A stretch of 64,000 nucleotides of DNA from an uncultured Bacteroidia bacterium (lineage in GTDB: Bacteria > Bacteroidota > Bacteroidia > Bacteroidales > UBA932), in the NCBI GenBank assembly GCA_902768665.1, contig CACXMA010000008.1, forward strand, positions 28,188-92,187. The letters are read 5' to 3'. The translations under genes and the position numbers were made by a program. The notes under the pieces were generated by a model. It was not told where the DNA came from, searched no databases, and worked only from the letters and a program-made list of their open reading frames with translations. Below, piece after piece: positions 1 to 64,000 of this stretch (position 1 is the first letter of the stretch; each line of letters starts with the position of its first letter).

Positions 1-2413
1 GGATCAGGCGGCCGGCGGTCTTGACGTCGTAGTCCTCATAGGCGGCGCGAACGTCCCGGATCAGGACATTGAGGCAGGAACGCATCCAGCGGTCGAACTC
101 GGGACGCTCGCCAGCGGCGGCGCCTGCCCTCTCCCAGCCGTCGATATTGGCGTAACGGGCAAAGAAGGAATAGGTATTATAGAGGGTGCCGAAGAACTTG
201 TTGCGAACTTCGGTGACACCCGCCTCGTCGAACTTGAGGTTGTCCCACGGCTCGGCGTTCGTCAGCATATACCAGCGCAGCGCGTCGGCGCCGTAGGTAT
301 CGAGGGCCATGAACGGATCCACGGCATTGCCGAGGCGTTTGGACATCTTGTTGCCGTTCTTGTCGAGAACGAGACCGTTGGAAATGACACGCTTGAAGGC
401 CGGCGTACCGCTCACCATCGTATGGATGGCGTGCAGCGTGTAGAACCAGCCGCGAGTCTGGTCCACGCCCTCGGCGATGAAGTCGGCCGTTGCGCCGAAT
501 CCCTTGCCGGAGAGGCCGCGAAGGCCTTCCTGGGCGTAGGGCATGGCGCCGGAATCGAACCAGACATCGATGAGGTCGCTCTCGCGGACCATCTTCTTCC
601 CGCTGTCGGACACAAGGAACATGTCGTCGACATACGGGCGGTGGAGATCGATCCTGTCATAATTCTCCAGGGACATGTCGGCCGGATCGAAGCCCTTGTC
701 GCGGAGCGGGTTGGAGGCCATGACGCCGGCGGCGACGGCCTTGTCCAGCTCGGCGAAGAGCTCGGCGACGGAGCCGATGCACTTCTCCTCCTTACCGTCT
801 TCCGTGCGCCAGATCGGGAGCGGCGTGCCCCAGAAACGGCTGCGGGAGAGGTTCCAGTCCTGGATATTCTCCAGCCAGACGCCGAAACGGCCGGTGCCGG
901 TCGACTCGGGCTTCCAGCGGATCTGCTTGTTCAGCGCGACCATCTCGTCACGCACCGCCGTCGCCCGGATAAACCAGGAATCCAGCGGATAATAGAGTAC
1001 CGGAAGATCCGTCCGCCAGCTGTGGGGATAGCTGTGGACGTGCTTCTGGACGCGGAAGGCGCGGCCGTCGGCCTTCATCATGACGCAGAGGTCGATATCG
1101 AGCGTGCCTTCTTCCTCGACGTGCTCGAAATACTGCTTGTAGCCGGCTTTGACGTAGCGGCCGGAATACTCCTTATAGGAAGGATCCACGTTCTCGGCGA
1201 CATAGGCCGGGTCGAGATCCTCGATGCGGCAGAAGCGGCCCTGGCGGTCCACCTGCGCCTGCGGATTGCCGTCGCGGTCGACGGGCATGATGCCGACGAT
1301 GCCGGCTGCCTCGGCGACACGCTTGTCGTCGGCGCCGAAGGTCGGGGCGATATGGACGATACCGGTACCGTCTTCCGTGGTGACGTAATCGCCGGAAATG
1401 ACGCGGAAAGCGTCTCCCTGCGGCTTGAACCACGGAATGAGCTGGTGGTAACGGATACCGACGAGCTCGCTACCCTTGAAGGAGCCGCTCAGCACGCGGT
1501 AAGGAATAATCTTGTCACCGGGCTGGTAGCTGTCGAGGGGAATCTGCTCGCCTTTCGGGTTGAACCAGGCGCCGAGAAGGGCCTTGGCGAGGACATAGAC
1601 GGCCATCTGGCCGCTGTAAGGGTTGAACGACAGGACGCGGATGTACTCGATGTCCGGGCCGACGCAGAGGGCGGTGTTGGACGGGAGGGTCCAGGGAGTC
1701 GTCGTCCAGGCCAGGAAATAGGCCGGGCAGGACTCCGTGCCGTAGAGGGGCTGGGAAAGGCCGTCCTTGATAATCTCGAACTGGACGGTAGCCGTCGTGT
1801 CGGAAACGTCCTTGTAGCAGCCGGGCTGGTTGAGCTCGTGCGAACTCAGGCCCGTACCGTCGGTCGGGGAATAAGGCTGGATCGTATAACCCTTATAGAG
1901 GAGCCCCTTGTCGTAGATCTTCCGGAGAAGGTACCACAGCGTCTCGATATAGCGGTTGTCGTAGGTGATATAAGGGTCGTTCATGTCCACCCAGTAGCCT
2001 ACGCGCTCGGTCATGTTCACCCACTCCCGGGTATATTTCATAACTTCCTTGCGGCAGGCGGCGTTGTACTCGGCGACGGAGATCTTCGTGCCGATGTCGG
2101 CTTTGGTGATGCCGAGCTTCTTCTCGACACCGAGTTCCACGGGCAGTCCGTGGGTGTCCCAACCGGCACGGCGGCGCACCTGGAAGCCCGTCTGCGTCTT
2201 ATAACGGCAGATGGCGTCCTTGATGGAACGGGCCATGACGTGGTGGATGCCCGGCATGCCGTTCGCAGACGGCGGACCTTCGAAGAAAATGAACTCGGGC
2301 GCACCCTCACGGAGCGCGATGGAGCGCTCGAACGCGCCTTCCTTCTTCCAGCTCTCGAGAATGCCGTCGCCAACCGACACAAGATTCAGTCCCTTATATT
2401 CGTTAAATCGCAT
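1..2413 (-). CDS. ileS: Isoleucyl-tRNA synthetase (3' end beyond window)
   Basis: Class I aminoacyl-tRNA synthetase that charges tRNA-Ile in the cytoplasm. About 804 codons are visible and no stop is reached, so the C-terminal anticodon-binding region (roughly 300 residues by family length) lies off the left edge. The HIGH-type motif is GIHH at about residues 55-58, within GPPSANGMPGIHH, and the KMSKR loop is intact near residue 690. The editing domain lies between them, and the WTTTPWTLPSN motif is visible. The start is the ATG at 2413, followed by MRFNEYKGLN; a TATCTTTG promoter box on the same strand lies 56 bases upstream. The gene is divergent from cvpA. Identification is secure. Confidence 0.97.
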   Translation of the reverse strand, partial: MRFNEYKGLNLVSVGDGILESWKKEGAFERSIALREGAPEFIFFEGPPSANGMPGIHHVMARSIKDAICRYKTQTGFQVRRRAGWDTHGLPVELGVEKKLGITKADIGTKISVAEYNAACRKEVMKYTREWVNMTERVGYWVDMNDPYITYDNRYIETLWYLLRKIYDKGLLYKGYTIQPYSPTDGTGLSSHELNQPGCYKDVSDTTATVQFEIIKDGLSQPLYGTESCPAYFLAWTTTPWTLPSNTALCVGPDIEYIRVLSFNPYSGQMAVYVLAKALLGAWFNPKGEQIPLDSYQPGDKIIPYRVLSGSFKGSELVGIRYHQLIPWFKPQGDAFRVISGDYVTTEDGTGIVHIAPTFGADDKRVAEAAGIVGIMPVDRDGNPQAQVDRQGRFCRIEDLDPAYVAENVDPSYKEYSGRYVKAGYKQYFEHVEEEGTLDIDLCVMMKADGRAFRVQKHVHSYPHSWRTDLPVLYYPLDSWFIRATAVRDEMVALNKQIRWKPESTGTGRFGVWLENIQDWNLSRSRFWGTPLPIWRTEDGKEEKCIGSVAELFAELDKAVAAGVMASNPLRDKGFDPADMSLENYDRIDLHRPYVDDMFLVSDSGKKMVRESDLIDVWFDSGAMPYAQEGLRGLSGKGFGATADFIAEGVDQTRGWFYTLHAIHTMVSGTPAFKRVISNGLVLDKNGNKMSKRLGNAVDPFMALDTYGADALRWYMLTNAEPWDNLKFDEAGVTEVRNKFFGTLYNTYSFFARYANIDGWERAGAAAGERPEFDRWMRSCLNVLIRDVRAAYEDYDVKTAGRLI

Positions 2414-2422
2414 ATTTTTTCC

Positions 2423-2430
2423 TATTTTTG
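2423..2430 (+). promoter_or_regulatory. Possible -7 box for cvpA-tsaB
   Basis: TATTTTTG fits the Bacteroidota TAnnTTTG consensus and points rightward, about 68 bases before the cvpA start. It lies inside the ileS leader, so the two transcripts would overlap. No clear TTTG -33 box is seen. Confidence 0.4.
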
Positions 2431-2469
2431 TCTCCGAAAAAAGCCTTTCGGTCTGTTTCGAAGATTTTG

Positions 2470-2477
2470 CAAAGATA
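2470..2477 (-). promoter_or_regulatory. -7 promoter box for ileS
   Basis: Read leftward this is TATCTTTG, an exact TAnnTTTG match, giving a leader of about 50 bases for ileS. Confidence 0.65.
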
Positions 2478-2498
2478 CTAAATTTTAGACAAGTAACA

Positions 2499-3023
2499 AT
2501 GAACCTCATCGATATAGTCATCCTGGTCGTCCTGATTCCGGCGATTATCGGCGGCATATCAAAGGGGTTCATTTCCCAGGCCGTTTCCTTCATCGCCCTT
2601 TTCCTCGGCACCTACACGGCCTACTACATCACCGTCAAGAGCGGTGCGGAACTGGCCTCGGCCCTGAGTATCTCCGTCAGCGCGGGCAACATCATCGTTT
2701 TCGCCGTCAGCCTGCTCGCCATCTGGGCCCTGCTGGCCGTTCTCGGACAGGCGCTGAAAACCATCCTGCAATTCGCCCTTCTCGAGTGGGTGGACAGACT
2801 CCTCGGCGGCGTTTTCGCCCTCGGCACGACGCTCCTCGTCCTGGGCCTTGTCGCCATCATGTTCGACGCGTTGAACACGACAACCTTCCTCGTCGAACGG
2901 CAGTATCTGGAGGAATCCTGGTTCTATTACCGGCTCCAGAACCTTGCCGCGACCGCCTTCCCCTATATCCACAAGATTATCCCCGCGGCCGGTGAAATGA
3001 TTACCGGCGCGATCCCGAAGTAG
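2499..3023 (+). CDS. CvpA family membrane protein
   Basis: A 174-residue integral membrane protein. The sequence begins MNLIDIVILVVLIPAIIGG and shows four hydrophobic segments (about residues 1-20, 26-46, 60-85 and 98-120), then a short polar C-terminus. This arrangement and the opening D-x-x-I pattern match the CvpA/colicin V production family, a widespread inner-membrane family of poorly defined role linked to envelope homeostasis. The ATG at 2499 is preferred because upstream codons in the same frame run through the ileS leader. It lies six bases before tsaB, so the two are probably co-transcribed. Confidence 0.85.
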   Translation: MNLIDIVILVVLIPAIIGGISKGFISQAVSFIALFLGTYTAYYITVKSGAELASALSISVSAGNIIVFAVSLLAIWALLAVLGQALKTILQFALLEWVDRLLGGVFALGTTLLVLGLVAIMFDALNTTTFLVERQYLEESWFYYRLQNLAATAFPYIHKIIPAAGEMITGAIPK

Positions 3024-3029
3024 CCCCCC

Positions 3030-3725
3030 ATGCGCATCATCCAGCTTGAAACATCCACCGCCCTCTGCAGCGCCGCCCTTTCGGAAGACGGCCGCCTGCT
3101 GCAGTACCGGGAAGCCGAGGGACGGAACGTCCATTCCTCCCTTGCCGCCGTCCTGATCCGGGACATCCTCGAAGCCGCTGGCCTGAAGGTCACGGACTGC
3201 GACGCCGTCGCCATCAGCAAGGGCCCCGGCTCCTATACGGGACTGCGGGTCGGCGTCTCCACGGCCAAGGGTCTCTGTTTCGGCGCCGGCCTTCCCCTGA
3301 TCGGTGTCGGGACGCCGGAAGTACTTGTCGCACAGGCCGCTGCAGCAGGTCTTATCCCCGCCGGCTGCCGCCACATCGTCCCCATGATCGACGCCCGCCG
3401 GATGGAAGTCTACAGCGCCGTGTTCACGCCGGAAGGGCAGCGGCTCACAGAGGTCGCCCCTACCATCGTCACGGAGGACAGTTTCGCGGACATCCTCGCC
3501 GACGGCACACCCGTTCTTTTCATCGGCGACGGCGCGGAAAAATGCCGGGCAGTCCTTGGGAATCACCCCAATGCCGTCTTCGCCCAGTGCTGCCCGAAAG
3601 CCTCCGCCCTCTCCGCTCCCGCAGCCGCCGCCTACAACGAAAAAAGATTCGAAGACGTAGCGTACTTCGAACCTTTCTATCTCAAGGATTTCATCGCGAC
3701 CGTCAGCCGCAAGAATCTCTTCTAA
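3030..3725 (+). CDS. tsaB: tRNA threonylcarbamoyladenosine biosynthesis protein TsaB
   Basis: A 231-residue ASKHA-fold protein that partners TsaD (and TsaE) in making the t6A37 modification of ANN-decoding tRNAs. The N-terminus MRIIQLETSTALCSAAL is the first ATPase-fold strand, and GPGSYTGLRVG at about residues 64-74 is the family hallmark. Length is normal for TsaB (about 220-235). It follows cvpA by six bases. Its stop overlaps the stop of the convergent thioredoxin-like lipoprotein gene by four bases, leaving no room for a dedicated terminator. Confidence 0.95.
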   Translation: MRIIQLETSTALCSAALSEDGRLLQYREAEGRNVHSSLAAVLIRDILEAAGLKVTDCDAVAISKGPGSYTGLRVGVSTAKGLCFGAGLPLIGVGTPEVLVAQAAAAGLIPAGCRHIVPMIDARRMEVYSAVFTPEGQRLTEVAPTIVTEDSFADILADGTPVLFIGDGAEKCRAVLGNHPNAVFAQCCPKASALSAPAAAAYNEKRFEDVAYFEPFYLKDFIATVSRKNLF

Positions 3726-4591
3726 AGCTGCGAGGCGATAAACTTCTCCAGCGAAGCCTGATCTCCGATCTGGGCCCGGACGATTTCGCCGTCCTTGATG
3801 AACACGGCCCAGGGCAGGGACTGGATGTTGTAGTAGCCCACATAGCTCGAGGCCGGACCCGCCGGGTCGTTTACCTGCACCCACGGATACTTCTGCTCAT
3901 AGACATCCTTTGCCCATGACACGCGATCCATGTCCAGCGACACGGAATAGATCTCGAAACCGCGGGAGTGGTATTTCTCATAAACAGGAAGGAGCACGTT
4001 GCGGCTGTACATCAGCTGGCGGCTGTCACTCATGGTCCAGAAATAGACCATCACCAGACGGCCTTCCACCTCGCTGAGACGGACCACCTTCGAATCGTCA
4101 TCCTTCAGGGCAATGTCGATGTAACCGATCTGCCGGGCATTGTCCAGCTTATACTGGAACTCCAGCTGCTCCTTGCGGAGGGCGGCGACGTCCCCCAGCT
4201 TCCTGACATGCTCGGAATCCGGATAGAGTTCGGAAAGATGGTCGTAGACGTTGCCAAACATGATGGCGTCCTTGATGTCGAAGAACACGGGCGTCTCGCC
4301 GTCGGGCATGACCTGAAGCAGGACATCCACCAGCGCCTTCGAGTCCGGATGCTTGGCGATGAAGACGCGGCATTCGCGGTTGTACTTGATATACAGCGCG
4401 TTCTGATCCATGATATCCGTCAGGGCCTGCAGGCTGTCGACGAAAGCGTCGTGGCGGGCCCGGACCTCCTCCATCAGGGCGAGATCCTCATCGGAGAAGG
4501 ACTCTCCGGCAGGAGCCTTGCTGCGGCCGCAGGAGAGAACGAGCAGGGCGCCGGCCAGGGCGGCGAAAAGGATACGGCTAAAGCTTTTCAT
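3722..4591 (-). CDS. Thioredoxin-like (TlpA-type) lipoprotein lacking the CxxC motif
   Basis: A 289-residue protein from the ATG at 4591. The N-terminus is a lipoprotein signal (hydrophobic residues 7-20, LVLSC with Cys21), so it should be lipid-anchored facing the periplasm or outer surface. Residues about 165-289 look like the thioredoxin/AhpC-TSA fold: RLVMVYFW strand, a later SLDMDR strand, and a cis-proline at SLPWAVF (Pro260). Where TlpA proteins have WCxxC, this one reads W185-TMSD, so no redox cysteine pair exists. The helical N-terminal half resembles the DUF4369/thioredoxin lipoproteins common in Bacteroidales. The start overlaps the end of the HIT gene by 14 bases; a longer frame upstream lies inside HIT and lacks a signal peptide. 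Confidence 0.8.
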   Translation of the reverse strand: MKSFSRILFAALAGALLVLSCGRSKAPAGESFSDEDLALMEEVRARHDAFVDSLQALTDIMDQNALYIKYNRECRVFIAKHPDSKALVDVLLQVMPDGETPVFFDIKDAIMFGNVYDHLSELYPDSEHVRKLGDVAALRKEQLEFQYKLDNARQIGYIDIALKDDDSKVVRLSEVEGRLVMVYFWTMSDSRQLMYSRNVLLPVYEKYHSRGFEIYSVSLDMDRVSWAKDVYEQKYPWVQVNDPAGPASSYVGYYNIQSLPWAVFIKDGEIVRAQIGDQASLEKFIASQL

Positions 4592-4982
4592 ATTCGGCGA
4601 AAATGGCGTCGGCGATCTGCTGCATCTCCTCCTTCGGGAGAGAGAGCTTTTCCTTACGGAAATCGAGGTCACCCTCTGTCTGCAGCGGAACAAGGTGGAT
4701 GTGGGTATGCGGAACCTCCATGCCGAGGACGGCTACACCGACCCGCTTGCAGGGCACGGCGGCCTTCAGGGCGATGGCGACCTTGCGGGCGAAAGCGGTC
4801 AGACCGGCGTAGGTCTTCTCATCGAGATGGAAGATATAGTCGTCCTCCACATGCCTGGGGATGACGAGGGTGTGGCCCTTGGTCAGCGGAGCAATGTCGA
4901 GGAAGGCATAGAAGTCTTCGTTCTCGGCGCACTTGAAGGAAGGAATCTCCCCTGCCGCAATTTTGGTAAAAATCGTTGCCAT
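4578..4982 (-). CDS. HIT family nucleotide hydrolase/transferase
   Basis: A 134-residue histidine-triad protein, cytoplasmic. The triad HTHIHLVP (His92, His94, His96) is complete, and the N-terminal TIFTKIAAGEIPSFK is the standard Hint/PKCI opening. Family members hydrolyse nucleoside phosphoramidates or dinucleoside polyphosphates; the exact substrate cannot be told from sequence. It is the second gene of greA-HIT-lipoprotein, six bases after greA. Confidence 0.93.
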   Translation of the reverse strand: MATIFTKIAAGEIPSFKCAENEDFYAFLDIAPLTKGHTLVIPRHVEDDYIFHLDEKTYAGLTAFARKVAIALKAAVPCKRVGVAVLGMEVPHTHIHLVPLQTEGDLDFRKEKLSLPKEEMQQIADAIFAEYEKL

Positions 4983-4988
4983 ACGCTT

Positions 4989-5456
4989 TTAGAGGCTGAT
5001 TTCGAGGATTTTGAACTTCATTACGCCCTGGGGGACCTGGGCCTCGACGACCTCACCGACAGCGTGGCCGACGAGGGCCTTGCCGATCGGGGTCGTGACG
5101 GCGAGCTTGCCCTTGGAGAAATCGGCCTCGGTCTCGCCGACGATGGTGAACTGCATCACCATCTTGTTGGCCATGTTCTCCACCTTCACCTTGCTGAGAA
5201 GCTGGACACTGTCGGTCGTGAGCTGGGACTCGTCCAGTACGCGGGCGTTCGACAGTTTGTCCTTGAGGCGGGCTATCTTCACCTCCAGCAGACCCTGCGC
5301 ATCGCGCGCAGCGTCGTATTCAGCGTTTTCGGAGAGGTCTCCCTTCTCCCGGGCTTCCGCAATCGCTGCGGAAATGACGGGGCGCTGCGCGAGCGAGTCG
5401 GCGAGCTCCTTCTTGAGGGCTTCATACCCCGCCTTGGTCATGTATTCAAGAGCCAT
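4989..5456 (-). CDS. greA: Transcription elongation factor GreA
   Basis: A 155-residue Gre factor that rescues backtracked RNA polymerase by stimulating transcript cleavage. The N-terminal coiled coil (about residues 1-75) carries the acidic tip in EKGDLSENAEYDAARDAQ, including the Asp-Glu pair that acts in the RNAP channel. The C-terminal FKBP-like domain ends in VPQGVMKFKILEISL. Length is normal. It is the first gene of a three-gene leftward unit and has an about 80-base leader containing a hairpin with a following T-rich stretch. Confidence 0.96.
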   Translation of the reverse strand: MALEYMTKAGYEALKKELADSLAQRPVISAAIAEAREKGDLSENAEYDAARDAQGLLEVKIARLKDKLSNARVLDESQLTTDSVQLLSKVKVENMANKMVMQFTIVGETEADFSKGKLAVTTPIGKALVGHAVGEVVEAQVPQGVMKFKILEISL

Positions 5457-5490
5457 GTCTTATAATTAATAGGTATAAGTAGGTATCAGT

Positions 5491-5523
5491 AAAAAGGAGA
5501 GTACTGCCCGCTGTCGGCAGTAC
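5491..5523 (-). promoter_or_regulatory. Hairpin plus T-tract in the greA leader (possible attenuator)
   Basis: On the greA strand a perfect 8-bp stem (GTACTGCC / GGCAGTAC, 7-base loop) is followed by TCTCC and then five T residues. It lies between the promoter box and the greA start, where a conditional terminator would act. Confidence 0.45.
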
Positions 5524-5538
5524 CCATCCTGTTTGATG

Positions 5539-5546
5539 CAAAGGTA
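5539..5546 (-). promoter_or_regulatory. -7 promoter box for greA
   Basis: Reads TACCTTTG leftward, a TAnnTTTG match 82 bases before the greA start codon. Confidence 0.55.
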
Positions 5547-5606
5547 GAAATTTTTATTCTAAAATCCAACCTTTTGCAAGGAGTCACCGGATTCTCTGAA
5601 AGGAAC

Positions 5607-7898
5607 CTAGAGATTCAGGGAGATACCGAATACCGCTCTTGCCATAACGGGGTACTTCCCTATTTCCTGCCCCAGGGAGTCTATAAACAAAGCCGCCTCC
5701 GGATCGAGTCCACGGTAGTTAGTAAAGAGAGCTATATCTTCCAGGGAAATCCACAACCGCGCCCCGCGTAGATATGCCCGGGAAATGATGGATTCCGGGA
5801 TCCGGTAATCAAATGCAACCTGACTGAGCCGGAAAAAGCGCACACGCGGATAGATTTCCGCTTCTGCGTCCTGATAGTATTGGGCCTTGTACCAATTTTC
5901 CGCACAATAGATACGGTTTCCTCCCCATCCATAGCCCTGAATGGACAGCCCCCAACAATTCTTCCAGCGAAGAGCCGTTCTCAGGCCGTACACGGCGCGA
6001 GGCATGACGCCGTCTTCTCCTTTATATACGGGGACACCGTCTTTGTCGAGACGAGCCTGGCCTAGCGGCAATCCATTGATAAGACGGCTGTTCTTCGTGT
6101 AATAAAAAGGATCCTCGCTCAGGAAGCGGTTTCTCATCAGGGAATAATGACCGGAGACCTCCCACTTCCAATCTCCGAAGTTCCCCCCCCTCTTTCCGCT
6201 AAAGGACAGACCTTCGTTGCGGACGGAGGAAGGACGGATGCGGGGAGTGGAAAAAGTCTGATATGTCTCGATATTATCCCGGTTCCGATAATACCGGATC
6301 CCGAGTGACGTCTTGTTTTGCCAATCCAGGGATAAGCCGACACTGCGACGGACCCCGCCTGCGCTCAAACAAAGAGGGTCGAATGTGTTCATGACGGCGT
6401 CATTGACCATCGAATAATAGCCAGCCTCGGATAAAGCAGCCTCAAAGACTTGTTCTATGGAAGCCTTCCCCGCTTCGGCCCAATCCAGCGCAATCTGCAA
6501 GCGTGGAATCCATTGAGAATCGAGGTGCCATCCGGCCACAACCGAAACAAAGGGAGAAAGGACCGTCTTTGTAGTCTCTACATCTCCCAAAGCCCATATC
6601 AGATGGAAACCACCATTGAGGGTGAACCAGGTGTCACCGACATCTGAGCTATTATGTTTCCAGGCATATTCCGCCTTCAAGCGGGTCTCCCACCAGGACT
6701 CATTGGGCTTATCCGTATAATAGTCAGCGTAATGAATACCGGTAAGATCTTTGTACCTGTCCAAGACAGCCTTGTTGTCAAGAGGCTGGAAATTCATATA
6801 GTTCACCTTGCCGGAACCCGTGTAGTATTTATGGAGCGCAAAGAACTTATTCCATTGAAGCAGGGCGGCGGCCGAGAGCATATGATCTTTCCCAAACAGA
6901 TACTTCCAAAGAGCATCAACGCCTATATCGCCCCGTTGCAGGTCTCTCTCGGAATAGGACATTTTATAGGTGTAATCTTCCGGCCTTCCATTTAGGCCCC
7001 AAAGCACGCTCTTATCATACTTCATGTCATCCCGATAATCCATAAAAGCGTTGATTTCCAGCATTTCAAGAGGAGACGCCGATAGACGAAGCTGTGCCCA
7101 ATCCTCATAACCATCCTTCCCTTTGTACTGACTGGCTGGATAAGACGGTGGCGCTGTCCCCGCTTTTTTCATTAACCATTGATAAGGAGCATCCGCTTTT
7201 TCAAAGGAAGAAGACTCCGCCGCGCTCTCCACCGTCAGCCAGGGAAGAATCTGCACAGAAATGGCGGCTTGCAGAGAATGACGGATATAACGGTCAGTCT
7301 TCGCTTCGAAGGGGCCGCTGCCTCGGGAACTCGAAAAGGATGCCCGGGCCTGGATTCTGTCCCGCGCATACTGGGCTTCAACGTGATGCTGCTGCTGAAA
7401 AGCCGTTTCCAGAAAGTCTTCAGGCTTACAATTCCACTGCGGAGAGCCATTCGAATCCGGCAAAGAACTCACCCACTGTGGACCGCCAAGAAACGAATAA
7501 CGAGCGTGAAATCCTTGTTCTTCGGCCCGCTTCGTCCTGATGACGACGGCGCCGGCCATGGCATCGTGGCCATATGCCGCTATCGCTTCCGCTCCCATTA
7601 AAACCCGGATTTCAGCAATATCCTCCGCCGCCAGGGATGAGACATCCAGCATCCGGATTCCATTAATGATATACACGGGCTGCTGCCATTGGCTCAAAGA
7701 GGCACCCTCGATATAAACACTCGGTACCATTCCGGGCTCCGCAGCTGACGAAGCCACGACCACCCCGGGCGTCGAGGTTTTGAGCAATTCAGTCGCATCC
7801 CATATCATCCTCTCCACCGCGAGGCTGTCCTGTCCTTGTGCCGTAGCAAAAGGCGCGCAAAAAACAGACAACAGAAAAAGCATGCAATGACGATTCAT
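5607..7898 (-). CDS. TonB-dependent (SusC-like) outer-membrane protein, orphan
   Basis: A 763-residue outer-membrane protein. MNRHCMLFLLSVFCAPFATAQG is a signal peptide; residues about 30-125 form a plug domain with VYIINGIRML and MAGAVVIRTKR, the usual SusC/RagA plug signature. The remainder is rich in alternating, aromatic-bounded strands and ends in VFGISLNL, as expected of a beta-barrel. It lacks the N-terminal carboxypeptidase-regulatory-like domain of SusC and no susD follows, so it is not a normal polysaccharide-uptake pair. The start at 7898 is chosen over an in-frame ATG at 7958 because the promoter (boxes at 7923-7930 and 7950-7953) lies between them. It is visibly AT-richer than its neighbours and contains a run of eight G in the coding strand (6183-6190). 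The ligand is unknown. Confidence 0.85.
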   Translation of the reverse strand: MNRHCMLFLLSVFCAPFATAQGQDSLAVERMIWDATELLKTSTPGVVVASSAAEPGMVPSVYIEGASLSQWQQPVYIINGIRMLDVSSLAAEDIAEIRVLMGAEAIAAYGHDAMAGAVVIRTKRAEEQGFHARYSFLGGPQWVSSLPDSNGSPQWNCKPEDFLETAFQQQHHVEAQYARDRIQARASFSSSRGSGPFEAKTDRYIRHSLQAAISVQILPWLTVESAAESSSFEKADAPYQWLMKKAGTAPPSYPASQYKGKDGYEDWAQLRLSASPLEMLEINAFMDYRDDMKYDKSVLWGLNGRPEDYTYKMSYSERDLQRGDIGVDALWKYLFGKDHMLSAAALLQWNKFFALHKYYTGSGKVNYMNFQPLDNKAVLDRYKDLTGIHYADYYTDKPNESWWETRLKAEYAWKHNSSDVGDTWFTLNGGFHLIWALGDVETTKTVLSPFVSVVAGWHLDSQWIPRLQIALDWAEAGKASIEQVFEAALSEAGYYSMVNDAVMNTFDPLCLSAGGVRRSVGLSLDWQNKTSLGIRYYRNRDNIETYQTFSTPRIRPSSVRNEGLSFSGKRGGNFGDWKWEVSGHYSLMRNRFLSEDPFYYTKNSRLINGLPLGQARLDKDGVPVYKGEDGVMPRAVYGLRTALRWKNCWGLSIQGYGWGGNRIYCAENWYKAQYYQDAEAEIYPRVRFFRLSQVAFDYRIPESIISRAYLRGARLWISLEDIALFTNYRGLDPEAALFIDSLGQEIGKYPVMARAVFGISLNL

Positions 7899-7922
7899 GG
7901 AAAAAATGTTTTGCAATTTAGG

Positions 7923-7953
7923 CAAAGATAGTGAATCTTTTATCCCAATCAAA
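7923..7953 (-). promoter_or_regulatory. Promoter of the TonB-dependent protein gene
   Basis: Reading leftward, a TTTG -33 box (7950-7953), exactly 19 bases, then TATCTTTG (7923-7930). The start codon follows 24 bases later. Confidence 0.8.
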
Positions 7954-7973
7954 GACAATAACGTAACAAATTA

Positions 7974-8010
7974 TTTAGCTAAATCATTGTTTTATAATAA
8001 TTTAGCCAAA
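7974..8010. promoter_or_regulatory. Two TTTAGCyAAA sites upstream of the promoter
   Basis: TTTAGCTAAA (7974-7983, inside the perfect 12-base palindrome 7973-7984) and TTTAGCCAAA (8001-8010) lie 27 bases apart in an AT-rich stretch upstream of the -33 box; candidate operator half-sites. Confidence 0.35.
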
Positions 8011-8037
8011 ACATAGGTAACATTATTTGTTGTGGGG

Positions 8038-8940
8038 TCAGAAACGGGCTGTTTCCCGGTCCTTCTCCAGCTGCGTGCGAAGGGCGTCCAGAGAGGGGAA
8101 ATGGATCTCGGAACGGATGCGGCGCAGGAAACGGATTTCCAGCGGAAGGCCGTAGATATCCTGGTCGAAATCGAGGATATGCGTCTCGATGGTGCGGGAC
8201 GTGCCGCCGACCGTAGGGCGCGTTCCGATGTTCGTCATTCCCCGGTATTTCCGGCCCAGCACTTCCACCTCCACGGCATAGACGCCGTTCCCGGGCACCA
8301 GCTTCAGCGGCTCGTAGAGCTGCATGTTCGCCGTCGGGAAGCCGATCGTGCGGCCGAGCCGGTTCCCCGCCACGACAACGCCCAGAAGGCCGTATCCATA
8401 TCCCAGCATGGCGTTCGCGGCCGGGATGTCGCCAAGCGACAGCGCTTTGCGGATCAGGGTGGAAGAAACGGCCTGACCGGGCACGAAATCGGGCATTTCC
8501 GTGCCCGATGGAGCCAAAACGGCCGGGCCGGGCACGAAAACGGGCAATTCCGTGCCCGATGCCAGTTCCAGACTCGTTTTCCGGTCCGAGCCGATGCGGT
8601 TGTCGTAGCCCATGACGGCAAGAGAGGCGCCATAGCGCTGCTTCAGCAGCCGCAGGTACTGCTCTGCCGTCATCGCGGCGAAGGACCGGGTAAACGGGAT
8701 CACCTCCACGCGGTCGATACCCAGACCGAGCAGCAGCGCCTTTTTCTCCTCCAGCGAGGTCAGCAGGCGGAAATCGCGGGCGTCCTGCTGCAGGACGGCC
8801 CTCGGATGTGGCCAGAACGTAACGACCAAGGCCTCCTCTCCCCTTTCACGGGCAGAGGAGACCAGGGTCTCGAGGACATGACGGTGGCCGAGATGGACGC
8901 CGTCGAAAAAGCCGGTGGTTACTACAGCCACTTGACGCAC
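8038..8940 (-). CDS. ribF: Bifunctional riboflavin kinase/FMN adenylyltransferase
   Basis: A 300-residue cytoplasmic enzyme converting riboflavin to FMN and then FAD. The FAD synthetase part (about residues 1-165) has the nucleotidyltransferase motif GFFDGVHLGHR and the STLIR motif; the riboflavin kinase part has GRTIGFPTANM and the NIGTRPTVGG region. Between GYDNRIG and SSTLIR there is an unusual stretch in which a 14-residue segment (SGTELPVFVPGPAV / SGTEMPDFVPGQAV) occurs twice, encoded by 51-base-spaced palindromic repeats. The gene overlaps the end of the upstream synthase-phosphorylase fusion by 19 bases and is the last gene of the glycogen operon. The frame stays open through the repeats, so the gene is probably functional. 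Confidence 0.93.
   Translation of the reverse strand: MRQVAVVTTGFFDGVHLGHRHVLETLVSSARERGEEALVVTFWPHPRAVLQQDARDFRLLTSLEEKKALLLGLGIDRVEVIPFTRSFAAMTAEQYLRLLKQRYGASLAVMGYDNRIGSDRKTSLELASGTELPVFVPGPAVLAPSGTEMPDFVPGQAVSSTLIRKALSLGDIPAANAMLGYGYGLLGVVVAGNRLGRTIGFPTANMQLYEPLKLVPGNGVYAVEVEVLGRKYRGMTNIGTRPTVGGTSRTIETHILDFDQDIYGLPLEIRFLRRIRSEIHFPSLDALRTQLEKDRETARF
8477..8561. repeat. Tandem pair of palindromic repeats inside ribF
   Basis: Two 34-base units (8477-8510 and 8528-8561) start 51 bases apart and differ at only 2 of 34 positions. Each can fold as CGGGCACG...CGTGCCCG with a further AAAT/ATTT inner stem and a CGGGC loop. The 51-base period keeps the reading frame. Confidence 0.9.
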
Positions 8941-11900
8941 TCAAAGTCCTGACGGTGAGGCAGGAGCGGGTTCTTCGCGAAGATGCGGATACCGACCTGG
9001 TAGGAACCGGTCTTCTCGGGCATGACCTCGCTGCGGTAGGTGGCCGTCGCGTCGTTGCTCTCGGCGACCTGGAGCTGCTCGACCGTGGAGATATGCAGCG
9101 CACCGTGCTTGTCGGTCTGGGCGAAGATCAGCTCGACGCCGATGTCCTCCGGCTGGAGGTCACCGAGGCTGAGGACGATCTCGCTGCGGAGCGGATCCTT
9201 CTCGGTCAGGTCATAGGAGGTCTGCGGCTGGGAACGCGACACGAGACGGACGTTGTCCCATTCGCGGCGGACGTGCTTCTTCCAGGCGGCAATTTTGCGG
9301 GCCAGTGCGAACTTATCTTCCTTGACGGAGATGCCGCGCTCGCCCTGAGGGATATAGTACTGGTTGAGGTAGTCCGTCAGCATGCGGTTGGTCGTGAAGT
9401 CGCAGGCGACGTGGGCGATGGTGTTCTTGATGTAGCTCACCCACTCGGCGCTGCGGGACGTCTGGCGGTCGATGTTGTAGTAGGCCGGAGCGATGTCGTT
9501 CTCGAGGATCGTGTAGATCGTCGCGGCATCGAGCTCGTTCTGGTAGTTGTTGTCTTCGTAGGCCTGCTCGATCGGAAGGGCCCAGCCGGCGCCCGGCTTG
9601 TAGCCTTCGACCCACCAGCCGTCGAGGACGGAGAAGTGCATGGTACCGTTCATGGCGGCCTTCTCGCCGGAGGTACCGGAGGCTTCCTGCGGACGGGTCG
9701 GGTTGTTCATCCAGACATCGACGCCCTGGACCATACGCTTGGCGAGGGTGATGTCGTAGCCGGGGATGAAGACGATCTTGCCGATGAACTGCGGCTTCTT
9801 GGAGATGTCGACAATCTGCTTGATGAGGTCCTGGCCGGCCTTGTCGGCAGGGTGGGCCTTGCCAGCGAAGAAGAACTGCACAGGCTGGGCGGGATTGTTG
9901 ACGATCTTGTCGAGGCGGTCGAGGTCGCGGAACAGCAGCGTGGCGCGCTTGTAGGTCGCAAAACGGCGGGCAAACCCTATGGTCAGCACGTCGTCGCGGA
10001 GCGTCTCGGTGATGGTCACGATCTCGGACGGGGAATAGTGCTGGGAAATGCTCTTGTCCTGGAGACGTTCCTTCAGGAAGGCGATGAGCTTGCGCTTGAG
10101 CGTCTTCTTGGTATTCCAGACTTCTTCGTCGGAGACGTTGTAGATCCCCTCGAAGCAGCGCTTGTCATAGTGGTGCGTCGCGAATTCCGGACCAAAGACC
10201 CGGGCGTGGACGGGCTTCCACTCGGGAGCTGTCCAGGTCGGGTAATGGACACCGTTGGTGACGTAGCTGACGAAGAGTTCCTCCGGCAGATAACCCGGAT
10301 ACATGTGGGCGAAAATTTCCTGGCTGACCTTGCCGTGGAGCATGGAAACGCCGTTGACGTTCTGCGAAATGTTGGCGGCGAGGTTGGACATGGAGAACTT
10401 CTCGTTCACATTCAGCGGGTTGTCCTTGCCGAGGGACATGAGGGTCTCCCAGTCGACCTTGAGGCGCTCCGGATAGTGGCCGATATACTGGCGCAGGAGA
10501 CCTTCATCGAAGGCGTCGTGGCCGGCCGGAACCGGGGTGTGGGTCGTGAAGAGGGAGGTCGCACGGACCACCTCGAGGGCTTCGTTGAAGTCGAGGTTGT
10601 CCTTCTCGATGTACTCGCGGAGGCGCTCCAGGCCGATGAAGGCGGCGTGGCCTTCGTTGCAGTGGTAGACCTGCGTGTCAATGCCGAGCTTGCGGAGGGC
10701 GCGGATACCGCCGACGCCGAGGAGAAGCTCCTGTTTCAGACGGTTCTCCCAGTTGCCGCCGTAGAGGTGGTAGGTAACCTCGCGGTCTTCGGGGCGGTTG
10801 GCCTCATAGTCGGTGTCGAGGAGGTAGAGATCGGTGCGGCCGACCTCGACCTTCCAGACGCGGGCGCTGAGGTTGCGGCCCGGGAAGGCGACCATGGTCG
10901 TAAGCCAGTTGCCGTCCTTGTCGAACACCGGCGTCGCCGGAATCTTCGTAAAGTCCTGAGCATCATAGCTTGCCACCTGATAGCCCTGGCCGGAAATGAC
11001 CTGGGTGAAGTAGCCGTAGCGGTAGAGAAGACCGACGGCGACGAGGTTGACGTTCATGTCGGAGGTCTCCTTGAGGTAGTCACCCGCGAGGATGCCGAGA
11101 CCGCCGGAATAAATCTTCAGGGAAGTATCGAGACCGTATTCCATGCAGAAATAGGCGATGGACGGGGAGGTCCGTTTGGCCTTTTCCGCCATGTAGGCGT
11201 CGAACTCGTCGAGGACCTGCTTCATCTTGCCGAGGAAGGCGGGATCTTCGGACAGCTGCTGGAAACGCTTGATACTGACCGTGTCAAGAACCACGAGAGG
11301 GTTGTGACCGCTGGCGTGCCAGACATCGGGGTCGATGGATTTGAAAAGCTCCTTGGCGCTTTCGTTCCAGCACCACCAGAGGTTCTTGGAGAGCTTCTCC
11401 AGACGGGCGAGCTTCTCCGGAAGGTGGCGGGTCACGAGGACGGTCTTCCAACTCGGGTTGTTGACGATGGGTTGGGTGTATTGCATAGTCTTGTCTTTGA
11501 CTTTGTAGGAATCTGCCGATGCGCGGACCTTCTCGACGGCGCGCGCATAAGCTTCCTGATAATAGATAATCTGATTGTCCCAGAGGGCGATCTGGGCGAC
11601 CTCACGGGCATTGTCGCGATAGCGGTCCCGGGCCTCACGGTCGAGGGAAGCGATTTCGCGGATGCGTTCGACCACACCGTCGACCACCTCGTGATAGGAG
11701 GCGTCGGTGCGCTCGAGAACCGTGATGCCGGGATGGGCCTTCTTGTAGTGGTCCCGGACCCAGAGGCCGAAGCCGGCGAGGGTCGTCGTGAGCGTGGGGA
11801 TGCGGAAGGCAAGGGCTTCCAGCGGGGTGTAGCCCCAGGGCTCATAGTAGGACGGGAACAGGGCGAGATCCAGGCCGCAGAGGATGTCGTAGTACGGCAT

Positions 11901-13163
11901 GTTGAACACGCCGTCGTTTCCGTTGAGATAGGAAGGGATAAGGAATACCTTCACCTTGCTGCCGGGCTCGTTGGTGAGGCCCTTTTCGCGCAGGCAGCGG
12001 GTGATGGTGTCGTTCTCCGGATCCATCAGGACATGCGAGACCTGCGTCCGGAAAGACGGATCGGCCTTGTCTGCCGCGACCTTCTCCGGAAGGGCCGGCA
12101 CAGGGCCGTGGTGTCCGCCCGGAATCATGATGAACGCGAGGATCGGCCGGCCGTCATAGCCGCTGCGGGAGAGTTTTTCCAGGGAGTCCACGAACACGTC
12201 GATGCCCTTGTTGCGGTACTCGTAGCGGCCGCCGATGCCGATGAAGATGGCGTCCGCGGGAACCTCGTCGCCGGACATGGCGCGGGCGACGCGCACGAGA
12301 CGCTCGCGGGCCTGGTCATGGAGACGGACATACTCCTCGTCACTGGCGGGGGTGAAGCTGTTCTCGAATCCGTTCGGGGTCACGATATCGACCGGACGGC
12401 CCTCGAACTGGGCGCATTCCCGGGCGGTGATGTCCGAAACGGTCGTGAACACGTCGGCGTTGCGGGCCGAGGCCTTCTCGAGGGAATGGCGGGCCATGTT
12501 GCCAAAGCGGCGGGCCATTTCGTCACCGTCGTAGGAGGAGAGGTTGTCGTAGAGGGGCAGGCCGTTACCGGCGATGCAGCGGCCCATCACGGTGGCGTGG
12601 GTCGTGAACACCGTCGCAATGGGGACGCGGCACTTGCGGAGGTAGAGGATACCGGCGCCGGTCTGCCATTCATGGAACTGGGCGACGACCTTGTCGGCCT
12701 CGCTGAGGTTGTAGTCCCAGAAGCTCTCGATCACGCGGCCGGCCACATAGCCGAACAGGGCCGATTCCTTGTAGTCCCAGTCGCCGCTGATGGAATCCAC
12801 GCCGTAGTCCTCCCAGAACTGCGTGAGGACGTCGTTGCACTGCGGCAGCAGGTGCTTGTAGTCCACGAGGATCGCGATCGGCTTTCCCGGGATGTTCCAA
12901 CGGCCTACACGGAAGCGGAGGCCGCTTTCCGCGGCCGCCAGCCTCCATCCCTGATAAAGATTGTTGTCTTCGAGAAAATCCGGATTGCTCGCACGGTGCA
13001 TCCACACATCGGGACCGATCAGGATGTGGTGGCGACCGAGCTGGGTCTTGAGGTGGAGGGCCTTGGTGGCGATGACGGTATAGATTCCGCCGACCTTGTT
13101 ACAGACCTCCCAGCTTACTTCAAACAGATAATCCGGGTTCGTCAATGCTTTTTTGTCTGCCAT
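8922..13163 (-). CDS. Glycogen synthase (GT3) - glycogen phosphorylase (GT35) fusion
   Basis: A 1413-residue two-enzyme polypeptide. Residues 1 to about 550 are a GT3-type glycogen synthase as in eukaryotes: LFEVSWEVCNKVGGIYTVI at the sugar-nucleotide loop, TTHATVMGR, and YYEPWGYTPLEA near the end, the acceptor/donor E-x7-E region. Residues from about 560 (an internal methionine, MQYTQPIVNN) to 1413 form an 854-residue alpha-glucan phosphorylase with YSGGLGILAGD, HCNEGHAAF and the PLP motif EASGTSGEKAAMNG (Lys about 1169). The synthase would extend alpha-1,4-glucan chains and the phosphorylase would release glucose-1-phosphate. It starts one base after the GH57 stop. The frame is unbroken over 4.2 kb, so this is a genuine fusion unless the assembly is at fault. 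Confidence 0.93.
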   Translation of the reverse strand: MADKKALTNPDYLFEVSWEVCNKVGGIYTVIATKALHLKTQLGRHHILIGPDVWMHRASNPDFLEDNNLYQGWRLAAAESGLRFRVGRWNIPGKPIAILVDYKHLLPQCNDVLTQFWEDYGVDSISGDWDYKESALFGYVAGRVIESFWDYNLSEADKVVAQFHEWQTGAGILYLRKCRVPIATVFTTHATVMGRCIAGNGLPLYDNLSSYDGDEMARRFGNMARHSLEKASARNADVFTTVSDITARECAQFEGRPVDIVTPNGFENSFTPASDEEYVRLHDQARERLVRVARAMSGDEVPADAIFIGIGGRYEYRNKGIDVFVDSLEKLSRSGYDGRPILAFIMIPGGHHGPVPALPEKVAADKADPSFRTQVSHVLMDPENDTITRCLREKGLTNEPGSKVKVFLIPSYLNGNDGVFNMPYYDILCGLDLALFPSYYEPWGYTPLEALAFRIPTLTTTLAGFGLWVRDHYKKAHPGITVLERTDASYHEVVDGVVERIREIASLDREARDRYRDNAREVAQIALWDNQIIYYQEAYARAVEKVRASADSYKVKDKTMQYTQPIVNNPSWKTVLVTRHLPEKLARLEKLSKNLWWCWNESAKELFKSIDPDVWHASGHNPLVVLDTVSIKRFQQLSEDPAFLGKMKQVLDEFDAYMAEKAKRTSPSIAYFCMEYGLDTSLKIYSGGLGILAGDYLKETSDMNVNLVAVGLLYRYGYFTQVISGQGYQVASYDAQDFTKIPATPVFDKDGNWLTTMVAFPGRNLSARVWKVEVGRTDLYLLDTDYEANRPEDREVTYHLYGGNWENRLKQELLLGVGGIRALRKLGIDTQVYHCNEGHAAFIGLERLREYIEKDNLDFNEALEVVRATSLFTTHTPVPAGHDAFDEGLLRQYIGHYPERLKVDWETLMSLGKDNPLNVNEKFSMSNLAANISQNVNGVSMLHGKVSQEIFAHMYPGYLPEELFVSYVTNGVHYPTWTAPEWKPVHARVFGPEFATHHYDKRCFEGIYNVSDEEVWNTKKTLKRKLIAFLKERLQDKSISQHYSPSEIVTITETLRDDVLTIGFARRFATYKRATLLFRDLDRLDKIVNNPAQPVQFFFAGKAHPADKAGQDLIKQIVDISKKPQFIGKIVFIPGYDITLAKRMVQGVDVWMNNPTRPQEASGTSGEKAAMNGTMHFSVLDGWWVEGYKPGAGWALPIEQAYEDNNYQNELDAATIYTILENDIAPAYYNIDRQTSRSAEWVSYIKNTIAHVACDFTTNRMLTDYLNQYYIPQGERGISVKEDKFALARKIAAWKKHVRREWDNVRLVSRSQPQTSYDLTEKDPLRSEIVLSLGDLQPEDIGVELIFAQTDKHGALHISTVEQLQVAESNDATATYRSEVMPEKTGSYQVGIRIFAKNPLLPHRQDFECVKWL

Positions 13164-13164
13164 A

Positions 13165-14499
13165 CTATTTCTTCTTCACAGCCGGCTTCTTCGCAGCGGC
13201 CGGTTTTTTCGCCGGGGCCTTTTTTGCCGGAGCCTTCTTCACGGGAGCTTTCTTCACGGGAGCGGCGCCCAGCTCGCTGACGGCGGTCTCCTTCACATCG
13301 AGGGCGGCACGCTTCTCGTCGAGGCGGATCTGGAAGTCGGAAATGACGTTCATGTAGTTGATGAACGCCTCGTACGGCGTGTCATAGGGGTTAAAGTACT
13401 TGTGTACCTCTCCGTCGGAGAAGAACTTCGTACTCATGTAGTAGAAATGGTCGCTTTCCTGCAGGTGACCGAAGTCCTCCCAGAGCTCGGCGTCGTTGAC
13501 GATGGAGAGCTTCTCGGTCATGGCGTAGACCTTCTGGAAGGCCTCGTGCTGGAGCTCGTTGCCGAGCCAGGCGGTCAGGTCGCGCTCTTCGTCGGCCCAG
13601 GAAATGGGATCCTCGACGGCGAGGTCACCGACGGGTTTGTGCTTCTTGACGGCCTCGGACGGGGTCACGAAGGAGAAGGTTCCGTCGGCAAGGACGGCGC
13701 CCGGAAGGGCCTTCATGAAGTCGAAGATGCCGCTGGCCTCGCTCTGGTGCTCGCCGAAGGTCTCGTAGTCCATGAACAGGTTGACGATGTCGTCGTTGAC
13801 GGCGGAATCCTTCAGCCAGCCCACATACTTCTCGGCGGTCAGGGGCCACATCTCCCAACCCTTGTTGGAGAAACGGAAGGCGATGTCGTCGGAGAGGTTG
13901 TAGTTGCGTAGGAGGAGGCGGAGCTTCGGCTGGATCGGGTTCGTGTAGACGAAGTTCGGGCTGCGCCAACCCATGATGTGGCGGGCGCCTTCGGTCAGCA
14001 TGGTCTTGAAACCGAGGTCATAGACCTGCTCGCCGATGCCGTCGGAGTAGATGAGCTCCGTGTTGCGGAAGGCGGTCGGGGTCACGCCGAAGATGCGCTC
14101 GACGGCGGCCTTGTGCTTGAGGACCTGGTGCTGGAACTCGGAAACCGAGGCGACGGAAGCCAGGGAGTGGTTGTAGGTCTCGCAGAGGAATTCGACCTTT
14201 CCCGTCGCGGCGAGGGCCTTGAAGGAGTCGAGCACCTCGGGGGCGTAGCGCTCGAACTGCTCGAGGGCGGAGCCGGAGATGGAGAACGCCACCTTGAAGG
14301 CGCCCTTGTTCGCGCGGATCAGCTCGAGGAGCTGGGCGTTCATCGGAAGATAGCACTTCTGCGCGATGCGGCGGAGGATGGTGCGGTTGGAAAAGTCGTC
14401 ATAGTAATGCGAGTCCTTTCCTATTTCAAAGAATCTATAGAGTCTGAGCCGGGTCGGCTGGTGTACCTGGAAATACAGGCAAATACTCTTGTTGGCCAT
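13165..14499 (-). CDS. GH57 family alpha-amylase/glucanotransferase with Lys/Ala-rich tail
   Basis: A 444-residue cytoplasmic enzyme (no signal peptide). GH57 motifs visible: FQVHQP at residues 10-15, FRNTELIYSDG with candidate nucleophile Glu148, and MDYETFGEHQ with candidate acid/base Asp244. GH57 enzymes hydrolyse or transfer alpha-1,4-glucans; which activity this one has cannot be decided. The catalytic fold seems to end near residue 405. The last 30 or so residues are repeated KKAP(A/V) units like the tails of histone H1-like bacterial proteins, an odd attachment for an amylase. It lies in the glycogen operon, ten bases after GT4 and one base before the synthase-phosphorylase fusion. Confidence 0.9.
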   Translation of the reverse strand: MANKSICLYFQVHQPTRLRLYRFFEIGKDSHYYDDFSNRTILRRIAQKCYLPMNAQLLELIRANKGAFKVAFSISGSALEQFERYAPEVLDSFKALAATGKVEFLCETYNHSLASVASVSEFQHQVLKHKAAVERIFGVTPTAFRNTELIYSDGIGEQVYDLGFKTMLTEGARHIMGWRSPNFVYTNPIQPKLRLLLRNYNLSDDIAFRFSNKGWEMWPLTAEKYVGWLKDSAVNDDIVNLFMDYETFGEHQSEASGIFDFMKALPGAVLADGTFSFVTPSEAVKKHKPVGDLAVEDPISWADEERDLTAWLGNELQHEAFQKVYAMTEKLSIVNDAELWEDFGHLQESDHFYYMSTKFFSDGEVHKYFNPYDTPYEAFINYMNVISDFQIRLDEKRAALDVKETAVSELGAAPVKKAPVKKAPAKKAPAKKPAAAKKPAVKKK

Positions 14500-14509
14500 A
14501 TGCTGTGTG

Positions 14510-15799
14510 TTACTTAACTACGGATTCATAAACTTTTTTCATCTTGGCGGTAGCGCCGTTCCACTTGAGGGCGTTGACCTCGTCGAATCCCTCCTTGGCG
14601 GAGAAGTCGGCGAGCGCCGGGTAGTGGAGAAGGGCGTAGATGTCGTCCGCCATGGCATCGACATCCCAGAAGTCCACCTTGAAGGCATACTTGAGGATCT
14701 CGGCGGCGCCGGACTGCTTCGAGATGATCGAAGGCACGCCCGTGCGCATCGCCTCGAGCGGGGAGATGCCGAAAGGCTCGGAGATGGACGGCATGATGTA
14801 GACATCCGACAGGGCGAACATCTTCTGGACGTCCACGCCACGGAGGAAGCCCGTGAAGTGGAACCTGTCGGAGATGCCGAGGCGCGCCGCGTGGCGGATG
14901 CAGCGGTTCATCATGTCGCCGCTGCCGGCCATCACGAAGCGGACGTTCTTGGTCCTCTTCAGGACCTTGGCGGCCGCCTCGATGAAGTACTCGGGGCCTT
15001 TCTGGTAGGTGATACGGCCGAGGAAGGTGACGACCTTTTCCTTGACGCCGCGCTGGACCTCGAGATTCTCGCGGCCGCTGAAGTCGACGGCGTTGTGGAC
15101 GGTCACGACCTTCGCCGGATCGATGCCGTACTTGTTGATGACGATGCCGCGGGTGAGGTCGCTGACGGTGATCACGCGGTCGGCCGCGAGCATGCCGCGC
15201 TTCTCGATGTTGAACACACGGGTGTCAATGTTGTCGGCGCTGCCGCGGTCGAAGGAAGTCGCGTGGACATGGATCACCAGGGGCTTCCCGGTAAGTTCCT
15301 TCGCGGCGATACCGGCGTAGTAGGTCAGCCAGTCGTGGGCGTGGATGACGTCGAACTCGTCCTTGTGCTGCATGGCGATCGTGCCGCCGACCATCGCATA
15401 GCGGGCGACTTCTTCCATCAGGTTCGCGCCGTACTTGCCGGAGAATTTGTATTTCTGTCCGTAGGATACCTTGAAGTCGCGGATCTGGCGCTTGCGGTCC
15501 TCCTCCACGAGGCGGGAGAACTCTTCCGGGTCCGCGTAAGGAATCATGTTCGTGCCGATGTGGACGAACTTGACTTTGCCAAGGAACTCGTCGACGGTCG
15601 ACGACTCGGTGTCGACGGCGACGTCGCTGGCGTTGATGATGCGGGTGTAGGTCTGATCCTCGTCACCCGATGCGGAGGGCATCACGAAGAGGGTCTCGAC
15701 GCCGTTGTAGGCCAGGCCCTTGACGATGCCTTCGCAGGCCGTACCCAGACCGCCTGCGATATGGGGAGGAAACTCCCATCCGAACATAAGCACTCTCAT
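14510..15799 (-). CDS. GT4-type glycosyltransferase of the glycogen cluster
   Basis: A 429-residue GT-B glycosyltransferase. The N-terminus MRVLMFGWEFPPHIAGGLG gives the donor-binding glycine loop and DVIHAHDWLTY is the usual acceptor-side motif. The C-terminal domain has FLGRITYQKGPEYFIEAA and the ISEPFGISPLEAM motif (E-x7-E) that binds the nucleotide sugar. It belongs to the glycogen/starch synthase-like GT4 group and is likely to build alpha-glucan with the neighbouring GH57, but the donor is not predictable. It begins three bases after the debranching enzyme stop. Confidence 0.88.
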   Translation of the reverse strand: MRVLMFGWEFPPHIAGGLGTACEGIVKGLAYNGVETLFVMPSASGDEDQTYTRIINASDVAVDTESSTVDEFLGKVKFVHIGTNMIPYADPEEFSRLVEEDRKRQIRDFKVSYGQKYKFSGKYGANLMEEVARYAMVGGTIAMQHKDEFDVIHAHDWLTYYAGIAAKELTGKPLVIHVHATSFDRGSADNIDTRVFNIEKRGMLAADRVITVSDLTRGIVINKYGIDPAKVVTVHNAVDFSGRENLEVQRGVKEKVVTFLGRITYQKGPEYFIEAAAKVLKRTKNVRFVMAGSGDMMNRCIRHAARLGISDRFHFTGFLRGVDVQKMFALSDVYIMPSISEPFGISPLEAMRTGVPSIISKQSGAAEILKYAFKVDFWDVDAMADDIYALLHYPALADFSAKEGFDEVNALKWNGATAKMKKVYESVVK

Positions 15800-15802
15800 G
15801 GT

Positions 15803-17737
15803 CTATTCCTCCTTGTATTTGTCGATCAGCCAGTTGATGTTCAGCAGGGTGGCCGTCGCCATCGCGGAAGAGATGGCGCCGTGCGGCTCGTGGGGCGGGT
15901 CTCCGTCATAAAGCTCGGAGAAGGCGCCGACACCGTGCTTGGAGAGGTCCTCATAGAAGCCCTCTGTCAGCCACTCGGCCCGTTTGATGAAGTTCTTGCC
16001 CATCATGCGGAAACTGACATAGGCGTACTGGGCGAGAAGGTCCGGGAAGGCGCAGCCGTTGTGGTAGGCGAGGTCGCGCTCGGTCTGGGAACCTTCGTAG
16101 ACACCCTTGTAGCCCGGATCGCGCGGGGACAGGGAACGGATGCCGCGGCGGGTCACCAGCTCGGCGTTGATCACGCGCATGACGCTGCTGACGACCTCGT
16201 CCGAAACGGCCGAATAGTCCAGAGACACAGCCCAGAGCTGATTCGGACGAAGGGCCAGGTTCTGTCCGTAATTGTCGACGTAGTCGGCGAGATAGCCGGC
16301 GTCGGCGTTCCAGAACGTCGGCTGGAAGCTTTCGAGGATGGCCTTGCGGACCGGAGTCCAGCGGCGGACGAACTCGCACTTCGGGTCGCCGTACTTCGCT
16401 TCCATCTCGAGGGCGAAGCAGATGGCGTTGTACCACATGGCATTCGTCTCGACCTGATAGCCGGCGCGCTCGGTCACGGCGCGGCCGTTGATGTATGCGT
16501 TCATCCAGGTCAGGGCGACGCCGTCCATCTGGGCCCAGAGCAGGCCGTTCGGCTGCATCGCCACCTCACGGCGATGGCCGGGGGCATAGCTGGCGATGAT
16601 CGCCTTGAGGGTCTCGCCGTACTTCTCCCAGACGTGCTTCTCGGCGCCCGTGTAGGCGATGTACTGCTGGAGGGCGACGGTCATGAAGAGCGGGGACTCG
16701 ACCTGCGTCGTGCGGCGGAACAGGCGTTCCTGCTCGTCGTGGATGAGGTTGTCGAGGATCTCCTCGAACTCCTTCGGGTCATCCTTGGCGTAGAGGGTCA
16801 GGCCGGCGAGGGCGTTCAGCGTCTCGCGGAGAAGACCGGTATACAGCCAGGAGAAACCGGCGGTAATCTGCTTGCGGCCGGCGCGGTTGCGCACCAGCAG
16901 GTCGGCGCAGTGCACGAGCTGGTCGCGGAAGGAGGTGATGTTGCCCTCCTTGGCGACGGCGGAGGCGAACTTGCGCTTCAGACCGGCGGGAGCAGCCTCC
17001 TCGACGGACGCGGAGAAGACGACCGACTCGCCTTCCTTGAGCTCGAGCGAGAACTGACCGGGGACGAAGAGGTCCTCACGGCAGTCGAAGCCGCGGCGGT
17101 ACTCGTCGGAGTAGGTGATGCCGTTGTACCATGCAGGGGAGGACTTGAACACCGCCTTGCCGCTGAGCTGGAGGTGGAGGTCCGGGAACCCTTCGTAAAG
17201 GTTGTAGGCCACGCCGCCCGGGATGTCCCAGCCCACGGTGTTCGCCTGGGTGTTCTGGGAGGTCAGGGCGTGCACGCTGCGGAAAGCCAGGAAAGGCTTG
17301 AGGTTCAGCGTGACCTTGCGGGGGGATTTGACGAGCTCGTACTTGATCAGGACCTGATCAGTGTCCGGAACGAGGACGATGCTCTTGACGAAGACCATCT
17401 CGCCGATCTTGTAGGTCACCTGGGGCACCGGGTCCGCGTCGAAGTCGACGATGTACTTGTGCCCGCGGGGCTCGTAGATGTCTCCGTAGCAGTGGATGCC
17501 GAGGTTGAACTGGCGTCCGCCGAGGACGAGGCTCTCGTCCAGGGACGACAACAGGAGATACTTCTCGCCGCCGAACCGGTCGATCGGGACTCCGAGGAGG
17601 CCGTGATAGCGTCGGGTATTGCAGGTCACGATGGACGTGTTGCAATACGCACCCGTCTTGTTCGCGAGAATGATTTCCCGCTTGAGGGAATAAGACAGGT
17701 TGACGAGTTCAGACTTGTTGAATTTCAAAAAAGCCAT
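15803..17737 (-). CDS. Glycogen debranching enzyme (amylo-alpha-1,6-glucosidase type)
   Basis: A 644-residue protein. Residues about 1-290 are the beta-rich N-terminal domain with NTRRYHGLLGVPIDR, typical of archaeal/bacterial GDE proteins, and residues about 300-640 are an (alpha/alpha)6 toroid like GH133/GH15 enzymes, with GLLWAQMDGVALTWMNA and QLWAVSLDYSAVS. It removes alpha-1,6 branches from glycogen and so works against or alongside GlgB, 28 bases upstream. No signal peptide. The start is the ATG at 17737; a long frame on the opposite strand here is a codon-bias shadow. Confidence 0.92.
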   Translation of the reverse strand: MAFLKFNKSELVNLSYSLKREIILANKTGAYCNTSIVTCNTRRYHGLLGVPIDRFGGEKYLLLSSLDESLVLGGRQFNLGIHCYGDIYEPRGHKYIVDFDADPVPQVTYKIGEMVFVKSIVLVPDTDQVLIKYELVKSPRKVTLNLKPFLAFRSVHALTSQNTQANTVGWDIPGGVAYNLYEGFPDLHLQLSGKAVFKSSPAWYNGITYSDEYRRGFDCREDLFVPGQFSLELKEGESVVFSASVEEAAPAGLKRKFASAVAKEGNITSFRDQLVHCADLLVRNRAGRKQITAGFSWLYTGLLRETLNALAGLTLYAKDDPKEFEEILDNLIHDEQERLFRRTTQVESPLFMTVALQQYIAYTGAEKHVWEKYGETLKAIIASYAPGHRREVAMQPNGLLWAQMDGVALTWMNAYINGRAVTERAGYQVETNAMWYNAICFALEMEAKYGDPKCEFVRRWTPVRKAILESFQPTFWNADAGYLADYVDNYGQNLALRPNQLWAVSLDYSAVSDEVVSSVMRVINAELVTRRGIRSLSPRDPGYKGVYEGSQTERDLAYHNGCAFPDLLAQYAYVSFRMMGKNFIKRAEWLTEGFYEDLSKHGVGAFSELYDGDPPHEPHGAISSAMATATLLNINWLIDKYKEE

Positions 17738-17765
17738 ATCGCGATATTTAGTACTAATTTCGTTT

Positions 17766-19766
17766 CTAGTCCACTTTCTTCAGGACAACCGCCGTACGGG
17801 CCGGCAGGTAAAGCATCAGCGCGTGCTTGTATTTATCCGGTCCGTTGGGGGACTTCTGCTTGAGCATGAGGTGTTTCTCACCCTCCTTGACACGGTCGAA
17901 GCCGTCGAACGCGGCAGCGTCTGAGCTCAGTACGGTCTCCCAGACGCCGTCCGGTGCGGCGAATCCGTAGTCGGCAAAAGAACCAACGGCGTTGAAATTG
18001 AGTGCAAAGATACAGTTTCTTCGCCTGAAAATCAAGATTTTCTTCTCCTCGTCGATGACAAGGGCCTCGGGACGGTCCGAGAGAACCTCCTCCTTGCGGA
18101 GGAGATGGACCATCGCGGCGTCGAAAGCACGGAGCTTGCCGTAGCGAAGGAGACCGTTCCTGGCGAGCGACCACTGGCGGCGCGCATACTTGAACGACCA
18201 GCCGTTTCCTTCGCGCGGGAAATCAATCCATTCCGGATGGCCGAACTCGTTGCCCATGAAGGTCAGATAGCCGTCCCCGGCCGTCGCGGCGGTGGCGAGG
18301 CGGATCATCTTGTGGAGGGCGATAGCCCGGTCGATGATGCCGTTCTGGGAGGCATTGTCCATGCAGAAGTACATCTCCTTGTCGGCCAGGCGGAAGATCA
18401 GGGTCTTGTCGCCCACGAGGGCCTGGTCGTGGCACTCGGCATAGGAAACGGTCTTTTCGTCGGCGCGCTTGTTGGTCAGCTCCCACCAGATTTCGCCCAT
18501 CGACCACTGCTCGTCGCTCTTTTCCTTGATCCATTTGATCCAGTGGTCGGCTACGCCCATCGCCATGCGGAAGTCGAAGCCGACACCGCCGGCGGAGAGC
18601 GGGGCGGCCAGACCGGCCATGCCCGAGACGTCCTCGGCGATGGTGAATCCGTTCGGGTTCATCTCATGGACGAGGATGTTGGCAAGGCCGAGATAGGTCA
18701 CCGCATTCTCGTCCACGCCGCTGTCGAAATAGAGCGAATAGTTGCCGAAATCCTTGCCGAGACCGTGGTCCCAGTAGAGCATCGAGGTCACGCCGTCGAA
18801 GCGGAAACCGTCGATGTGATACTCTTCCATCCAGTATTTGACATTCGACAGGAGGAAGTATTTCGTCTCGTCCTTGCCGTAGTCGAAGCAGCGGGATCCC
18901 CAGGCCGGATGGCGTCCCTGCGGACCGTTGTAGAAGTAGAGGTCCTCGCGGCCGTCGAAGCGCGAGAGACCTTCCGCCTCGTTGTCGACACTGTGGCTGT
19001 GGACGATGTCCATCACCACCGCGATGCCCTTTCCGTGGGCGTCGTCGACAAGGCGCTTGAACTCCTCGGGCGTGCCGAAACGGGAGCTCAGCGCGTAGAA
19101 ATTGGACACCTGGTAGCCGAAGGAACCATAGTACGGGTGCTCCTGCAGGGCCATGATCTGGATGGTGTCATAACCCAGTTCCTTGACCTGCGGCAGGACG
19201 TCCCGGCGGAAATCCTCGAAAGAGGCCACGCACTCCTTCTCCGAGCTCATGCCGATATGGCATTCATAGATCAGCGGATGGGGCCGTTTTCCGGCATGGC
19301 CGTGCTTCCAGACATAGGGCTCGGCGGGGGCCCAGACCTGCGCGGAGAAGAGCTTGGTCACCTCGTCCTGCACCACGCGGGTCACGTAGGAAGGAAGGCG
19401 CTCCCCTGCTCCGCCCGGCCACTCGATCCAGAGTTTGTAGAGTTCCCCGTGGTTGAGGAACATCTCCGGGATCGTAAGCTGCCAGTTGCCGTTTCCGATG
19501 GGCTTCAGGGCATAGGCCTCGGTCTTTTTCCAGTTGTTGCAGTCGCCGATGAGATAGATCTTCGTCGCGTTCGGCGCCCACTCCCGGAACACCCATGAGC
19601 CGTCGGCGCAGCGATGGAGACCGTAAAAGAGGTGGTTATTCACCGCATCGGAGAGCTTTCCATCCCCCGCGATGTGCTTCTTCATGCCGAGAATCCGGGC
19701 CTGACGGGCGTCAATGGCCTCTTTGAAAGGCGCGAGCCACGGGTCTGTCTGGTAGATTTTTTTCAT
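17766..19766 (-). CDS. glgB: 1,4-alpha-glucan branching enzyme
   Basis: A 666-residue GH13 enzyme that makes alpha-1,6 branches in glycogen. The CBM48-like N-terminal domain (about 50-150) contains FREWAPNATKIYLIGDCN; the catalytic barrel has DIVHSHSVDN, the nucleophile motif GFRFDGVTSMLY, the acid/base motif TIAEDVSG, and the late-conserved YAECHDQALVGDKT. The sequence is of the eukaryote-like branching-enzyme type, as in other Bacteroidota. It follows xseB by 14 bases and so seems to be transcribed from the xseA promoter. Confidence 0.96.
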   Translation of the reverse strand: MKKIYQTDPWLAPFKEAIDARQARILGMKKHIAGDGKLSDAVNNHLFYGLHRCADGSWVFREWAPNATKIYLIGDCNNWKKTEAYALKPIGNGNWQLTIPEMFLNHGELYKLWIEWPGGAGERLPSYVTRVVQDEVTKLFSAQVWAPAEPYVWKHGHAGKRPHPLIYECHIGMSSEKECVASFEDFRRDVLPQVKELGYDTIQIMALQEHPYYGSFGYQVSNFYALSSRFGTPEEFKRLVDDAHGKGIAVVMDIVHSHSVDNEAEGLSRFDGREDLYFYNGPQGRHPAWGSRCFDYGKDETKYFLLSNVKYWMEEYHIDGFRFDGVTSMLYWDHGLGKDFGNYSLYFDSGVDENAVTYLGLANILVHEMNPNGFTIAEDVSGMAGLAAPLSAGGVGFDFRMAMGVADHWIKWIKEKSDEQWSMGEIWWELTNKRADEKTVSYAECHDQALVGDKTLIFRLADKEMYFCMDNASQNGIIDRAIALHKMIRLATAATAGDGYLTFMGNEFGHPEWIDFPREGNGWSFKYARRQWSLARNGLLRYGKLRAFDAAMVHLLRKEEVLSDRPEALVIDEEKKILIFRRRNCIFALNFNAVGSFADYGFAAPDGVWETVLSSDAAAFDGFDRVKEGEKHLMLKQKSPNGPDKYKHALMLYLPARTAVVLKKVD

Positions 19767-19780
19767 GGATATTATGTGGT

Positions 19781-19969
19781 TTAATCTTTGTCGATGCTGT
19801 CGATCTTTTCCCGGACGGAGCGAAGGTACTCGCGGCAGGCCTTGAGCAGCTGCTTGCTCTCCCCGACGAGCGAGTCGATGTCGTCGAGTTTCGTTTCGGG
19901 GTTCTCCACTTTGGCGGCGATTTCTTCCAGCCTGGCGATCGCCTTTGCGTAATCAAATTGTTCTTCCAT
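19781..19969 (-). CDS. xseB: Exodeoxyribonuclease VII small subunit
   Basis: A 62-residue helical protein, starting MEEQFDYAKAIARLEEIAAKVE, the XseB pattern (F-Y-A-x-x-x-LE-IV-x-LE). It assembles around XseA to give the ssDNA exonuclease VII. It lies three bases after xseA. Size is normal or slightly short for the family. Confidence 0.92.
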   Translation of the reverse strand: MEEQFDYAKAIARLEEIAAKVENPETKLDDIDSLVGESKQLLKACREYLRSVREKIDSIDKD

Positions 19970-19972
19970 AAT

Positions 19973-21310
19973 CTATGCGGTTTGCACCTTCCCGGGTATA
20001 TCCTCCGCGAACACCTCGTCGACACGGGCCGTCAGCGAGCCGTCCGAGAAACGGACGCCGATGCGGTCGCCGGTCGTGACGCGTCGCACGGTTTTGAGCA
20101 CTTTGCGGTCCCGGCCGGTCACGAGGACATAGCCGAGGCCGAGAATCTTGCGGGGGTCCGAAGCCCCGATCATCGCCTCCTGCAGCGCCAGGCGGGACAC
20201 TTCCTGTCCGAGGCGGGACTCCGCGGCGAAACGGAGCCGGTGCAGCACGGCGTCGCGGCGGCGGGCGGTCTCTCCATAGAGCCGCTCGAGCGCCCGGCTG
20301 ATCCGGCCGACGAGCCGCTCCGCCCGCTGCTCCATCGTGGCCAGACGGCCCTGCACGGCCCGCCCGATGCGGTTATCGTAGCCCTGGAGTCTCATTTCCA
20401 AGGCCGAAATCCGCCGGTCCGCGGCTTGCCGGATCCGCCCTTCCAGCCCGTCCAGGGCGGCATCCTCCCCGGCGTATGCATCGAGGAAAAGGTCCGCCAG
20501 CGCGGTCGGGGTCTTGACGTAGCGGCCCGCCACCATGTCGGCGATGTGGAAGTCGCGGTCATGGCCGATGGCGGTCACCACGGGGATCGGGCATGTGGCA
20601 ATGGCGACGGCGAGGTCGTAGTCGTCGAAACAGGCGAGATCCAGCTCGCTGCCGCCGCCGCGAAGGATCAGCAGGGCGTCGTAGCCGCCCCGCTCCGTCA
20701 CTTCGACGATGGCGGAAATCATGGACGCCGGGGCCGATTCGCCCTGCATCAGCGCTTCAAAGAGGTCCGCCTCGAAGACATACCCGGCCTCGTTCTCGAG
20801 CAGGTGGCGGCGGAAATCGCCATACCCGGCGGCCGTCTTCGACGAGATTACCGCCAGCCGGTAGGGCAGCCGCGGCAGCGCCAGCTCCTTCTGCATGTCC
20901 ATATAGCCCCCGGCCGTCAGCTTCTCGATCGCTTTTTTGCGCTCGAGCGCCGCTTCGCCGAGGGTGAAGGCCGGATCGATGTCATCGATGAAAAGGCTGA
21001 CTCCGTAGAGCTCGCTGTAGCTGACCTGCACGCGCACGAGAACCGAAATCCCGGCGCGGAGCTCCTGCCCGGCCGTCTGCTCGAAAAAGGCCTTGAGCTG
21101 CGGATAGTTCCACTTCCAGATCATCGCCCGGGCCTCCGCGACGGCCTTGCCGCCGCTGCTTTGCGTGAGACTCAGATAGCAGTGGCCGTTCGCGCGCGGA
21201 CTCCACTGGGCGATCTCTGCCTTGACCCACATCTTCCCCGGGAAGGCATCCTGGATGCCTGCCTTGATGAGCCGCTGGAGCTCCAGCAAATCCATGTAGT
21301 CCCGGGCCAT
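19973..21310 (-). CDS. xseA: Exodeoxyribonuclease VII large subunit
   Basis: A 445-residue catalytic subunit. The N-terminal OB fold (about 1-110) contains WVKAEIAQWSPRANGHCYLSL; the catalytic core has LPRLPYRLAVISSKTAAGYGDF, DALLILRGGGSELDLACFDD and VVTAIGHDRDFHIADMVA with TPTALADLF, all landmarks of XseA; a coiled coil follows. The C-terminal VTTGDRIGVRFSDGSL is the terminal beta segment. It is the first gene of the operon that continues to ribF and has a TATATTTG promoter 24 bases upstream. Confidence 0.96.
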   Translation of the reverse strand: MARDYMDLLELQRLIKAGIQDAFPGKMWVKAEIAQWSPRANGHCYLSLTQSSGGKAVAEARAMIWKWNYPQLKAFFEQTAGQELRAGISVLVRVQVSYSELYGVSLFIDDIDPAFTLGEAALERKKAIEKLTAGGYMDMQKELALPRLPYRLAVISSKTAAGYGDFRRHLLENEAGYVFEADLFEALMQGESAPASMISAIVEVTERGGYDALLILRGGGSELDLACFDDYDLAVAIATCPIPVVTAIGHDRDFHIADMVAGRYVKTPTALADLFLDAYAGEDAALDGLEGRIRQAADRRISALEMRLQGYDNRIGRAVQGRLATMEQRAERLVGRISRALERLYGETARRRDAVLHRLRFAAESRLGQEVSRLALQEAMIGASDPRKILGLGYVLVTGRDRKVLKTVRRVTTGDRIGVRFSDGSLTARVDEVFAEDIPGKVQTA

Positions 21311-21334
21311 ATCTCTCGCCGTCCGCTAAGTGTA

Positions 21335-21367
21335 CAAATATAACAATTATTTCGGATGAAACCCAAA
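21335..21367 (-). promoter_or_regulatory. Promoter of the xseA-glgB-ribF operon
   Basis: Reading leftward: TTTG at 21364-21367, 21 bases, then TATATTTG at 21335-21342; the xseA start follows 24 bases later. Probably drives all eight genes down to ribF, as gaps inside the operon are at most 28 bases. Confidence 0.6.
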
Positions 21368-21401
21368 GAAATAATAGATGTCTCGCCTGTTACAGATTTG
21401 T

Positions 21402-21432
21402 TTTGTTTTTTTCGCCAAAGTATATATCTTTG
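21402..21432 (+). promoter_or_regulatory. Promoter of the toxin-antitoxin pair
   Basis: TTTG (21402-21405), exactly 19 bases, TATCTTTG (21425-21432); start codon 16 bases on. AT-rich repeats of TATAT around the start could be an autoregulatory site, but no clear operator is seen. Confidence 0.75.
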
Positions 21433-21448
21433 CAAAAAAATAGTATAT

Positions 21449-21709
21449 ATGGAATCCGTTACCACGCACAGGAAACTGATAGACATTCAGACACCGGCTT
21501 TTGAGGCTTTACAGCAGGAAGCAGCCCGCAAAAACATATCCCTAAAAAGATATATAGAGAATCTTTTGGATCAGGAAGCGGCCGGCATAAGGCTCCGGCA
21601 ACGGGAACTTAACCCCGGCGTGCTTCGTTTGCTCGGATCGGCCATTCCAAAAGACCGCAGCATTGCGGAAATCGACGATGACAGACTTCTTTACATCCTT
21701 TCGAAATGA
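21449..21709 (+). CDS. Putative antitoxin (helical, RHH-like)
   Basis: An 86-residue small protein. The segment RKLIDIQTPAFEALQQEAARKNISLKRYIENLL, split around residue 25, reads as a short strand followed by two helices, as in ribbon-helix-helix antitoxins; the C-terminal tail would wrap the toxin. I cannot assign a named family. The start at 21449 is chosen because the promoter box ends at 21432, which excludes the in-frame ATG at 21356. The last bases overlap the PIN toxin start by four (ATGA), typical of translationally coupled antitoxin-toxin pairs. Confidence 0.75.
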   Translation: MESVTTHRKLIDIQTPAFEALQQEAARKNISLKRYIENLLDQEAAGIRLRQRELNPGVLRLLGSAIPKDRSIAEIDDDRLLYILSK

Positions 21710-22119
21710 GAGTTTTTCTGGATACGAACATTATTCTGGACCTTCTGCTCGAGCGGGATGGCTTTGAGGATTCCATTGACTTGTTTTCCCGGCAGGACGA
21801 GGGGAAGATTCAACTCAGCACATCCGTCCTGTCCATGGTCAATATCGCCTACGTCTATCGCAAGACAGTCGGCCACGCGCTGGCCGTGTCCAATATCAAG
21901 TACCTGAGCGCCCTTGTAGAAGTCCTGCCGATGGACGGGATGATGATTCAGGACGCCATCTATTCTAAGGGGAAAGATTTTGAGGACAATCTCCAGCTCA
22001 GCTGTGCCGAGAAAGGACAATGTGATGCCCTCGTCACCAGGAACAAAAAAGACTTCCCCGCCGGGAAGTCCCCGGTGCCGGTCTACACCCCGGCAGAATT
22101 CTTCTCGCTCCCACTATAG
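21706..22119 (+). CDS. PIN domain ribonuclease toxin
   Basis: A 137-residue PIN domain (VapC-like). MRVFLDTNIILDLLLER gives the first catalytic Asp (Asp6); the second acidic cluster is in KGKDFEDNLQLSCAE and the last in CDALVTRNKKDF. PIN toxins cut RNA, often tRNA or rRNA, with Mg2+. Targets are unknown here. It overlaps the upstream antitoxin by four bases. The pair sits between two housekeeping operons and is less GC-rich than them, which may mean acquisition. Confidence 0.9.
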   Translation: MRVFLDTNIILDLLLERDGFEDSIDLFSRQDEGKIQLSTSVLSMVNIAYVYRKTVGHALAVSNIKYLSALVEVLPMDGMMIQDAIYSKGKDFEDNLQLSCAEKGQCDALVTRNKKDFPAGKSPVPVYTPAEFFSLPL

Positions 22120-22140
22120 CAATCTAATCAAAACTTTTCT

Positions 22141-22148
22141 TATCTTTG
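22141..22148 (+). promoter_or_regulatory. -7 promoter box for ysxC-prs-der
   Basis: TATCTTTG, exact consensus match, 22 bases before the ysxC start; no clear -33 box. Confidence 0.65.
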
Positions 22149-22170
22149 CATTGCCTTAACCGACACAGCG

Positions 22171-22767
22171 ATGAAAATCACCTCCGCCACCTTTGCGGGC
22201 TCGAGTGCCCGGACCGCCGGAAAACCGGCCAGGAGACTGCCGGAGTTCGCTTTCATCGGCCGGTCCAACGTAGGCAAGTCCTCCCTCATCAACATGCTCA
22301 CCGGCCAGCGCAAGCTGGCGATGACCTCGCAGACCCCGGGCAAGACCAAGATTGTCAATCATTTCCTGATCAACGACAGCTGGTACCTGGTGGACCTGCC
22401 GGGCTACGGCTACGCCAAACTCCCCGACAAGGCCCGTAAGGAGCTCCAGCAGGTGGTCAGCGACTATATTTTCAATTCCGGGGAGCTCGTGATGCTCTTC
22501 GTCCTTATCGACTGCCGGCACGACATCGGCAAGGTGGACCTCGACTTCCTCGCCGAGCTCGGCGAGAACGGCGTCCCCTTCGCCATCATCTTCACCAAAG
22601 GCGACAAGCTGGGCCCCGTCGCCCGTGCCGAACAGATCGCCCGCGACCAGGAAATCCTCTCCCGCGAATGGGAGGAGTTCCCGGAGATGCTCGTCAGCTC
22701 GGCCGAGACCGGCCTCGGGCGCGAAGAGATTCTCAATTACATCGGTGAAATTCTGGAAACCTTATAA
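22171..22767 (+). CDS. ysxC: Ribosome biogenesis GTP-binding protein YsxC/EngB
   Basis: A 198-residue TRAFAC GTPase needed for 50S assembly. All G motifs are visible: GRSNVGKSS (G1), the TPGKT switch (G2), DLPGYG (G3), TKGD (G4) and SSAETG (G5). Length is normal. First gene of a four-gene rightward unit; prs follows after 11 bases. Confidence 0.96.
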   Translation: MKITSATFAGSSARTAGKPARRLPEFAFIGRSNVGKSSLINMLTGQRKLAMTSQTPGKTKIVNHFLINDSWYLVDLPGYGYAKLPDKARKELQQVVSDYIFNSGELVMLFVLIDCRHDIGKVDLDFLAELGENGVPFAIIFTKGDKLGPVARAEQIARDQEILSREWEEFPEMLVSSAETGLGREEILNYIGEILETL

Positions 22768-22778
22768 ACCTATTCATC

Positions 22779-23780
22779 ATGTTGAACGACGTACACAAGC
22801 ACAGAATGGCGATTTTCTCCTGCAGGGCCTCGCTGGACTTCGCACAGAAAGTCGTAGATGAAATGAACAAGCTCAAGGACCCCGATGATCCTGAGATTAC
22901 CCTGGGCCCCCTCGAAGTCGCCCAGTTCAGCGACGGCGAGTTCCAGCCCTCGTTCTCCGAGAGCGTCCGCGGCGCCACTTGCTTCATCATCCAGTCGTCG
23001 TTCCCGCCGGCCGACAACCTGATGGAACTGCTCCTGACCATCGACGCCGCAAAGCGCGCCTCCGCCAACAAGGTCATCGCCGTGGTCCCCTATTTCGGAT
23101 GGGCCCGCCAGGACAGAAAGGACAAGCCGCGCGTGTCCATCGGCGCCAAGGTCGTCGCCAACATGTTCCGCGCCGTCGGTACGGACAGCCTGATGACCTG
23201 CGACCTCCACGCAGACCAGATCCAGGGCTTCTTCGACTTCCCGGTGAATCATCTTTATTCTTCGATGGACTTCCTCGACATCCTGAAGAAACTCCAGCGC
23301 AAGTACCGCGACACGCTCACCATCGCCGCCCCGGACATGGGCGGAGCGAAGCGCGCCAACATCTACGCCAAGGCCCTCCACTGCCCGGTCGTCATCTGCC
23401 ACAAGACCCGCGCCCGCGCCAATGTCGTCGAGAAGATCCAGCCCATCGGCGAGGTCGAAGGCCGTGACATCATCATCGTCGACGACATCATCGACACCGC
23501 CGGCACCCTCACCGCCGCCGCCAACGAGCTCTTCAAGCGGGGCGCCAACAGCGTCCGCGCCTTCGCGACCCACGCCGTGCTTTCCGGTCCGGCCCTCGAG
23601 CGGATCCACAATTCCGCCCTCGAGGAGGTCTACGTCACCGACACGCGCCCGCTCACGAAGGACCCCGACAAGCAGCAGTACCTCGAAAAGATCAAGGTCG
23701 TCTCCATGGCCCACACCTTCGCCAAGATGATCCTGAAAGTGTATAACTACCAGCCGATCAGCTCCGAATTCATCATGTAG
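22779..23780 (+). CDS. prs: Ribose-phosphate pyrophosphokinase
   Basis: A 333-residue enzyme making PRPP from ribose-5-phosphate and ATP for nucleotide, His and Trp synthesis. Seen: FSDGEFQPSFSESVRG (ribose-phosphate/ATP region), YFGWARQDRKDKPR (flexible catalytic loop), DLHADQIQGFFD, and the PRPP-binding DDIIDTAGTL. MLNDVHKHRM at the start follows a normal family pattern. The loop reads ARQDRKDKPR with a two-residue difference from the enterobacterial RQDRR form, usual in Bacteroidota. Co-transcribed with ysxC and der. Confidence 0.96.
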   Translation: MLNDVHKHRMAIFSCRASLDFAQKVVDEMNKLKDPDDPEITLGPLEVAQFSDGEFQPSFSESVRGATCFIIQSSFPPADNLMELLLTIDAAKRASANKVIAVVPYFGWARQDRKDKPRVSIGAKVVANMFRAVGTDSLMTCDLHADQIQGFFDFPVNHLYSSMDFLDILKKLQRKYRDTLTIAAPDMGGAKRANIYAKALHCPVVICHKTRARANVVEKIQPIGEVEGRDIIIVDDIIDTAGTLTAAANELFKRGANSVRAFATHAVLSGPALERIHNSALEEVYVTDTRPLTKDPDKQQYLEKIKVVSMAHTFAKMILKVYNYQPISSEFIM

Positions 23781-23786
23781 CAGCTC

Positions 23787-24047
23787 ATGAAAGTCTTCCT
23801 CGCCGCCGTCATTTTCGTAGGCCTTTGTGTCCTCGGGCTCGGATTCAACATCTTTTTCCGGAAGAACGGCCGTTTCCCGGACACGGAGATCGAGTCCAAC
23901 CCTGCCATGCGGAAACTCGGCATCAAGTGCGCGAAACAGGAAGAGATCGAGCTCTGGAGCAGGAAACCGGAAGGCGAACGTCCCGCCGGCTGTGACGGCA
24001 ACTACAGCGACGCCTGTGCGTCCTGCAGCTTATATAATAAACATTGA
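23787..24047 (+). CDS. Small membrane-anchored cysteine-rich protein
   Basis: An 86-residue protein I do not recognise with confidence. Residues 3-24 form one transmembrane helix; the rest is soluble and ends with a four-cysteine arrangement (Cys48, then Cys69, Cys77 and Cys80 near the end, in [12 protein letters not shown]), suggesting a metal site. The short TM plus C-terminal cysteines recall the NqrM maturation-factor family, but the spacing is not a clear match. It lies six bases after prs and two bases before der, so it is certainly read with them. Similar proteins occur in other Bacteroidales as far as I recall. Confidence 0.7.
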
Positions 24048-24049
24048 GT

Positions 24050-25357
24050 ATGGCATTAGTAGCAATCGTAGGCCGGCCGAATGTCGGCAAATCCACCCTG
24101 TTCAACCGCCTGGTCGGCATGCGCCAGGCCATCGTCGACGAGACCGCCGGCGTGACCCGCGACCGCCATTACGGCAAATGCGAATGGTGCGGCACCGAGT
24201 TCTCCGTCGTCGACACCGGCGGCTATACGACGAATTCCGACGACGTCTTCGAGGAGGCGATCCGCCGCCAGGTGGCGCTCGCCATCGAGGAAGCGGACGT
24301 GGTCCTGTTCCTTGTCGAGGCCGCGACCGGCATCACCGACTACGACGCCGAGATCGCCGACATCCTCCGCCGCAGCCGTAAGCCCGTCCTTCTTGCCGTC
24401 AACAAGGTCGACAGCGGCGAGAAGATCTACGACAGCTACCAGTTCTACTCCCTCGGCCTCGGCGAGATCTGGAGCATCTCCGCCGCCAACGGATCCGGCA
24501 CCGGCGACCTTCTCGACGCCCTTGTGAAGGTCCTGCCCGAGGAAGAAGCCCGCGAGGATGTCCATGCAGACCTCCCCCGCATCGCCATCGTCGGCCGCCC
24601 GAACGTCGGCAAGTCCTCGATGACCAACGCCCTGCTCGGCGAGGAGCGCAACATCGTCACCCCCGTCGCCGGCACGACCCGCGACTCCATCGAGACCTAT
24701 TACAACAAGTTCGGCCACGAGTTCATGCTCGTCGACACCGCCGGCATCCGCCGCAAGGCCAAGGTGAGCGAAGACCTCGAGTTCTACTCCGTCATGCGCT
24801 CCATCCGCGCCATCGAACACTCCGACGTCTGCATCCTCATGATCGACGCCAACGCCGGCATGGAGTCCCAGGACATGAACATCTTCAACCTGATCCTCAA
24901 GAACCGCAAGGGCTGCGTCATCGTGGTCAACAAATGGGACCTCTTCGAGAAGGAGAGCAACACCATGAAACGCTATGTGGAGGCCCTGAAGTCCCGCATC
25001 GCCCCCTTCGACGACGTCCCGATCATCTTCACCTCCGTGCTGAACAAGCAGCGCATCCTCGATGTGCTGAGCGCCGCCGCCCATGTGGCAGAATGCATGC
25101 AGCAGCGCATCTCCACGGCCCGGCTCAACGAAGCCATGCTTCCGGAAATCGAAAACTATCCGCCGCCGGCATGGAAGGGAAAGTACATCAAGATCAAATA
25201 CGTCACCCAGCTCCCGACCCGCTTCCCGTCCTTCGCCTTCTTCTGCAACCTGCCGCAGTGGGTCAAGGATCCCTACAAGCGCTTCCTCGAGAACAAACTC
25301 CGCGAGCACTTCGACTTCGAGGGCTGCCCGCTACAGATTTTCATGAGAGGGAAATAA
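24050..25357 (+). CDS. der: Ribosome biogenesis GTPase Der (EngA)
   Basis: A 435-residue tandem GTPase for 50S subunit assembly. Two G domains, each with GRPNVGKS (residues about 8-15 and 180-187), DTAG/DTGG switches and NKVD/NKWD, followed by the C-terminal KH-like domain (about 350-435) with [18 protein letters not shown]. The ATG at 24050 is preferred; an in-frame TTG two codons upstream overlaps the previous stop. A terminator hairpin follows. Confidence 0.97.
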
Positions 25358-25384
25358 TTCGCGAGCGCAGGCGGAAAATGATGA

Positions 25385-25414
25385 AAAGGGACGTGCCTCA
25401 CGGCGCGTCCCTTT
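25385..25414. terminator. Bidirectional terminator between der and DUF4783
   Basis: AAAGGGACG ... CGTCCCTTT pairs perfectly (9 bp), with additional GCC/GGC pairing inside. A and T runs flank it, so it can end both der (rightward) and the DUF4783 gene (leftward). Confidence 0.75.
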
Positions 25415-25476
25415 GTCATACCTTATTATTAACTAACTAAACAACCGCTTTGGAATATCCAATTACCGTGCCAAAC

Positions 25477-25896
25477 TCAGAAAATGGAGGTAGAGCGGTC
25501 GATTTTTATCTGCTGGATCTTGAATCCGTCCTTTTCCGTATAGACGACAAAGAGCGTAACGCTGAACTTTTCACCACCCGCAGAGAGCGTTCCGACGGCA
25601 TATTTGAGATTGGGCTGGGAAGCCGTATGGGTAATCTGGAGACCGGCGGGAGTATGGGAGGCGAAGAAATCGTCGAGGATGCGGACGGCGTGGGCCCGGC
25701 TCGTGATATTGAGGGAGGAGCCGACGGATATATCCACATAGGGGGCCATCCACATGCTGAGACGCCCGGTGTCGCCGCTCCCGAGGTAACGGGCGATGGG
25801 CTTGAAAAGGGCGTTGCCGTCGACAGAAGACTGTGCGGACAGGCCGGCAGGCAGCAGCAGAAGCATCGCAGCAAGAAGGGAGAGGAATCTTTTCAT
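25477..25896 (-). CDS. DUF4783 family secreted protein
   Basis: A 139-residue protein with a signal peptide (MKRFLSLLAAMLLLLPAGLSAQ). The mature part, about 115 residues, has an NTF2-like cystatin-style pattern: a helix with LFKPIARYLGSGD, then ILDDFFASHTPAG and strands ending in FKIQQIKIDRS. This matches DUF4783, a Bacteroidota family of unknown function. It stands alone, divergent from rlmH. Confidence 0.85.
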   Translation of the reverse strand: MKRFLSLLAAMLLLLPAGLSAQSSVDGNALFKPIARYLGSGDTGRLSMWMAPYVDISVGSSLNITSRAHAVRILDDFFASHTPAGLQITHTASQPNLKYAVGTLSAGGEKFSVTLFVVYTEKDGFKIQQIKIDRSTSIF

Positions 25897-25930
25897 CGGT
25901 TTTCCGGGTATTGCACGGGCTATTTCTTTG

Positions 25931-25958
25931 CAAAATTCGCGCCAGCTGACTATATTTG
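25931..25958. promoter_or_regulatory. Divergent promoter pair, DUF4783 / rlmH
   Basis: Rightward TATATTTG (25951-25958) is an exact consensus box for rlmH. Leftward GAATTTTG (25931-25938) matches 7 of 8 for DUF4783. Twelve bases separate the boxes. Confidence 0.5.
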
Positions 25959-25962
25959 CATG

Positions 25963-25990
25963 GATTCCACGGACAGCCGTGGAATGACGA
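25963..25990. repeat. Palindromic repeat in the rlmH leader
   Basis: GATTCCACGG-ACAG-CCGTGGAATGACGA can fold as a perfect 9-bp stem (ATTCCACGG/CCGTGGAAT). It fills nearly the whole predicted leader between the promoter box and the rlmH start. A near-identical copy lies at 37587-37615. Confidence 0.85.
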
Positions 25991-25995
25991 AGGCA

Positions 25996-26469
25996 ATGAA
26001 AATGACGCTCCTGACAGTCGGGAAGACCGACGTGAAATGGGTACGGGAAGGGCTGGACCTATACAGTTCCCGCCTCCGGCATTATGTGCCCTTCTCGCTG
26101 CAGGAGATGCCGGAGCTCAAGGGCGTATCCGCCCTCACACAGGCGCAGATCAAGGAAAAGGAAGGAAAGCTGATCCTGGCCGCCATCCGTCCCTCCGACG
26201 AGGTGTGGCTGCTGGACGAGCACGGCCGGGAATTCCGTTCGCTGGACTTCGCCGCCTTTATCGGCGAGCGCATGAGCCGCGGCGGAAGGGACCTCGTTTT
26301 CGTTATCGGCGGAGCCTACGGCTTCTCGGACGAAGTTTATGTCCGTGCCGACGGGAAGATTTCCCTGTCGAAGATGACGTTCTCCCACCAGATGGTCCGC
26401 ACGATTTTTGCAGAACAGCTCTACCGCGCCTTTACCATCCTGAAAAACGAACCGTATCACCATGAGTAG
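25996..26469 (+). CDS. rlmH: 23S rRNA pseudouridine-1915 N3-methyltransferase RlmH
   Basis: A 157-residue SPOUT methyltransferase that modifies 23S rRNA in assembled 70S ribosomes using S-adenosylmethionine. The knot motif is FVIGGAYGFSDEVY (about 102-115) and the C-terminus ends SHQMVRTIFAEQLYRAFTI, the family ending, followed by NEPYHHE. Start ATG at 25996 gives the normal family length. It overlaps the histidine kinase start by eight bases. Confidence 0.96.
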   Translation: MKMTLLTVGKTDVKWVREGLDLYSSRLRHYVPFSLQEMPELKGVSALTQAQIKEKEGKLILAAIRPSDEVWLLDEHGREFRSLDFAAFIGERMSRGGRDLVFVIGGAYGFSDEVYVRADGKISLSKMTFSHQMVRTIFAEQLYRAFTILKNEPYHHE

Positions 26470-29400
26470 CCGCCGTTTTTCCCTCCTTCATTCCGTCCGG
26501 CATCCCCGGCTGGACTGGCTGAGCGTCGCGCTCATGGTCCTCGCGCTGCTGGTTCTCGGCACGAGCCTGCTGCTGCGGAACCTCCCGGAGAATTACGAGC
26601 GGACCGCCCGCCGCTTCACCGAATCGATGGAAAGCCGGATGGAAAAGCTGGAAGAGTCGATGCACGAAATGCTTTCCACCGGAGAGCCCGGCGAGGAATT
26701 CGCTGAGGACATGGTCCTCTATTCCTACCGCAACGACACCCTGCTCGACTGGCGGAACCAGTTCCCCGTCTTCAACGACAATATCCGCGAGGGCGAATCC
26801 TTCTCGCTCGCCGCATCGACGCGCCTGCGCCGCTCCCCTTATTATCCGCTCGCGGGAATCACCGACGAGCCTCAGTTCACCAATTTCGGTCCCAAGTGGT
26901 ATATCGTCCGCTCCGTCAGCGACGGCAGCCGGACGGTCATCGGCGGCCTTCTGGTCAGGGACCTGCTCCAGGGTGCGGACGGGGGCATCTCCGACCGTCT
27001 CTACCGTAACGGCAGCTTCACGCTGGAGCCGCTGGACTATGGTTCCGGCTATGAGATCCGTATCGGGGACACGCCGGTGCTGAGCCTGGTTCCCGCCTCG
27101 GAATCCTCCTCGCAGAGCCTGCTTTCCTGGCCGCTCTGGCTCGCCCTGGCCCTCAACGTGCTCGGTTCGATCCTCTTTCTGGCGCACCGCCGGACCTTCC
27201 GCCGTTACCTCATCGTCATCGCGGGGCAGAGTATCATCCTGCTGCTCATCTGGAGTCTCTGCCGGGACGTCCGGGACCCGATGCAGCTCTTCGCCCCGGT
27301 AACCTATGCCGGCGGAAAGGTCTTCTATTCGCTCGGCATCCTGCTGATTGTCCATCTCTATATCCTGCTTGCCGGCGCCCTGACCTACATGATCCGCCGG
27401 TCGGTCTTCCGCTGGTGTTTCCGAAGAAACGCCGCTTTCCGGACCGCCCTCGTGGGAACGGCGTCCCTGGCCGCCATGGTCCTGCTGTGCGGGCATATCC
27501 ACCGATCCTTCACCGACATCCTCGTCAACTCCGGCATCTTCCTCGAACTGCCGAAGTTCCAGACCCTTTCCGCCCTCTCCTGGCTGGTCTACGCATCCTA
27601 CCTTTCGCTGGTGCTGACCATTCCGCTGCTGGCACAGTTCCTGCGGCCGGCGATGCGCTATTACTTCCGCTGGCGCATGGATTCGCTCAAGCGGATTCCG
27701 CGGATTGTCTTCTCCGTGCTGGCCGCGGCCTACTTTGTAGTGACGGCGTCCGTTGTCGGGCAGCAGAAGGAACAGATGATGGTCGGGACCTGGGCCGGGC
27801 GCCTGGTGATGGACCGCGACATCTCGCTGGAGCCGCGCCTGCTGCGGATGGAACGGAATATCCGCCGCGACGCCGTCCTGACCGCGCTCGTCTATGGCAA
27901 GGGGGACAACAGCGAGGCCATCACCCTGCGCCTGCAGGACTATCTGCTGCGGATGATCGCGCAGAACTACGATATCGGCTTTTTCCGCGTCAACAGCTAT
28001 GAGCCCGTCGATCCCGCGACCCGCCGCATCCTGGACGAATGGGTCAGCGTGGGAGAGCCCATCGCTCCCGCTTCCTCCTTCCTCTTCAGCACGGACGGCC
28101 GCGGTCGCGCCCGCTATGCCGGCGTGTTCGACTATCCGTCCGAGACACTCGGGGACACCCGCCTGATCGTCTGCATCGAATCGAAGGGAAACCGCGAGGA
28201 CCGCGGCTACCTGAGCCTGCTCGGCATCCCCTCGCAGGGTGCCGTCGCCCTGCCGCCCATCTTCTCCTATGCCCGCTACCGCTTCGGCGAGCTGGTAACC
28301 CAGAGCGGCCCCGTGACCTATCCGACCGTCCTGCCGGAGCGCTATGCCAAACGGACCGGCGAGGGAACCAACTTCGTAGAGGCAAAAGGCGGGACGACCC
28401 ACTTTGTCAACTGCGTGTCGCCCGACGACACGGTCATCATCTCCCGCAAGAAGGTCGCCCTGCTGAATTATATCTTCGCCGTCTTCCTGCTGGCCCTGCT
28501 GCTGACCACCGTGCAGGTGCTGATCCGCCCCCTGCGCCGCCGCAACCCGGGCCTGGAGAAGAATTACTTCAACTCCCGCATCCAGACAGTCCTTTACTCT
28601 TCGCTGGTCCTGTTCATCTTCGTGGTCGCCGGTTTCAGCGCCTACTTTGTCGGAAGCCGCTCCTACAACGAGTCCCGGGCCCGGATGGCCGCCCGGATCG
28701 GCACCATCCGCGAGCAGCTCCAGGACCACCTCCGCTATTCCCCTTCCCTGTCCGACATCTCCACGGCGGACCTTGCTTCCGTGCTGGAGGAGGTGAGCAA
28801 CGCGACCCGCAGCGACCTCACCCTCTATTCGCCGGAGGGCAAGATGCTCCGGTCGACAGCCCTGGACCTCTACCGCCAGATGCTGCTCGGCTCCCGCGTC
28901 AACGACGTAGCCTACCGTGCCATCCGAAAGGACCATGAGCCGCACTACATCGTCACGGAAAGCATCCGCGGACGCAAGTTCGACGCCACCTACGGCCCGG
29001 TCTTCAATGCCGGCGGCGAGCTGATCGGTTTCGTCAGCGTTCCCTTCGCCTCATCCCAGTCGCGCCTGCCGGCGGATTCGGTCAACTATCTCGTCTCCAT
29101 CCTCAGCATCTTCCTTTTTCTGCTGCTGATCGTCCGTTATTTCCTCCAGCGCTTCCTCGACAGGATGTTCACCCCGATCGTGGAGCTCGGAACGAAGATG
29201 GACGAGACCGATATCAACCACCTCGAGCCGCTGGTCTATGAACGGGACGACGAGATTTCCACGCTGGTGACGGCCTACAACCGCATGGTGTCGGTCCTTT
29301 CCGACTCGACCCGGAAGCTCGCGCAGGCCGAGCGCGACCGGGCCTGGAGCGAAATGGCCCGCCAGGTAGCCCACGAGATCAAGAACCCGCTGACGCCGAT

Positions 29401-30004
29401 CAAGCTCCGGCTCCAGATGCTCATCCGCATGAAGGAGTCCGGCAACCCGGCCTGGACGGAAAGATTCGACGAGGTGGCGGGCGTGGTCCTCGAGCACATC
29501 GACATCCTCGCCGACACCGCGAGCCAGTTCTCCACCTTCGCAAAACTCTATTCGGAGGACCCTGTCGAGTTCGACCTCGACAACATGATCCAGGAAGAGA
29601 TCTCCATGTTCGACACCCGCGAGAACATCCGCTTCTCCTACTTCGGACTGGAAGGGACCCGGATCACCGGTCCGAAACCGCAGCTCACCCGCGTACTGGT
29701 CAACCTGCTGACCAACGCCATCCAGGCCGTCGAAGGACAACAGGACGGGCGGGTGCTCGTATCCCTGCGCGTTTCCAGCCGCGACGGATTCTACGACATC
29801 GTCGTGGAGGACAACGGCCCCGGCGTCAAGGAAGAGCACCAGGATAAACTCTTCACCCCGAATTTCACCACCAAGAACCGCGGCACGGGCCTCGGCCTTG
29901 CCATCTGCCGCAACATCGTCGAGCGCTGCGGCGGCACGATCGCTTACTCGAAGTCATTCGCCCTCGGCGGCGCCTGCTTCACGGTGCAGTACCCGAAGAA
30001 ATAA
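26462..30004 (+). CDS. Large multi-pass sensor histidine kinase (NtrY-like)
   Basis: An 1180-residue membrane kinase. About ten hydrophobic segments are visible: one near residue 20-40, a group of six between about 220 and 435, then near 670-690, 715-737 and 880-898. Between them lie two large extracytoplasmic regions (about 40-215 and 440-665) and a third sensor-like region (about 740-875). Then HAMP (about 898-950), HisKA with VAHEIKNPLTP (His971), and HATPase with NLLTNAIQ, DNGPG and GTGLGLAI. This order resembles NtrY-type kinases, but the protein is far larger. The likely partner is the NtrC-like regulator at 32472, separated by three opposite-strand genes. Its signal is unknown. Confidence 0.88.
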   Translation: MSSRRFSLLHSVRHPRLDWLSVALMVLALLVLGTSLLLRNLPENYERTARRFTESMESRMEKLEESMHEMLSTGEPGEEFAEDMVLYSYRNDTLLDWRNQFPVFNDNIREGESFSLAASTRLRRSPYYPLAGITDEPQFTNFGPKWYIVRSVSDGSRTVIGGLLVRDLLQGADGGISDRLYRNGSFTLEPLDYGSGYEIRIGDTPVLSLVPASESSSQSLLSWPLWLALALNVLGSILFLAHRRTFRRYLIVIAGQSIILLLIWSLCRDVRDPMQLFAPVTYAGGKVFYSLGILLIVHLYILLAGALTYMIRRSVFRWCFRRNAAFRTALVGTASLAAMVLLCGHIHRSFTDILVNSGIFLELPKFQTLSALSWLVYASYLSLVLTIPLLAQFLRPAMRYYFRWRMDSLKRIPRIVFSVLAAAYFVVTASVVGQQKEQMMVGTWAGRLVMDRDISLEPRLLRMERNIRRDAVLTALVYGKGDNSEAITLRLQDYLLRMIAQNYDIGFFRVNSYEPVDPATRRILDEWVSVGEPIAPASSFLFSTDGRGRARYAGVFDYPSETLGDTRLIVCIESKGNREDRGYLSLLGIPSQGAVALPPIFSYARYRFGELVTQSGPVTYPTVLPERYAKRTGEGTNFVEAKGGTTHFVNCVSPDDTVIISRKKVALLNYIFAVFLLALLLTTVQVLIRPLRRRNPGLEKNYFNSRIQTVLYSSLVLFIFVVAGFSAYFVGSRSYNESRARMAARIGTIREQLQDHLRYSPSLSDISTADLASVLEEVSNATRSDLTLYSPEGKMLRSTALDLYRQMLLGSRVNDVAYRAIRKDHEPHYIVTESIRGRKFDATYGPVFNAGGELIGFVSVPFASSQSRLPADSVNYLVSILSIFLFLLLIVRYFLQRFLDRMFTPIVELGTKMDETDINHLEPLVYERDDEISTLVTAYNRMVSVLSDSTRKLAQAERDRAWSEMARQVAHEIKNPLTPIKLRLQMLIRMKESGNPAWTERFDEVAGVVLEHIDILADTASQFSTFAKLYSEDPVEFDLDNMIQEEISMFDTRENIRFSYFGLEGTRITGPKPQLTRVLVNLLTNAIQAVEGQQDGRVLVSLRVSSRDGFYDIVVEDNGPGVKEEHQDKLFTPNFTTKNRGTGLGLAICRNIVERCGGTIAYSKSFALGGACFTVQYPKK

Positions 30005-30005
30005 A

Positions 30006-30034
30006 AAATCCGGCCCGGATCGCGGGTCGGATTT
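30006..30034. terminator. Bidirectional terminator between kinase and efp
   Basis: AAATCCG...CGGATTT outer stem with CCCG/CGGG inner pairing. On the leftward strand it is followed by six T residues, making it the efp terminator; rightward it is followed by a short T-rich tract. Confidence 0.8.
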
Positions 30035-30057
30035 CATTTCCCAAAAAAGGAAAGGTC

Positions 30058-30627
30058 TTACTTCACTCTCTGGCCGTAGGTGCGGTCGGTCGTGTTGACG
30101 GTGATGATCTCGCCGGTCTCGATAAAGAGCGGAACCATGATCTTGGCACCGGTCTCGAGGGTGACCTCCTTCAGGGCGGAAGTGCTGGCGGTGTTGCCCT
30201 TGACGGCGGGCTCGGAGTACGTGACCTCGAGGGTGACGTAGGTCGGAAGCTCGCAGGTAAGGCAGCGCTCCTCGGGCTCGGTAAGGAACATCATCTCAAC
30301 GTGCTGGCCCTCTTTCATGAGGTCGGAGTTCTCCACGACGTCGTGCGGGAGCATGATCTGCTCGTAGGTCTCCTCGTGCATGAAGTTGAAGTTCTCGCCG
30401 TCATCATACAGGAACTGATAGGGGCGGCGTTCGACGGTGATGAGGTCGATCTTGGCGCCGGCGGTGAAAGTGTTCTCGAGGATGCGGCCGTTCTCCAGGT
30501 TGCGGAGTTTCGTCTTGACGAAAGCGGGGCCCTTTCCGGGTTTGACGTGCTGGAAATAAACGACAGAGCAGGGCTTGCCGTTGAAGCTGATGTAAAGACC
30601 GTTCTTGAAGTCAGCGGTTGTTGCCAT
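30058..30627 (-). CDS. efp: Translation elongation factor P
   Basis: A 189-residue three-domain EF-P that rescues ribosomes stalled on polyproline. The domain I loop is KPGKGPAF, where the central lysine is the usual site of post-translational modification. Domain II has YQFLYDDGENFNFMHEETYEQI and domain III ends with GEIITVNTTDRTYGQRVK. Monocistronic, with its own promoter and terminator. Confidence 0.97.
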   Translation of the reverse strand: MATTADFKNGLYISFNGKPCSVVYFQHVKPGKGPAFVKTKLRNLENGRILENTFTAGAKIDLITVERRPYQFLYDDGENFNFMHEETYEQIMLPHDVVENSDLMKEGQHVEMMFLTEPEERCLTCELPTYVTLEVTYSEPAVKGNTASTSALKEVTLETGAKIMVPLFIETGEIITVNTTDRTYGQRVK

Positions 30628-30648
30628 AGTTATCTTGTTTTGATTAAA

Positions 30649-30660
30649 TAATCGCGATTA
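30649..30660. promoter_or_regulatory. 12-base palindrome at the efp transcription start
   Basis: TAATCGCGATTA is a perfect palindrome 6 bases downstream of the efp -7 box, at or just past the predicted transcription start; a possible operator. Confidence 0.3.
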
Positions 30661-30666
30661 ATCGGA

Positions 30667-30698
30667 CAAATTTACGGATTTGTCCCAATATCTGCAAA
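30667..30698 (-). promoter_or_regulatory. Promoter of efp
   Basis: Leftward: TTTG (30695-30698), 20 bases, TAAATTTG (30667-30674); efp starts 39 bases later. It sits in the gap next to the ispH stop. Confidence 0.65.
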
Positions 30699-30703
30699 TT
30701 TTG

Positions 30704-31696
30704 TTAGCCGACGGTCGCGCTCAGGTGGGCGTGACGCTCGTCGATGCCGCGCGAAAGCGTCGCCACGCGGGAGGCTACTTCCTCAAGCAGCCAGCTGGGC
30801 GTGGACGTCGCGCCGCAGACACCGACCCTGTCCTCGGGGCGGAACCATTCGAGGCGGATGTCGGCGGCATTGCCGACAAGGTAGGTGCGGATATTGACGC
30901 TCTTGCACAGGTCGCAGAGGACCCGGCCGTTGGAGCTGGACTTCCCGGACACGAAGATGATGATGTCGTGCGCCAGGGAGAAATTGATGAGCTTGGAGTG
31001 CCGGGAAGCCACCTGCGAGCAGATGGTATTGTGGACCGTCACACGGCCGGCGCCGCGGAAACGGTGGACGTCCATGCCGAACTCGCGGGCCATCTTGACT
31101 TCGATGAAAGAGCAGATTTCCTGGAACTCGGAAGGGCTTTTTGTCGTCTGGGAGAAGATCTCGACCGGGCGGGTGAGGTCGAAGCGGCCGTCCTCGATAG
31201 CCTCCAGCAGCATGGCCTTGTTCTCGATGACGAGGGCGTCGCCGCCGACCTGGCCGAGCAGGCCGAGCACTTCGGCGTGGCCGATCTTTCCGAAAATCAG
31301 CAGCTGGCCGTTGCGGCCGTTCTCGTGGAGGCGGTTATAGGCCTCGCGGATGCGGTTCTGGAGCTGGAGCACGACGGGGCAGGTGCAGTCGATGACATGA
31401 AACCCGCGTTCGGCAGCCAGGGCATAGGTGGACGGCGGTTCGCCGTGGGCCCGGATCAGGAGCGTCTCCCCGGTCGCGGCGGAAGGCGTCATTTCGAAGA
31501 GGTCCTCCTTGTCGATGGCGACGAGTCCCTTGGCGCCGAGGCGCTCGAGCTCGGCTTCATTGTGGACGATGGCACCGAGGGAATAGAGTCGCCGGGGGCC
31601 GCCTGCCTCGGAGAGGTATTCCTCCGCCTTGGTGATGGCGCGGATAACTCCCCGGCAGAAACCCGAGTTGCGGTCTATTTCAACGGTGATGGGCAT
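30704..31696 (-). CDS. ispH: 4-hydroxy-3-methylbut-2-enyl diphosphate reductase
   Basis: A 330-residue Fe-S enzyme, last step of the MEP isoprenoid pathway, giving IPP and DMAPP. The three cluster cysteines are in GFCRGV (Cys14), DCTCPVV and NTICSQV; the substrate histidines lie in IVHN and RAHGEP. SGKSSSNGRVL and ATSTPSWLLEEV are the conserved late motifs. The length is normal, and no fused S1 domain is present. It follows cmk by four bases; the pairing of cmk with ispH is common in Bacteroidota. Confidence 0.96.
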   Translation of the reverse strand: MPITVEIDRNSGFCRGVIRAITKAEEYLSEAGGPRRLYSLGAIVHNEAELERLGAKGLVAIDKEDLFEMTPSAATGETLLIRAHGEPPSTYALAAERGFHVIDCTCPVVLQLQNRIREAYNRLHENGRNGQLLIFGKIGHAEVLGLLGQVGGDALVIENKAMLLEAIEDGRFDLTRPVEIFSQTTKSPSEFQEICSFIEVKMAREFGMDVHRFRGAGRVTVHNTICSQVASRHSKLINFSLAHDIIIFVSGKSSSNGRVLCDLCKSVNIRTYLVGNAADIRLEWFRPEDRVGVCGATSTPSWLLEEVASRVATLSRGIDERHAHLSATVG

Positions 31697-31700
31697 TGCG

Positions 31701-32399
31701 CTACTGGAGGATCTGGAAACGGCCCTGGATCAGGCCCTGGAGCCATACGAGCTCCTCATCGAGACTCATGTGCGAATTGTCGAGCACGAAGGCGTCGGCG
31801 GGCTGCGTCAGCGGCGAAGTCTCGCGGTGGGAATCGATATAGTCCCGTTCCTGGAGGTTTTTCATCACCTCGTCGAAAGTCGGATGATCACCCTTGGCGA
31901 CGAGCTCGTCGTAGCGGCGCTGGGCACGGATCTCCGGCGCGGCGGTCATGAAAATCTTCAGCTCGGCGTTCGGGAACACGGTCGTGCCGATGTCCCGGCC
32001 GTCCATGATGACGCGACCGCCCTTGCTGAAGGCGTGGAGCTTGTCGTCGACGAAACGGCGCACAAAAGGCACGGCGGAAACGGGGCTGACATTGCCGGAA
32101 ACGGCGAGGGTCCGGATTTCGGACTCGATCAGCCGATCACCGAGATACAGGAGGGTCTTCCCGTCCTCGTGACGGAAGTGGAGGTCGAGACCGCCGTCGA
32201 GCAGCGCCTGCAGCGCCGGGAGGTCGATCTGCCCGTCGCGGACGATGCCCTTTTCCATACCGGCAAGCGTCACGCCGCGGTACATCGCACCGGAATCCAG
32301 ATAGAGGAAAGCGAAGCGGGAAGCCGCCAGTTTCGCGAAAGTGCTCTTCCCGGTGGAGGAGCAGCCGTCGATCGCTATGATGATGTCAGGTATTTTCAT
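31701..32399 (-). CDS. cmk: Cytidylate kinase
   Basis: A 232-residue kinase phosphorylating CMP and dCMP. P-loop IDGCSSTGKSTFAK; the CMP-binding YLDSGAMYRGVT; the LID region IMDGRDIGTTVFPNA and AQRRYDEL. The start at MKIPDIIIAIDG (32399) is preferred over an upstream in-frame ATG at 32441, whose extra 14 residues are not family-like and overlap the promoter. First gene of cmk-ispH. Confidence 0.95.
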   Translation of the reverse strand: MKIPDIIIAIDGCSSTGKSTFAKLAASRFAFLYLDSGAMYRGVTLAGMEKGIVRDGQIDLPALQALLDGGLDLHFRHEDGKTLLYLGDRLIESEIRTLAVSGNVSPVSAVPFVRRFVDDKLHAFSKGGRVIMDGRDIGTTVFPNAELKIFMTAAPEIRAQRRYDELVAKGDHPTFDEVMKNLQERDYIDSHRETSPLTQPADAFVLDNSHMSLDEELVWLQGLIQGRFQILQ

Positions 32400-32418
32400 G
32401 GTACACGTTTCAAGATTA

Positions 32419-32426
32419 CAAAAATA
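32419..32426 (-). promoter_or_regulatory. -7 promoter box for cmk-ispH
   Basis: Reads TATTTTTG leftward, 19 bases before the cmk start. Confidence 0.5.
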
Positions 32427-32459
32427 GAAAAAATTGTGCAAAGTATGGTAAATTTATCC

Positions 32460-32467
32460 GATATTTG
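32460..32467 (+). promoter_or_regulatory. Possible -7 box for the NtrC-like regulator
   Basis: GATATTTG matches TAnnTTTG at 7 of 8 positions and ends only four bases before the ATG at 32472, implying a nearly leaderless mRNA if used. Confidence 0.4.
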
Positions 32468-32471
32468 CGCT

Positions 32472-33620
32472 ATGAAAATACTCATTGTTGACGACGAAAA
32501 AGCCATCCGGAACTCCCTGAAGGAGATCCTTGAGATGGAGGAATACCAGGTGGATACGGCCGAGAACGGCACCGAGGCCCTCGAAAAGGCCGACAAGGAA
32601 AAGTTCGACACCATCTTCTGCGACATCAAGATGCCCGGCATCGACGGCATCGAGGTGCTGACGACGCTTATCGAGCGCGGCGTCGAGACCCCGATCGTGA
32701 TGATTTCCGGCCACGGCGACATCTCGACGGCCGTGGACTGCATCAAGAAGGGCGCCTTCGACTTCATCGAAAAGCCGCTCGACCTCAACCGCGTCCTGAT
32801 CACCATCAAGAACGCCACCGACAAAGCCACGCTCCAGGCCGAGACGAAGGTCCTCAAGAAGAAGATTTACGGACAGGAAATGATCGGCGAGTCGGAGTCC
32901 ATCCGCCACATCCGCGAGATGATCGCCAAGGTCGCCCCCACCGACGCCAGCGTGCTGATCACCGGCGACAACGGCTCCGGCAAGGAGCTCGTCGCCCGCA
33001 GTCTCCACCAGCTCTCCAACCGCTCTATGATGCCCTACATCGAGGTCAACTGCGCCGCCATTCCCTCGGAACTGATTGAGAGCGAGCTCTTCGGCCACAA
33101 GAAAGGCTCCTTCACATCCGCCATCCGGGACCACAAGGGCAAGTTCGAGCAGGCCGACGGCGGCACCCTCTTCCTCGACGAGATCGGCGACATGTCCCTG
33201 GCGGCCCAGGCCAAGGTCCTCCGCGTCCTGCAGGAGCGGAAACTTACGCCCGTGGGCGGCGACAAGAGCATCGAAGTCAATGTCCGCGTCGTCGCGGCGA
33301 CCAACAAGAACCTCGCCGAGGAGATCGCCAAGGGCAACTTCCGCGAGGACCTCTACCACCGTCTCAGCGTCATCGTTTTCCGCGTCCCGACACTCGACGA
33401 GCGCAAGGACGACATTCCCCTGCTGGTCAACTATTTCCTCGATCAGATCAGCGCCTCGACGGCCATGCCCCGCAAGGAATTCTCGCAGGAGGCCATCGAC
33501 CTGCTGGTCGCCAAGTCCTGGACCGGCAACATCCGCGAGCTTCGCAATGTGGTGGAACGCCTGCTGATTCTCGGCGGGAATCCCGTCTCCGCGCAGGACG
33601 TCAAAGATTACGTATTCTGA
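32472..33620 (+). CDS. NtrC-like response regulator without DNA-binding domain
   Basis: A 382-residue protein. Receiver domain residues 1-120 with phosphoacceptor Asp51 ([11 protein letters not shown]) and the Lys of IEKP; AAA+ domain about 137-370 with Walker A GDNGSGKE (165-172), Walker [10 protein letters not shown] and the arginine-finger region [10 protein letters not shown]. Two things are odd. The sigma-54-contacting GAFTGA loop reads GSFTSA (212-217), and the protein ends at DVKDYVF with no C-terminal Fis-type helix-turn-helix, about 70 residues short of NtrC. Full-length homologues without an HTH occur in Bacteroidota as I recall. Probable partner of the kinase at 26462. Its stop overlaps the convergent lptB end by 13 bases. 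Confidence 0.9.
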
Positions 33621-34408
33621 GTTGCAGGAGCCTCCGCCGCGGCCCGGGCTGCGGCTTCCGCCTGCGCACGTTCGACGGCTTTGGACTTCTTGAGAATGAA
33701 GCCTGAGCCGAGGTATTTCGTGCGGACATCGTCGTCGGCCGCCAGTTCCTCGGGCGTGCCCGACATGAGGATGGTTCCCTCGTAGAGCAGATAGTCGCGG
33801 TCGGTGATGGCGAGCGTCTCGCCGACGTTGTGGTCGGTGATGATGACGCCGATGTTGCGGTATTTCAGCTTGGCGATAATAAACTGGATGTCCTCGACGG
33901 CAATCGGGTCGACCCCCGCGAAAGGCTCGTCCAGGAGGATGAATTTCGGGTCCACGGCCAGCGCACGGGCAATTTCGCAGCGGCGGCGCTCACCGCCAGA
34001 GAGCTGGATGCCCTTGCTCCTGCGGACCTTCGAGAGGTTGAATTCGTCGATCAGTTCCTCCAGCCGCTCCCGGCGGACTTTCTTGGGGATGTTGACCATT
34101 TCCATGACGGACATGATGTTGTCCTCGACGCTCATCTTGCGGAAGACGGAGGCTTCCTGCGGGAGATAGCCGATGCCTTTCTGGGAGCGCTTGAACATCG
34201 GCAGGCCGGTGATGTCCTCGTCCTCGAGGAAGATGCGGCCTTCGTTCGGAACGACCTGACCCGTAATCATATAGAAGCTGGTCGTCTTGCCGGCGCCGTT
34301 CGGCCCGAGGAAACCGACGATTTCGCCCTGGTTCACTTCCATGGATACGCCCTTGACAACTGTCCGGACGCCATATTTCTTGACGAGATTTTCGCAGCGT
34401 AGTTTCAT
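33608..34408 (-). CDS. lptB: LPS export ABC transporter ATP-binding protein LptB
   Basis: A 266-residue cytoplasmic ATPase of the LptB2FG complex that pulls lipopolysaccharide from the inner membrane. Walker [17 protein letters not shown], signature [16 protein letters not shown], Walker [18 protein letters not shown]-loop DHNVGETL. It is about 25 residues longer than usual because of an Ala/Glu-rich C-terminal tail ([17 protein letters not shown]). Lies downstream of dnaX. Confidence 0.94.
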
Positions 34409-34425
34409 CTTCTTCTTTCGTTCTC

Positions 34426-36300
34426 TTATTTAACGTCGAGGCTAAGCTCGTCCACAAGCTTTCTCAGTTCCGGATTCGATCCGATCAGTTCCCGGGCCTT
34501 TTCCTCCGGGAGATAGGCCTTCTTCGGCTGCTCCTCCTGCGGCAGCAGACCGACACGGATCTTGACGCGGCCATAATTGAGCGACCGGGCAAGCGTCCCT
34601 TCGATATCGCTGCGGAGATTCTTCTCGATCCAGTCCTGCTGCGCCACGCTGGCGACATCGAAGCAGAGGACCTTGACGTCGCCATCCTCCGTCTCGATAT
34701 TCATCTTCACGCCGGAGAGCATGCTGGCCAGACGCGGACGGGACTTGTAGACCTCCGGAAGCGTGGCCCAGACCTCACGGATGCGCTCGTCGGAAGGCGC
34801 CTCATCGGCCCTGGCGGCCTCCTCGGCCACTTTCGCCGCCTCTTCCTTTTCCTGCAGCAGCGAATTGATCGACAGCGACGCGCCGGTCTTTGCCGCCCGC
34901 CTTCTGCCAGCAGGCGCAGTCGCCGCTGCGGCGCCGGTATGGTCTCCGTCGAAGGACTCCGCTCCGCTTCGCGTCGCTCCGGCCCCTCCCACTGCTGCCT
35001 GCGTCATCGGCGTTGCCGATAACTTGTCATCAGCGGGCCCCTCCCCCTGCCCCTGTCCGGGGGTGGACAGGCCTTCGACAGAGACCACACCGCCACCGGA
35101 TGCAGCGGCAACTGCCGGTTTAATAGGTGCCGGAGCAGTCTGGGGTTTCTGCGCCTTTACTGGAGAAGCAGGAGCGGCAGGAGCAGCAACGGCAGGCTGG
35201 TCTTTCCGGGCATTGGCATAGGCCAGACGCATCAGGGCGAATTCGATGTGGAGGCGGGGGTTCACGGCGGTGCGGTAGCCGGCCTCGCAGGCGGTCGTGA
35301 TGCCGAGGGCTTCGAAAAGGAAAGGAAGCGAGGCGCGGGAGGCCTGCTCCTGGTAGCGTTTCTTCAGCGACTCGGGCAGCTCGAGGAGGGCCTCCAACCC
35401 GGCCGTCCGGGCAACGACGAGGTCTCTCAGATGGGCGCTCAGCGCGGCGACGAAATGGAGGGCGTTGAAGCCCTTGGAAAGCACCTCGTCGAAGGTCAGA
35501 AGGGCCTTCCCGTAGTCCCCGGCGAGGAAATCGTCCACCAGGGAGAAGCTGTATTCGTAGTCGAGGACGTTGAGGTTGCGGATGACGTCCTCGTACTGGA
35601 CCGCCGTGCCGCAGAAGGCGACCGTCTGGTCGAAGATGGTCAGGGCGTCGCGCATGGCCCCGTCGGCCTTCATGGCAATGACGTGGAGGGACTCGTCGTC
35701 GATCGTCACGCCTTCCTTGGCGGCGATGTCGCGGAGGTTGCGGACGATGTCGGGGATGCTGATGCGGTTGAAGTCGTAGGTCTGGCAGCGGGACAGGATC
35801 GTCGGGAGGATCTTGTGCTTTTCCGTCGTCGCGAGGATGAAGATGGCGTGTGCCGGCGGCTCCTCGAGCGTCTTGAGGAAGGCGTTGAAGGCCGACTGCG
35901 AGAGCATGTGGACCTCATCGATGATGTAGACGCTGTACTTGCCGACCTGCGGGGGGACCTGCACCTGGTCCATCAGGGCCTTGATATCGTCGACGCTGTT
36001 GTTCGAAGCGGCGTCCATCTCGTGGATGCAGTAGGAACGGCCTTCCTGGAAGGAGATGCAGGACTCGCACTCTCCGCAGGGCTCCATGTCCGGGCCCGGA
36101 TTGGCGCAGTTGATCATCTTCGCGAAGATGCGGGCGGTCGTCGTCTTGCCGACGCCGCGGGGGCCGCAGAAGAGATAGGCGTGCGCGAGCTGGCCCCGCT
36201 TGATGGAGTTCGAGAGGGTCCTGGCGATGGTGTCCTGGCCGATGAGGGATTCGAAGGAGTCCGGCCTGTACTTCCTGGCTGAAACGATATACTGGCTCAT
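34426..36300 (-). CDS. dnaX: DNA polymerase III subunits gamma and tau
   Basis: A 624-residue clamp-loader ATPase. It opens [22 protein letters not shown], with Walker [10 protein letters not shown], a four-cysteine zinc site ([17 protein letters not shown]), Walker [10 protein letters not shown] and the SRC sensor [13 protein letters not shown]. Residues about 1-365 are the AAA+ and collar domains; about 365-510 is a low-complexity Ala/Pro/Gly linker; the rest is a tau-like C-terminal domain. The linker DNA (34895-35090) contains several perfect short palindromes. The promoter box ends six bases before the ATG, so the mRNA may be nearly leaderless. Confidence 0.95.
35006..35071. repeat. Short palindromes in the dnaX linker region
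   Basis: ATCGGC-GTT-GCCGAT (35006-35020) and CCTGTCC-6 bases-GGACAGG (35052-35071) are perfect inverted repeats lying in the low-complexity linker of DnaX, flanked by C-rich tracts. Confidence 0.55.
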
Positions 36301-36306
36301 AGATTA

Positions 36307-36335
36307 CAAAGATAGGAAAAAATTCCTTATCTTTG
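36307..36335. promoter_or_regulatory. Divergent promoter pair, dnaX / isomerase-like gene
   Basis: Leftward TATCTTTG (36307-36314) and rightward TATCTTTG (36328-36335), both exact, with 13 bases between. The whole segment is nearly palindromic (AGGAA/TTCCT inside). Confidence 0.75.
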
Positions 36336-36358
36336 TCTATTGCAAAAAGCGCATTACC

Positions 36359-37585
36359 ATGATTTCCATCTATACCCTGACCTCATCCCTCCACGATGCC
36401 GAACGGATCGACATCCTGACCCAGGAATTCCTCGACAGTCTCCACATCAAGTACACGTTCCGCGGCGCGGATTTCTCCGCCTACGGAAAGGAGGGGCTCG
36501 ACCTCATCTATGTGCGCACGGGCGGCACGGAAGGCATCTTCCGCCAGCTGCTGCCGACGCTCCGCCAGGACCGTCCCTTCTTCCTGCTGACCTCGGGAAG
36601 GAGCAACTCCCTCGCGGCTTCGATGGAAATCCTCGCCTACCTCAACCAGAAGGGCCTCCGCGGAGAGATCCTCCACGGCAGCCACGAGTGGGTCCATGAC
36701 CGGATCAGCGTCCTGGAAAGAACCCTGATCGCCTCCCAGGCCCTTCACGGCCAGCGCCTCGGCATCGTCGGCGCCCCGTCCGACTGGCTGATCGCGAGCG
36801 GCTGCGACCGCGAAAAGGTATGGGAAAAGATGGGCATCGAGATCGTCGACCTGCCGATCGAGCGCCTCATCGCGAATTTCGAGAAGACGGCCGTCGACCC
36901 GGACGCCGTCGACAGTCTGCTGAAGGTCCCCTGCCGGGAAGGAATGGAGGAAAAGGTCCGTGCCTCCCTGCCGGATGCCGAAAGGATCTACCGCGCCCTC
37001 AAGGCCCTTGCCGAAGAGGAGCATCTCGACGGCCTGACGCTCCGCTGCTTCGAATTGCTGTCGACCCTCGGCAACACCGGCTGCCTCGCCCTGGCCCGCC
37101 TCAACGCCGAAGGCATCGTCGCGACCTGCGAGGGCGACATCCCCGCCATGCTGTCCATGGTATTCGCCCGCGCCGTCACCGGCCAGAGCGGCTTCCAGTG
37201 CAATCCTTCCCGCCTCGACCCCGTCACGCGGGAGATGTATCTCGCGCACTGCACGCTGCCGCTGAACATGGCCAGGGCCTACAACTTCGACACGCACTTC
37301 GAGTCCGGCATCGGCGTCGGCATCCACGGCGAACTCCCGACCGGTCCGGTGACGCTGTTCAAGCTCTCCGGCTCGCTGGACCGCGCTTTCATCGAAAGGG
37401 CAGACCTTGTCCGCAACACCTACAGCACCAATCTCTGCCGCACGCAGGTGATCATCCGTCTGCAGGAAGGCTCCCAGTCCATTCCGGAGTACTTCCTCCG
37501 CAAGCCCATCGGCAACCACCACATCCTCCTCACGGGCGACCATACGGTCGTCCTGCGGTCGCTGATGCATCTGCTGGATATATAA
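36359..37585 (+). CDS. Fucose/arabinose isomerase-like protein of unknown substrate
   Basis: A 408-residue cytoplasmic protein. The N-terminal half looks Rossmann-like (MISIYTLTSSLHD, VRTGGTEGIFRQLLP, a periplasmic-binding-protein-like fold), and the second half has CEGDIPAMLSM, FDTHFESGIGVGIHGELPTG and LFKLSG, which resemble the C-terminal domain of FucI/AraA isomerases, including the acidic metal-binding residue. It is shorter than true FucI (about 590) or AraA (about 500), so it is a divergent relative. Substrate unknown. It has its own promoter, and a palindromic repeat follows the stop directly. Confidence 0.7.
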   Translation: MISIYTLTSSLHDAERIDILTQEFLDSLHIKYTFRGADFSAYGKEGLDLIYVRTGGTEGIFRQLLPTLRQDRPFFLLTSGRSNSLAASMEILAYLNQKGLRGEILHGSHEWVHDRISVLERTLIASQALHGQRLGIVGAPSDWLIASGCDREKVWEKMGIEIVDLPIERLIANFEKTAVDPDAVDSLLKVPCREGMEEKVRASLPDAERIYRALKALAEEEHLDGLTLRCFELLSTLGNTGCLALARLNAEGIVATCEGDIPAMLSMVFARAVTGQSGFQCNPSRLDPVTREMYLAHCTLPLNMARAYNFDTHFESGIGVGIHGELPTGPVTLFKLSGSLDRAFIERADLVRNTYSTNLCRTQVIIRLQEGSQSIPEYFLRKPIGNHHILLTGDHTVVLRSLMHLLDI

Positions 37586-37586
37586 A

Positions 37587-37615
37587 GATTCCACGGACGA
37601 GCCGTGGAATGACGA
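37587..37615. repeat. Palindromic repeat between isomerase-like gene and murA stops
   Basis: GATTCCACGG-ACGAG-CCGTGGAATGACGA, same stem as the copy at 25963-25990 with one extra loop base. It exactly fills the gap between two convergent stop codons (37585 and 37616), so it may also serve as terminator. Confidence 0.85.
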
Positions 37616-38923
37616 CTAGATTCTCGTGATGGAGGCGCCAAGGGCGTTGAGACGGCCGTCGATGTCTTCGTAACCGCGGTCGATCTGCTCGATATTGTCA
37701 ATCACAGAAGTTCCCCTCGCACTCATCGCCGCCAGCAGCATCGCTATACCGGCACGGATATCCGGTGAGGTCATGCGGTTCGCGCGGAGATGGAACTTGT
37801 GGTCGTGGCCGATGACGACGGCCCTGTGCGGATCGCAGAGGATGATCTGCGCCCCCATGTCAATCAGCTTATCAGTAAAGAACAGACGGCTCTCGAACAT
37901 CTTCTGGTGGATCAGCACGCTGCCCTTGCACTGGGTTGCGACGACCAGCAACACGCTCAGCAAGTCCGGGGTCAGACCCGGCCAGGGGGCGTCGGCGATG
38001 GTCATGATGGAACCGTCGATGAAGGATTCAATTTCATAGGATTCCTGCGCCGGGACGAAGATGTCGTCGTCGCGCTGCTCGAGCTTGACACCGATGCGGC
38101 GGAAGGCCTCGGGGATGATGCCCAGATCCGGGTAGGAGACGTTCTTGATCGTTATTTCGCTCTGGGTGATGGCGGCCAGGCCGATGAACGATCCGACCTC
38201 GATCATATCCGGGAGGATGCAGTGGCTCGCGCCGTGGAGCTTCTTGACGCCATGGATGGTCAGCAGGTTGCTGCCGATGCCTTCGATATTGGCTCCCATG
38301 GCATTGAGGAGCTTGCAAAGCTGCTGGAGGTAAGGCTCGCAGGCGGCGTTGTAGATGGTCGTATCGCCGGTGGCGAGGGTCGCGGCCATGACAATGTTGG
38401 CGGTACCCGTCACGGATGCCTCGTCCAGAAGCATATAGGTCCCGCAGAGTCCCTTCGGCGCGGTCAGATGGTAGGCGCGACGCTCCTTTTCGTACGCATA
38501 GGAGGCACCGAGCTTGACAAAACCTTCAATGTGGGTATCGACCCTGCGGCGTCCGATCTTGTCACCGCCCGGTTTCGGGAAATAGGTCTCGCCGAAGCGG
38601 GCGAGCATCGGACCCGAGAGCATGACCGAACCCCGGAGCGCCGCGCATTTGCTGACAAACTCAGCACTCCCCACATAGTCGCGGTTGATGCTGTCCGCCT
38701 GGAAGCTGTACTCGCCTTTTTCGTGGCGGGTAACCTTGACGCCCATCTCTTCAAGAAGGCCGATCAGATTCTTGATATCCAGAATCTCTGGAACATTGGA
38801 CACCCGTACCGGTTTATCGGTCAGCAGGACGGCGCTCAGGATCTGCAGCGCCTCGTTCTTGGCGCCCTGCGGGGTGATGCTGCCGGAAAGGCGGTGGCCG
38901 CCTTCAATGGAAAAGGAACTCAT
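37616..38923 (-). CDS. murA: UDP-N-acetylglucosamine 1-carboxyvinyltransferase
   Basis: A 435-residue enzyme transferring enolpyruvate from PEP to UDP-GlcNAc, the first committed step of peptidoglycan synthesis. Lys22 in GAKNEALQ is the conserved substrate contact. The catalytic loop reads PGGDKIGRRRVD, with Asp121 where E. coli has Cys115; the codon is GAC at 38561-38563. Asp at this place is known from fosfomycin-resistant MurA enzymes. Length is normal. It overlaps murB by four bases (ATGA). Confidence 0.96.
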   Translation of the reverse strand: MSSFSIEGGHRLSGSITPQGAKNEALQILSAVLLTDKPVRVSNVPEILDIKNLIGLLEEMGVKVTRHEKGEYSFQADSINRDYVGSAEFVSKCAALRGSVMLSGPMLARFGETYFPKPGGDKIGRRRVDTHIEGFVKLGASYAYEKERRAYHLTAPKGLCGTYMLLDEASVTGTANIVMAATLATGDTTIYNAACEPYLQQLCKLLNAMGANIEGIGSNLLTIHGVKKLHGASHCILPDMIEVGSFIGLAAITQSEITIKNVSYPDLGIIPEAFRRIGVKLEQRDDDIFVPAQESYEIESFIDGSIMTIADAPWPGLTPDLLSVLLVVATQCKGSVLIHQKMFESRLFFTDKLIDMGAQIILCDPHRAVVIGHDHKFHLRANRMTSPDIRAGIAMLLAAMSARGTSVIDNIEQIDRGYEDIDGRLNALGASITRI

Positions 38924-39966
38924 ATGATTTCTACTTCGGGACGCAGGAGAACGCCGAAACGGGTCCTCACCGAGTCGATGATTTTGTCTTTCAGGGCGAC
39001 GATTTCGTCGGGGGTGGCGCGACCGGTGGCGTTGATCAGCACGAGCGGCTGCTTTTCATAGACGCCGGCATTGCCGTCCCGGTAGCCTTTCCAGCCGCAT
39101 TTTTCGATGAGCCAGGCCGCTGGGACCTTGACGGTACCGTCTTCATTCATGAAATGCGGCACCGGACCGAGACCGTCTTTCTCGGCGATCGCGGCGATGC
39201 GGGCGTACTGCTCGGGAAGGATGAAGGGATTGCGGAAGAAACTGCCGGCGCTGCCGATTTCCGTCGGAGAAGGCAGCTTCCCGGCGCGGATGTCGACGAT
39301 GACCTGGCGGACCTCCATCGGCGACAGGCCGATATCTCCGCCATAGCGGGCGATCAGCGCCTGACGGACATGGCCGTAGTCGAGCTCGGTCCATTCGTCT
39401 TTCCGGAGACGGAACTGCACGGCGATGACGACATAGCGGCCCTTCCACTCGTTCTTGAAGCGGGACTCGCGATAGCCGTAGCCGCAGTCGGAGCCCGGGA
39501 TCGTCACCATTGTAAGCTCCTGCAGGTCAAGACATTCGACACATTCGACAATATCCTTGACCTCCCGGCCGTAGGCGCCGATGTTCTGCACGGCCGCCGC
39601 ACCGACCTCGCCGGGGATGGCGGCCAGGTTCTCGGGGCCCCAATAGCCCTGCTGCGCCGCCCAGAGGCAGAACTGATCCCACACCACGCCGGAGCCGACG
39701 CGGACAACGGCCTGCTTCTCGTCATGGAAAGGCATCTCCTCGATACCGCCGATGCGGCTGTGGAGGACGGTGCCCGGGAAGTCGCCGGTAAAAAGCAGGT
39801 TGCTGCCGGAGCCGATATGCAGCAGCGGAAGCGGGAGCTCGGCGGAGAAGCGTCCGTCCACGAGAAGGGCCCGCAGCTCGGCGGCGCTGTCGTATTCCAG
39901 CAGACAGGCGGCATGCACCGGCAGGCCGAAGGTATTGGGGATAGTGCAGTTGTATGTAAGTTTCAT
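38920..39966 (-). CDS. murB: UDP-N-acetylenolpyruvoylglucosamine reductase
   Basis: A 348-residue FAD enzyme completing UDP-MurNAc synthesis. Seen: NTFGLPVHAA, LHIGSGSNLLF (FAD binding), AIPGEVGAAAVQNIGAYG, YGYRESRFK, GSAGSFFRNP with the catalytic Ser, and AAWLIEKCGWKG. It is the type I (E. coli-like) form. First gene of the murB-murA pair, translationally coupled. Confidence 0.96.
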   Translation of the reverse strand: MKLTYNCTIPNTFGLPVHAACLLEYDSAAELRALLVDGRFSAELPLPLLHIGSGSNLLFTGDFPGTVLHSRIGGIEEMPFHDEKQAVVRVGSGVVWDQFCLWAAQQGYWGPENLAAIPGEVGAAAVQNIGAYGREVKDIVECVECLDLQELTMVTIPGSDCGYGYRESRFKNEWKGRYVVIAVQFRLRKDEWTELDYGHVRQALIARYGGDIGLSPMEVRQVIVDIRAGKLPSPTEIGSAGSFFRNPFILPEQYARIAAIAEKDGLGPVPHFMNEDGTVKVPAAWLIEKCGWKGYRDGNAGVYEKQPLVLINATGRATPDEIVALKDKIIDSVRTRFGVLLRPEVEII

Positions 39967-39989
39967 AAGACGGCAGGTCAGTACATCCG

Positions 39990-39997
39990 CAAATATA
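39990..39997 (-). promoter_or_regulatory. -7 promoter box for murB-murA
   Basis: Reads TATATTTG leftward, an exact consensus match 23 bases before murB. Confidence 0.6.
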
Positions 39998-40017
39998 ACA
40001 AATTCCCCGCGGAAAAC

Positions 40018-41247
40018 CTACAGGAAAACGAGGCGGGACACACGGGCGGGATCGAATACTTCCCGCGCCCGCTCGAGCAGCCCTTCCGCTGTAACGGATT
40101 CGATGCGCTCACGGGTGCGGGCCTGGGACTCCACCTTTCCGAACACCACGAGGCTCTTGCCCATGGACAGGGCCTGGGCCTCGCCGCTGGCCGAGGAAAT
40201 CAGCAGCTGGCCGAGAAGCTGCTTTTTCGCCGCCTTGAGACGGGCCTCCGACAGGACGGTCTCGCAGCAGCGCAGGAGCACCTCGTCGATTTTGCGCAGG
40301 CAGCGGTCGAGGTTCGGCCGTTCACAGCCGAAGGAGACGGTCGCGATGCCGCTGTCGGCGTACTGGGTGTAGCTGCATTCCACGCCGTAGACCCAGCCGT
40401 AGCGCTCCCGCAGAAGGCTGTTCAGCAGGGAGTTGGAGGCCGGACCGCCGAGGAGGTTGCACAGCAGGATGGTCTCCACGCGCTTGTCGCCGTCATAGAG
40501 GCCGGGGGCGAAACCGCCGAGGACGGCGTTGACTTCGTGGTTCCGCTTGTCGATGGTTTTGCAGAAGGGCGCGGAAAGAAGCGGCGCGGCGAGCGAACGC
40601 TCCGGGGCGGCCGGCGTTTCCCCTGGGAAAAAGCGCGCCGAGAGCGTCCGGACCATCGCTTCCATCCGTCCCTCATCGAGATCCGCTACCAGCGTCAGTG
40701 CCATACGGTCGGGCCTGAAGCCCTCGGCATAGAAGCGGCGGAGCTGCTCCGGAGTCGTTTTCCGGATTGCGGCCGCCGTGCCGAGGATGCTGCGCCCCAG
40801 GGGATGGCCCCGGAAGAGTTCTTCCTCGAAACGGTCGTAGACGTCGTCCGCGGGCGAATCCTTGGCGGAAACGATCTCGTCGATGACCACGCCCCGCTCC
40901 GTATCGATGGCGGCATCGGGGAACACGGCCTCGGTCGCCAGCTCGAGCAGCAGCGACGCGGCCTTGCGGATGTCTTCCCTGAGGACGGTAGCATGGAGAA
41001 CGATTTCCTCCTTGGTCGTGAAGGCGTTCAGCTCGCCGCCGAGCCGCTCGAGGCAGCTGTTGACGGCCGAGGCGCTTTTGTGCCGCGTCCCCTTGAAAAG
41101 GGTATGTTCGGTGAAATGGGCGATGCCGGCGGGGAATGCACCTTCATCGCGCGTGCCGGTCCCGCAGGTCAGGGCGCACCAGCCGGCCGCGGAGCCGCTG
41201 CGGAGCACCGCATAGCGGAGTCCGCTCTCTGCTACTCCGCATCTCAT
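40018..41247 (-). CDS. M16 family zinc metallopeptidase
   Basis: A 409-residue insulinase-type peptidase. The inverted zinc motif HFTEH (His44, Glu47, His48) is intact and the third ligand Glu lies in ERGVVIDEI. The C-terminal M16 domain contains LLGGPASNSLLNSLLRERYGWVYGV, the substrate-binding RY motif. No signal peptide is seen, so it is probably cytoplasmic, as for PqqL/ymxG-like bacterial processing peptidases. It overlaps the upstream secreted-protein gene by four bases. Confidence 0.93.
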   Translation of the reverse strand: MRCGVAESGLRYAVLRSGSAAGWCALTCGTGTRDEGAFPAGIAHFTEHTLFKGTRHKSASAVNSCLERLGGELNAFTTKEEIVLHATVLREDIRKAASLLLELATEAVFPDAAIDTERGVVIDEIVSAKDSPADDVYDRFEEELFRGHPLGRSILGTAAAIRKTTPEQLRRFYAEGFRPDRMALTLVADLDEGRMEAMVRTLSARFFPGETPAAPERSLAAPLLSAPFCKTIDKRNHEVNAVLGGFAPGLYDGDKRVETILLCNLLGGPASNSLLNSLLRERYGWVYGVECSYTQYADSGIATVSFGCERPNLDRCLRKIDEVLLRCCETVLSEARLKAAKKQLLGQLLISSASGEAQALSMGKSLVVFGKVESQARTRERIESVTAEGLLERAREVFDPARVSRLVFL

Positions 41248-42086
41248 CGGACGGCGACGATGCGTTTGAGATCCTCCGTCAGGAAGCCGGCCGGGCGGCG
41301 GGAGGAAATCTTATGGCGGCGGAAATAGACCAGCTCGCCGCTGGAAGCGTCGAAGAGCATCTTGTAGCAGTAGGAACCGTTCACGGGGTTCTCAGGGGCG
41401 ACGACATAGCTGACCAGGGTCATCCAGCTGCCCTCTTCCATGGCCTCGTCGGCATCATCCGCGTCGACGGCCTGGATGTTCTCGTCGAAGTATTTCATCC
41501 GGTCGATTTCCGTTACGCTGAGGGCGATGTCCTCCTCGGCGAAAAGGATGGTCTTGTGCTTGGATTCGCGCCCGAGCATGATGGTCGACGGGATGCCGAG
41601 ATAGCCCTTCAGGTCGCTCTCCATGGCCAGTTCCACGCGACGCTGGACGATCTTGAGCAGCGGACCGAGGAAGGTGCTCTCGCGGCCGGAAAAGCCCTCG
41701 TCGGGGCCGAACGGCAGCGAGACCACCTCGAGCATCCGGTCGATTTCTGGGTCCCCTCCCTTGAGGACGGTCAGCATGTCGATGCCGGGCGTCTTTTCCT
41801 TGCGGAAACGGCCGGAGACGATCATCAGGAAATAATACTGGTCGCTGGCGTGGAGCGCGTCGAAGTCTTCCGTGGTGCAGAACTCGTACGGGGACAGCGT
41901 CCAGCTGTGCTGCACCTCCTCGCGGAGAAGGGCGTCCAGCCAGTCGCTGCCGGAGAGCACGACCTTGAGCGTCTTGGCGGAGAAGTCCGCAAGCTTGTAT
42001 TTCTTCGTGGTAATGGTTGCCTGGGCGGCGGCCGTCACGGCGGCAAAAAGGGCCAGGACGGCCATCAGCAATAGTTTCTTTCTCAT
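41244..42086 (-). CDS. Secreted protein of unknown function
   Basis: A 280-residue protein that I cannot assign. MRKKLLLMAVLALFAAVTAAAQ is a clear signal peptide, which sets the start at 42086 rather than the in-frame ATG upstream. The mature part is mixed alpha/beta with no repeats or cysteine motifs. Visible segments include TITTKKYKLADFSAKTLKVV near the start and YVVAPENPVNGSYCYKMLFD late on, with LVYFRRHKIS close to the end. It overlaps genes on both sides by four bases (YigZ upstream, M16 peptidase downstream), so it is strictly co-translated with them; whether it has a related role is not known. Confidence 0.8.
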   Translation of the reverse strand: MRKKLLLMAVLALFAAVTAAAQATITTKKYKLADFSAKTLKVVLSGSDWLDALLREEVQHSWTLSPYEFCTTEDFDALHASDQYYFLMIVSGRFRKEKTPGIDMLTVLKGGDPEIDRMLEVVSLPFGPDEGFSGRESTFLGPLLKIVQRRVELAMESDLKGYLGIPSTIMLGRESKHKTILFAEEDIALSVTEIDRMKYFDENIQAVDADDADEAMEEGSWMTLVSYVVAPENPVNGSYCYKMLFDASSGELVYFRRHKISSRRPAGFLTEDLKRIVAVR

Positions 42087-42706
42087 AATTCTTCCAATTG
42101 GCAGCTGCCGATCTGTCCCATCCTCTCCCGGAACGCCTCCACGAGGGTCAGGCGGACGCGGACGTCGACCGAGCACTGCGTATCAAAAATCTGGCCGGAG
42201 ACGGGCAGGGACAGGTCCTTGAGCACCTTCATCACGGCATTCATGTCCAGATAGTCATAGCGGACGCGGAAGGAAAGGCCGGCAACCTTCTCAGTTACCT
42301 TCGCGCTTGCGAGGGCATCCGCCGTCGAAGTCTTGTAGGCGCGGATCAGACCCGGGATGCCGAGCTTGATGCCACCGAAATAGCGGACCACCACCACGAG
42401 GATGTCGCTGAGGCCCGCCGAGTCGATCTGCCCGAGGATGGGCCGGCCGGCGCTGCCGGAGGGCTCGCCGTCGTCATTGGCCCGAAAACGGTCTCCCAGG
42501 TGCCCCAGACGGTAGGCGTAGCAATGGTGGCGGGCGTCGTGGTACTCCTTCTTGAGGCCGGCGACGATGTCCTTGACCTGCTCCTCCGTCTCGACAGGAT
42601 AGGCCAACGCGATGAAGCGGGAGCCGTTGTCCTTGAACAGGCCCTCGGATGCCGCTTCGATGGAGCGGTAGGTATCTGTCTGCTCTATTGCCACTTCGTC
42701 AGCCAT
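42083..42706 (-). CDS. YigZ/IMPACT family protein
   Basis: A 207-residue protein with the UPF0029/IMPACT fold. HHCYAYRLG, NDDGEPSGSAGRPIL and VVVVRYFGGIKLGIPGLIRAY are the family motifs; residues about 140-207 form the ferredoxin-like DUF1949 domain. The eukaryotic relative IMPACT regulates the Gcn2 kinase; the bacterial role is uncertain. Overlaps the miaA end by 22 bases. Confidence 0.93.
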   Translation of the reverse strand: MADEVAIEQTDTYRSIEAASEGLFKDNGSRFIALAYPVETEEQVKDIVAGLKKEYHDARHHCYAYRLGHLGDRFRANDDGEPSGSAGRPILGQIDSAGLSDILVVVVRYFGGIKLGIPGLIRAYKTSTADALASAKVTEKVAGLSFRVRYDYLDMNAVMKVLKDLSLPVSGQIFDTQCSVDVRVRLTLVEAFRERMGQIGSCQLEEL

Positions 42707-43548
42707 TCAATGTCCGGATCCCGCCGCCACCAGGTCATCTGGCGCTTGGCGTAGTTCCGGGTGTTGCGTTTAATCTGTTCAACGGCCTCTTCGCGGGTGA
42801 TTTTCCCGTCGAAGCAGTCGAAAAGTTCCTGATAGCCCACCGTCCGCAGGGCGGGACAGTTCCGCAGCGGCAGGAGGCTCCGCACTTCCGCTTCCAGCCC
42901 CTCGGCCATCATCGCGTCCACACGGCGGTTGATGCGCTCGTAGAGTTCCTCCCGGGGGCGCTGGAGTCCGATTTTCCGGATCTCGAACTCACGCCGCTTC
43001 GCTTCCCGCTGCTTGAAGGAGGAGAAAGGCCGGCCGGTCGTCAGGCAGACTTCCAGGGCCCGGACCACCCGCTGGCGGTTCTGGAGGTCGATTTCCTCGC
43101 AGGTCTCGGGGTCCAGCTTTTTCAATTCCTCCGCGAGGGCGGCCGTCCCTTCGGTCAGGGCACGGCGGGTCAGTTCCTCCCGGAGCTCCGGGGGCGCCGA
43201 CGGGATGTCGTCTATGCCGTGGCACAGGGCCTCGATATAGAACATGGAACCGCCCGTGGCGATGAGCTGCTCATGTCCCTCGGCGAACAGGCGCCGGATC
43301 AGGGCGAGGGCGTCCATCTCATACATGCCGGCCGTATAATCCTCCGTTACGGAACGGGTCCGGATGAAGTAATGCGGCACCGCGGCGAGCTGCTCGTCCG
43401 AAGGTACGGCCGTTCCGATCCGCATTTCGCGGAAGATCTGGCGGGAATCACAGGAAATGACCGGCGAGCCGGCCCGGAGCGCCTGCGCGATGCTGTAGTC
43501 CGTCTTTCCGACGGCGGTCGGGCCCAGTATGACGGTCAGACGGCGCAT
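42685..43548 (-). CDS. miaA: tRNA dimethylallyltransferase
   Basis: A 287-residue enzyme that prenylates A37 of UNN-decoding tRNAs, using DMAPP from the pathway that includes ispH. P-loop GPTAVGKTDYSI, CDSRQIFREM, the ATGGSMFYIEAL segment and LQNRQRVVRALEV are all standard. The C-terminus IKRNTRNYAKRQMTWWRRD contains the R-x-Y-x-KRQ-x-TW family signature. Slightly short relative to the family (about 300-315). Confidence 0.96.
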   Translation of the reverse strand: MRRLTVILGPTAVGKTDYSIAQALRAGSPVISCDSRQIFREMRIGTAVPSDEQLAAVPHYFIRTRSVTEDYTAGMYEMDALALIRRLFAEGHEQLIATGGSMFYIEALCHGIDDIPSAPPELREELTRRALTEGTAALAEELKKLDPETCEEIDLQNRQRVVRALEVCLTTGRPFSSFKQREAKRREFEIRKIGLQRPREELYERINRRVDAMMAEGLEAEVRSLLPLRNCPALRTVGYQELFDCFDGKITREEAVEQIKRNTRNYAKRQMTWWRRDPDIEWLTKWQ

Positions 43549-43560
43549 CTCTCGGGAAGA

Positions 43561-44139
43561 CTAGATCGGGTCGCTCCCGTCGTAGATCTCCTTGCCGTCC
43601 TCGTCGTCGTCGTCCTCCGGCTCCTCATCATCCTCATCCTCGTCGTCGAAGTCTTCGTCCTCGTCGTCACCGAACAGCGCCGAAGACGGGCGGTGGATGT
43701 GCTTCTGCTCCTCGGGGAGGTCTTCATAGGCCACATACCCGTTCTCGAAAGCGATGGGGTTCGGACCCTTGGAGAAGACGATGACCGGGGCGCCGTTCTC
43801 GTCCGGACCGGGCTCCGCTTCGCCCTGGAAGGCGATTTCGACGCTCTTTTTGTTCGTCACGTCATAGAAATACGTGAAGCGGACGATGCCGGCGGCGACC
43901 ACCGTGTCGATGCTGACGGCATCGACCGTACCCTGGCCGAGATCGATCAGGCCATAGCGCGCAGCCACGTTCCCGGCGGCGTCGAAAGCCTTGAACAGGA
44001 TCATCTGGTCCTGCGGGAACTCGAGGTCCGCACGCATCTGCTTGTGGAAGGCGTAAAGGGTCATCTTTGCGCCGATATGGTATACCCTCTCAAAGCCTTT
44101 GAGGCCGGCGAGGGTCACTTTGAATGCATATGTTTTCAT
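43561..44139 (-). CDS. pRiA4b ORF-3-like domain protein with acidic tail
   Basis: A 192-residue protein. Residues about 1-150 follow the plasmid pRiA4b ORF-3 family pattern (MKTYAFKVTLAGLKGFERVY..., LYAFHKQMRADLEF, YFYDVTNKKSVEIAF), a fold of unknown role. Residues about 150-190 are nearly all Asp and Glu, with a run around GDDEDEDFDDEDEDDEEPED. Such tails can chelate metals or mimic nucleic acid. It sits between DUF3127 and miaA at gaps of 6 and 12 bases. Confidence 0.75.
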   Translation of the reverse strand: MKTYAFKVTLAGLKGFERVYHIGAKMTLYAFHKQMRADLEFPQDQMILFKAFDAAGNVAARYGLIDLGQGTVDAVSIDTVVAAGIVRFTYFYDVTNKKSVEIAFQGEAEPGPDENGAPVIVFSKGPNPIAFENGYVAYEDLPEEQKHIHRPSSALFGDDEDEDFDDEDEDDEEPEDDDDEDGKEIYDGSDPI

Positions 44140-44145
44140 TTTCTT

Positions 44146-44571
44146 CTAGAAAGGAAAATCCTCTTCCGCGCCTTGCGACGCGCCGAAGTCAGCGGGCATA
44201 TCCTCCACCGTCGGGGCGGGGGCGGAATAGGCCGGGGCAGCCGGAGCGGCATAAGCCGGGGCTGCAGCGGGAGCGGCGGCAGGAGCGGCTCCGGCCGGCG
44301 AGATGCGCCAGACACGGAGGTCGTTGTACCAGCGGCCGTTATACTCGCGGCCCTTGACGTTGAAGGAGACCTTCACGCTGTCCCCCACCTGATACTTGTC
44401 CAGTTCCTGCACCTTGTCCTGTCCCCAGGCGGAGAAGCAGACCGAGGTCGGGAAATTCCCGTCCTGGTATTCGACAACAAAGTCCTGGCGGGCCCAAGCC
44501 CCCCGGGCAGACTGTCCGGACTGTACGGCCATTTTCTGTACGATCCGTCCTTCCAACTCCAAATTCGTCAT
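44146..44571 (-). CDS. DUF3127 protein with SSB-like C-terminal tip
   Basis: A 141-residue protein. Residues 1-92 match DUF3127: LEGRIVQKMAVQSGQSARGAWARQDF, VKVSFNVKGREYNGRWYNDLRVWRI, an OB-fold-like pattern similar to single-strand DNA-binding proteins. Residues 93-130 are Ala/Pro-rich and flexible. The final seven residues AEEDFPF resemble the acidic -DDDIPF tip by which SSB recruits repair proteins. A DNA-binding, partner-recruiting role is inference. Four bases separate it from the FKBP lipoprotein gene upstream. Confidence 0.88.
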   Translation of the reverse strand: MTNLELEGRIVQKMAVQSGQSARGAWARQDFVVEYQDGNFPTSVCFSAWGQDKVQELDKYQVGDSVKVSFNVKGREYNGRWYNDLRVWRISPAGAAPAAAPAAAPAYAAPAAPAYSAPAPTVEDMPADFGASQGAEEDFPF

Positions 44572-44574
44572 AAT

Positions 44575-45519
44575 CTATTCGTCTGTTAAAGATTCGTCAG
44601 CCTCTCCGGCTTCTTCATTTTCAATTACTTCTTCCGGTTCTTCCTCCGGATCCACCTTCTTTGCGTCATCAAAAAGCGTCACCTCGAAGACCAGCGCGGC
44701 ATAGGGGCTGAAGAAAGGCTGCCCCTTGGGCGAACGGCCGTCGCCGAAACCCATCTCCGCGGGGATCCAGATCGTTGCTACATCGCCCTTTCGAAGCTGC
44801 CGCAGCCCGGCTGAGAAGCCCGGCAGGAACAGGCTGTCCGCAAAGGAAGGGACGAAAAGCGAATCCACGGCATCGAACTGCTTCCCGCCGAGGCGCTTTC
44901 CCCGATAGGAAAGAACCAGACTGTCGCCGATAGCAACAGGCGCGCCCTCGCCGGGGGTCAGGATCTGATACTGGACAAAAGAGGAAAGGCTGTCTACGCC
45001 TTTTGGATTCCTGTATTTTACCTTCACTTCCGTGATTTCGCCGTTCTCGCGGTTCTTCTCGAAAAACTTTTCGGCTTTCTCTTCATTGTCCCTGCCGCGG
45101 GCGTTCAGGCGGGCCTCCAGATAGTGGCCGATGATCTCCTCCGCCAGCGCGGGATCGATGTCGAACTTCTCCCTGAAATCCACATAGTCTTCGCCGGCAA
45201 AACCCGAGCGAAGGAACGCCAGATAGCGTCCGTCGGTATCGGCGGCGAAGAAGTCGTCGATGCCTTCCTTGACCCGCTGCATGTCGATCTCGCCGAAGTC
45301 GTCGCCGTCGGATCCGCCGCCGCCGTAATTGATCATGGCGGCGAAATTGACACCGAGCAGGTAACTGACCGAGTCCGTGAGGCTGGCGCTCGGCAGGAGC
45401 CGGCGGGCCTCCTCGGAGTAGGTATCTTCCGGCCGGGCCTTCGGCGAGCGGCAGGAGAACAGCACTGCCAGAAGGGCTGCGGCAAGAAGGAGCGGATATG
45501 TTGCTGTCTTTTTCATCAT
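44575..45519 (-). CDS. FKBP-type peptidyl-prolyl isomerase lipoprotein
   Basis: A 314-residue lipoprotein (signal residues 1-22, Cys23 in VLFSC). An N-terminal helical FKBP_N-like part contains DSVSYLLGVNFA, with an FKBP domain in about 190-290 (GDSLVLSYRGKRLGG, FLPGFSAGLRQLRKGDVATIWIPAEMGFGDG, YAALVFEVTLFD). The C-terminus is Glu-rich. It should act as a periplasmic or outer-membrane-anchored folding helper. Paralogous in design to the FKBP lipoprotein at 62666. The promoter box ends eight bases before the start. Confidence 0.9.
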   Translation of the reverse strand: MMKKTATYPLLLAAALLAVLFSCRSPKARPEDTYSEEARRLLPSASLTDSVSYLLGVNFAAMINYGGGGSDGDDFGEIDMQRVKEGIDDFFAADTDGRYLAFLRSGFAGEDYVDFREKFDIDPALAEEIIGHYLEARLNARGRDNEEKAEKFFEKNRENGEITEVKVKYRNPKGVDSLSSFVQYQILTPGEGAPVAIGDSLVLSYRGKRLGGKQFDAVDSLFVPSFADSLFLPGFSAGLRQLRKGDVATIWIPAEMGFGDGRSPKGQPFFSPYAALVFEVTLFDDAKKVDPEEEPEEVIENEEAGEADESLTDE

Positions 45520-45527
45520 AGCGAGTA

Positions 45528-45535
45528 CAAATATC
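45528..45535 (-). promoter_or_regulatory. Possible -7 box for the FKBP-DUF3127-miaA run
   Basis: Reads GATATTTG leftward (7 of 8 consensus), eight bases before the start; same variant box as before the NtrC-like gene. Confidence 0.35.
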
Positions 45536-45562
45536 GCAATAATTCTTCAAATGGAGACACCC

Positions 45563-46492
45563 CTACCGGAACTTTTTGTCCTCTTCGAGCATGCCGAGAT
45601 AGGACGTATAGCGTTCGGGGCTGATCTCCCCTGCCTCGACGGCGGCCTTGACCGCGCAGCCGGGCTCGTGGGTATGCGTGCAGGGCACGAAACGGCACCG
45701 GTCCGCGACCCTCAGCATCTCCGGGAAATAGCGGGATATCTCTTCCTTCTCGAGGTCCACCAGGCCGAAGCCGCGAAGCCCCGGGCTGTCGATGACGTAG
45801 CCGCCGGTCGAGAGCGGGTACATCTCATAGAGGGACGTGGTGTGCTTGCCCTGGAGGTGCGTCAGGGAGATGGTGCCGATCTTCGGATCCAGGGCCGGGT
45901 CCAAGGCCTTGATGAGGCTGGACTTGCCGACACCGGATTCGCCGGAGAAAAGATTGATTTTGCCCCTGCAGGCCTCCCGGAGGGCGTCGATGTTCTCGCC
46001 GGTGCGGACGGATGTCTCGATAACGGGATAACCCGCTTTCTCATAAAGAGCGCGGAAACGGGTGATCTCGTCGGCGGCCTCGGCGCGGTAGAGGTTCGTT
46101 TTCGTCAGGACGATGGTCGCAGGGATGCCGTAGACCTCGCAGGTCACGAGGATGCGGTCGAGAAACGGAAGGGAGAGCTCGGGAAAATACAGCGAGACGA
46201 CCAGATAGGCCCTGTCGACGTTCGCTGCGATGATATGGGCCTGGCGGGACAGGTTCGTCGAGCGGCGGATGACATAGTTCCGCCGGGGCAGGACCTCCGT
46301 AATGACGGCGGTCGGATCACCCGCCTCGTAGCGGACGACATCCCCCACGGCGACGGGATTGGTAATCCCGCTGCCCTTGAGGCGGATCCTGCCGCGCAGC
46401 ACCGCCGGAAAGAGTTTCCACTCCGGCAGCTCCGAGAGCAGGTAATGGCTCCCGGCGTTCTTGACCACAGTCGCTGTCCTTTCTTTCTCCAT
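45563..46492 (-). CDS. rsgA: Ribosome small subunit-dependent GTPase RsgA
   Basis: A 309-residue circularly permuted GTPase that acts late in 30S assembly. OB fold about 1-68; permuted G domain with GESGVGKSS (G1), DSPGLRGFG (G3) and the following zinc finger (C-x5-C-x-H-x5-C in CRFVPCTHTHEPGC). The G4 base-recognition motif, NKxD in the family, reads T130-K-T-N133 here; the codons at 46094-46105 confirm it. First gene of a leftward run, divergent from the polyprenyl synthetase; the promoter box ends seven bases before the ATG. Confidence 0.94.
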   Translation of the reverse strand: MEKERTATVVKNAGSHYLLSELPEWKLFPAVLRGRIRLKGSGITNPVAVGDVVRYEAGDPTAVITEVLPRRNYVIRRSTNLSRQAHIIAANVDRAYLVVSLYFPELSLPFLDRILVTCEVYGIPATIVLTKTNLYRAEAADEITRFRALYEKAGYPVIETSVRTGENIDALREACRGKINLFSGESGVGKSSLIKALDPALDPKIGTISLTHLQGKHTTSLYEMYPLSTGGYVIDSPGLRGFGLVDLEKEEISRYFPEMLRVADRCRFVPCTHTHEPGCAVKAAVEAGEISPERYTSYLGMLEEDKKFR

Positions 46493-46499
46493 AACTGTG

Positions 46500-46528
46500 C
46501 AAAGATACGGAGAAATCTTGTATCTTTG
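46500..46528. promoter_or_regulatory. Divergent promoter pair, rsgA / polyprenyl synthetase
   Basis: Leftward TATCTTTG (46500-46507) and rightward TATCTTTG (46521-46528), both exact, 13 bases apart. The left part (46497-46516) matches 19 of 20 bases with the divergent promoter at 62590-62609. Confidence 0.75.
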
Positions 46529-46550
46529 TATGCATCAAACGACCGAAACC

Positions 46551-47519
46551 ATGATTTCTGAAGAGCTTCTCGAAAAAACCGTCCGGGACCTGTTCGACGG
46601 CATCCGTTTCACGCAGGAGCCGGCGGACCTCTACGACCCGCTGCGCTATATGATCGCCATCGGCGGAAAGCGCCTGCGTCCGCGCCTCTGCCTGCTGACT
46701 TACAGCCTGTTCCGGGACGGTTTTACCCCTGAGGTTCTCGAGCCTGCCGCGGCCCTGGAGGTATTCCACACCTTCACGCTGATCCACGACGACATCATGG
46801 ACCGCTCCCCTCTTCGCCGCGGGCATGAGACCGTCTGGAAGAAATGGTCCCCCGACACGGCCATCCTCTCCGGCGACGTGATGTGCATCGACAGCTACAA
46901 GCGCATCGCCAAGGCCCCCGCCGCCGTCCTTCCGCAGGTGATGGAGCTCTTCTCCAGAACGGCCGCCGAAGTCTGCGACGGGCAGCAGTACGACATGGAT
47001 TTCGAGCATCTCGATGCGGTCTCCATGGAGCAGTACATGCAGATGATCGGCCTCAAGACCGGCGTCCTGATCGCCTGCGCGGCGAAAATGGGCGCACTCA
47101 TCGCCGGCGCTCCCGCCGAGGTCTGCGAGGCCTTATATAAATATGGATACGATCTCGGCCTGGCCTTCCAGGTCGCCGACGACTATCTGGATGCCTACGG
47201 AGAGGAAAAAGTCTTCGGAAAGCCCATCGGAGGCGACATCCTCAACGGCAAGAAGAGCTGGCTGACCGTCCGCGCCATGGAAAAAGGCGCCGCGATCGAG
47301 GCCGACCTCAACCGCCCCGCCGTGACGCCGGAGGAGCGGAAGGCAAAGATCGCCGCCGTCAAGGCCATCTACGACGCATCCGCCGTCCCGGCCGACGCCC
47401 GCACCGAAATCGCCCGCCTCAGCACAGCCGCCCTCGCCCACGTCCAGGGCCAGCTCCCTCCCGAAGCCGTCGCCCGCCTCAAGACCTTCGCCGACCGCCT
47501 CGTCGGCCGTTCGTTCTGA
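46551..47519 (+). CDS. Polyprenyl diphosphate synthase
   Basis: A 322-residue all-helical prenyltransferase. GGKRLRPRLCLL, first Asp-rich motif LIHDDIMDRS, second Asp-rich motif VADDYLDAYG, and FGKPIGGDILNGKKSWL. The second position after the first motif suggests a farnesyl/geranylgeranyl or longer-chain trans-synthase; chain length cannot be fixed by eye. The ATG at 46551 is chosen; an ATG at 46530 sits only two bases after the promoter box. Confidence 0.92.
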   Translation: MISEELLEKTVRDLFDGIRFTQEPADLYDPLRYMIAIGGKRLRPRLCLLTYSLFRDGFTPEVLEPAAALEVFHTFTLIHDDIMDRSPLRRGHETVWKKWSPDTAILSGDVMCIDSYKRIAKAPAAVLPQVMELFSRTAAEVCDGQQYDMDFEHLDAVSMEQYMQMIGLKTGVLIACAAKMGALIAGAPAEVCEALYKYGYDLGLAFQVADDYLDAYGEEKVFGKPIGGDILNGKKSWLTVRAMEKGAAIEADLNRPAVTPEERKAKIAAVKAIYDASAVPADARTEIARLSTAALAHVQGQLPPEAVARLKTFADRLVGRSF

Positions 47520-47540
47520 TTTTGACGCAAGTATGAAAGA

Positions 47541-47577
47541 AATTCCGGAACGGGTCCTCGCGACCGGTTCCGGAATT
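47541..47577 (+). terminator. Hairpin after the polyprenyl synthetase gene
   Basis: AATTCCGGAAC...GTTCCGGAATT with inner GGTC/GACC: a stem of about 15 bp. No T run follows, so it may stabilise the 3' end rather than terminate on its own. Confidence 0.5.
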
Positions 47578-47669
47578 ATGGTAAGGTATCAATATTTATG
47601 TTTAAGAATGCTTTCGACATATAATTAGCGATTATCGTGCCAAAACGGGGAAGAGAGCGAAAATTTTTG

Positions 47670-47677
47670 TAAATTTG
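47670..47677 (+). promoter_or_regulatory. -7 promoter box for rnr
   Basis: TAAATTTG, exact consensus, 27 bases before the rnr ATG. The 90 bases between the upstream hairpin and this box are AT-rich and hold nothing else I can identify. Confidence 0.6.
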
Positions 47678-47704
47678 TCCAAACCAACAGAATCTTCGCG
47701 TCGC

Positions 47705-49858
47705 ATGTCGAAAAGAGCGCAAAAAGTCAGCCGCAGAAACGAGCGCAAGCCCCGCCTCCAGAAGAAGGCGCCGGTGCATTATCATGAGTTCGAAGGCATC
47801 GCCCGGATGAACCGGGAGGGCCATATCTATGTCAAGGTAGAGGAACTGGAGGAAGAAATCTTCGTCAAGGCCGGCCGCACGCGCGGCGCCCTCAACGGAG
47901 ACCGCGTCCGTGTTGCCGTGACGCATCGCAGCAGCGTCCGCCATGGCCTCGAAGGCGAGATATTCTCCATCGTCCAGCGCAACGACCGCCCCATGGTCGG
48001 CATCTACCACCCCGTCGGCCGCCAGGCCTGGGTGCTGATGTCTTCGCGGACCATGCCCTATGACATCGAGGTCCCGATTCCGGAGGGCGAGATCAAGCGC
48101 GGCATGAAGGTCGCCGCCGTCGTGGACGGCTGGGAGCGCGGTGCGTCGTGTCCCCACGGGCACATCGTCGACATCCTCGGCATGCCCGGGGAGAATGAGA
48201 CCGAGATGCACGCCATCCTCGCCGAATTCGGCCTCCCGTACCGCTTCGAACCTTATGTGGAACGGGCTGCGGACAAAATTTCGGACGAGATCACCGACAA
48301 GGACCGCGCCGGCCGCCGCGATTTCCGCAAAACGCTGACCTTCACCATCGACCCTGCCGACGCCAAGGATTTTGACGACGCCCTGTCCTTCCGCAAGCTC
48401 CCGAACGGCAACTTTGAAGTCGGCGTCCACATCGCCGATGTCAGTTATTACGTCAAGCCGAACTCCGCCGTCGACAAGGAAGCCCAGGCCCGCGGCACCT
48501 CCGTCTACCTCGTGGACCGCACTGTTCCGATGCTCCCGGAGAAGCTTTCCAACAAGCTCTGCTCGCTGCGTCCGCATGAAGAAAAACTCTGCTTCTCCGC
48601 CGTTTTCGAAATCACGCCCCAGGCCAAGGTCATCAACCCCTGGTTCGGCCGGACGGAAATCATCTCCGACTACCGGTTTGCCTATGAGCTCGCGCAGGAG
48701 ATCATCGACGCGGGCCCCGAGGCCATGCAGAAGGATTTCGGAGAAGGCAGCGAATGCGGCCTCGTCCCCGCCGACGTCAAGGAAGCCGTCCTGACCCTCA
48801 ACGACCTGGCCCTCAAGCTCCGCCGCAAGCGTTTCGCCGCCGGCGCCATCAATTTCGAGCGCCCGGAAATGAAGGTCGACATCGACGAAAACGGCAAGCC
48901 CGTCGGCGTGCACCAGCGCATTTCCAAAGAAGCCAACTGGCTCATCGAGGAGTTTATGCTCCTGGCGAACCGCAACGTCGCGGAGTTTGTCGCCACGGGC
49001 GGGAAGTTCGGCGGCAAGGCCCTCAAGGCCGCCAAGACCTTCGTCTACCGTGTCCATGACGAGCCCAACGGCGAGAAAATCGGCCGTCTGCGTGAGTTTG
49101 CCGGCAATTTCGGCCTCAAGATGGGCGAGACGGGCTCCGGCCGCCAGACCGCCCGCAGCGTCAACGCCCTCCTCGACGGGGCCAAGGACAGCCCGGCTTT
49201 CAACGCCCTCGAGCTGCTGGCCCTCCGCGCCATGGCAAAGGCCTGCTACAGCACCGACAACATCGGCCATTACGGTCTCGCATTCCAGTTCTACACGCAC
49301 TTCACTTCCCCGATCCGCCGCTATCCCGACATGATGGTCCACCGCCTGCTGGCCATGTACCTCGAAGGGGCGGATTCCCAGAACAAGGACTACTACACCG
49401 AGCAGTGCCGCCACGCCTCCGAGCGCGAAGTCGTCGCCGCCGAGGCCGAACGCGAGAGCATCAAGTACAAGGTCATCGAGTTCATGCAGGACAAGGTCGG
49501 CATGGAATTTAACGGAACCATCTCCAGTCTGACCGAGTGGGGAATGTATGTAGAACTGGAAGACACCCACATCGAGGGCATGATTCCGCTGCGGACCATC
49601 CGTTCCGACTTCTACGACTTCGACCCGGACCGCTATCTCGTCCGCGGCCGCCGCACCGGCCATGTCTTCCGTCTCGGAGACCCTGTCCGTATCCGCGTCA
49701 AGGAAAGCAACCTCGAGCAGCGCCTGCTCGACTACGAGCTCATCGAAGATCGCATCGCCGCGCCGGAAGACCGCCCTTCCCGCACCTCCGACGGCGAACC
49801 CTACCGCCAGGAAGGCGATAACCGCCGCTTCCGCTCCGGCAAATCCCGGAAGAAATAG
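47705..49858 (+). CDS. rnr: Ribonuclease R
   Basis: A 717-residue 3'-5' exoribonuclease. A basic N-terminus (MSKRAQKVSRRNERKPRLQKK), two cold-shock domains (about 25-210), the RNB catalytic domain with DPADAKDFDDALS (metal-binding aspartates) and HFTSPIRRYPDMMVHR, and a C-terminal S1 domain with GTISSLTEWGMYVELEDTHIEG. The ATG at 47705 is preferred to a TTG ten codons upstream, which overlaps the promoter box. Confidence 0.96.
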   Translation: MSKRAQKVSRRNERKPRLQKKAPVHYHEFEGIARMNREGHIYVKVEELEEEIFVKAGRTRGALNGDRVRVAVTHRSSVRHGLEGEIFSIVQRNDRPMVGIYHPVGRQAWVLMSSRTMPYDIEVPIPEGEIKRGMKVAAVVDGWERGASCPHGHIVDILGMPGENETEMHAILAEFGLPYRFEPYVERAADKISDEITDKDRAGRRDFRKTLTFTIDPADAKDFDDALSFRKLPNGNFEVGVHIADVSYYVKPNSAVDKEAQARGTSVYLVDRTVPMLPEKLSNKLCSLRPHEEKLCFSAVFEITPQAKVINPWFGRTEIISDYRFAYELAQEIIDAGPEAMQKDFGEGSECGLVPADVKEAVLTLNDLALKLRRKRFAAGAINFERPEMKVDIDENGKPVGVHQRISKEANWLIEEFMLLANRNVAEFVATGGKFGGKALKAAKTFVYRVHDEPNGEKIGRLREFAGNFGLKMGETGSGRQTARSVNALLDGAKDSPAFNALELLALRAMAKACYSTDNIGHYGLAFQFYTHFTSPIRRYPDMMVHRLLAMYLEGADSQNKDYYTEQCRHASEREVVAAEAERESIKYKVIEFMQDKVGMEFNGTISSLTEWGMYVELEDTHIEGMIPLRTIRSDFYDFDPDRYLVRGRRTGHVFRLGDPVRIRVKESNLEQRLLDYELIEDRIAAPEDRPSRTSDGEPYRQEGDNRRFRSGKSRKK

Positions 49859-49903
49859 ACTCTTTGTCTCTGATGGCGAATGAATACATTTACATATACT
49901 GAT

Positions 49904-51397
49904 ATGAAAAGAGTCATTACCTCATTATTGACGATTATCGCATTCTTGCCTGCATTTGCACAGAATGACAAGTATGATCAGTTTCTTCAATTGGCTGAGG
50001 CCAAGGATACAACCGCCATCTATGAATTGATGCAGGATTGGGACCGAGATGATCCAGATTTTTATGTCGTGGCGTCGAATTATTATCTTTTGAAGGCTCG
50101 GGAAGAAAAGATTGTCCTTTCACCGGAAGCGCCCGAAGTCGGCAACCAGAGCTTGATCATCAAGTCACCTGACAATCCGGATGAAGTTGTAGGTTACTTT
50201 TATGGTGAAATGGATTATAATCCCGTTTGGATGCAGAAGATCTACGATGTACTGGAAGAAGGAACGTCAAGATTCCCGGACCGTATCGATCTGTGGTTCG
50301 GACTTGTAAAAACTTATGAAGAAGCGAAGGATTTTGATGGTGCCATCTCGACACTGGAAAGAGTACTGGATCGTGCACGGCTTAACGGAGAGCATTGGCT
50401 TGGCTCGCAGAATGAGCCAGCAAAGGAGAATATGATGACGGAAACCCTCCAACAGTATTTCTCCGAGTTTATAGAAGGCGGTGCGACAAATGTGCAGTTG
50501 ATGAAACTGGTTGACTCAGTTTTAGATTATAATCCCCATAGCGTATACTTCTTGTCAGACAAGTCAGCCCTCCTTTCCTTGGACTGGCAGTTTGACGAAG
50601 CTATTCAATACGCCAGGCAGGCATTGGAGCAGGACCCGGAAGACATGTTGGTGGCCGGTAATCTAGCCTATCTGTATTCATCAATAAATCGCCGTCAGGA
50701 AGCCCTGGATATGTTCTTATACATCCAGGAGCATTCTCAAGATCCGGATGATTTGGAATGGGCGGGCAATTCCATCTTACAACTTCGGGAGGAAATGAAT
50801 CGCCAATATCGTTCTATTGATATCAAGGAGATGAAGAAGTATGCCCGTAAGAATGCAAAGGAATATGAAGCGTTGTTGAAACGATTCATAGATGCGGACG
50901 AGAGCCTTACTGATGATGAACTGGCTACACTGTATTTCGCAGCACCCTTTGCCGGATATAGCAGGAGCTTGAATCAAGGTGATGTTCGGAAGTTGATCAA
51001 CGAGAAGGAATATGAAGAAGCTTACCAGCGCGGGAAAGAACTGGTAAATAGCAAGGATGCTTTCTCGTTGGACCTGTTGATGAAAACAGCCAGTTTGGGT
51101 GAGTATCTCAATAAAGAGTATTTGCCCTACTATACGCGTGTATCCATGCTTTTAAGAATGCTCCAAGGAACAGGAAACGCCAAATCTCCTGACTGTGCAA
51201 TGTGGGTTACTGACGTTAGTGACGAGTACGTCATCATGGGGCTATATGGGATGGAAAGTCTTTCATCGCAGAGCTTGATCTATCATGATGGCCACGACAT
51301 CGATATGATGAAGGTTCGGATGGAGAACGGAAGTGCCTTCATTTTCTACTTCAATGTAGATTTTTCAATGGCCATTTTGGATGATTTATTCAAATAA
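49904..51397 (+). CDS. Secreted TPR protein with DUF4919-like C-terminal domain
   Basis: A 497-residue protein. Signal peptide MKRVITSLLTIIAFLPAFAQ. Residues about 25-310 contain helical repeats of TPR type (FDGAISTLERVLDRARLN, FDEAIQYARQALEQDPED, RQEALDMFLYIQEHSQD). From about 325, EYEALLKRFIDADESLTDDE and YEEAYQRGKELVNSKDAFSLD through to the end resemble DUF4919. The gene is plainly AT-richer and uses codons unlike rnr or atpG on either side, which suggests later acquisition or weak codon selection. Function unknown. Start set by the signal peptide. Confidence 0.75.
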   Translation: MKRVITSLLTIIAFLPAFAQNDKYDQFLQLAEAKDTTAIYELMQDWDRDDPDFYVVASNYYLLKAREEKIVLSPEAPEVGNQSLIIKSPDNPDEVVGYFYGEMDYNPVWMQKIYDVLEEGTSRFPDRIDLWFGLVKTYEEAKDFDGAISTLERVLDRARLNGEHWLGSQNEPAKENMMTETLQQYFSEFIEGGATNVQLMKLVDSVLDYNPHSVYFLSDKSALLSLDWQFDEAIQYARQALEQDPEDMLVAGNLAYLYSSINRRQEALDMFLYIQEHSQDPDDLEWAGNSILQLREEMNRQYRSIDIKEMKKYARKNAKEYEALLKRFIDADESLTDDELATLYFAAPFAGYSRSLNQGDVRKLINEKEYEEAYQRGKELVNSKDAFSLDLLMKTASLGEYLNKEYLPYYTRVSMLLRMLQGTGNAKSPDCAMWVTDVSDEYVIMGLYGMESLSSQSLIYHDGHDIDMMKVRMENGSAFIFYFNVDFSMAILDDLFK

Positions 51398-51415
51398 GCT
51401 GCTATTATAATGTCT

Positions 51416-51442
51416 TCGAAGGTCCACTCATTGGACCTTCGA
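51416..51442 (+). terminator. Hairpin after the TPR gene
   Basis: TCGAAGGTCCA ... TGGACCTTCGA, perfect 11-bp stem with a five-base loop, in the gap between two convergent genes; T-rich but no uninterrupted T run. Confidence 0.6.
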
Positions 51443-51475
51443 CATCATTTATACCTTCTATAAAAGAGTAAAAGG

Positions 51476-52378
51476 TTATTGCAAGGAGCCGCCGACGAGG
51501 TCGAGAATCTCGGAGGTGATCTTCTGCTGACGGCCCTTGTTGTATTCGAGCGTGAGGTCGTCGAGAAGGTCCTCGCCGTTGTCCGTAGCCGTCTGCATGG
51601 CGATGGTGCGGGCGGCATGCTCGGCAGCGATGCTGTCGAGAAGGGCCGCGTAGAGGGAAAGGCGGATGACCAGCGGAAGAAGCTGGTTCCAGGCCTCCTC
51701 GGGGGACGGTTCGACGAGAAAGCCGCGGCCGGAAGCCGGCTTCCCGGCCTCGTCCGGAGCGACGGGAGCGGCCGGAAGGAAGGGCTCGCAGACGGGCTTC
51801 TGGGAGGCGGAGGAGACGAAGTGGTTGTGGACGATGTCGATGCGGTCGAAACGGCCCTCGGCATACGCTTCCATCAGGGATGCGCCCAGGGCGGAAACAC
51901 CCTCATAGGCAGGCTGTTCAGCCAGCTTCGTAAAGTCCTCCGGGGAAGGGAAACCGCACTTTTTCATCGCGTCGGCCATCTTGCGGCCGATGCTGAAAAC
52001 GGTGATGTCCGTCACGCCTTCCCGCCGGTAATGCTCCACCGTTTCGAGCGTCAGGCGGACGGCGTTGGCGTTGAAGCCGCCGCAGAGGGAGGAATTCGAG
52101 GCCATGGCGACGATGGCCACGCTACGCTTCTCCTGGCGCGGGGCCGTGTAGAGGGTCGATATCTCCCCTACCGGCTCTTCCCGCTCCTGCCGGGCGGCGA
52201 TTTCCGCCTTGAGGTCCGCGAGGATGCCGTCGAGACGCTGGCGGTAAGGGCGCATGTTCTCCACGGCCACCTGCGCCTTCCGCAGCTTGGCGGAGGCGAC
52301 AAGTTTCATCGCCGAAGTGATCTTCAGCGTGCTCTTGACGGAGCCGATGCGGCCTTTTATTTCCTTTAACGAGGGCAT
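51476..52378 (-). CDS. atpG: ATP synthase gamma subunit
   Basis: A 300-residue central-stalk subunit of F1. N-terminal helix MPSLKEIKGRIGSVKSTLKITSAMKLVA and C-terminal helix with MQTATDNGEDLLDDLTLEYNK form the rotor coiled coil. A Pro/Ala-rich insertion near residues 190-220 (AAPVAPDEAGKP) is somewhat longer than in E. coli. Last gene of the eight-gene ATP synthase operon. Confidence 0.95.
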   Translation of the reverse strand: MPSLKEIKGRIGSVKSTLKITSAMKLVASAKLRKAQVAVENMRPYRQRLDGILADLKAEIAARQEREEPVGEISTLYTAPRQEKRSVAIVAMASNSSLCGGFNANAVRLTLETVEHYRREGVTDITVFSIGRKMADAMKKCGFPSPEDFTKLAEQPAYEGVSALGASLMEAYAEGRFDRIDIVHNHFVSSASQKPVCEPFLPAAPVAPDEAGKPASGRGFLVEPSPEEAWNQLLPLVIRLSLYAALLDSIAAEHAARTIAMQTATDNGEDLLDDLTLEYNKGRQQKITSEILDLVGGSLQ

Positions 52379-52379
52379 T

Positions 52380-53972
52380 CTACAGGCTTGACACTACATC
52401 CGCGGCGCTCTGGCGGAGAATTTCTGTGATTTCGTCGGTCAGCTTTCCGGCGGCAAGGGGCTCGAGGACATCCTTGGCGTGGAGCGAACGCATACGCTCG
52501 AGGAAGGCGTCCTGGAAGGCGGGAACGGCGGATAGCGGGATGTCCCGCATCAGGCCGTTCGTACCGCAATAGAGGATGGCGACCTGCTCGCCGACCGGCA
52601 TCGGGCTGTACTGCGGCTGGACGAGGAGGCGGCTGTTCTTGCGCCCCTTGTCGAGAGCCATCTCGGTAACCTTGTCCATGTCGGAGGAGAACTTCGAGAA
52701 GGCTTCCAGCTCAGCATACTGGGCCTGGTCGATTTTCAGCGTGCCCGCCACTTTCTTCATGGACTTGACCTGGGCGCTGCCGCCGACGCGGGAAACGGAG
52801 ATACCGACATTGATGGCAGGGCGGACGCCCTGGTTGAAGAGGCCGGACTCGAGGTAGATCTGGCCGTCGGTGATGGAAATGACGTTCGTCGGGATATAGG
52901 CGGCGACGTCACCGGCCTGCGTCTCGATAATCGGCAGGGCGGTCAGGGAACCGCCGCCGCGGACCTTTCCGCGAAGCGCCTCGGGCAGGTCGTTCATCTG
53001 CTCGGCGACTTCCTGCTGGCCAATGATCTTGGCCGCACGCTCGAGAAGGCGGCTGTGGAGATAGAAGATATCGCCCGGATAAGCCTCGCGGCCGGAAGGA
53101 CGGCGGAGGATCAGGGACACCTCGCGGTAGGCCACGGCCTGCTTGGAGAGGTCGTCGTACACGACCAGTGCGTGGCGGCCGGTGTCGCGGAAGTATTCGC
53201 CGATGGCGGCACCCGCGAAAGGCGCGTAATACTGCATGGCGGCGGGATCGGCGGCTGTGGCGGCCACGACGACCGTGTAGTCCATGGCGCCCTTGGCCCG
53301 GAGGGTCTCCACGATGCTGGCAACGGTCGAACCTTTCTGGCCCACGGCGACATAGATGCAGTAGACCGGATCCCCGGCGAGGTAGTTCGCGCGCTGGTTG
53401 ATGATCGTGTCGATGGCGATGGCGGTCTTTCCGGTCTGGCGGTCGCCGATGATGAGCTCGCGCTGGCCGCGGCCGATCGGAATCATCGCGTCGATGGCCT
53501 TGAGGCCCGTCTGCAGCGGCTCCGAAACGGGCTGGCGGTAGATGACGCCGGGCGCTTTCCGCTCCAGCGGCATGTCCACCTTCTCTCCCGGAATCACGCC
53601 CTGGCCGTCCAGCGGATTGCCGAGCGGATCCACGACGCGGCCGAGCATCTGCTCGCACACGGGGATGGAAGCGATGCGGCGGGTCCGGCGGGCGGTCATG
53701 CCCTCGCGGATCTTTTCGGTCGGGCCCATGAGGACGGCACCGACATTTTCCGGCTCGAGGTTCATCGCCACGGCCATGATGCCGCTCTCCTCGAACTCGA
53801 GGAGCTCGCCCGCTTCGGCGCCGCTCAGGCCATAGAGCCGGACCACGCCGTCACTGACCTGCAGGACCTTGCCGGTCTCTTCCATGTGGAGCTGTGCGGA
53901 CATGTCCCGGAGCTGTCCGAGAAGCACTTCCGAAAGTTCGCTGGCCTTGAGGTTGCTGTTATTCATACTCAA
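52380..53972 (-). CDS. atpA: ATP synthase alpha subunit
   Basis: A 530-residue non-catalytic nucleotide-binding subunit of F1. Walker [26 protein letters not shown], and the alpha signature [17 protein letters not shown] with the arginine finger. The N-terminal crown is [19 protein letters not shown]. Start overlaps the atpH end by four bases. Confidence 0.97.
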
Positions 53973-54529
53973 ACGATTCTTCTGTTTTGTTCAATGAACT
54001 GCCGGCGGATCCGCCTCAGCTGATGGGCCGCGCTGGCGTCCAGGGTGTGATCTTCGATCTCGAAAACGAATCCGCCGATCAGGGTCGGGTCGGTAAAGGT
54101 GGAGATGACGACATCGTAGCCGGTCTTGCGCCGGATCATGTTCCTCAGACGGGCCAGGATGGCCTCGCCGGGAGGAATAACCGTCGTCAGGCGGGCATGC
54201 AACAGATGCTGCGACCTGTGGTAGTAGTCGATAAAATCATGGAGCATCAGCCTGAGATACGCGATCCGGCCGTTTGCCAGGACCATCCGGATAAAACGCG
54301 CCATCCCGTCCGCCATCTTTTCTTTCCCAAGCGCCGTCTCGAAGACCTTCATCTTCATTTCGGCGGTGACCGTCTCGGGATTGTCAAGCAGTTCCGAGAG
54401 CTCCGGAACCTCCGTCAGGGCACGCTCCAGCACGGCCGCCTGCGCGCAGACGACCTCGCCTTCCCCGGTCTCGGCCACATATTTCAGCAGCGCCCGGGCG
54501 TACCTCGAAGCGATGATTCCGATGTCCAT
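53969..54529 (-). CDS. atpH: ATP synthase delta subunit
   Basis: A 186-residue peripheral-stalk subunit. The N-terminal helical domain opens [18 protein letters not shown] and the C-terminal part has [26 protein letters not shown], the family ending (G-x-x-x-x-I-x-D-x-x-x-D-x-S). It matches OSCP/delta by position and pattern. Confidence 0.92.
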
Positions 54530-54531
54530 AT

Positions 54532-55050
54532 TTATTCTTCTACGGGCGGGGTTATGCTCATCTTGTCGGCTTCGTCAAGCAGCGTCGAGACATACTCCTC
54601 CAGGTCCCTGTCCGAGGAGAGTTCCCGGCGGAGAATCTTTTCGGCGATGGCGACCGAGAGCATGGAAACCTCCTTCCGGACATCCCGGAGGGCCGATTCC
54701 TTCTCGGCGCTGATCTGGAGCCGCGCGTCGGAGACGATTTTCTGCGCCTCCTCCCGGGCCTGCTCCTTCGCCTGCTCGATGATGTGCTTTTTCGTTTCCG
54801 TGGCCTCGGTGATGAGGGCGTTCTGCTCCCGGCGGGCCTGGTCCATGATTTCCCGACACTCCTGGTTCATCCGGGTCATCTTTTCTTCGATTTCCCGGGC
54901 ATCCTTCAGGGACTTCGCAATGGCCTCACTGCGCTTGTCGACCATCCCGGTAATCACCGGGAAGCCGGCCTTGGCGAGGATGAAAAACACCACGCCGAAG
55001 ATGAGGACCATCCAGAAGAGAAGGCCGAAATCCGGAGTAATCAGGGACAT
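54532..55050 (-). CDS. atpF: ATP synthase b subunit
   Basis: A 172-residue stator subunit. One N-terminal membrane helix (residues about 8-28, FGLLFWMVLIFGVVFFILAK) followed by a long charged coiled coil to residue about 150. Length is typical. Confidence 0.94.
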   Translation of the reverse strand: MSLITPDFGLLFWMVLIFGVVFFILAKAGFPVITGMVDKRSEAIAKSLKDAREIEEKMTRMNQECREIMDQARREQNALITEATETKKHIIEQAKEQAREEAQKIVSDARLQISAEKESALRDVRKEVSMLSVAIAEKILRRELSSDRDLEEYVSTLLDEADKMSITPPVEE

Positions 55051-55056
55051 GGCAGA

Positions 55057-55299
55057 CTACATGAAGATGGCCAGCAGACAGACGATGATGGCGAACAGGG
55101 CGGCACCTTCGATCATACCGGCGGCGATGATCATGGACGTACGGAGGTTGTTCGCGGAATCCGGCTGGCGGGCCGTGGACTCCATCGTGGACTTGCCGAT
55201 CTTACCGATGCCGATGGCCGCTGCAAGGGCGGCGATGGCGGCACCGAACGCGGCACCGACGGTACCGAGAGCGGAAGCAAGGGGAATAAGTGTCATCAT
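55057..55299 (-). CDS. atpE: ATP synthase c subunit
   Basis: An 80-residue hairpin of two membrane helices that forms the rotor ring. The ion carrier is Glu64 in GMIEGAALF; Gly rather than Ser/Thr follows it and no matching Gln is seen in helix 1, so proton coupling is likelier than sodium. The loop ARQPD is conserved. Confidence 0.95.
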   Translation of the reverse strand: MMTLIPLASALGTVGAAFGAAIAALAAAIGIGKIGKSTMESTARQPDSANNLRTSMIIAAGMIEGAALFAIIVCLLAIFM

Positions 55300-55319
55300 A
55301 ACAGTATATATTTAAAAAG

Positions 55320-56432
55320 TTATTCGTCTCCGTGGGCTCTCGCCAATCCGATGTAGATCGACGACAGCATCGTAAAAACATAGGCCTGGATGAACGCCAC
55401 CAGGCACTCGAGGGCATCGAGGAACACGCCGAAGACCACCGACACGACGCTCATCGAGCCGAGGATCACCGAACCGTATTTCGCGACGATGAAGATGACG
55501 CAGACCATGCTCAGGATCATGATATGCCCCGCCATCATGTTGGCGAAGAGTCGGATGGTCAGCGAGACCGGCTTCATCAGGGCCGAGAAGACTTCGATGA
55601 CCGGCATGATCGGCTTGAGGAAAACCGGCACCTCCGGATTGAAGATTTCCTTGTAGTAGTGCTTCGAGCCGAAGATGTTGACCGTAAAGAAGGTAAAGAG
55701 CGCCAGCACAAGCGTCACGGCGATATTGCCCGTCAGGTTCGCGCCCCCCGGGAAGAACGGCACGATACCGAGGAAGTTGTTCAGCAGGATGAAGAAGAAG
55801 GCCATGCACAGGTAAGGCGAGAACCTGCGGTAGTCGCGTTCGCCGATGTTCTCGCGGGCCATGTCATGGACCATCATGATCAGCGGCTCCATCAGCGCGG
55901 CTATGCCCGTCGGCTTTTCCTTCAGCACGTCGTGCCGGCGGTACCACCTGGCCGTGGCGAGGATGATCCAGAGCAGGATGCCGCAGCTGATCAGCAGCGC
56001 CAGGACGTTCTTTGTGATGGAGATATCCAGCAGCGGACGCGCGCCCGTGGCCGCCTCCACGACCTTTCCGTCCGGACCGATGACAAAGCCGGCATAGCTG
56101 TGGCCATGCGCCAGCTTGTCGGACAGGAAGAGGTGGAAACCCTCCGTCCGGCTGTAGACGATCACCGGCAGCGGAATCGAGATGTGATGCCCGTTCACGG
56201 TCGTGATGTGCCAGTCATACGCGTCGCCGATGTGGTCGAAAATCACTTCGACGACATCGATGTCGGCAGATTTCCCGACTTCGCCTTCGGCTTCGCCCGA
56301 AATGACAGGGCTGTCATCTCGGCCAAGCGCTTCTTCATTGTCATCTCGACCAAGCGAAGCGCATGGAGAGATCTGCTCCGCAACAAAAAACAGAGCAACG
56401 ATCGACAGCAGTATGAGGGCGAGACGTTTCAT
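55320..56432 (-). CDS. atpB: ATP synthase a subunit with repeat-derived N-terminal insertion
   Basis: A 370-residue membrane stator subunit. As in other Bacteroidota, it has a signal-like N-terminus (MKRLALILLSIVALFFVAEQ) and a periplasmic N-terminal domain before the helices. The essential arginine is Arg294 in VSLTIRLFANM; five or more membrane helices follow from about residue 140. Residues about 20-57, including two copies of ALGRDD and the SGEAEGEVGKS stretch, are encoded by three short palindromic repeats (56268-56374). The gene overlaps atpC by four bases. The frame is intact, so it should be functional. Confidence 0.94.
   Translation of the reverse strand: MKRLALILLSIVALFFVAEQISPCASLGRDDNEEALGRDDSPVISGEAEGEVGKSADIDVVEVIFDHIGDAYDWHITTVNGHHISIPLPVIVYSRTEGFHLFLSDKLAHGHSYAGFVIGPDGKVVEAATGARPLLDISITKNVLALLISCGILLWIILATARWYRRHDVLKEKPTGIAALMEPLIMMVHDMARENIGERDYRRFSPYLCMAFFFILLNNFLGIVPFFPGGANLTGNIAVTLVLALFTFFTVNIFGSKHYYKEIFNPEVPVFLKPIMPVIEVFSALMKPVSLTIRLFANMMAGHIMILSMVCVIFIVAKYGSVILGSMSVVSVVFGVFLDALECLVAFIQAYVFTMLSSIYIGLARAHGDE
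56268..56374. repeat. Three AGAT(T/C)...ATGACA repeats inside atpB
   Basis: Copy A (56268-56307) begins AGATTTCCCGAC and ends CGAAATGACA. Copies B (56312-56338, truncated) and C (56339-56374, ending GGAGAGATCT) lie in the opposite orientation and both start TGTCATCTCG, 27 bases apart. Together 107 bases, kept in frame. Confidence 0.85.
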
Positions 56433-56674
56433 GCTTCGACGGCAAGTTCTACCTGGTCATCGGCGACTCTGACAAAGCCGCCGCGGATGGCGAGCATCTG
56501 CATTCCCTCCTCCGCTACATAGCGGACCTCCCCCGCAAGCAGCGGGGAGATGATGCCGGCATGGCCGGGAAGCACCTCGAAAGGCGCCTCGGCACCGGGG
56601 AGATACACCGCACTGACACGGGCGTCTGCGAGCGTGCCTTCCGGCGAAACGATATGTAGGTGCAAGTCTGTCAT
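56429..56674 (-). CDS. atpC: ATP synthase epsilon subunit
   Basis: An 81-residue protein equal to the N-terminal beta-sandwich of epsilon (LHLHIVSPEGTLADARVSAVYLPG, EVLPGHAGIISPLLAG); the C-terminal helical hairpin of the E. coli protein is absent, as in other Bacteroidota. The start is ATG at 56674, followed by ACA; both codons lie in the AAATGACA end of a palindromic repeat. A TTG at 56692 is in frame but less likely. Confidence 0.92.
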   Translation of the reverse strand: MTDLHLHIVSPEGTLADARVSAVYLPGAEAPFEVLPGHAGIISPLLAGEVRYVAEEGMQMLAIRGGFVRVADDQVELAVEA

Positions 56675-56702
56675 TTCGAGCGAGCGTAGCAAGTCGAGAA
56701 AT

Positions 56703-56704
<2 letters not shown>
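56669..56704. repeat. Palindromic repeat forming the atpD-atpC junction
   Basis: Read leftward it begins AGATTTCTCGAC and ends CTCGAAATGACA, the same ends as copy A in atpB. It starts within the atpD stop codon (56703-56705) and ends within the first two codons of atpC, so it makes up the whole gap. Confidence 0.85.
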
Positions 56705-58241
<1,537 letters not shown>

Positions 58242-58246
58242 TCATA

Positions 58247-58254
58247 CAAAGATA
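58247..58254 (-). promoter_or_regulatory. -7 promoter box for the ATP synthase operon
   Basis: Reads TATCTTTG leftward, exact consensus, 26 bases before atpD. No matching -33 box at 19-21 bases. Confidence 0.65.
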
Positions 58255-58307
58255 ACAACTTTTTCGGACAATCGCTACCCTTTCGACTTACAGGACAAGA
58301 ATAGTCC

Positions 58308-58961
58308 CTATTGGTAAATCTCCCGCAGCACGGCGAGGGAACGGACGTTGATGGTGGCCTCGGTGTGGATTTCGAGGTAGCGGATAAGCAGTTCCGCGAT
58401 GGCGTTCCGCTGGGCGCCGCCGAGGGGAATGAGCATCGAATGGGAAAAATCGCTGCGGAGAAAATCCGCGAGAACACGATAATGCTCCCCGGCCAGGGGC
58501 AGCAGGTCCTCCTCCCCGGGCTGGAAGCCGAGGGCGACGGCGAACTCGAGCAGGAAGCGGATCGGGTAGTTGCTGAAATCGGCATCCAGCGCATCCAGGG
58601 TCAGCACCTGACGCTCGCACCAGGCATAGAGTCCCTCCTCCCGGACACCGTCGTGGAGGGTCCTCAGGAGCACTTCGCTCATAAAGAGGGAAATGGTATT
58701 CTTGTAATAATTGTCCCGGATGCCGGACAGGGGCGCCAGCGGCCGGAAATTTCGCGCGGCCCAGAGGTCCGACTTCGGATTGGGGACAATGTCGGCTTCG
58801 AGGATGTTCAGCGGCAGGAAGAGGGCCATCGGCGTCTTCGGCCCGACACGAACGAGGAAACTCCGCCGGCCGTACGCCTCGCTGAGCGTCTGCAGGGCCA
58901 GGGCGTTCTCCCCGAACTTTGTGTGCGCGAGGACGATAAGACGGATGTTCTCGGCCGCCAT
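58308..58961 (-). CDS. recO: DNA repair protein RecO
   Basis: A 217-residue recombination mediator that loads RecA with RecR. N-terminal OB fold with IRLIVLAHTKFGENALALQTL, then LPLNILEADIVPNPKSDLWAARNF, typical of the Bacteroidota form. The zinc-binding cysteines of some RecO proteins are absent and it is slightly short. One base after rdgB. Confidence 0.88.
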   Translation of the reverse strand: MAAENIRLIVLAHTKFGENALALQTLSEAYGRRSFLVRVGPKTPMALFLPLNILEADIVPNPKSDLWAARNFRPLAPLSGIRDNYYKNTISLFMSEVLLRTLHDGVREEGLYAWCERQVLTLDALDADFSNYPIRFLLEFAVALGFQPGEEDLLPLAGEHYRVLADFLRSDFSHSMLIPLGGAQRNAIAELLIRYLEIHTEATINVRSLAVLREIYQ

Positions 58962-58962
58962 C

Positions 58963-59595
58963 CTACTTCAGCCCCTTGAGGTATTCGGCCATCGCCCGGA
59001 CAGCCTTTCCGCGGTGGGAAATGGCGTTCTTGACCTCGGGCGGGAGCTCGGCGAGGGTCCGGTCGGGATAGTCGTCGGGGATGAAGACCGGGTCGTAGCC
59101 GAAGCCGCGGACGCCGGATTTCTCCCGGGCGATCTGGCCCTCGAGGATGCCGTCGAAATAATGCGGCTGCCCGTCGAGGATGAGGGTCACGCAGGTGCGG
59201 AAACGGGCGCGGCGGGTTGCGTACGGGGTCGAGAGACCGGCTTCACGGGCCACCGAGGCGGCATATTCGCGACGGGACATTTCGAGCAGCAGTTTCTGCA
59301 TGTTGGCCTCGGGATCGCAGGCCTCGCCCGCATAACGGGCCGTGAAGACGCCGGGCTCGCCGCCGAGGATGTCGACCTCGAGGCCGGTATCGTCGGCAAA
59401 GCAGTCCGCGCCGGTATGTTCGTAGATGTAACGGGCTTTCTGCAGGGAATTGGACCGCAGCGTGTTGCCCGTTTCGGGGATTTCCCCGCTCAGGCCGGCC
59501 TCGGCCGGGGTGATGATGCGGAAAGCGTCGCCGAGCACGGCGGCCGCCTCCTCTACTTTATGGGGATTGCCTGAGGCAAATATCAGTTTTCTCAT
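58963..59595 (-). CDS. rdgB: Non-canonical purine NTP pyrophosphatase
   Basis: A 210-residue ITP/XTP pyrophosphatase that cleans the nucleotide pool. FASGNPHKVEE at the start, ADDTGLEVDILGGEPGVFTARYAG, GFGYDPVFIPD and EVKNAISHRGKA are all diagnostic. Overlaps the S41 peptidase end by four bases. Confidence 0.96.
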   Translation of the reverse strand: MRKLIFASGNPHKVEEAAAVLGDAFRIITPAEAGLSGEIPETGNTLRSNSLQKARYIYEHTGADCFADDTGLEVDILGGEPGVFTARYAGEACDPEANMQKLLLEMSRREYAASVAREAGLSTPYATRRARFRTCVTLILDGQPHYFDGILEGQIAREKSGVRGFGYDPVFIPDDYPDRTLAELPPEVKNAISHRGKAVRAMAEYLKGLK

Positions 59596-61244
59596 TGTTC
59601 AATATTGATTAGAGGGAGCGTCAGCGCCTGCTGCAGCTGCGTGTCATACCGCATGTTCATCAGGACGCCGCCCCGCTGGTAATAATAACGGACGGCGATT
59701 TCTTCCTCTATGAAGGGAAGGATCTCGTCCTTCTGGAGCCGCAGGAAACGCTCCTTGTCCATCTCCAGGACGGCTCCGAGAGCCGCAAGCTGCTCGGAGG
59801 CGACTTCTTCCAGTCCGTCCTCTTTCAGCTCGGCCTTGAGCTGGTCGAAAATCGCCATGGCGCCGGAGCGGTAGTCGAATTCCTTCTCCTTGGCGAAGGC
59901 GACGAAATCGTCGTAATCCGTGAAATGGAAGTCCTTCAGGGGCGGAATCGAGGCATGCTCCTGCGCATATTTCAGGGCATACTGGTCGACGATGCCGCCG
60001 AGAACGAGCGCGTAGGCCAGGCGGGAGTAGCGCTTGGGCTTGACGATATGGTCGGGCGTAATGCCGCCGCCGTCGCGCACCGTCCGGCCATGGGCGGTCG
60101 TGAAGGCATGGGTCAGCGAATCGGGGATCGGACTCACGCTGCCGTCCTCGCCGCGCTTGGCGTAGTCGATGGCCTGGACGCAGCGTCCGCTGGGGGTGTA
60201 GTATTTGGCCGTGGTGACCTTGAGCTGGCCGTCGTACGGGAGCGGACGGATGCTCTGGACAAGGCCCTTGCCATAGGTGCGGGTGCCGATGATGGTCGCC
60301 CGGTCATAGTCCTGGAGCGCGCCGGAAACGATTTCCGAGGCGGAGGCCGAACCGCCGTCGACGAGAACGACCAGCGGCATCGTCAGGTCGCAGGGCTGTT
60401 TGGACGTCTTGTATTCATACTCCGAGCCGGCGACCCGCCCCTTGGAGGTTACGACGATGGAGCCTCTCGGGACAAAGAGGGAGACGATGTCGACCGCTTC
60501 GTTGAGCCGCCCGCCGCCGTTGCCGCGAAGGTCCAGGACGAATTTCTTCATGCCCTGGTCGCGCAGCCGCAGGAAGGAAGATTTCACGGCCTCGGCCGCC
60601 CCTTCCGTGAAGCCGGACAGGAGCAGATAGCCTGTCGTACCGTCCTCGAGCATGCCGGCGTATTCGACGTCAGGAAGGTGGATGCGCTTACGGACGATCT
60701 TGATTTCCATGATGTCGCCGGCCTTCCAGGAGGGACCTTTATGGATCCGTTTGACGCGGAAAACCACCGTCGTACCGGGCTCTCCGCGCATTCTTTCGCT
60801 GGATTCGGCGCTCGTCAGGCCGTGGGTCGAGACGCCGTCGATGGTGAGGATCTCGTCGCCGCAGCGGAGCCCCGCCAGCGCGGCCGGAGAATTCTCGTAA
60901 GGTTCGTTGATGATGACATTGCCGTCCACGTCGGGCTTGGCGATGATGGCGCCGATGCCGCCGTAGACCTTGTTGAGGACCATGTCCATGTCCTCGCGCT
61001 CCTCTTCCGGAATATAGACCGTGTAGGGGTCCAGCGCCTCCAGCATCGCGTGCGCCGCGGCGGATTCCATGCGGCTGAGCGGCAGGGTGTCGACATAGGA
61101 GCGGTTGAGCTCCGTCAGGATGGCGTTATGGATCTCGACCCACTTGCCGATGCGGAAACGGCCGTTCTGGGCGGAAGCGATAAAGGGCAGAAGGATAAGG
61201 GCCGCCAGGGCGGCAAGGATATGTTTACGCATGTTCATCATCAT
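59592..61244 (-). CDS. S41 family C-terminal processing peptidase
   Basis: About 550 residues, periplasmic. The signal peptide lies in RKHILAALAALILLPFIASAQ; the ATG could be 61244, 61241, 61238 or 61232, and I took the first. PDZ domain about 85-190 (GIGAIIAKPD, LRCGDEILTIDGVS), peptidase core with LDLRGNGGG, catalytic serine in VDGGSASASEI and lysine in TYGKGLVQS. It resembles Ctp/tail-specific proteases that trim envelope proteins. Upstream codons reaching further would run into the U32 gene. Confidence 0.92.
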   Translation of the reverse strand: MMMNMRKHILAALAALILLPFIASAQNGRFRIGKWVEIHNAILTELNRSYVDTLPLSRMESAAAHAMLEALDPYTVYIPEEEREDMDMVLNKVYGGIGAIIAKPDVDGNVIINEPYENSPAALAGLRCGDEILTIDGVSTHGLTSAESSERMRGEPGTTVVFRVKRIHKGPSWKAGDIMEIKIVRKRIHLPDVEYAGMLEDGTTGYLLLSGFTEGAAEAVKSSFLRLRDQGMKKFVLDLRGNGGGRLNEAVDIVSLFVPRGSIVVTSKGRVAGSEYEYKTSKQPCDLTMPLVVLVDGGSASASEIVSGALQDYDRATIIGTRTYGKGLVQSIRPLPYDGQLKVTTAKYYTPSGRCVQAIDYAKRGEDGSVSPIPDSLTHAFTTAHGRTVRDGGGITPDHIVKPKRYSRLAYALVLGGIVDQYALKYAQEHASIPPLKDFHFTDYDDFVAFAKEKEFDYRSGAMAIFDQLKAELKEDGLEEVASEQLAALGAVLEMDKERFLRLQKDEILPFIEEEIAVRYYYQRGGVLMNMRYDTQLQQALTLPLINIEQ

Positions 61245-61272
61245 TTTTTGTCCGCGGGCCTTCGCGCAATTT

Positions 61273-62574
61273 TTATGCCTGAAGGACCCACACATACACT
61301 TTGTCACCGCGGCGGGGGTGGATCCGCTCCTGCGGCGCCATGGCCGGGTGGGCGTTGATCCGGTCCTCCGGCTGGCCGTCGAGCGGCACGGCGATCGAGC
61401 AGCGGCAGCCCTTCGGCGCCTCATCGGCGCTCTTGAGCTCCACCCGCATGTCGTCCACGTCGAATTCGATGCAGCCGGTCGTCGGTCCCTGGATCAGCAG
61501 GCGTTCGCCCCGGCGGATCATGCCGGACTCGACCTGGACCTCGGCGACGCCGATGCGGTCGAACCAGTTCGTCACCTTGCCGACATATTCCTTGCGGCGC
61601 GTCGCCTGGCTGCCGTAGACGGCGCTCCATTCGCCCAGACGGGCGCCCTGGTAGTAGCCGTCCCAGAAGCCGCGGTTGAACACCTCACGCAGCTGTTCGG
61701 TCAGCTCGGCCCCGAGCTCCGGCGAGAAGGTCCCGTCAGCCACGGCATCCGCCGCCCGGCGGTAGCAGGAGACGGTCCTCCGCACATAATCGGCGCTCCG
61801 GGCGCGTCCTTCTATCTTGAATACACGTACGCCGGCATCGGCGATCTTGTCAATGAAAGCGACCGTGCACAGGTCCTTCGGCGACATGATATACTGGTTG
61901 TCGATGTTCAGCTGCTCCCCCGTCTCGAGGTCGGTGACCTCATAGCCGCGGCGGCACACCTGCATGCAGGCGCCCCGGTTCGCGGACGAACCCATCGTCT
62001 GCAGCGAGAGGTAGCACTTGCCGGAAATGGCCATGCAGAGCGCTCCATGGGCGAACATCTCGATGCGCACCAACTGCCCGGACGGGCCGGTGATGTGCTC
62101 CCGCTCGATGGCCTCATGGATGGCCTTCACCTGCTCCAGGCGCAGTTCCCGCGCCAGCACCACCACGTCGGCGAACTGGGCATAGAAGCGCAGCGCCTCC
62201 ACGTTGGAGATGCTCAGCTGCGTCGAGATATGCACCTCCATGCCGATGCTGCGGCAGTACTGGATCGCGGCGATATCCGAGGCGATGACGGCGTCGACCC
62301 CGGCGGCCTTCGCCATGTCGAGGGTCCGGTGCGCCGGCTCGATGTCTTCCCCGAAAAGGGTGATATTCAGCGTCAGATAGGACTTTACGCCATAGGCGCG
62401 GCAGATGCGGACTACCTCCGGCAGGTCCTCGGGCGTGAAGTTCGCGGCGCTTCGCGAACGCATATTGAGATGCCCCACCCCGAAGTACACGGAATCCGCA
62501 CCGCCTTCGATCGCGGCGGTCAGGCATTCGAAACTCCCGGCGGGAGCCATGATTTCCAGGTCCTGTTTGTCCAT
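61273..62574 (-). CDS. U32 family peptidase-like protein (TrhP-type)
   Basis: A 433-residue TIM-barrel protein. MAPAGSFECLTAAIEGGADSVYFG, a cysteine-rich region GALCMAISGKCYLS followed by NRGACMQVCRRGY, and FKIEGRARSADYV are the U32 signatures. The cysteines probably bind an iron-sulfur cluster, and relatives such as TrhP act in prephenate-dependent tRNA U34 hydroxylation rather than proteolysis; that role is inferred. Start at MDKQDLEIMAPAG. First gene of the U32-S41-rdgB-recO operon. Confidence 0.93.
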   Translation of the reverse strand: MDKQDLEIMAPAGSFECLTAAIEGGADSVYFGVGHLNMRSRSAANFTPEDLPEVVRICRAYGVKSYLTLNITLFGEDIEPAHRTLDMAKAAGVDAVIASDIAAIQYCRSIGMEVHISTQLSISNVEALRFYAQFADVVVLARELRLEQVKAIHEAIEREHITGPSGQLVRIEMFAHGALCMAISGKCYLSLQTMGSSANRGACMQVCRRGYEVTDLETGEQLNIDNQYIMSPKDLCTVAFIDKIADAGVRVFKIEGRARSADYVRRTVSCYRRAADAVADGTFSPELGAELTEQLREVFNRGFWDGYYQGARLGEWSAVYGSQATRRKEYVGKVTNWFDRIGVAEVQVESGMIRRGERLLIQGPTTGCIEFDVDDMRVELKSADEAPKGCRCSIAVPLDGQPEDRINAHPAMAPQERIHPRRGDKVYVWVLQA

Positions 62575-62592
62575 TTCTGACGAATAATTGTG

Positions 62593-62620
62593 CAAATATA
62601 CGGAGAAATTCGTACATTTG
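62593..62620. promoter_or_regulatory. Divergent promoter pair, U32 operon / FKBP lipoprotein
   Basis: Leftward TATATTTG (62593-62600) and rightward TACATTTG (62613-62620), both exact TAnnTTTG, 12 bases apart. Confidence 0.75.
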
Positions 62621-62665
62621 CAGGATTTCAAAAAGTGAAATTGATTATATAAACATAACCGAAAC

Positions 62666-63862
62666 ATGAAAACAAGACTTTTTCTGATTGCAGCCGCCGC
62701 CGTCGCGACGCTTACTTCCTGCAAGGAAAAGAATCTTCCTTTCGTCAGCCTCGAGGAAGATAACTATTGCGCTGAGGCCAAAGCCCTTCTCCCGAGCGAT
62801 GGTATGAAGGATTCCCTCGCCTATCTCGCCGGTGTCCAGAACGCCATTCCCGCCGTTTATGAGTTCAAGGGTCTTGACATCGACCGTTGCAACAAGGCCA
62901 TCAACGACTTCATGAGTGTCGACCGCGAAGCCTTCAACAAGGCCGCCCAGACCAACTTCATGGAAGAATACGCCGACGCCGACAAGTTCGAGATCGATCC
63001 GAAGCTCCTCCCCGAGCTCGCCCAGAAGGTCTCCTCCTACCCGGAGGAAGAGGTCATCCCCGAGAGCCTGCGCGACTCGATGAGCTACATCTACGGTGTG
63101 CTCTGCGGTTTCCGCCTCGCCGACTTCGGTTTTGACACCGACCGCGCCCTCAAGGGCATGAAGGACTTTGTCGCCATCGACACCGAAGGCAAGTTCATGG
63201 AATATGCCAACGGCCGTTTTGCCGACAGTACCTATGTCGACTACGCCGCCAAGTTCGAAATCGACCCGCAGCTGTTCAATTCCCTGTTCCAGCAGTTCAA
63301 CCAGGCCAAGCAGCAGGCCAAGATGAAGAATATCGAGGTCCAGAGCAAGACCTTCGTCCAGAAGGCTGCCAAGGTCAAGAATTTCGAGCCCAAGTCCGTC
63401 TCCTATGTTCTTCCCGGCACCGACTCCACCGCCACTTCGAAGATCTACTACCGCTTCGACACCAAGGGAAGCGGCGCTCAGGTCGGTTACGGTGACAACT
63501 TCAAGGTGACCTACAAGGGCATGCACATCGACGAAAGCACCTTCGACGAGGGCGACTTCCCGGTCAGCAACTTCAGCGACCAGGGCCTCATCAAGGGCTT
63601 CACCGAGACGCTCCTCCTCATGCACGAGGGCGACAAGGTGACCGTCGTCATCCCGGGCGAGCTCGGTTACGGCGAGCAGGGCAGCTACCAGTGGTGGAGC
63701 GGCACCTACACGATCTTCCCCAACGAGGCGCTCGTTTTCGAACTCAGCGTTTCCGAGCTGGTGAAGGCCGGTCAGGAAGCCCCCGCCGAGGAGGCTGAGC
63801 CCGCCGAGGAGCCGGAAGAGGCCGAAGAAGTGGAGGAAACCCCTGCCGAGTCTGCAGAGTAA
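62666..63862 (+). CDS. FKBP-type isomerase-like lipoprotein with duplicated N-terminal domain
   Basis: A 398-residue lipoprotein (Cys19 in LTSC). Two similar helical segments precede the isomerase domain: DSLAYLAGVQNA...INDFM (about 50-85) and DSMSYIYGVLCG...MKDFV (about 136-170). The FKBP domain spans about 262-365 (GDNFKVTYKGM, LIKGFTETLLLMHEGDKVTVVIPGELGYGEQG, NEALVFELSV). The tail from about 373 is Glu/Ala/Pro-rich. Its likely role is periplasmic or surface folding assistance. The key aromatic active-site residues are only partly kept, so isomerase activity is uncertain. Confidence 0.87.
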   Translation: MKTRLFLIAAAAVATLTSCKEKNLPFVSLEEDNYCAEAKALLPSDGMKDSLAYLAGVQNAIPAVYEFKGLDIDRCNKAINDFMSVDREAFNKAAQTNFMEEYADADKFEIDPKLLPELAQKVSSYPEEEVIPESLRDSMSYIYGVLCGFRLADFGFDTDRALKGMKDFVAIDTEGKFMEYANGRFADSTYVDYAAKFEIDPQLFNSLFQQFNQAKQQAKMKNIEVQSKTFVQKAAKVKNFEPKSVSYVLPGTDSTATSKIYYRFDTKGSGAQVGYGDNFKVTYKGMHIDESTFDEGDFPVSNFSDQGLIKGFTETLLLMHEGDKVTVVIPGELGYGEQGSYQWWSGTYTIFPNEALVFELSVSELVKAGQEAPAEEAEPAEEPEEAEEVEETPAESAE

Positions 63863-63956
63863 TCCCTTCCCGACAGAACACCAAAGGCCGTCCCGGTTGC
63901 GGGGAGGGCACTGAAAAAGGTGCCTAACCAGAAGGCCTCTGACAATTAAGACAATC

Positions 63957-63994
63957 GAAGGATATCGAGATATTTCGGTATCCTTCATTTTTTT
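63957..63994 (+). terminator. Intrinsic terminator after the FKBP lipoprotein
   Basis: GAAGGATA ... TATCCTTC stem with further pairing inside, then A and seven T residues. The about 95 bases between the stop (63862) and this hairpin hold nothing I can identify. Confidence 0.85.
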
Positions 63995-64000
63995 CGATTC

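Follow-up and report, generated by a model that had tools for sequence, protein, structure and literature searches.

In the 64,000-nucleotide stretch of DNA analysed here (the window), 107 nt of atpB, at positions 56268-56374, consist of an in-frame dispersed palindromic repeat with two complete units and one partial unit. The insert is absent from G110 (the nearest relative among the matches listed), recurs at the same place in related species, shows a reading-frame bias and is tied to the number of copies of the repeat in the genome. Very probably, a REP-like hairpin element inserts widely in the genus and persists where AtpB has a variable periplasmic tail that is probably disordered. Insertion followed by filtering by selection would be the process behind this pattern.

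The frame at 55320-56432 on the minus strand encodes the Fo subunit a of an F-type ATP synthase (370 aa, with the repeats at residues 20-55), as identified by Pfam ATP-synt_A (E 1.3e-58), an NCBIfam match to subunit A and an alignment with 30 relatives. The protein begins with a signal-peptide-like segment (MKRLALILLSIVALFFVAE; 56375-56432, minus strand), assigned from its sequence and from a helix at residues 2-21 of a structure model. In gene sense, this segment is followed by a complete forward unit of 36 nt, AGATCTCTCC..GAGATGACA (56374-56339, minus strand; covariance model E 1.8e-6), which is read in phase 1 and encodes residues 20-32 (the QISPCASLGRDD region); seen on the plus strand, it is a complete reversed unit TGTCATCTCGACC..AGATCT. 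Next comes a partial middle copy of 18 nt (56312-56329, minus strand), the head half CGCTTGGCCGAGATGACA ending GGCCGAGATGACA, or TGTCATCTCGGCCAAGCG on the plus strand, where it starts 27 bases ahead of the next copy; it is 94% identical to this neighbour and encodes the second LGRDD. After four further bases, a complete unit of 40 nt lies the other way round, its head facing that of the first (TGTCATTTCGGG..GGGAAATCT, 56307-56268; AGATTT..ATGACA on the plus strand; model E 1.8e-5). AtpB reads this unit as VISGEAEGEVGKS in phase 2, at residues 42-55. LGRDDNEEALGRDD belongs to the repeat-coded peptide, which lies upstream of DIDVVEV. Folding of the 107-nt block gave a z of -2.48, with 0 of 200 shuffles as low, and an Rfam scan of the window returned no family reaching its gathering score.

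The first-pass annotation had described three palindromic repeats in this block, which lengthen AtpB without a frame break, after the signal segment and before the conserved periplasmic domain. That observation is confirmed as real and correctly located, and it is broader than first noted. The expansion by a dispersed repeat, its placement, the preserved frame and the 27-base spacing that doubles LGRDD all hold. The middle copy, however, is a head half only, so that one of the three units is partial and just two are complete, and the encoded residues are 20-55 rather than 20-57.

atpB lies in the gene run atpD-atpC-atpB-atpE-atpF-atpH. Its ATG overlaps the atpC stop codon (ATGA) both in the window genome and in G110, which speaks for an atpB start codon upstream of the repeats. 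A further unit (56669-56704, minus strand; covariance model E 8.8e-9) makes up the whole atpD-atpC junction. Its first two bases finish the TAG stop codon of atpD, the upstream neighbour that encodes the beta subunit (56703-58220, minus strand; profile scan), and its ATGACA likely provides the atpC start, with the ATG at 56674-56672. If the repeat's ATG is the start, atpC (epsilon; 56429-56674, minus strand; profile scan of the 76-aa stretch 56429-56659) would be a short form of 81 aa, enclosed by both repeat sites. As a separate observation, an AtpC of only ~81 aa matches merely the N-terminal part of most epsilon models. G110 carries a 28-nt unit at the same junction, 8 nt shorter than that of the window genome (G000).

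The comparison genus was presumably Candidatus Cryptobacteroides and kin; the nearest named relatives are uncultured Bacteroidales, Candidatus Cryptobacteroides and Candidatus Cacconaster, many of them from the guts of ruminants and other animals. An AtpB match was present in 258 of 300 genus genomes, and 136 atpB loci from 134 genomes among the matches listed were examined, all of the genomes used being drafts. G110 is the closest relative among the matches listed, its AtpB being 89% identical over the alignment and 93% over the matched core, and it has the tail AQEEGEKD in place of the insert. At most loci, the encoded protein has a hydrophobic helix and a short variable tail ahead of a conserved HIGD.YEWH-like domain, and 108 of the 136 loci have no recognised repeat in the tail. 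Seven loci that were not automatically placed (L101, L106, L123, L126, L128, L138 and L150) were read by hand, and a strict detector was applied to the other 129. L080, whose N-terminus is missing at a contig end, was counted as insert-free, as were L134 and L073, which contain words resembling unit remnants; L095 and L144 are cut short, and automatic calling gave no clear start codon for L075, L113, L164 and a few others. Long AtpB tails with no recognised repeat were observed at L096, L122, L104, L130 and L030, one of them with tandem NIADATENTSAPEA-like copies. The length of the AtpB tail varies by routes other than repeats too.

Units of the repeat family stand behind the signal helix at 21 of the 136 loci, 19 of them at E<=0.05 (the others being L101 at 0.058 and L002 at 0.10). 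The same tail contains CGTC-headed palindromes at L066, L106 and L123, the last two found by eye, and a different dispersed palindrome (AGGGGATACCCTCTCC..GGAGAGGGTATCCCCT, L005:1420-1515) at five loci, namely L005, L062, L083, L102 and L100, the last of which also has a TGTC unit. This second palindrome has 13-21 matches in four genomes, two in a fifth and none in the window genome, a few matches being its own inverted arms. The total thus comes to 28 of 136 loci with a repeat in the tail (21 + 3 + 4 more). The strict detector scored 15 of 129 loci, compared with a mean of 0.06 and a largest value of 1 over 50 shuffles in the codon-shuffle control. At the position corresponding to the atpD-atpC junction of the window genome and G110, 260-324 nt upstream, model matches were found at 14 of the 136 loci (12 at E<=0.05); 56 loci in this survey were mostly about 4 kb long and 80 were at most 601 bases. 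Apart from the tail and the junction, one match at E<=0.05 was seen, located in L066 and beginning at the atpB stop codon.

The first-pass annotation had expected the insertion to be absent from relatives. Absence holds for G110 and for the repeat-free majority of loci, and the in-frame expansion stands, but the event is not singular: it recurs in related species and involves more than one repeat family. Nor was the segment ordinary, non-repetitive sequence in all relatives among the loci examined. The AtpB tail is apparently a hot spot that has been hit repeatedly. In-frame REPs are already known; it is the recurrence at one AtpB site that looks new. A literature search, which had most subscription papers beyond its reach, listed no title on REPs in AtpB; within the same reach, the repeat's sequence words led to unrelated titles only among the papers listed, and the words of the repeat-coded peptide to none.

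The dispersed nature of the repeat, on which the annotation had relied, was borne out by a genome-wide count. In the 2.03-Mb window genome, a narrow pattern gave 60 matches and a wider one 70, and both reversed controls gave 0. A covariance model of 24 units from genome-wide lists found the three atp units in the 64 kb and otherwise one match at E 0.3; its E-values are rough, several atpB units are identical to its training rows, and a first model hit the same places. At least one match of the wider pattern was present in 235 of 300 genus genomes, and 47 of the 134 genomes with examined atpB have 20 or more. Across the order, occurrence is patchy, with ten or more matches in 20 of 149 genomes (hand count, window genome included). 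Elsewhere in the window, 8466-8561 holds two 45-nt direct copies that are 91% alike and lie 51 nt apart, start to start.

The units seen are ~27-46 nt long, with a TGTC head and an AT-NNN stem with compensating changes, and often form a head-to-head pair; of the 21 atpB loci with an insert, 10 have a forward and a reversed unit so arranged. The head is TGTC in the window units and CGTC in L066, L106, L123 and L173, its conservation being partly built in by patterns that demand ATGACA. AT at the first two stem pairs and a CT tail, each present in 24 of 24 units, are also required by the patterns. Stem columns 5-22, 6-21 and 7-20 are paired in all 24 distinct units, with two pair types each, and 0 of 500 shuffles reach the covariation score. 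Since the units were hand-picked and the wider pattern already asks for Y opposite R at the stem, this covariation is partly built in and is support rather than proof. The stem comprises five constant or covarying pairs and one more in 22 of 24 units, the next column being unpaired in 21 of 24. When single units were folded, five of seven were no better than shuffles by a z of 2, and two had a z below -2.

Presence of the insert follows the repeat load of the genome. Loci with an insert numbered 0/23, 1/33, 3/32, 6/28 and 11/20 in genomes with 0, 1-4, 5-19, 20-59 and at least 60 matches, respectively (Mann-Whitney p 2e-7 for 133 loci, kinship ignored; L066, L106 and L123 were left out of the rank test and are inside the bin denominators, which sum to 136). 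Genomes with 20 or more matches also contain 29 of the 112 insert-free loci. The reversed units of atpB are in phase 2 in 18 of 18 cases, giving the frame VISSEVEKS/VIPSEAE. The atpB loci are not independent, which weakens both the dose and the frame statistics. Outside atpB, the same frame is preferred by 11 of 14 reversed units of the window genome (hand count). Stop avoidance is insufficient as a cause of this single frame, because the other two frames are stop-free in 24 and 27 of 29 own-genome units.

In stretches fetched from the window genome, the strict detector found 59 distinct units, about 20 of them inside genes (hand count by codon scores). These genes include those for DNA polymerase I (two units), DNA polymerase III delta', an AlkD-like repair protein, diaminopimelate epimerase and a U32 peptidase, and Pfam domains were found in 10 of 10 scanned proteins carrying units. 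The repeat is thus in frame in several unrelated genes, an RPE-like feature. The two units of PolA are separate and both in frame (L050 and L051, at C6:28120 and C6:28567). In two other genomes, one gene, putatively for urocanate hydratase, carries the same in-frame RSFAGAQDD insert (L297 in G176 and L300 in G027), with tandem GAQDDK copies in G176. Such a pattern of load and frame would result from widespread insertion and subsequent selection on the protein.

The AtpB structure model has a mean pLDDT of 61.5, with values below 50 at residues 12-69 and coil at 22-59. The low tail values have little weight, because most alignment rows are without the N-terminus and the model is poor overall; the periplasmic N-terminal tail is variable and probably disordered. 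Small-x-small is a simple rule for signal-peptidase cleavage sites. By this rule, nine of the 13 forward-unit loci have a site within unit-coded residues behind the signal helix, three have sites only outside them and one has none, and such sites are also present at 89 of the 108 insert-free loci. Candidate sites written by the unit are SFAVA/QDD and SFAGA/QDD in L009 and L163 (slash, putative cut), where cleavage would be predicted inside the repeat. The AGATYCTTCGCNNNCGCTCARGATGACA variant was searched in six genomes, two of which have it in atpB, giving 39 places, of which 30 loci were fetched. Judged by the N-termini, several other proteins contain a copy in frame and have no signal peptide, and both atpB copies are clearly after one. 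At L315, L319 and L324, the variant comes after a hydrophobic stretch, within short frames whose coding status is doubtful. A portable signal-peptidase module as a genome-wide habit was rejected, as the variant showed no preferential placement after signal peptides in the six genomes; the candidate cleavage sites in atpB therefore look like a local by-product.

We propose that the REP-like element spreads through genomes of this Bacteroidales genus, into genes and spacers alike, and that in atp operons it survives both at the atpD-atpC junction and in the part of atpB that directly follows the signal helix. Because the tail encoded there is variable and probably disordered, an in-frame insert would be tolerated. 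The surviving reversed copies are read in one frame, which is stop-free in all units and yields a polar peptide, and forward copies often bring candidate signal-peptidase sites, e.g. AVA/QDD. In the window genome, the head-to-head pair probably entered after the split from G110 (the alternative being loss in G110), and a later duplication of part of the pair's head would have produced LGRDD twice.

Several other explanations were weighed. The genus ancestor may already have had a REP pair in atpB, which most species have since lost and whose sequence has been replaced by the variant now current in each genome. The sisters L002 and L064 fit this, as their units agree in offset and phase and differ in stem variant, as does the junction unit, which differs in length at the same site in the window genome and G110. 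Indeed, L002, L064, L074 and L107 have a common offset of 41 and phase 2, so some inserts were probably inherited and later rewritten. As an account of the whole, shared ancestry is nonetheless unlikely: the 13 forward units use all three codon phases (2, 5 and 6 units) at offsets from 40 to 77 nt, the 23 loci of genomes without a match have zero inserts, a different palindrome occupies the same place at five loci, and L001 and L012 have insert-free sisters (L061 and L016), and L003 insert-free close neighbours (L067 and L072). In a tree of 55 AtpB cores with the tail left out, the insert state changes at least nine times for 11 carriers, a number not set against shuffles; the tree covers long loci only and comes from a short search, and of its 52 inner branches 15 are starred and 13 are open. 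Grouping nine of the 11 carriers as one clade was rejected (p 2.4e-5, the group having been named after the sequences were seen). With insert rows compared with second-palindrome rows only, three changes were counted, against 4.5 in shuffles, 42 of 500 being as low. An assembly artefact, in which a repeat-driven misjoin put the repeat into atpB, is scarcely credible. The genome is a draft of 26 contigs, 87.95% complete, and assemblies break at repeats; yet the frame is intact over 107 nt, the units are shorter than usual reads, the flanks are colinear with G110 and similar inserts occur at 20 further loci of other assemblies.

True exaptation would mean that the repeat-coded tail, or mRNA hairpins near the atpB start, are kept because they are of use, for example in setting the F1 to Fo ratio, in mRNA stability or in signal cleavage. 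In its favour, the two recurrent sites flank atpC, the reversed units always use one frame, and unit-coded residues hold a small-x-small site at most forward-unit loci. Against this, most loci have no recognised insert, presence follows genomic copy number as a neutral load would, the frame bias extends to other genes of the window genome, and small-x-small sites are common at insert-free loci, which makes exaptation improbable. The word 'exapted' in the first-pass annotation, in the sense of a selected new function, is unsupported. Tolerated insertion is the most likely mechanism and a selected role a possible one. On a bolder and rather doubtful conjecture, atpD-atpC-atpB would be a favoured landing zone of several hairpin repeats, in which RNA hairpins around atpC adjust F1 versus Fo supply; within atpB the element might also act as a portable export module, one frame, S-F-A-x-A-Q-D-D, offering a ready signal-peptidase site.

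These genomes provide a natural replicated experiment in how selfish hairpin DNA turns into protein. Repeat load varies among many related species, and a single essential gene logs the tolerated insertions by place and frame. This lets one test in-frame palindromic repeats as neutral passengers versus raw material, a question raised for Rickettsia RPEs. It also warns against taking the AtpB N-termini of these genomes for conserved sequence.

Among known systems, REPIN/RAYT elements (PMC3116915, PMC2817692, PMC6006769), in the accessible parts of these papers, resemble the atpB repeat as short hairpins in paired inverted arrangement with many copies per genome. Unlike in REPIN/RAYT, units of the atpB family do not flank the Y1_Tnp genes examined. 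PF01797 matches were found in 46 of 61 genomes searched, and a unit at the ends of the Y1_Tnp (PF01797) gene was present in 0 of 20 stretches from seven genomes (G000, G003, G004, G005, G019, G023 and G027), which rules out a RAYT link for these stretches; the PF01797 neighbourhoods of the seven genomes yielded no cognate transposase. Two unit-like matches were observed in such stretches away from the PF01797 gene, one inside the next gene, for an AlkD-like protein (L176, 1610-1645), and one about 1 kb away whose own sequence is chance-like (L193, 2629-2669).

The closest likeness is to CGTC-tagged REPs (Di Nocera, De Gregorio and Rocco 2013, PMC3733652). As described in the accessible part of that paper, these occur in Bacteroidetes among other phyla, with intragenic copies often in replication and repair genes, and have an unpaired CGTC or TGTC head, an 8-9 bp stem, a loop of 4-5 and tails that are mostly, but not all, CCA. 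The same part equates RPE-4 and RPE-6 with CGTC-4 and CGTC-1, palindromic and in frame in many protein genes, and by this description the Rickettsia elements, from another phylum, are like the atpB repeat in being palindromic repeats in frame within many protein genes. It also gives one same-site case, recB of two Xanthomonas species. As far as that part of the paper goes, the atpB repeat has in common with CGTC-tagged REPs the CGTC/TGTC head, the AT start of the stem, the mostly head-to-head pairs and no dedicated transposase, and differs from them in its CT rather than CCA tail, apparently in a 5 bp stem with an imperfect inner part, and in variable unit length and same-site recurrence in one gene across a genus. 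From the shared head, AT start, unit pairing and lack of a known transposase, the differing tail notwithstanding, the atpB repeat is placed as REP/RPE-like, a CGTC-like family whose repeated use of one AtpB site is the new part.
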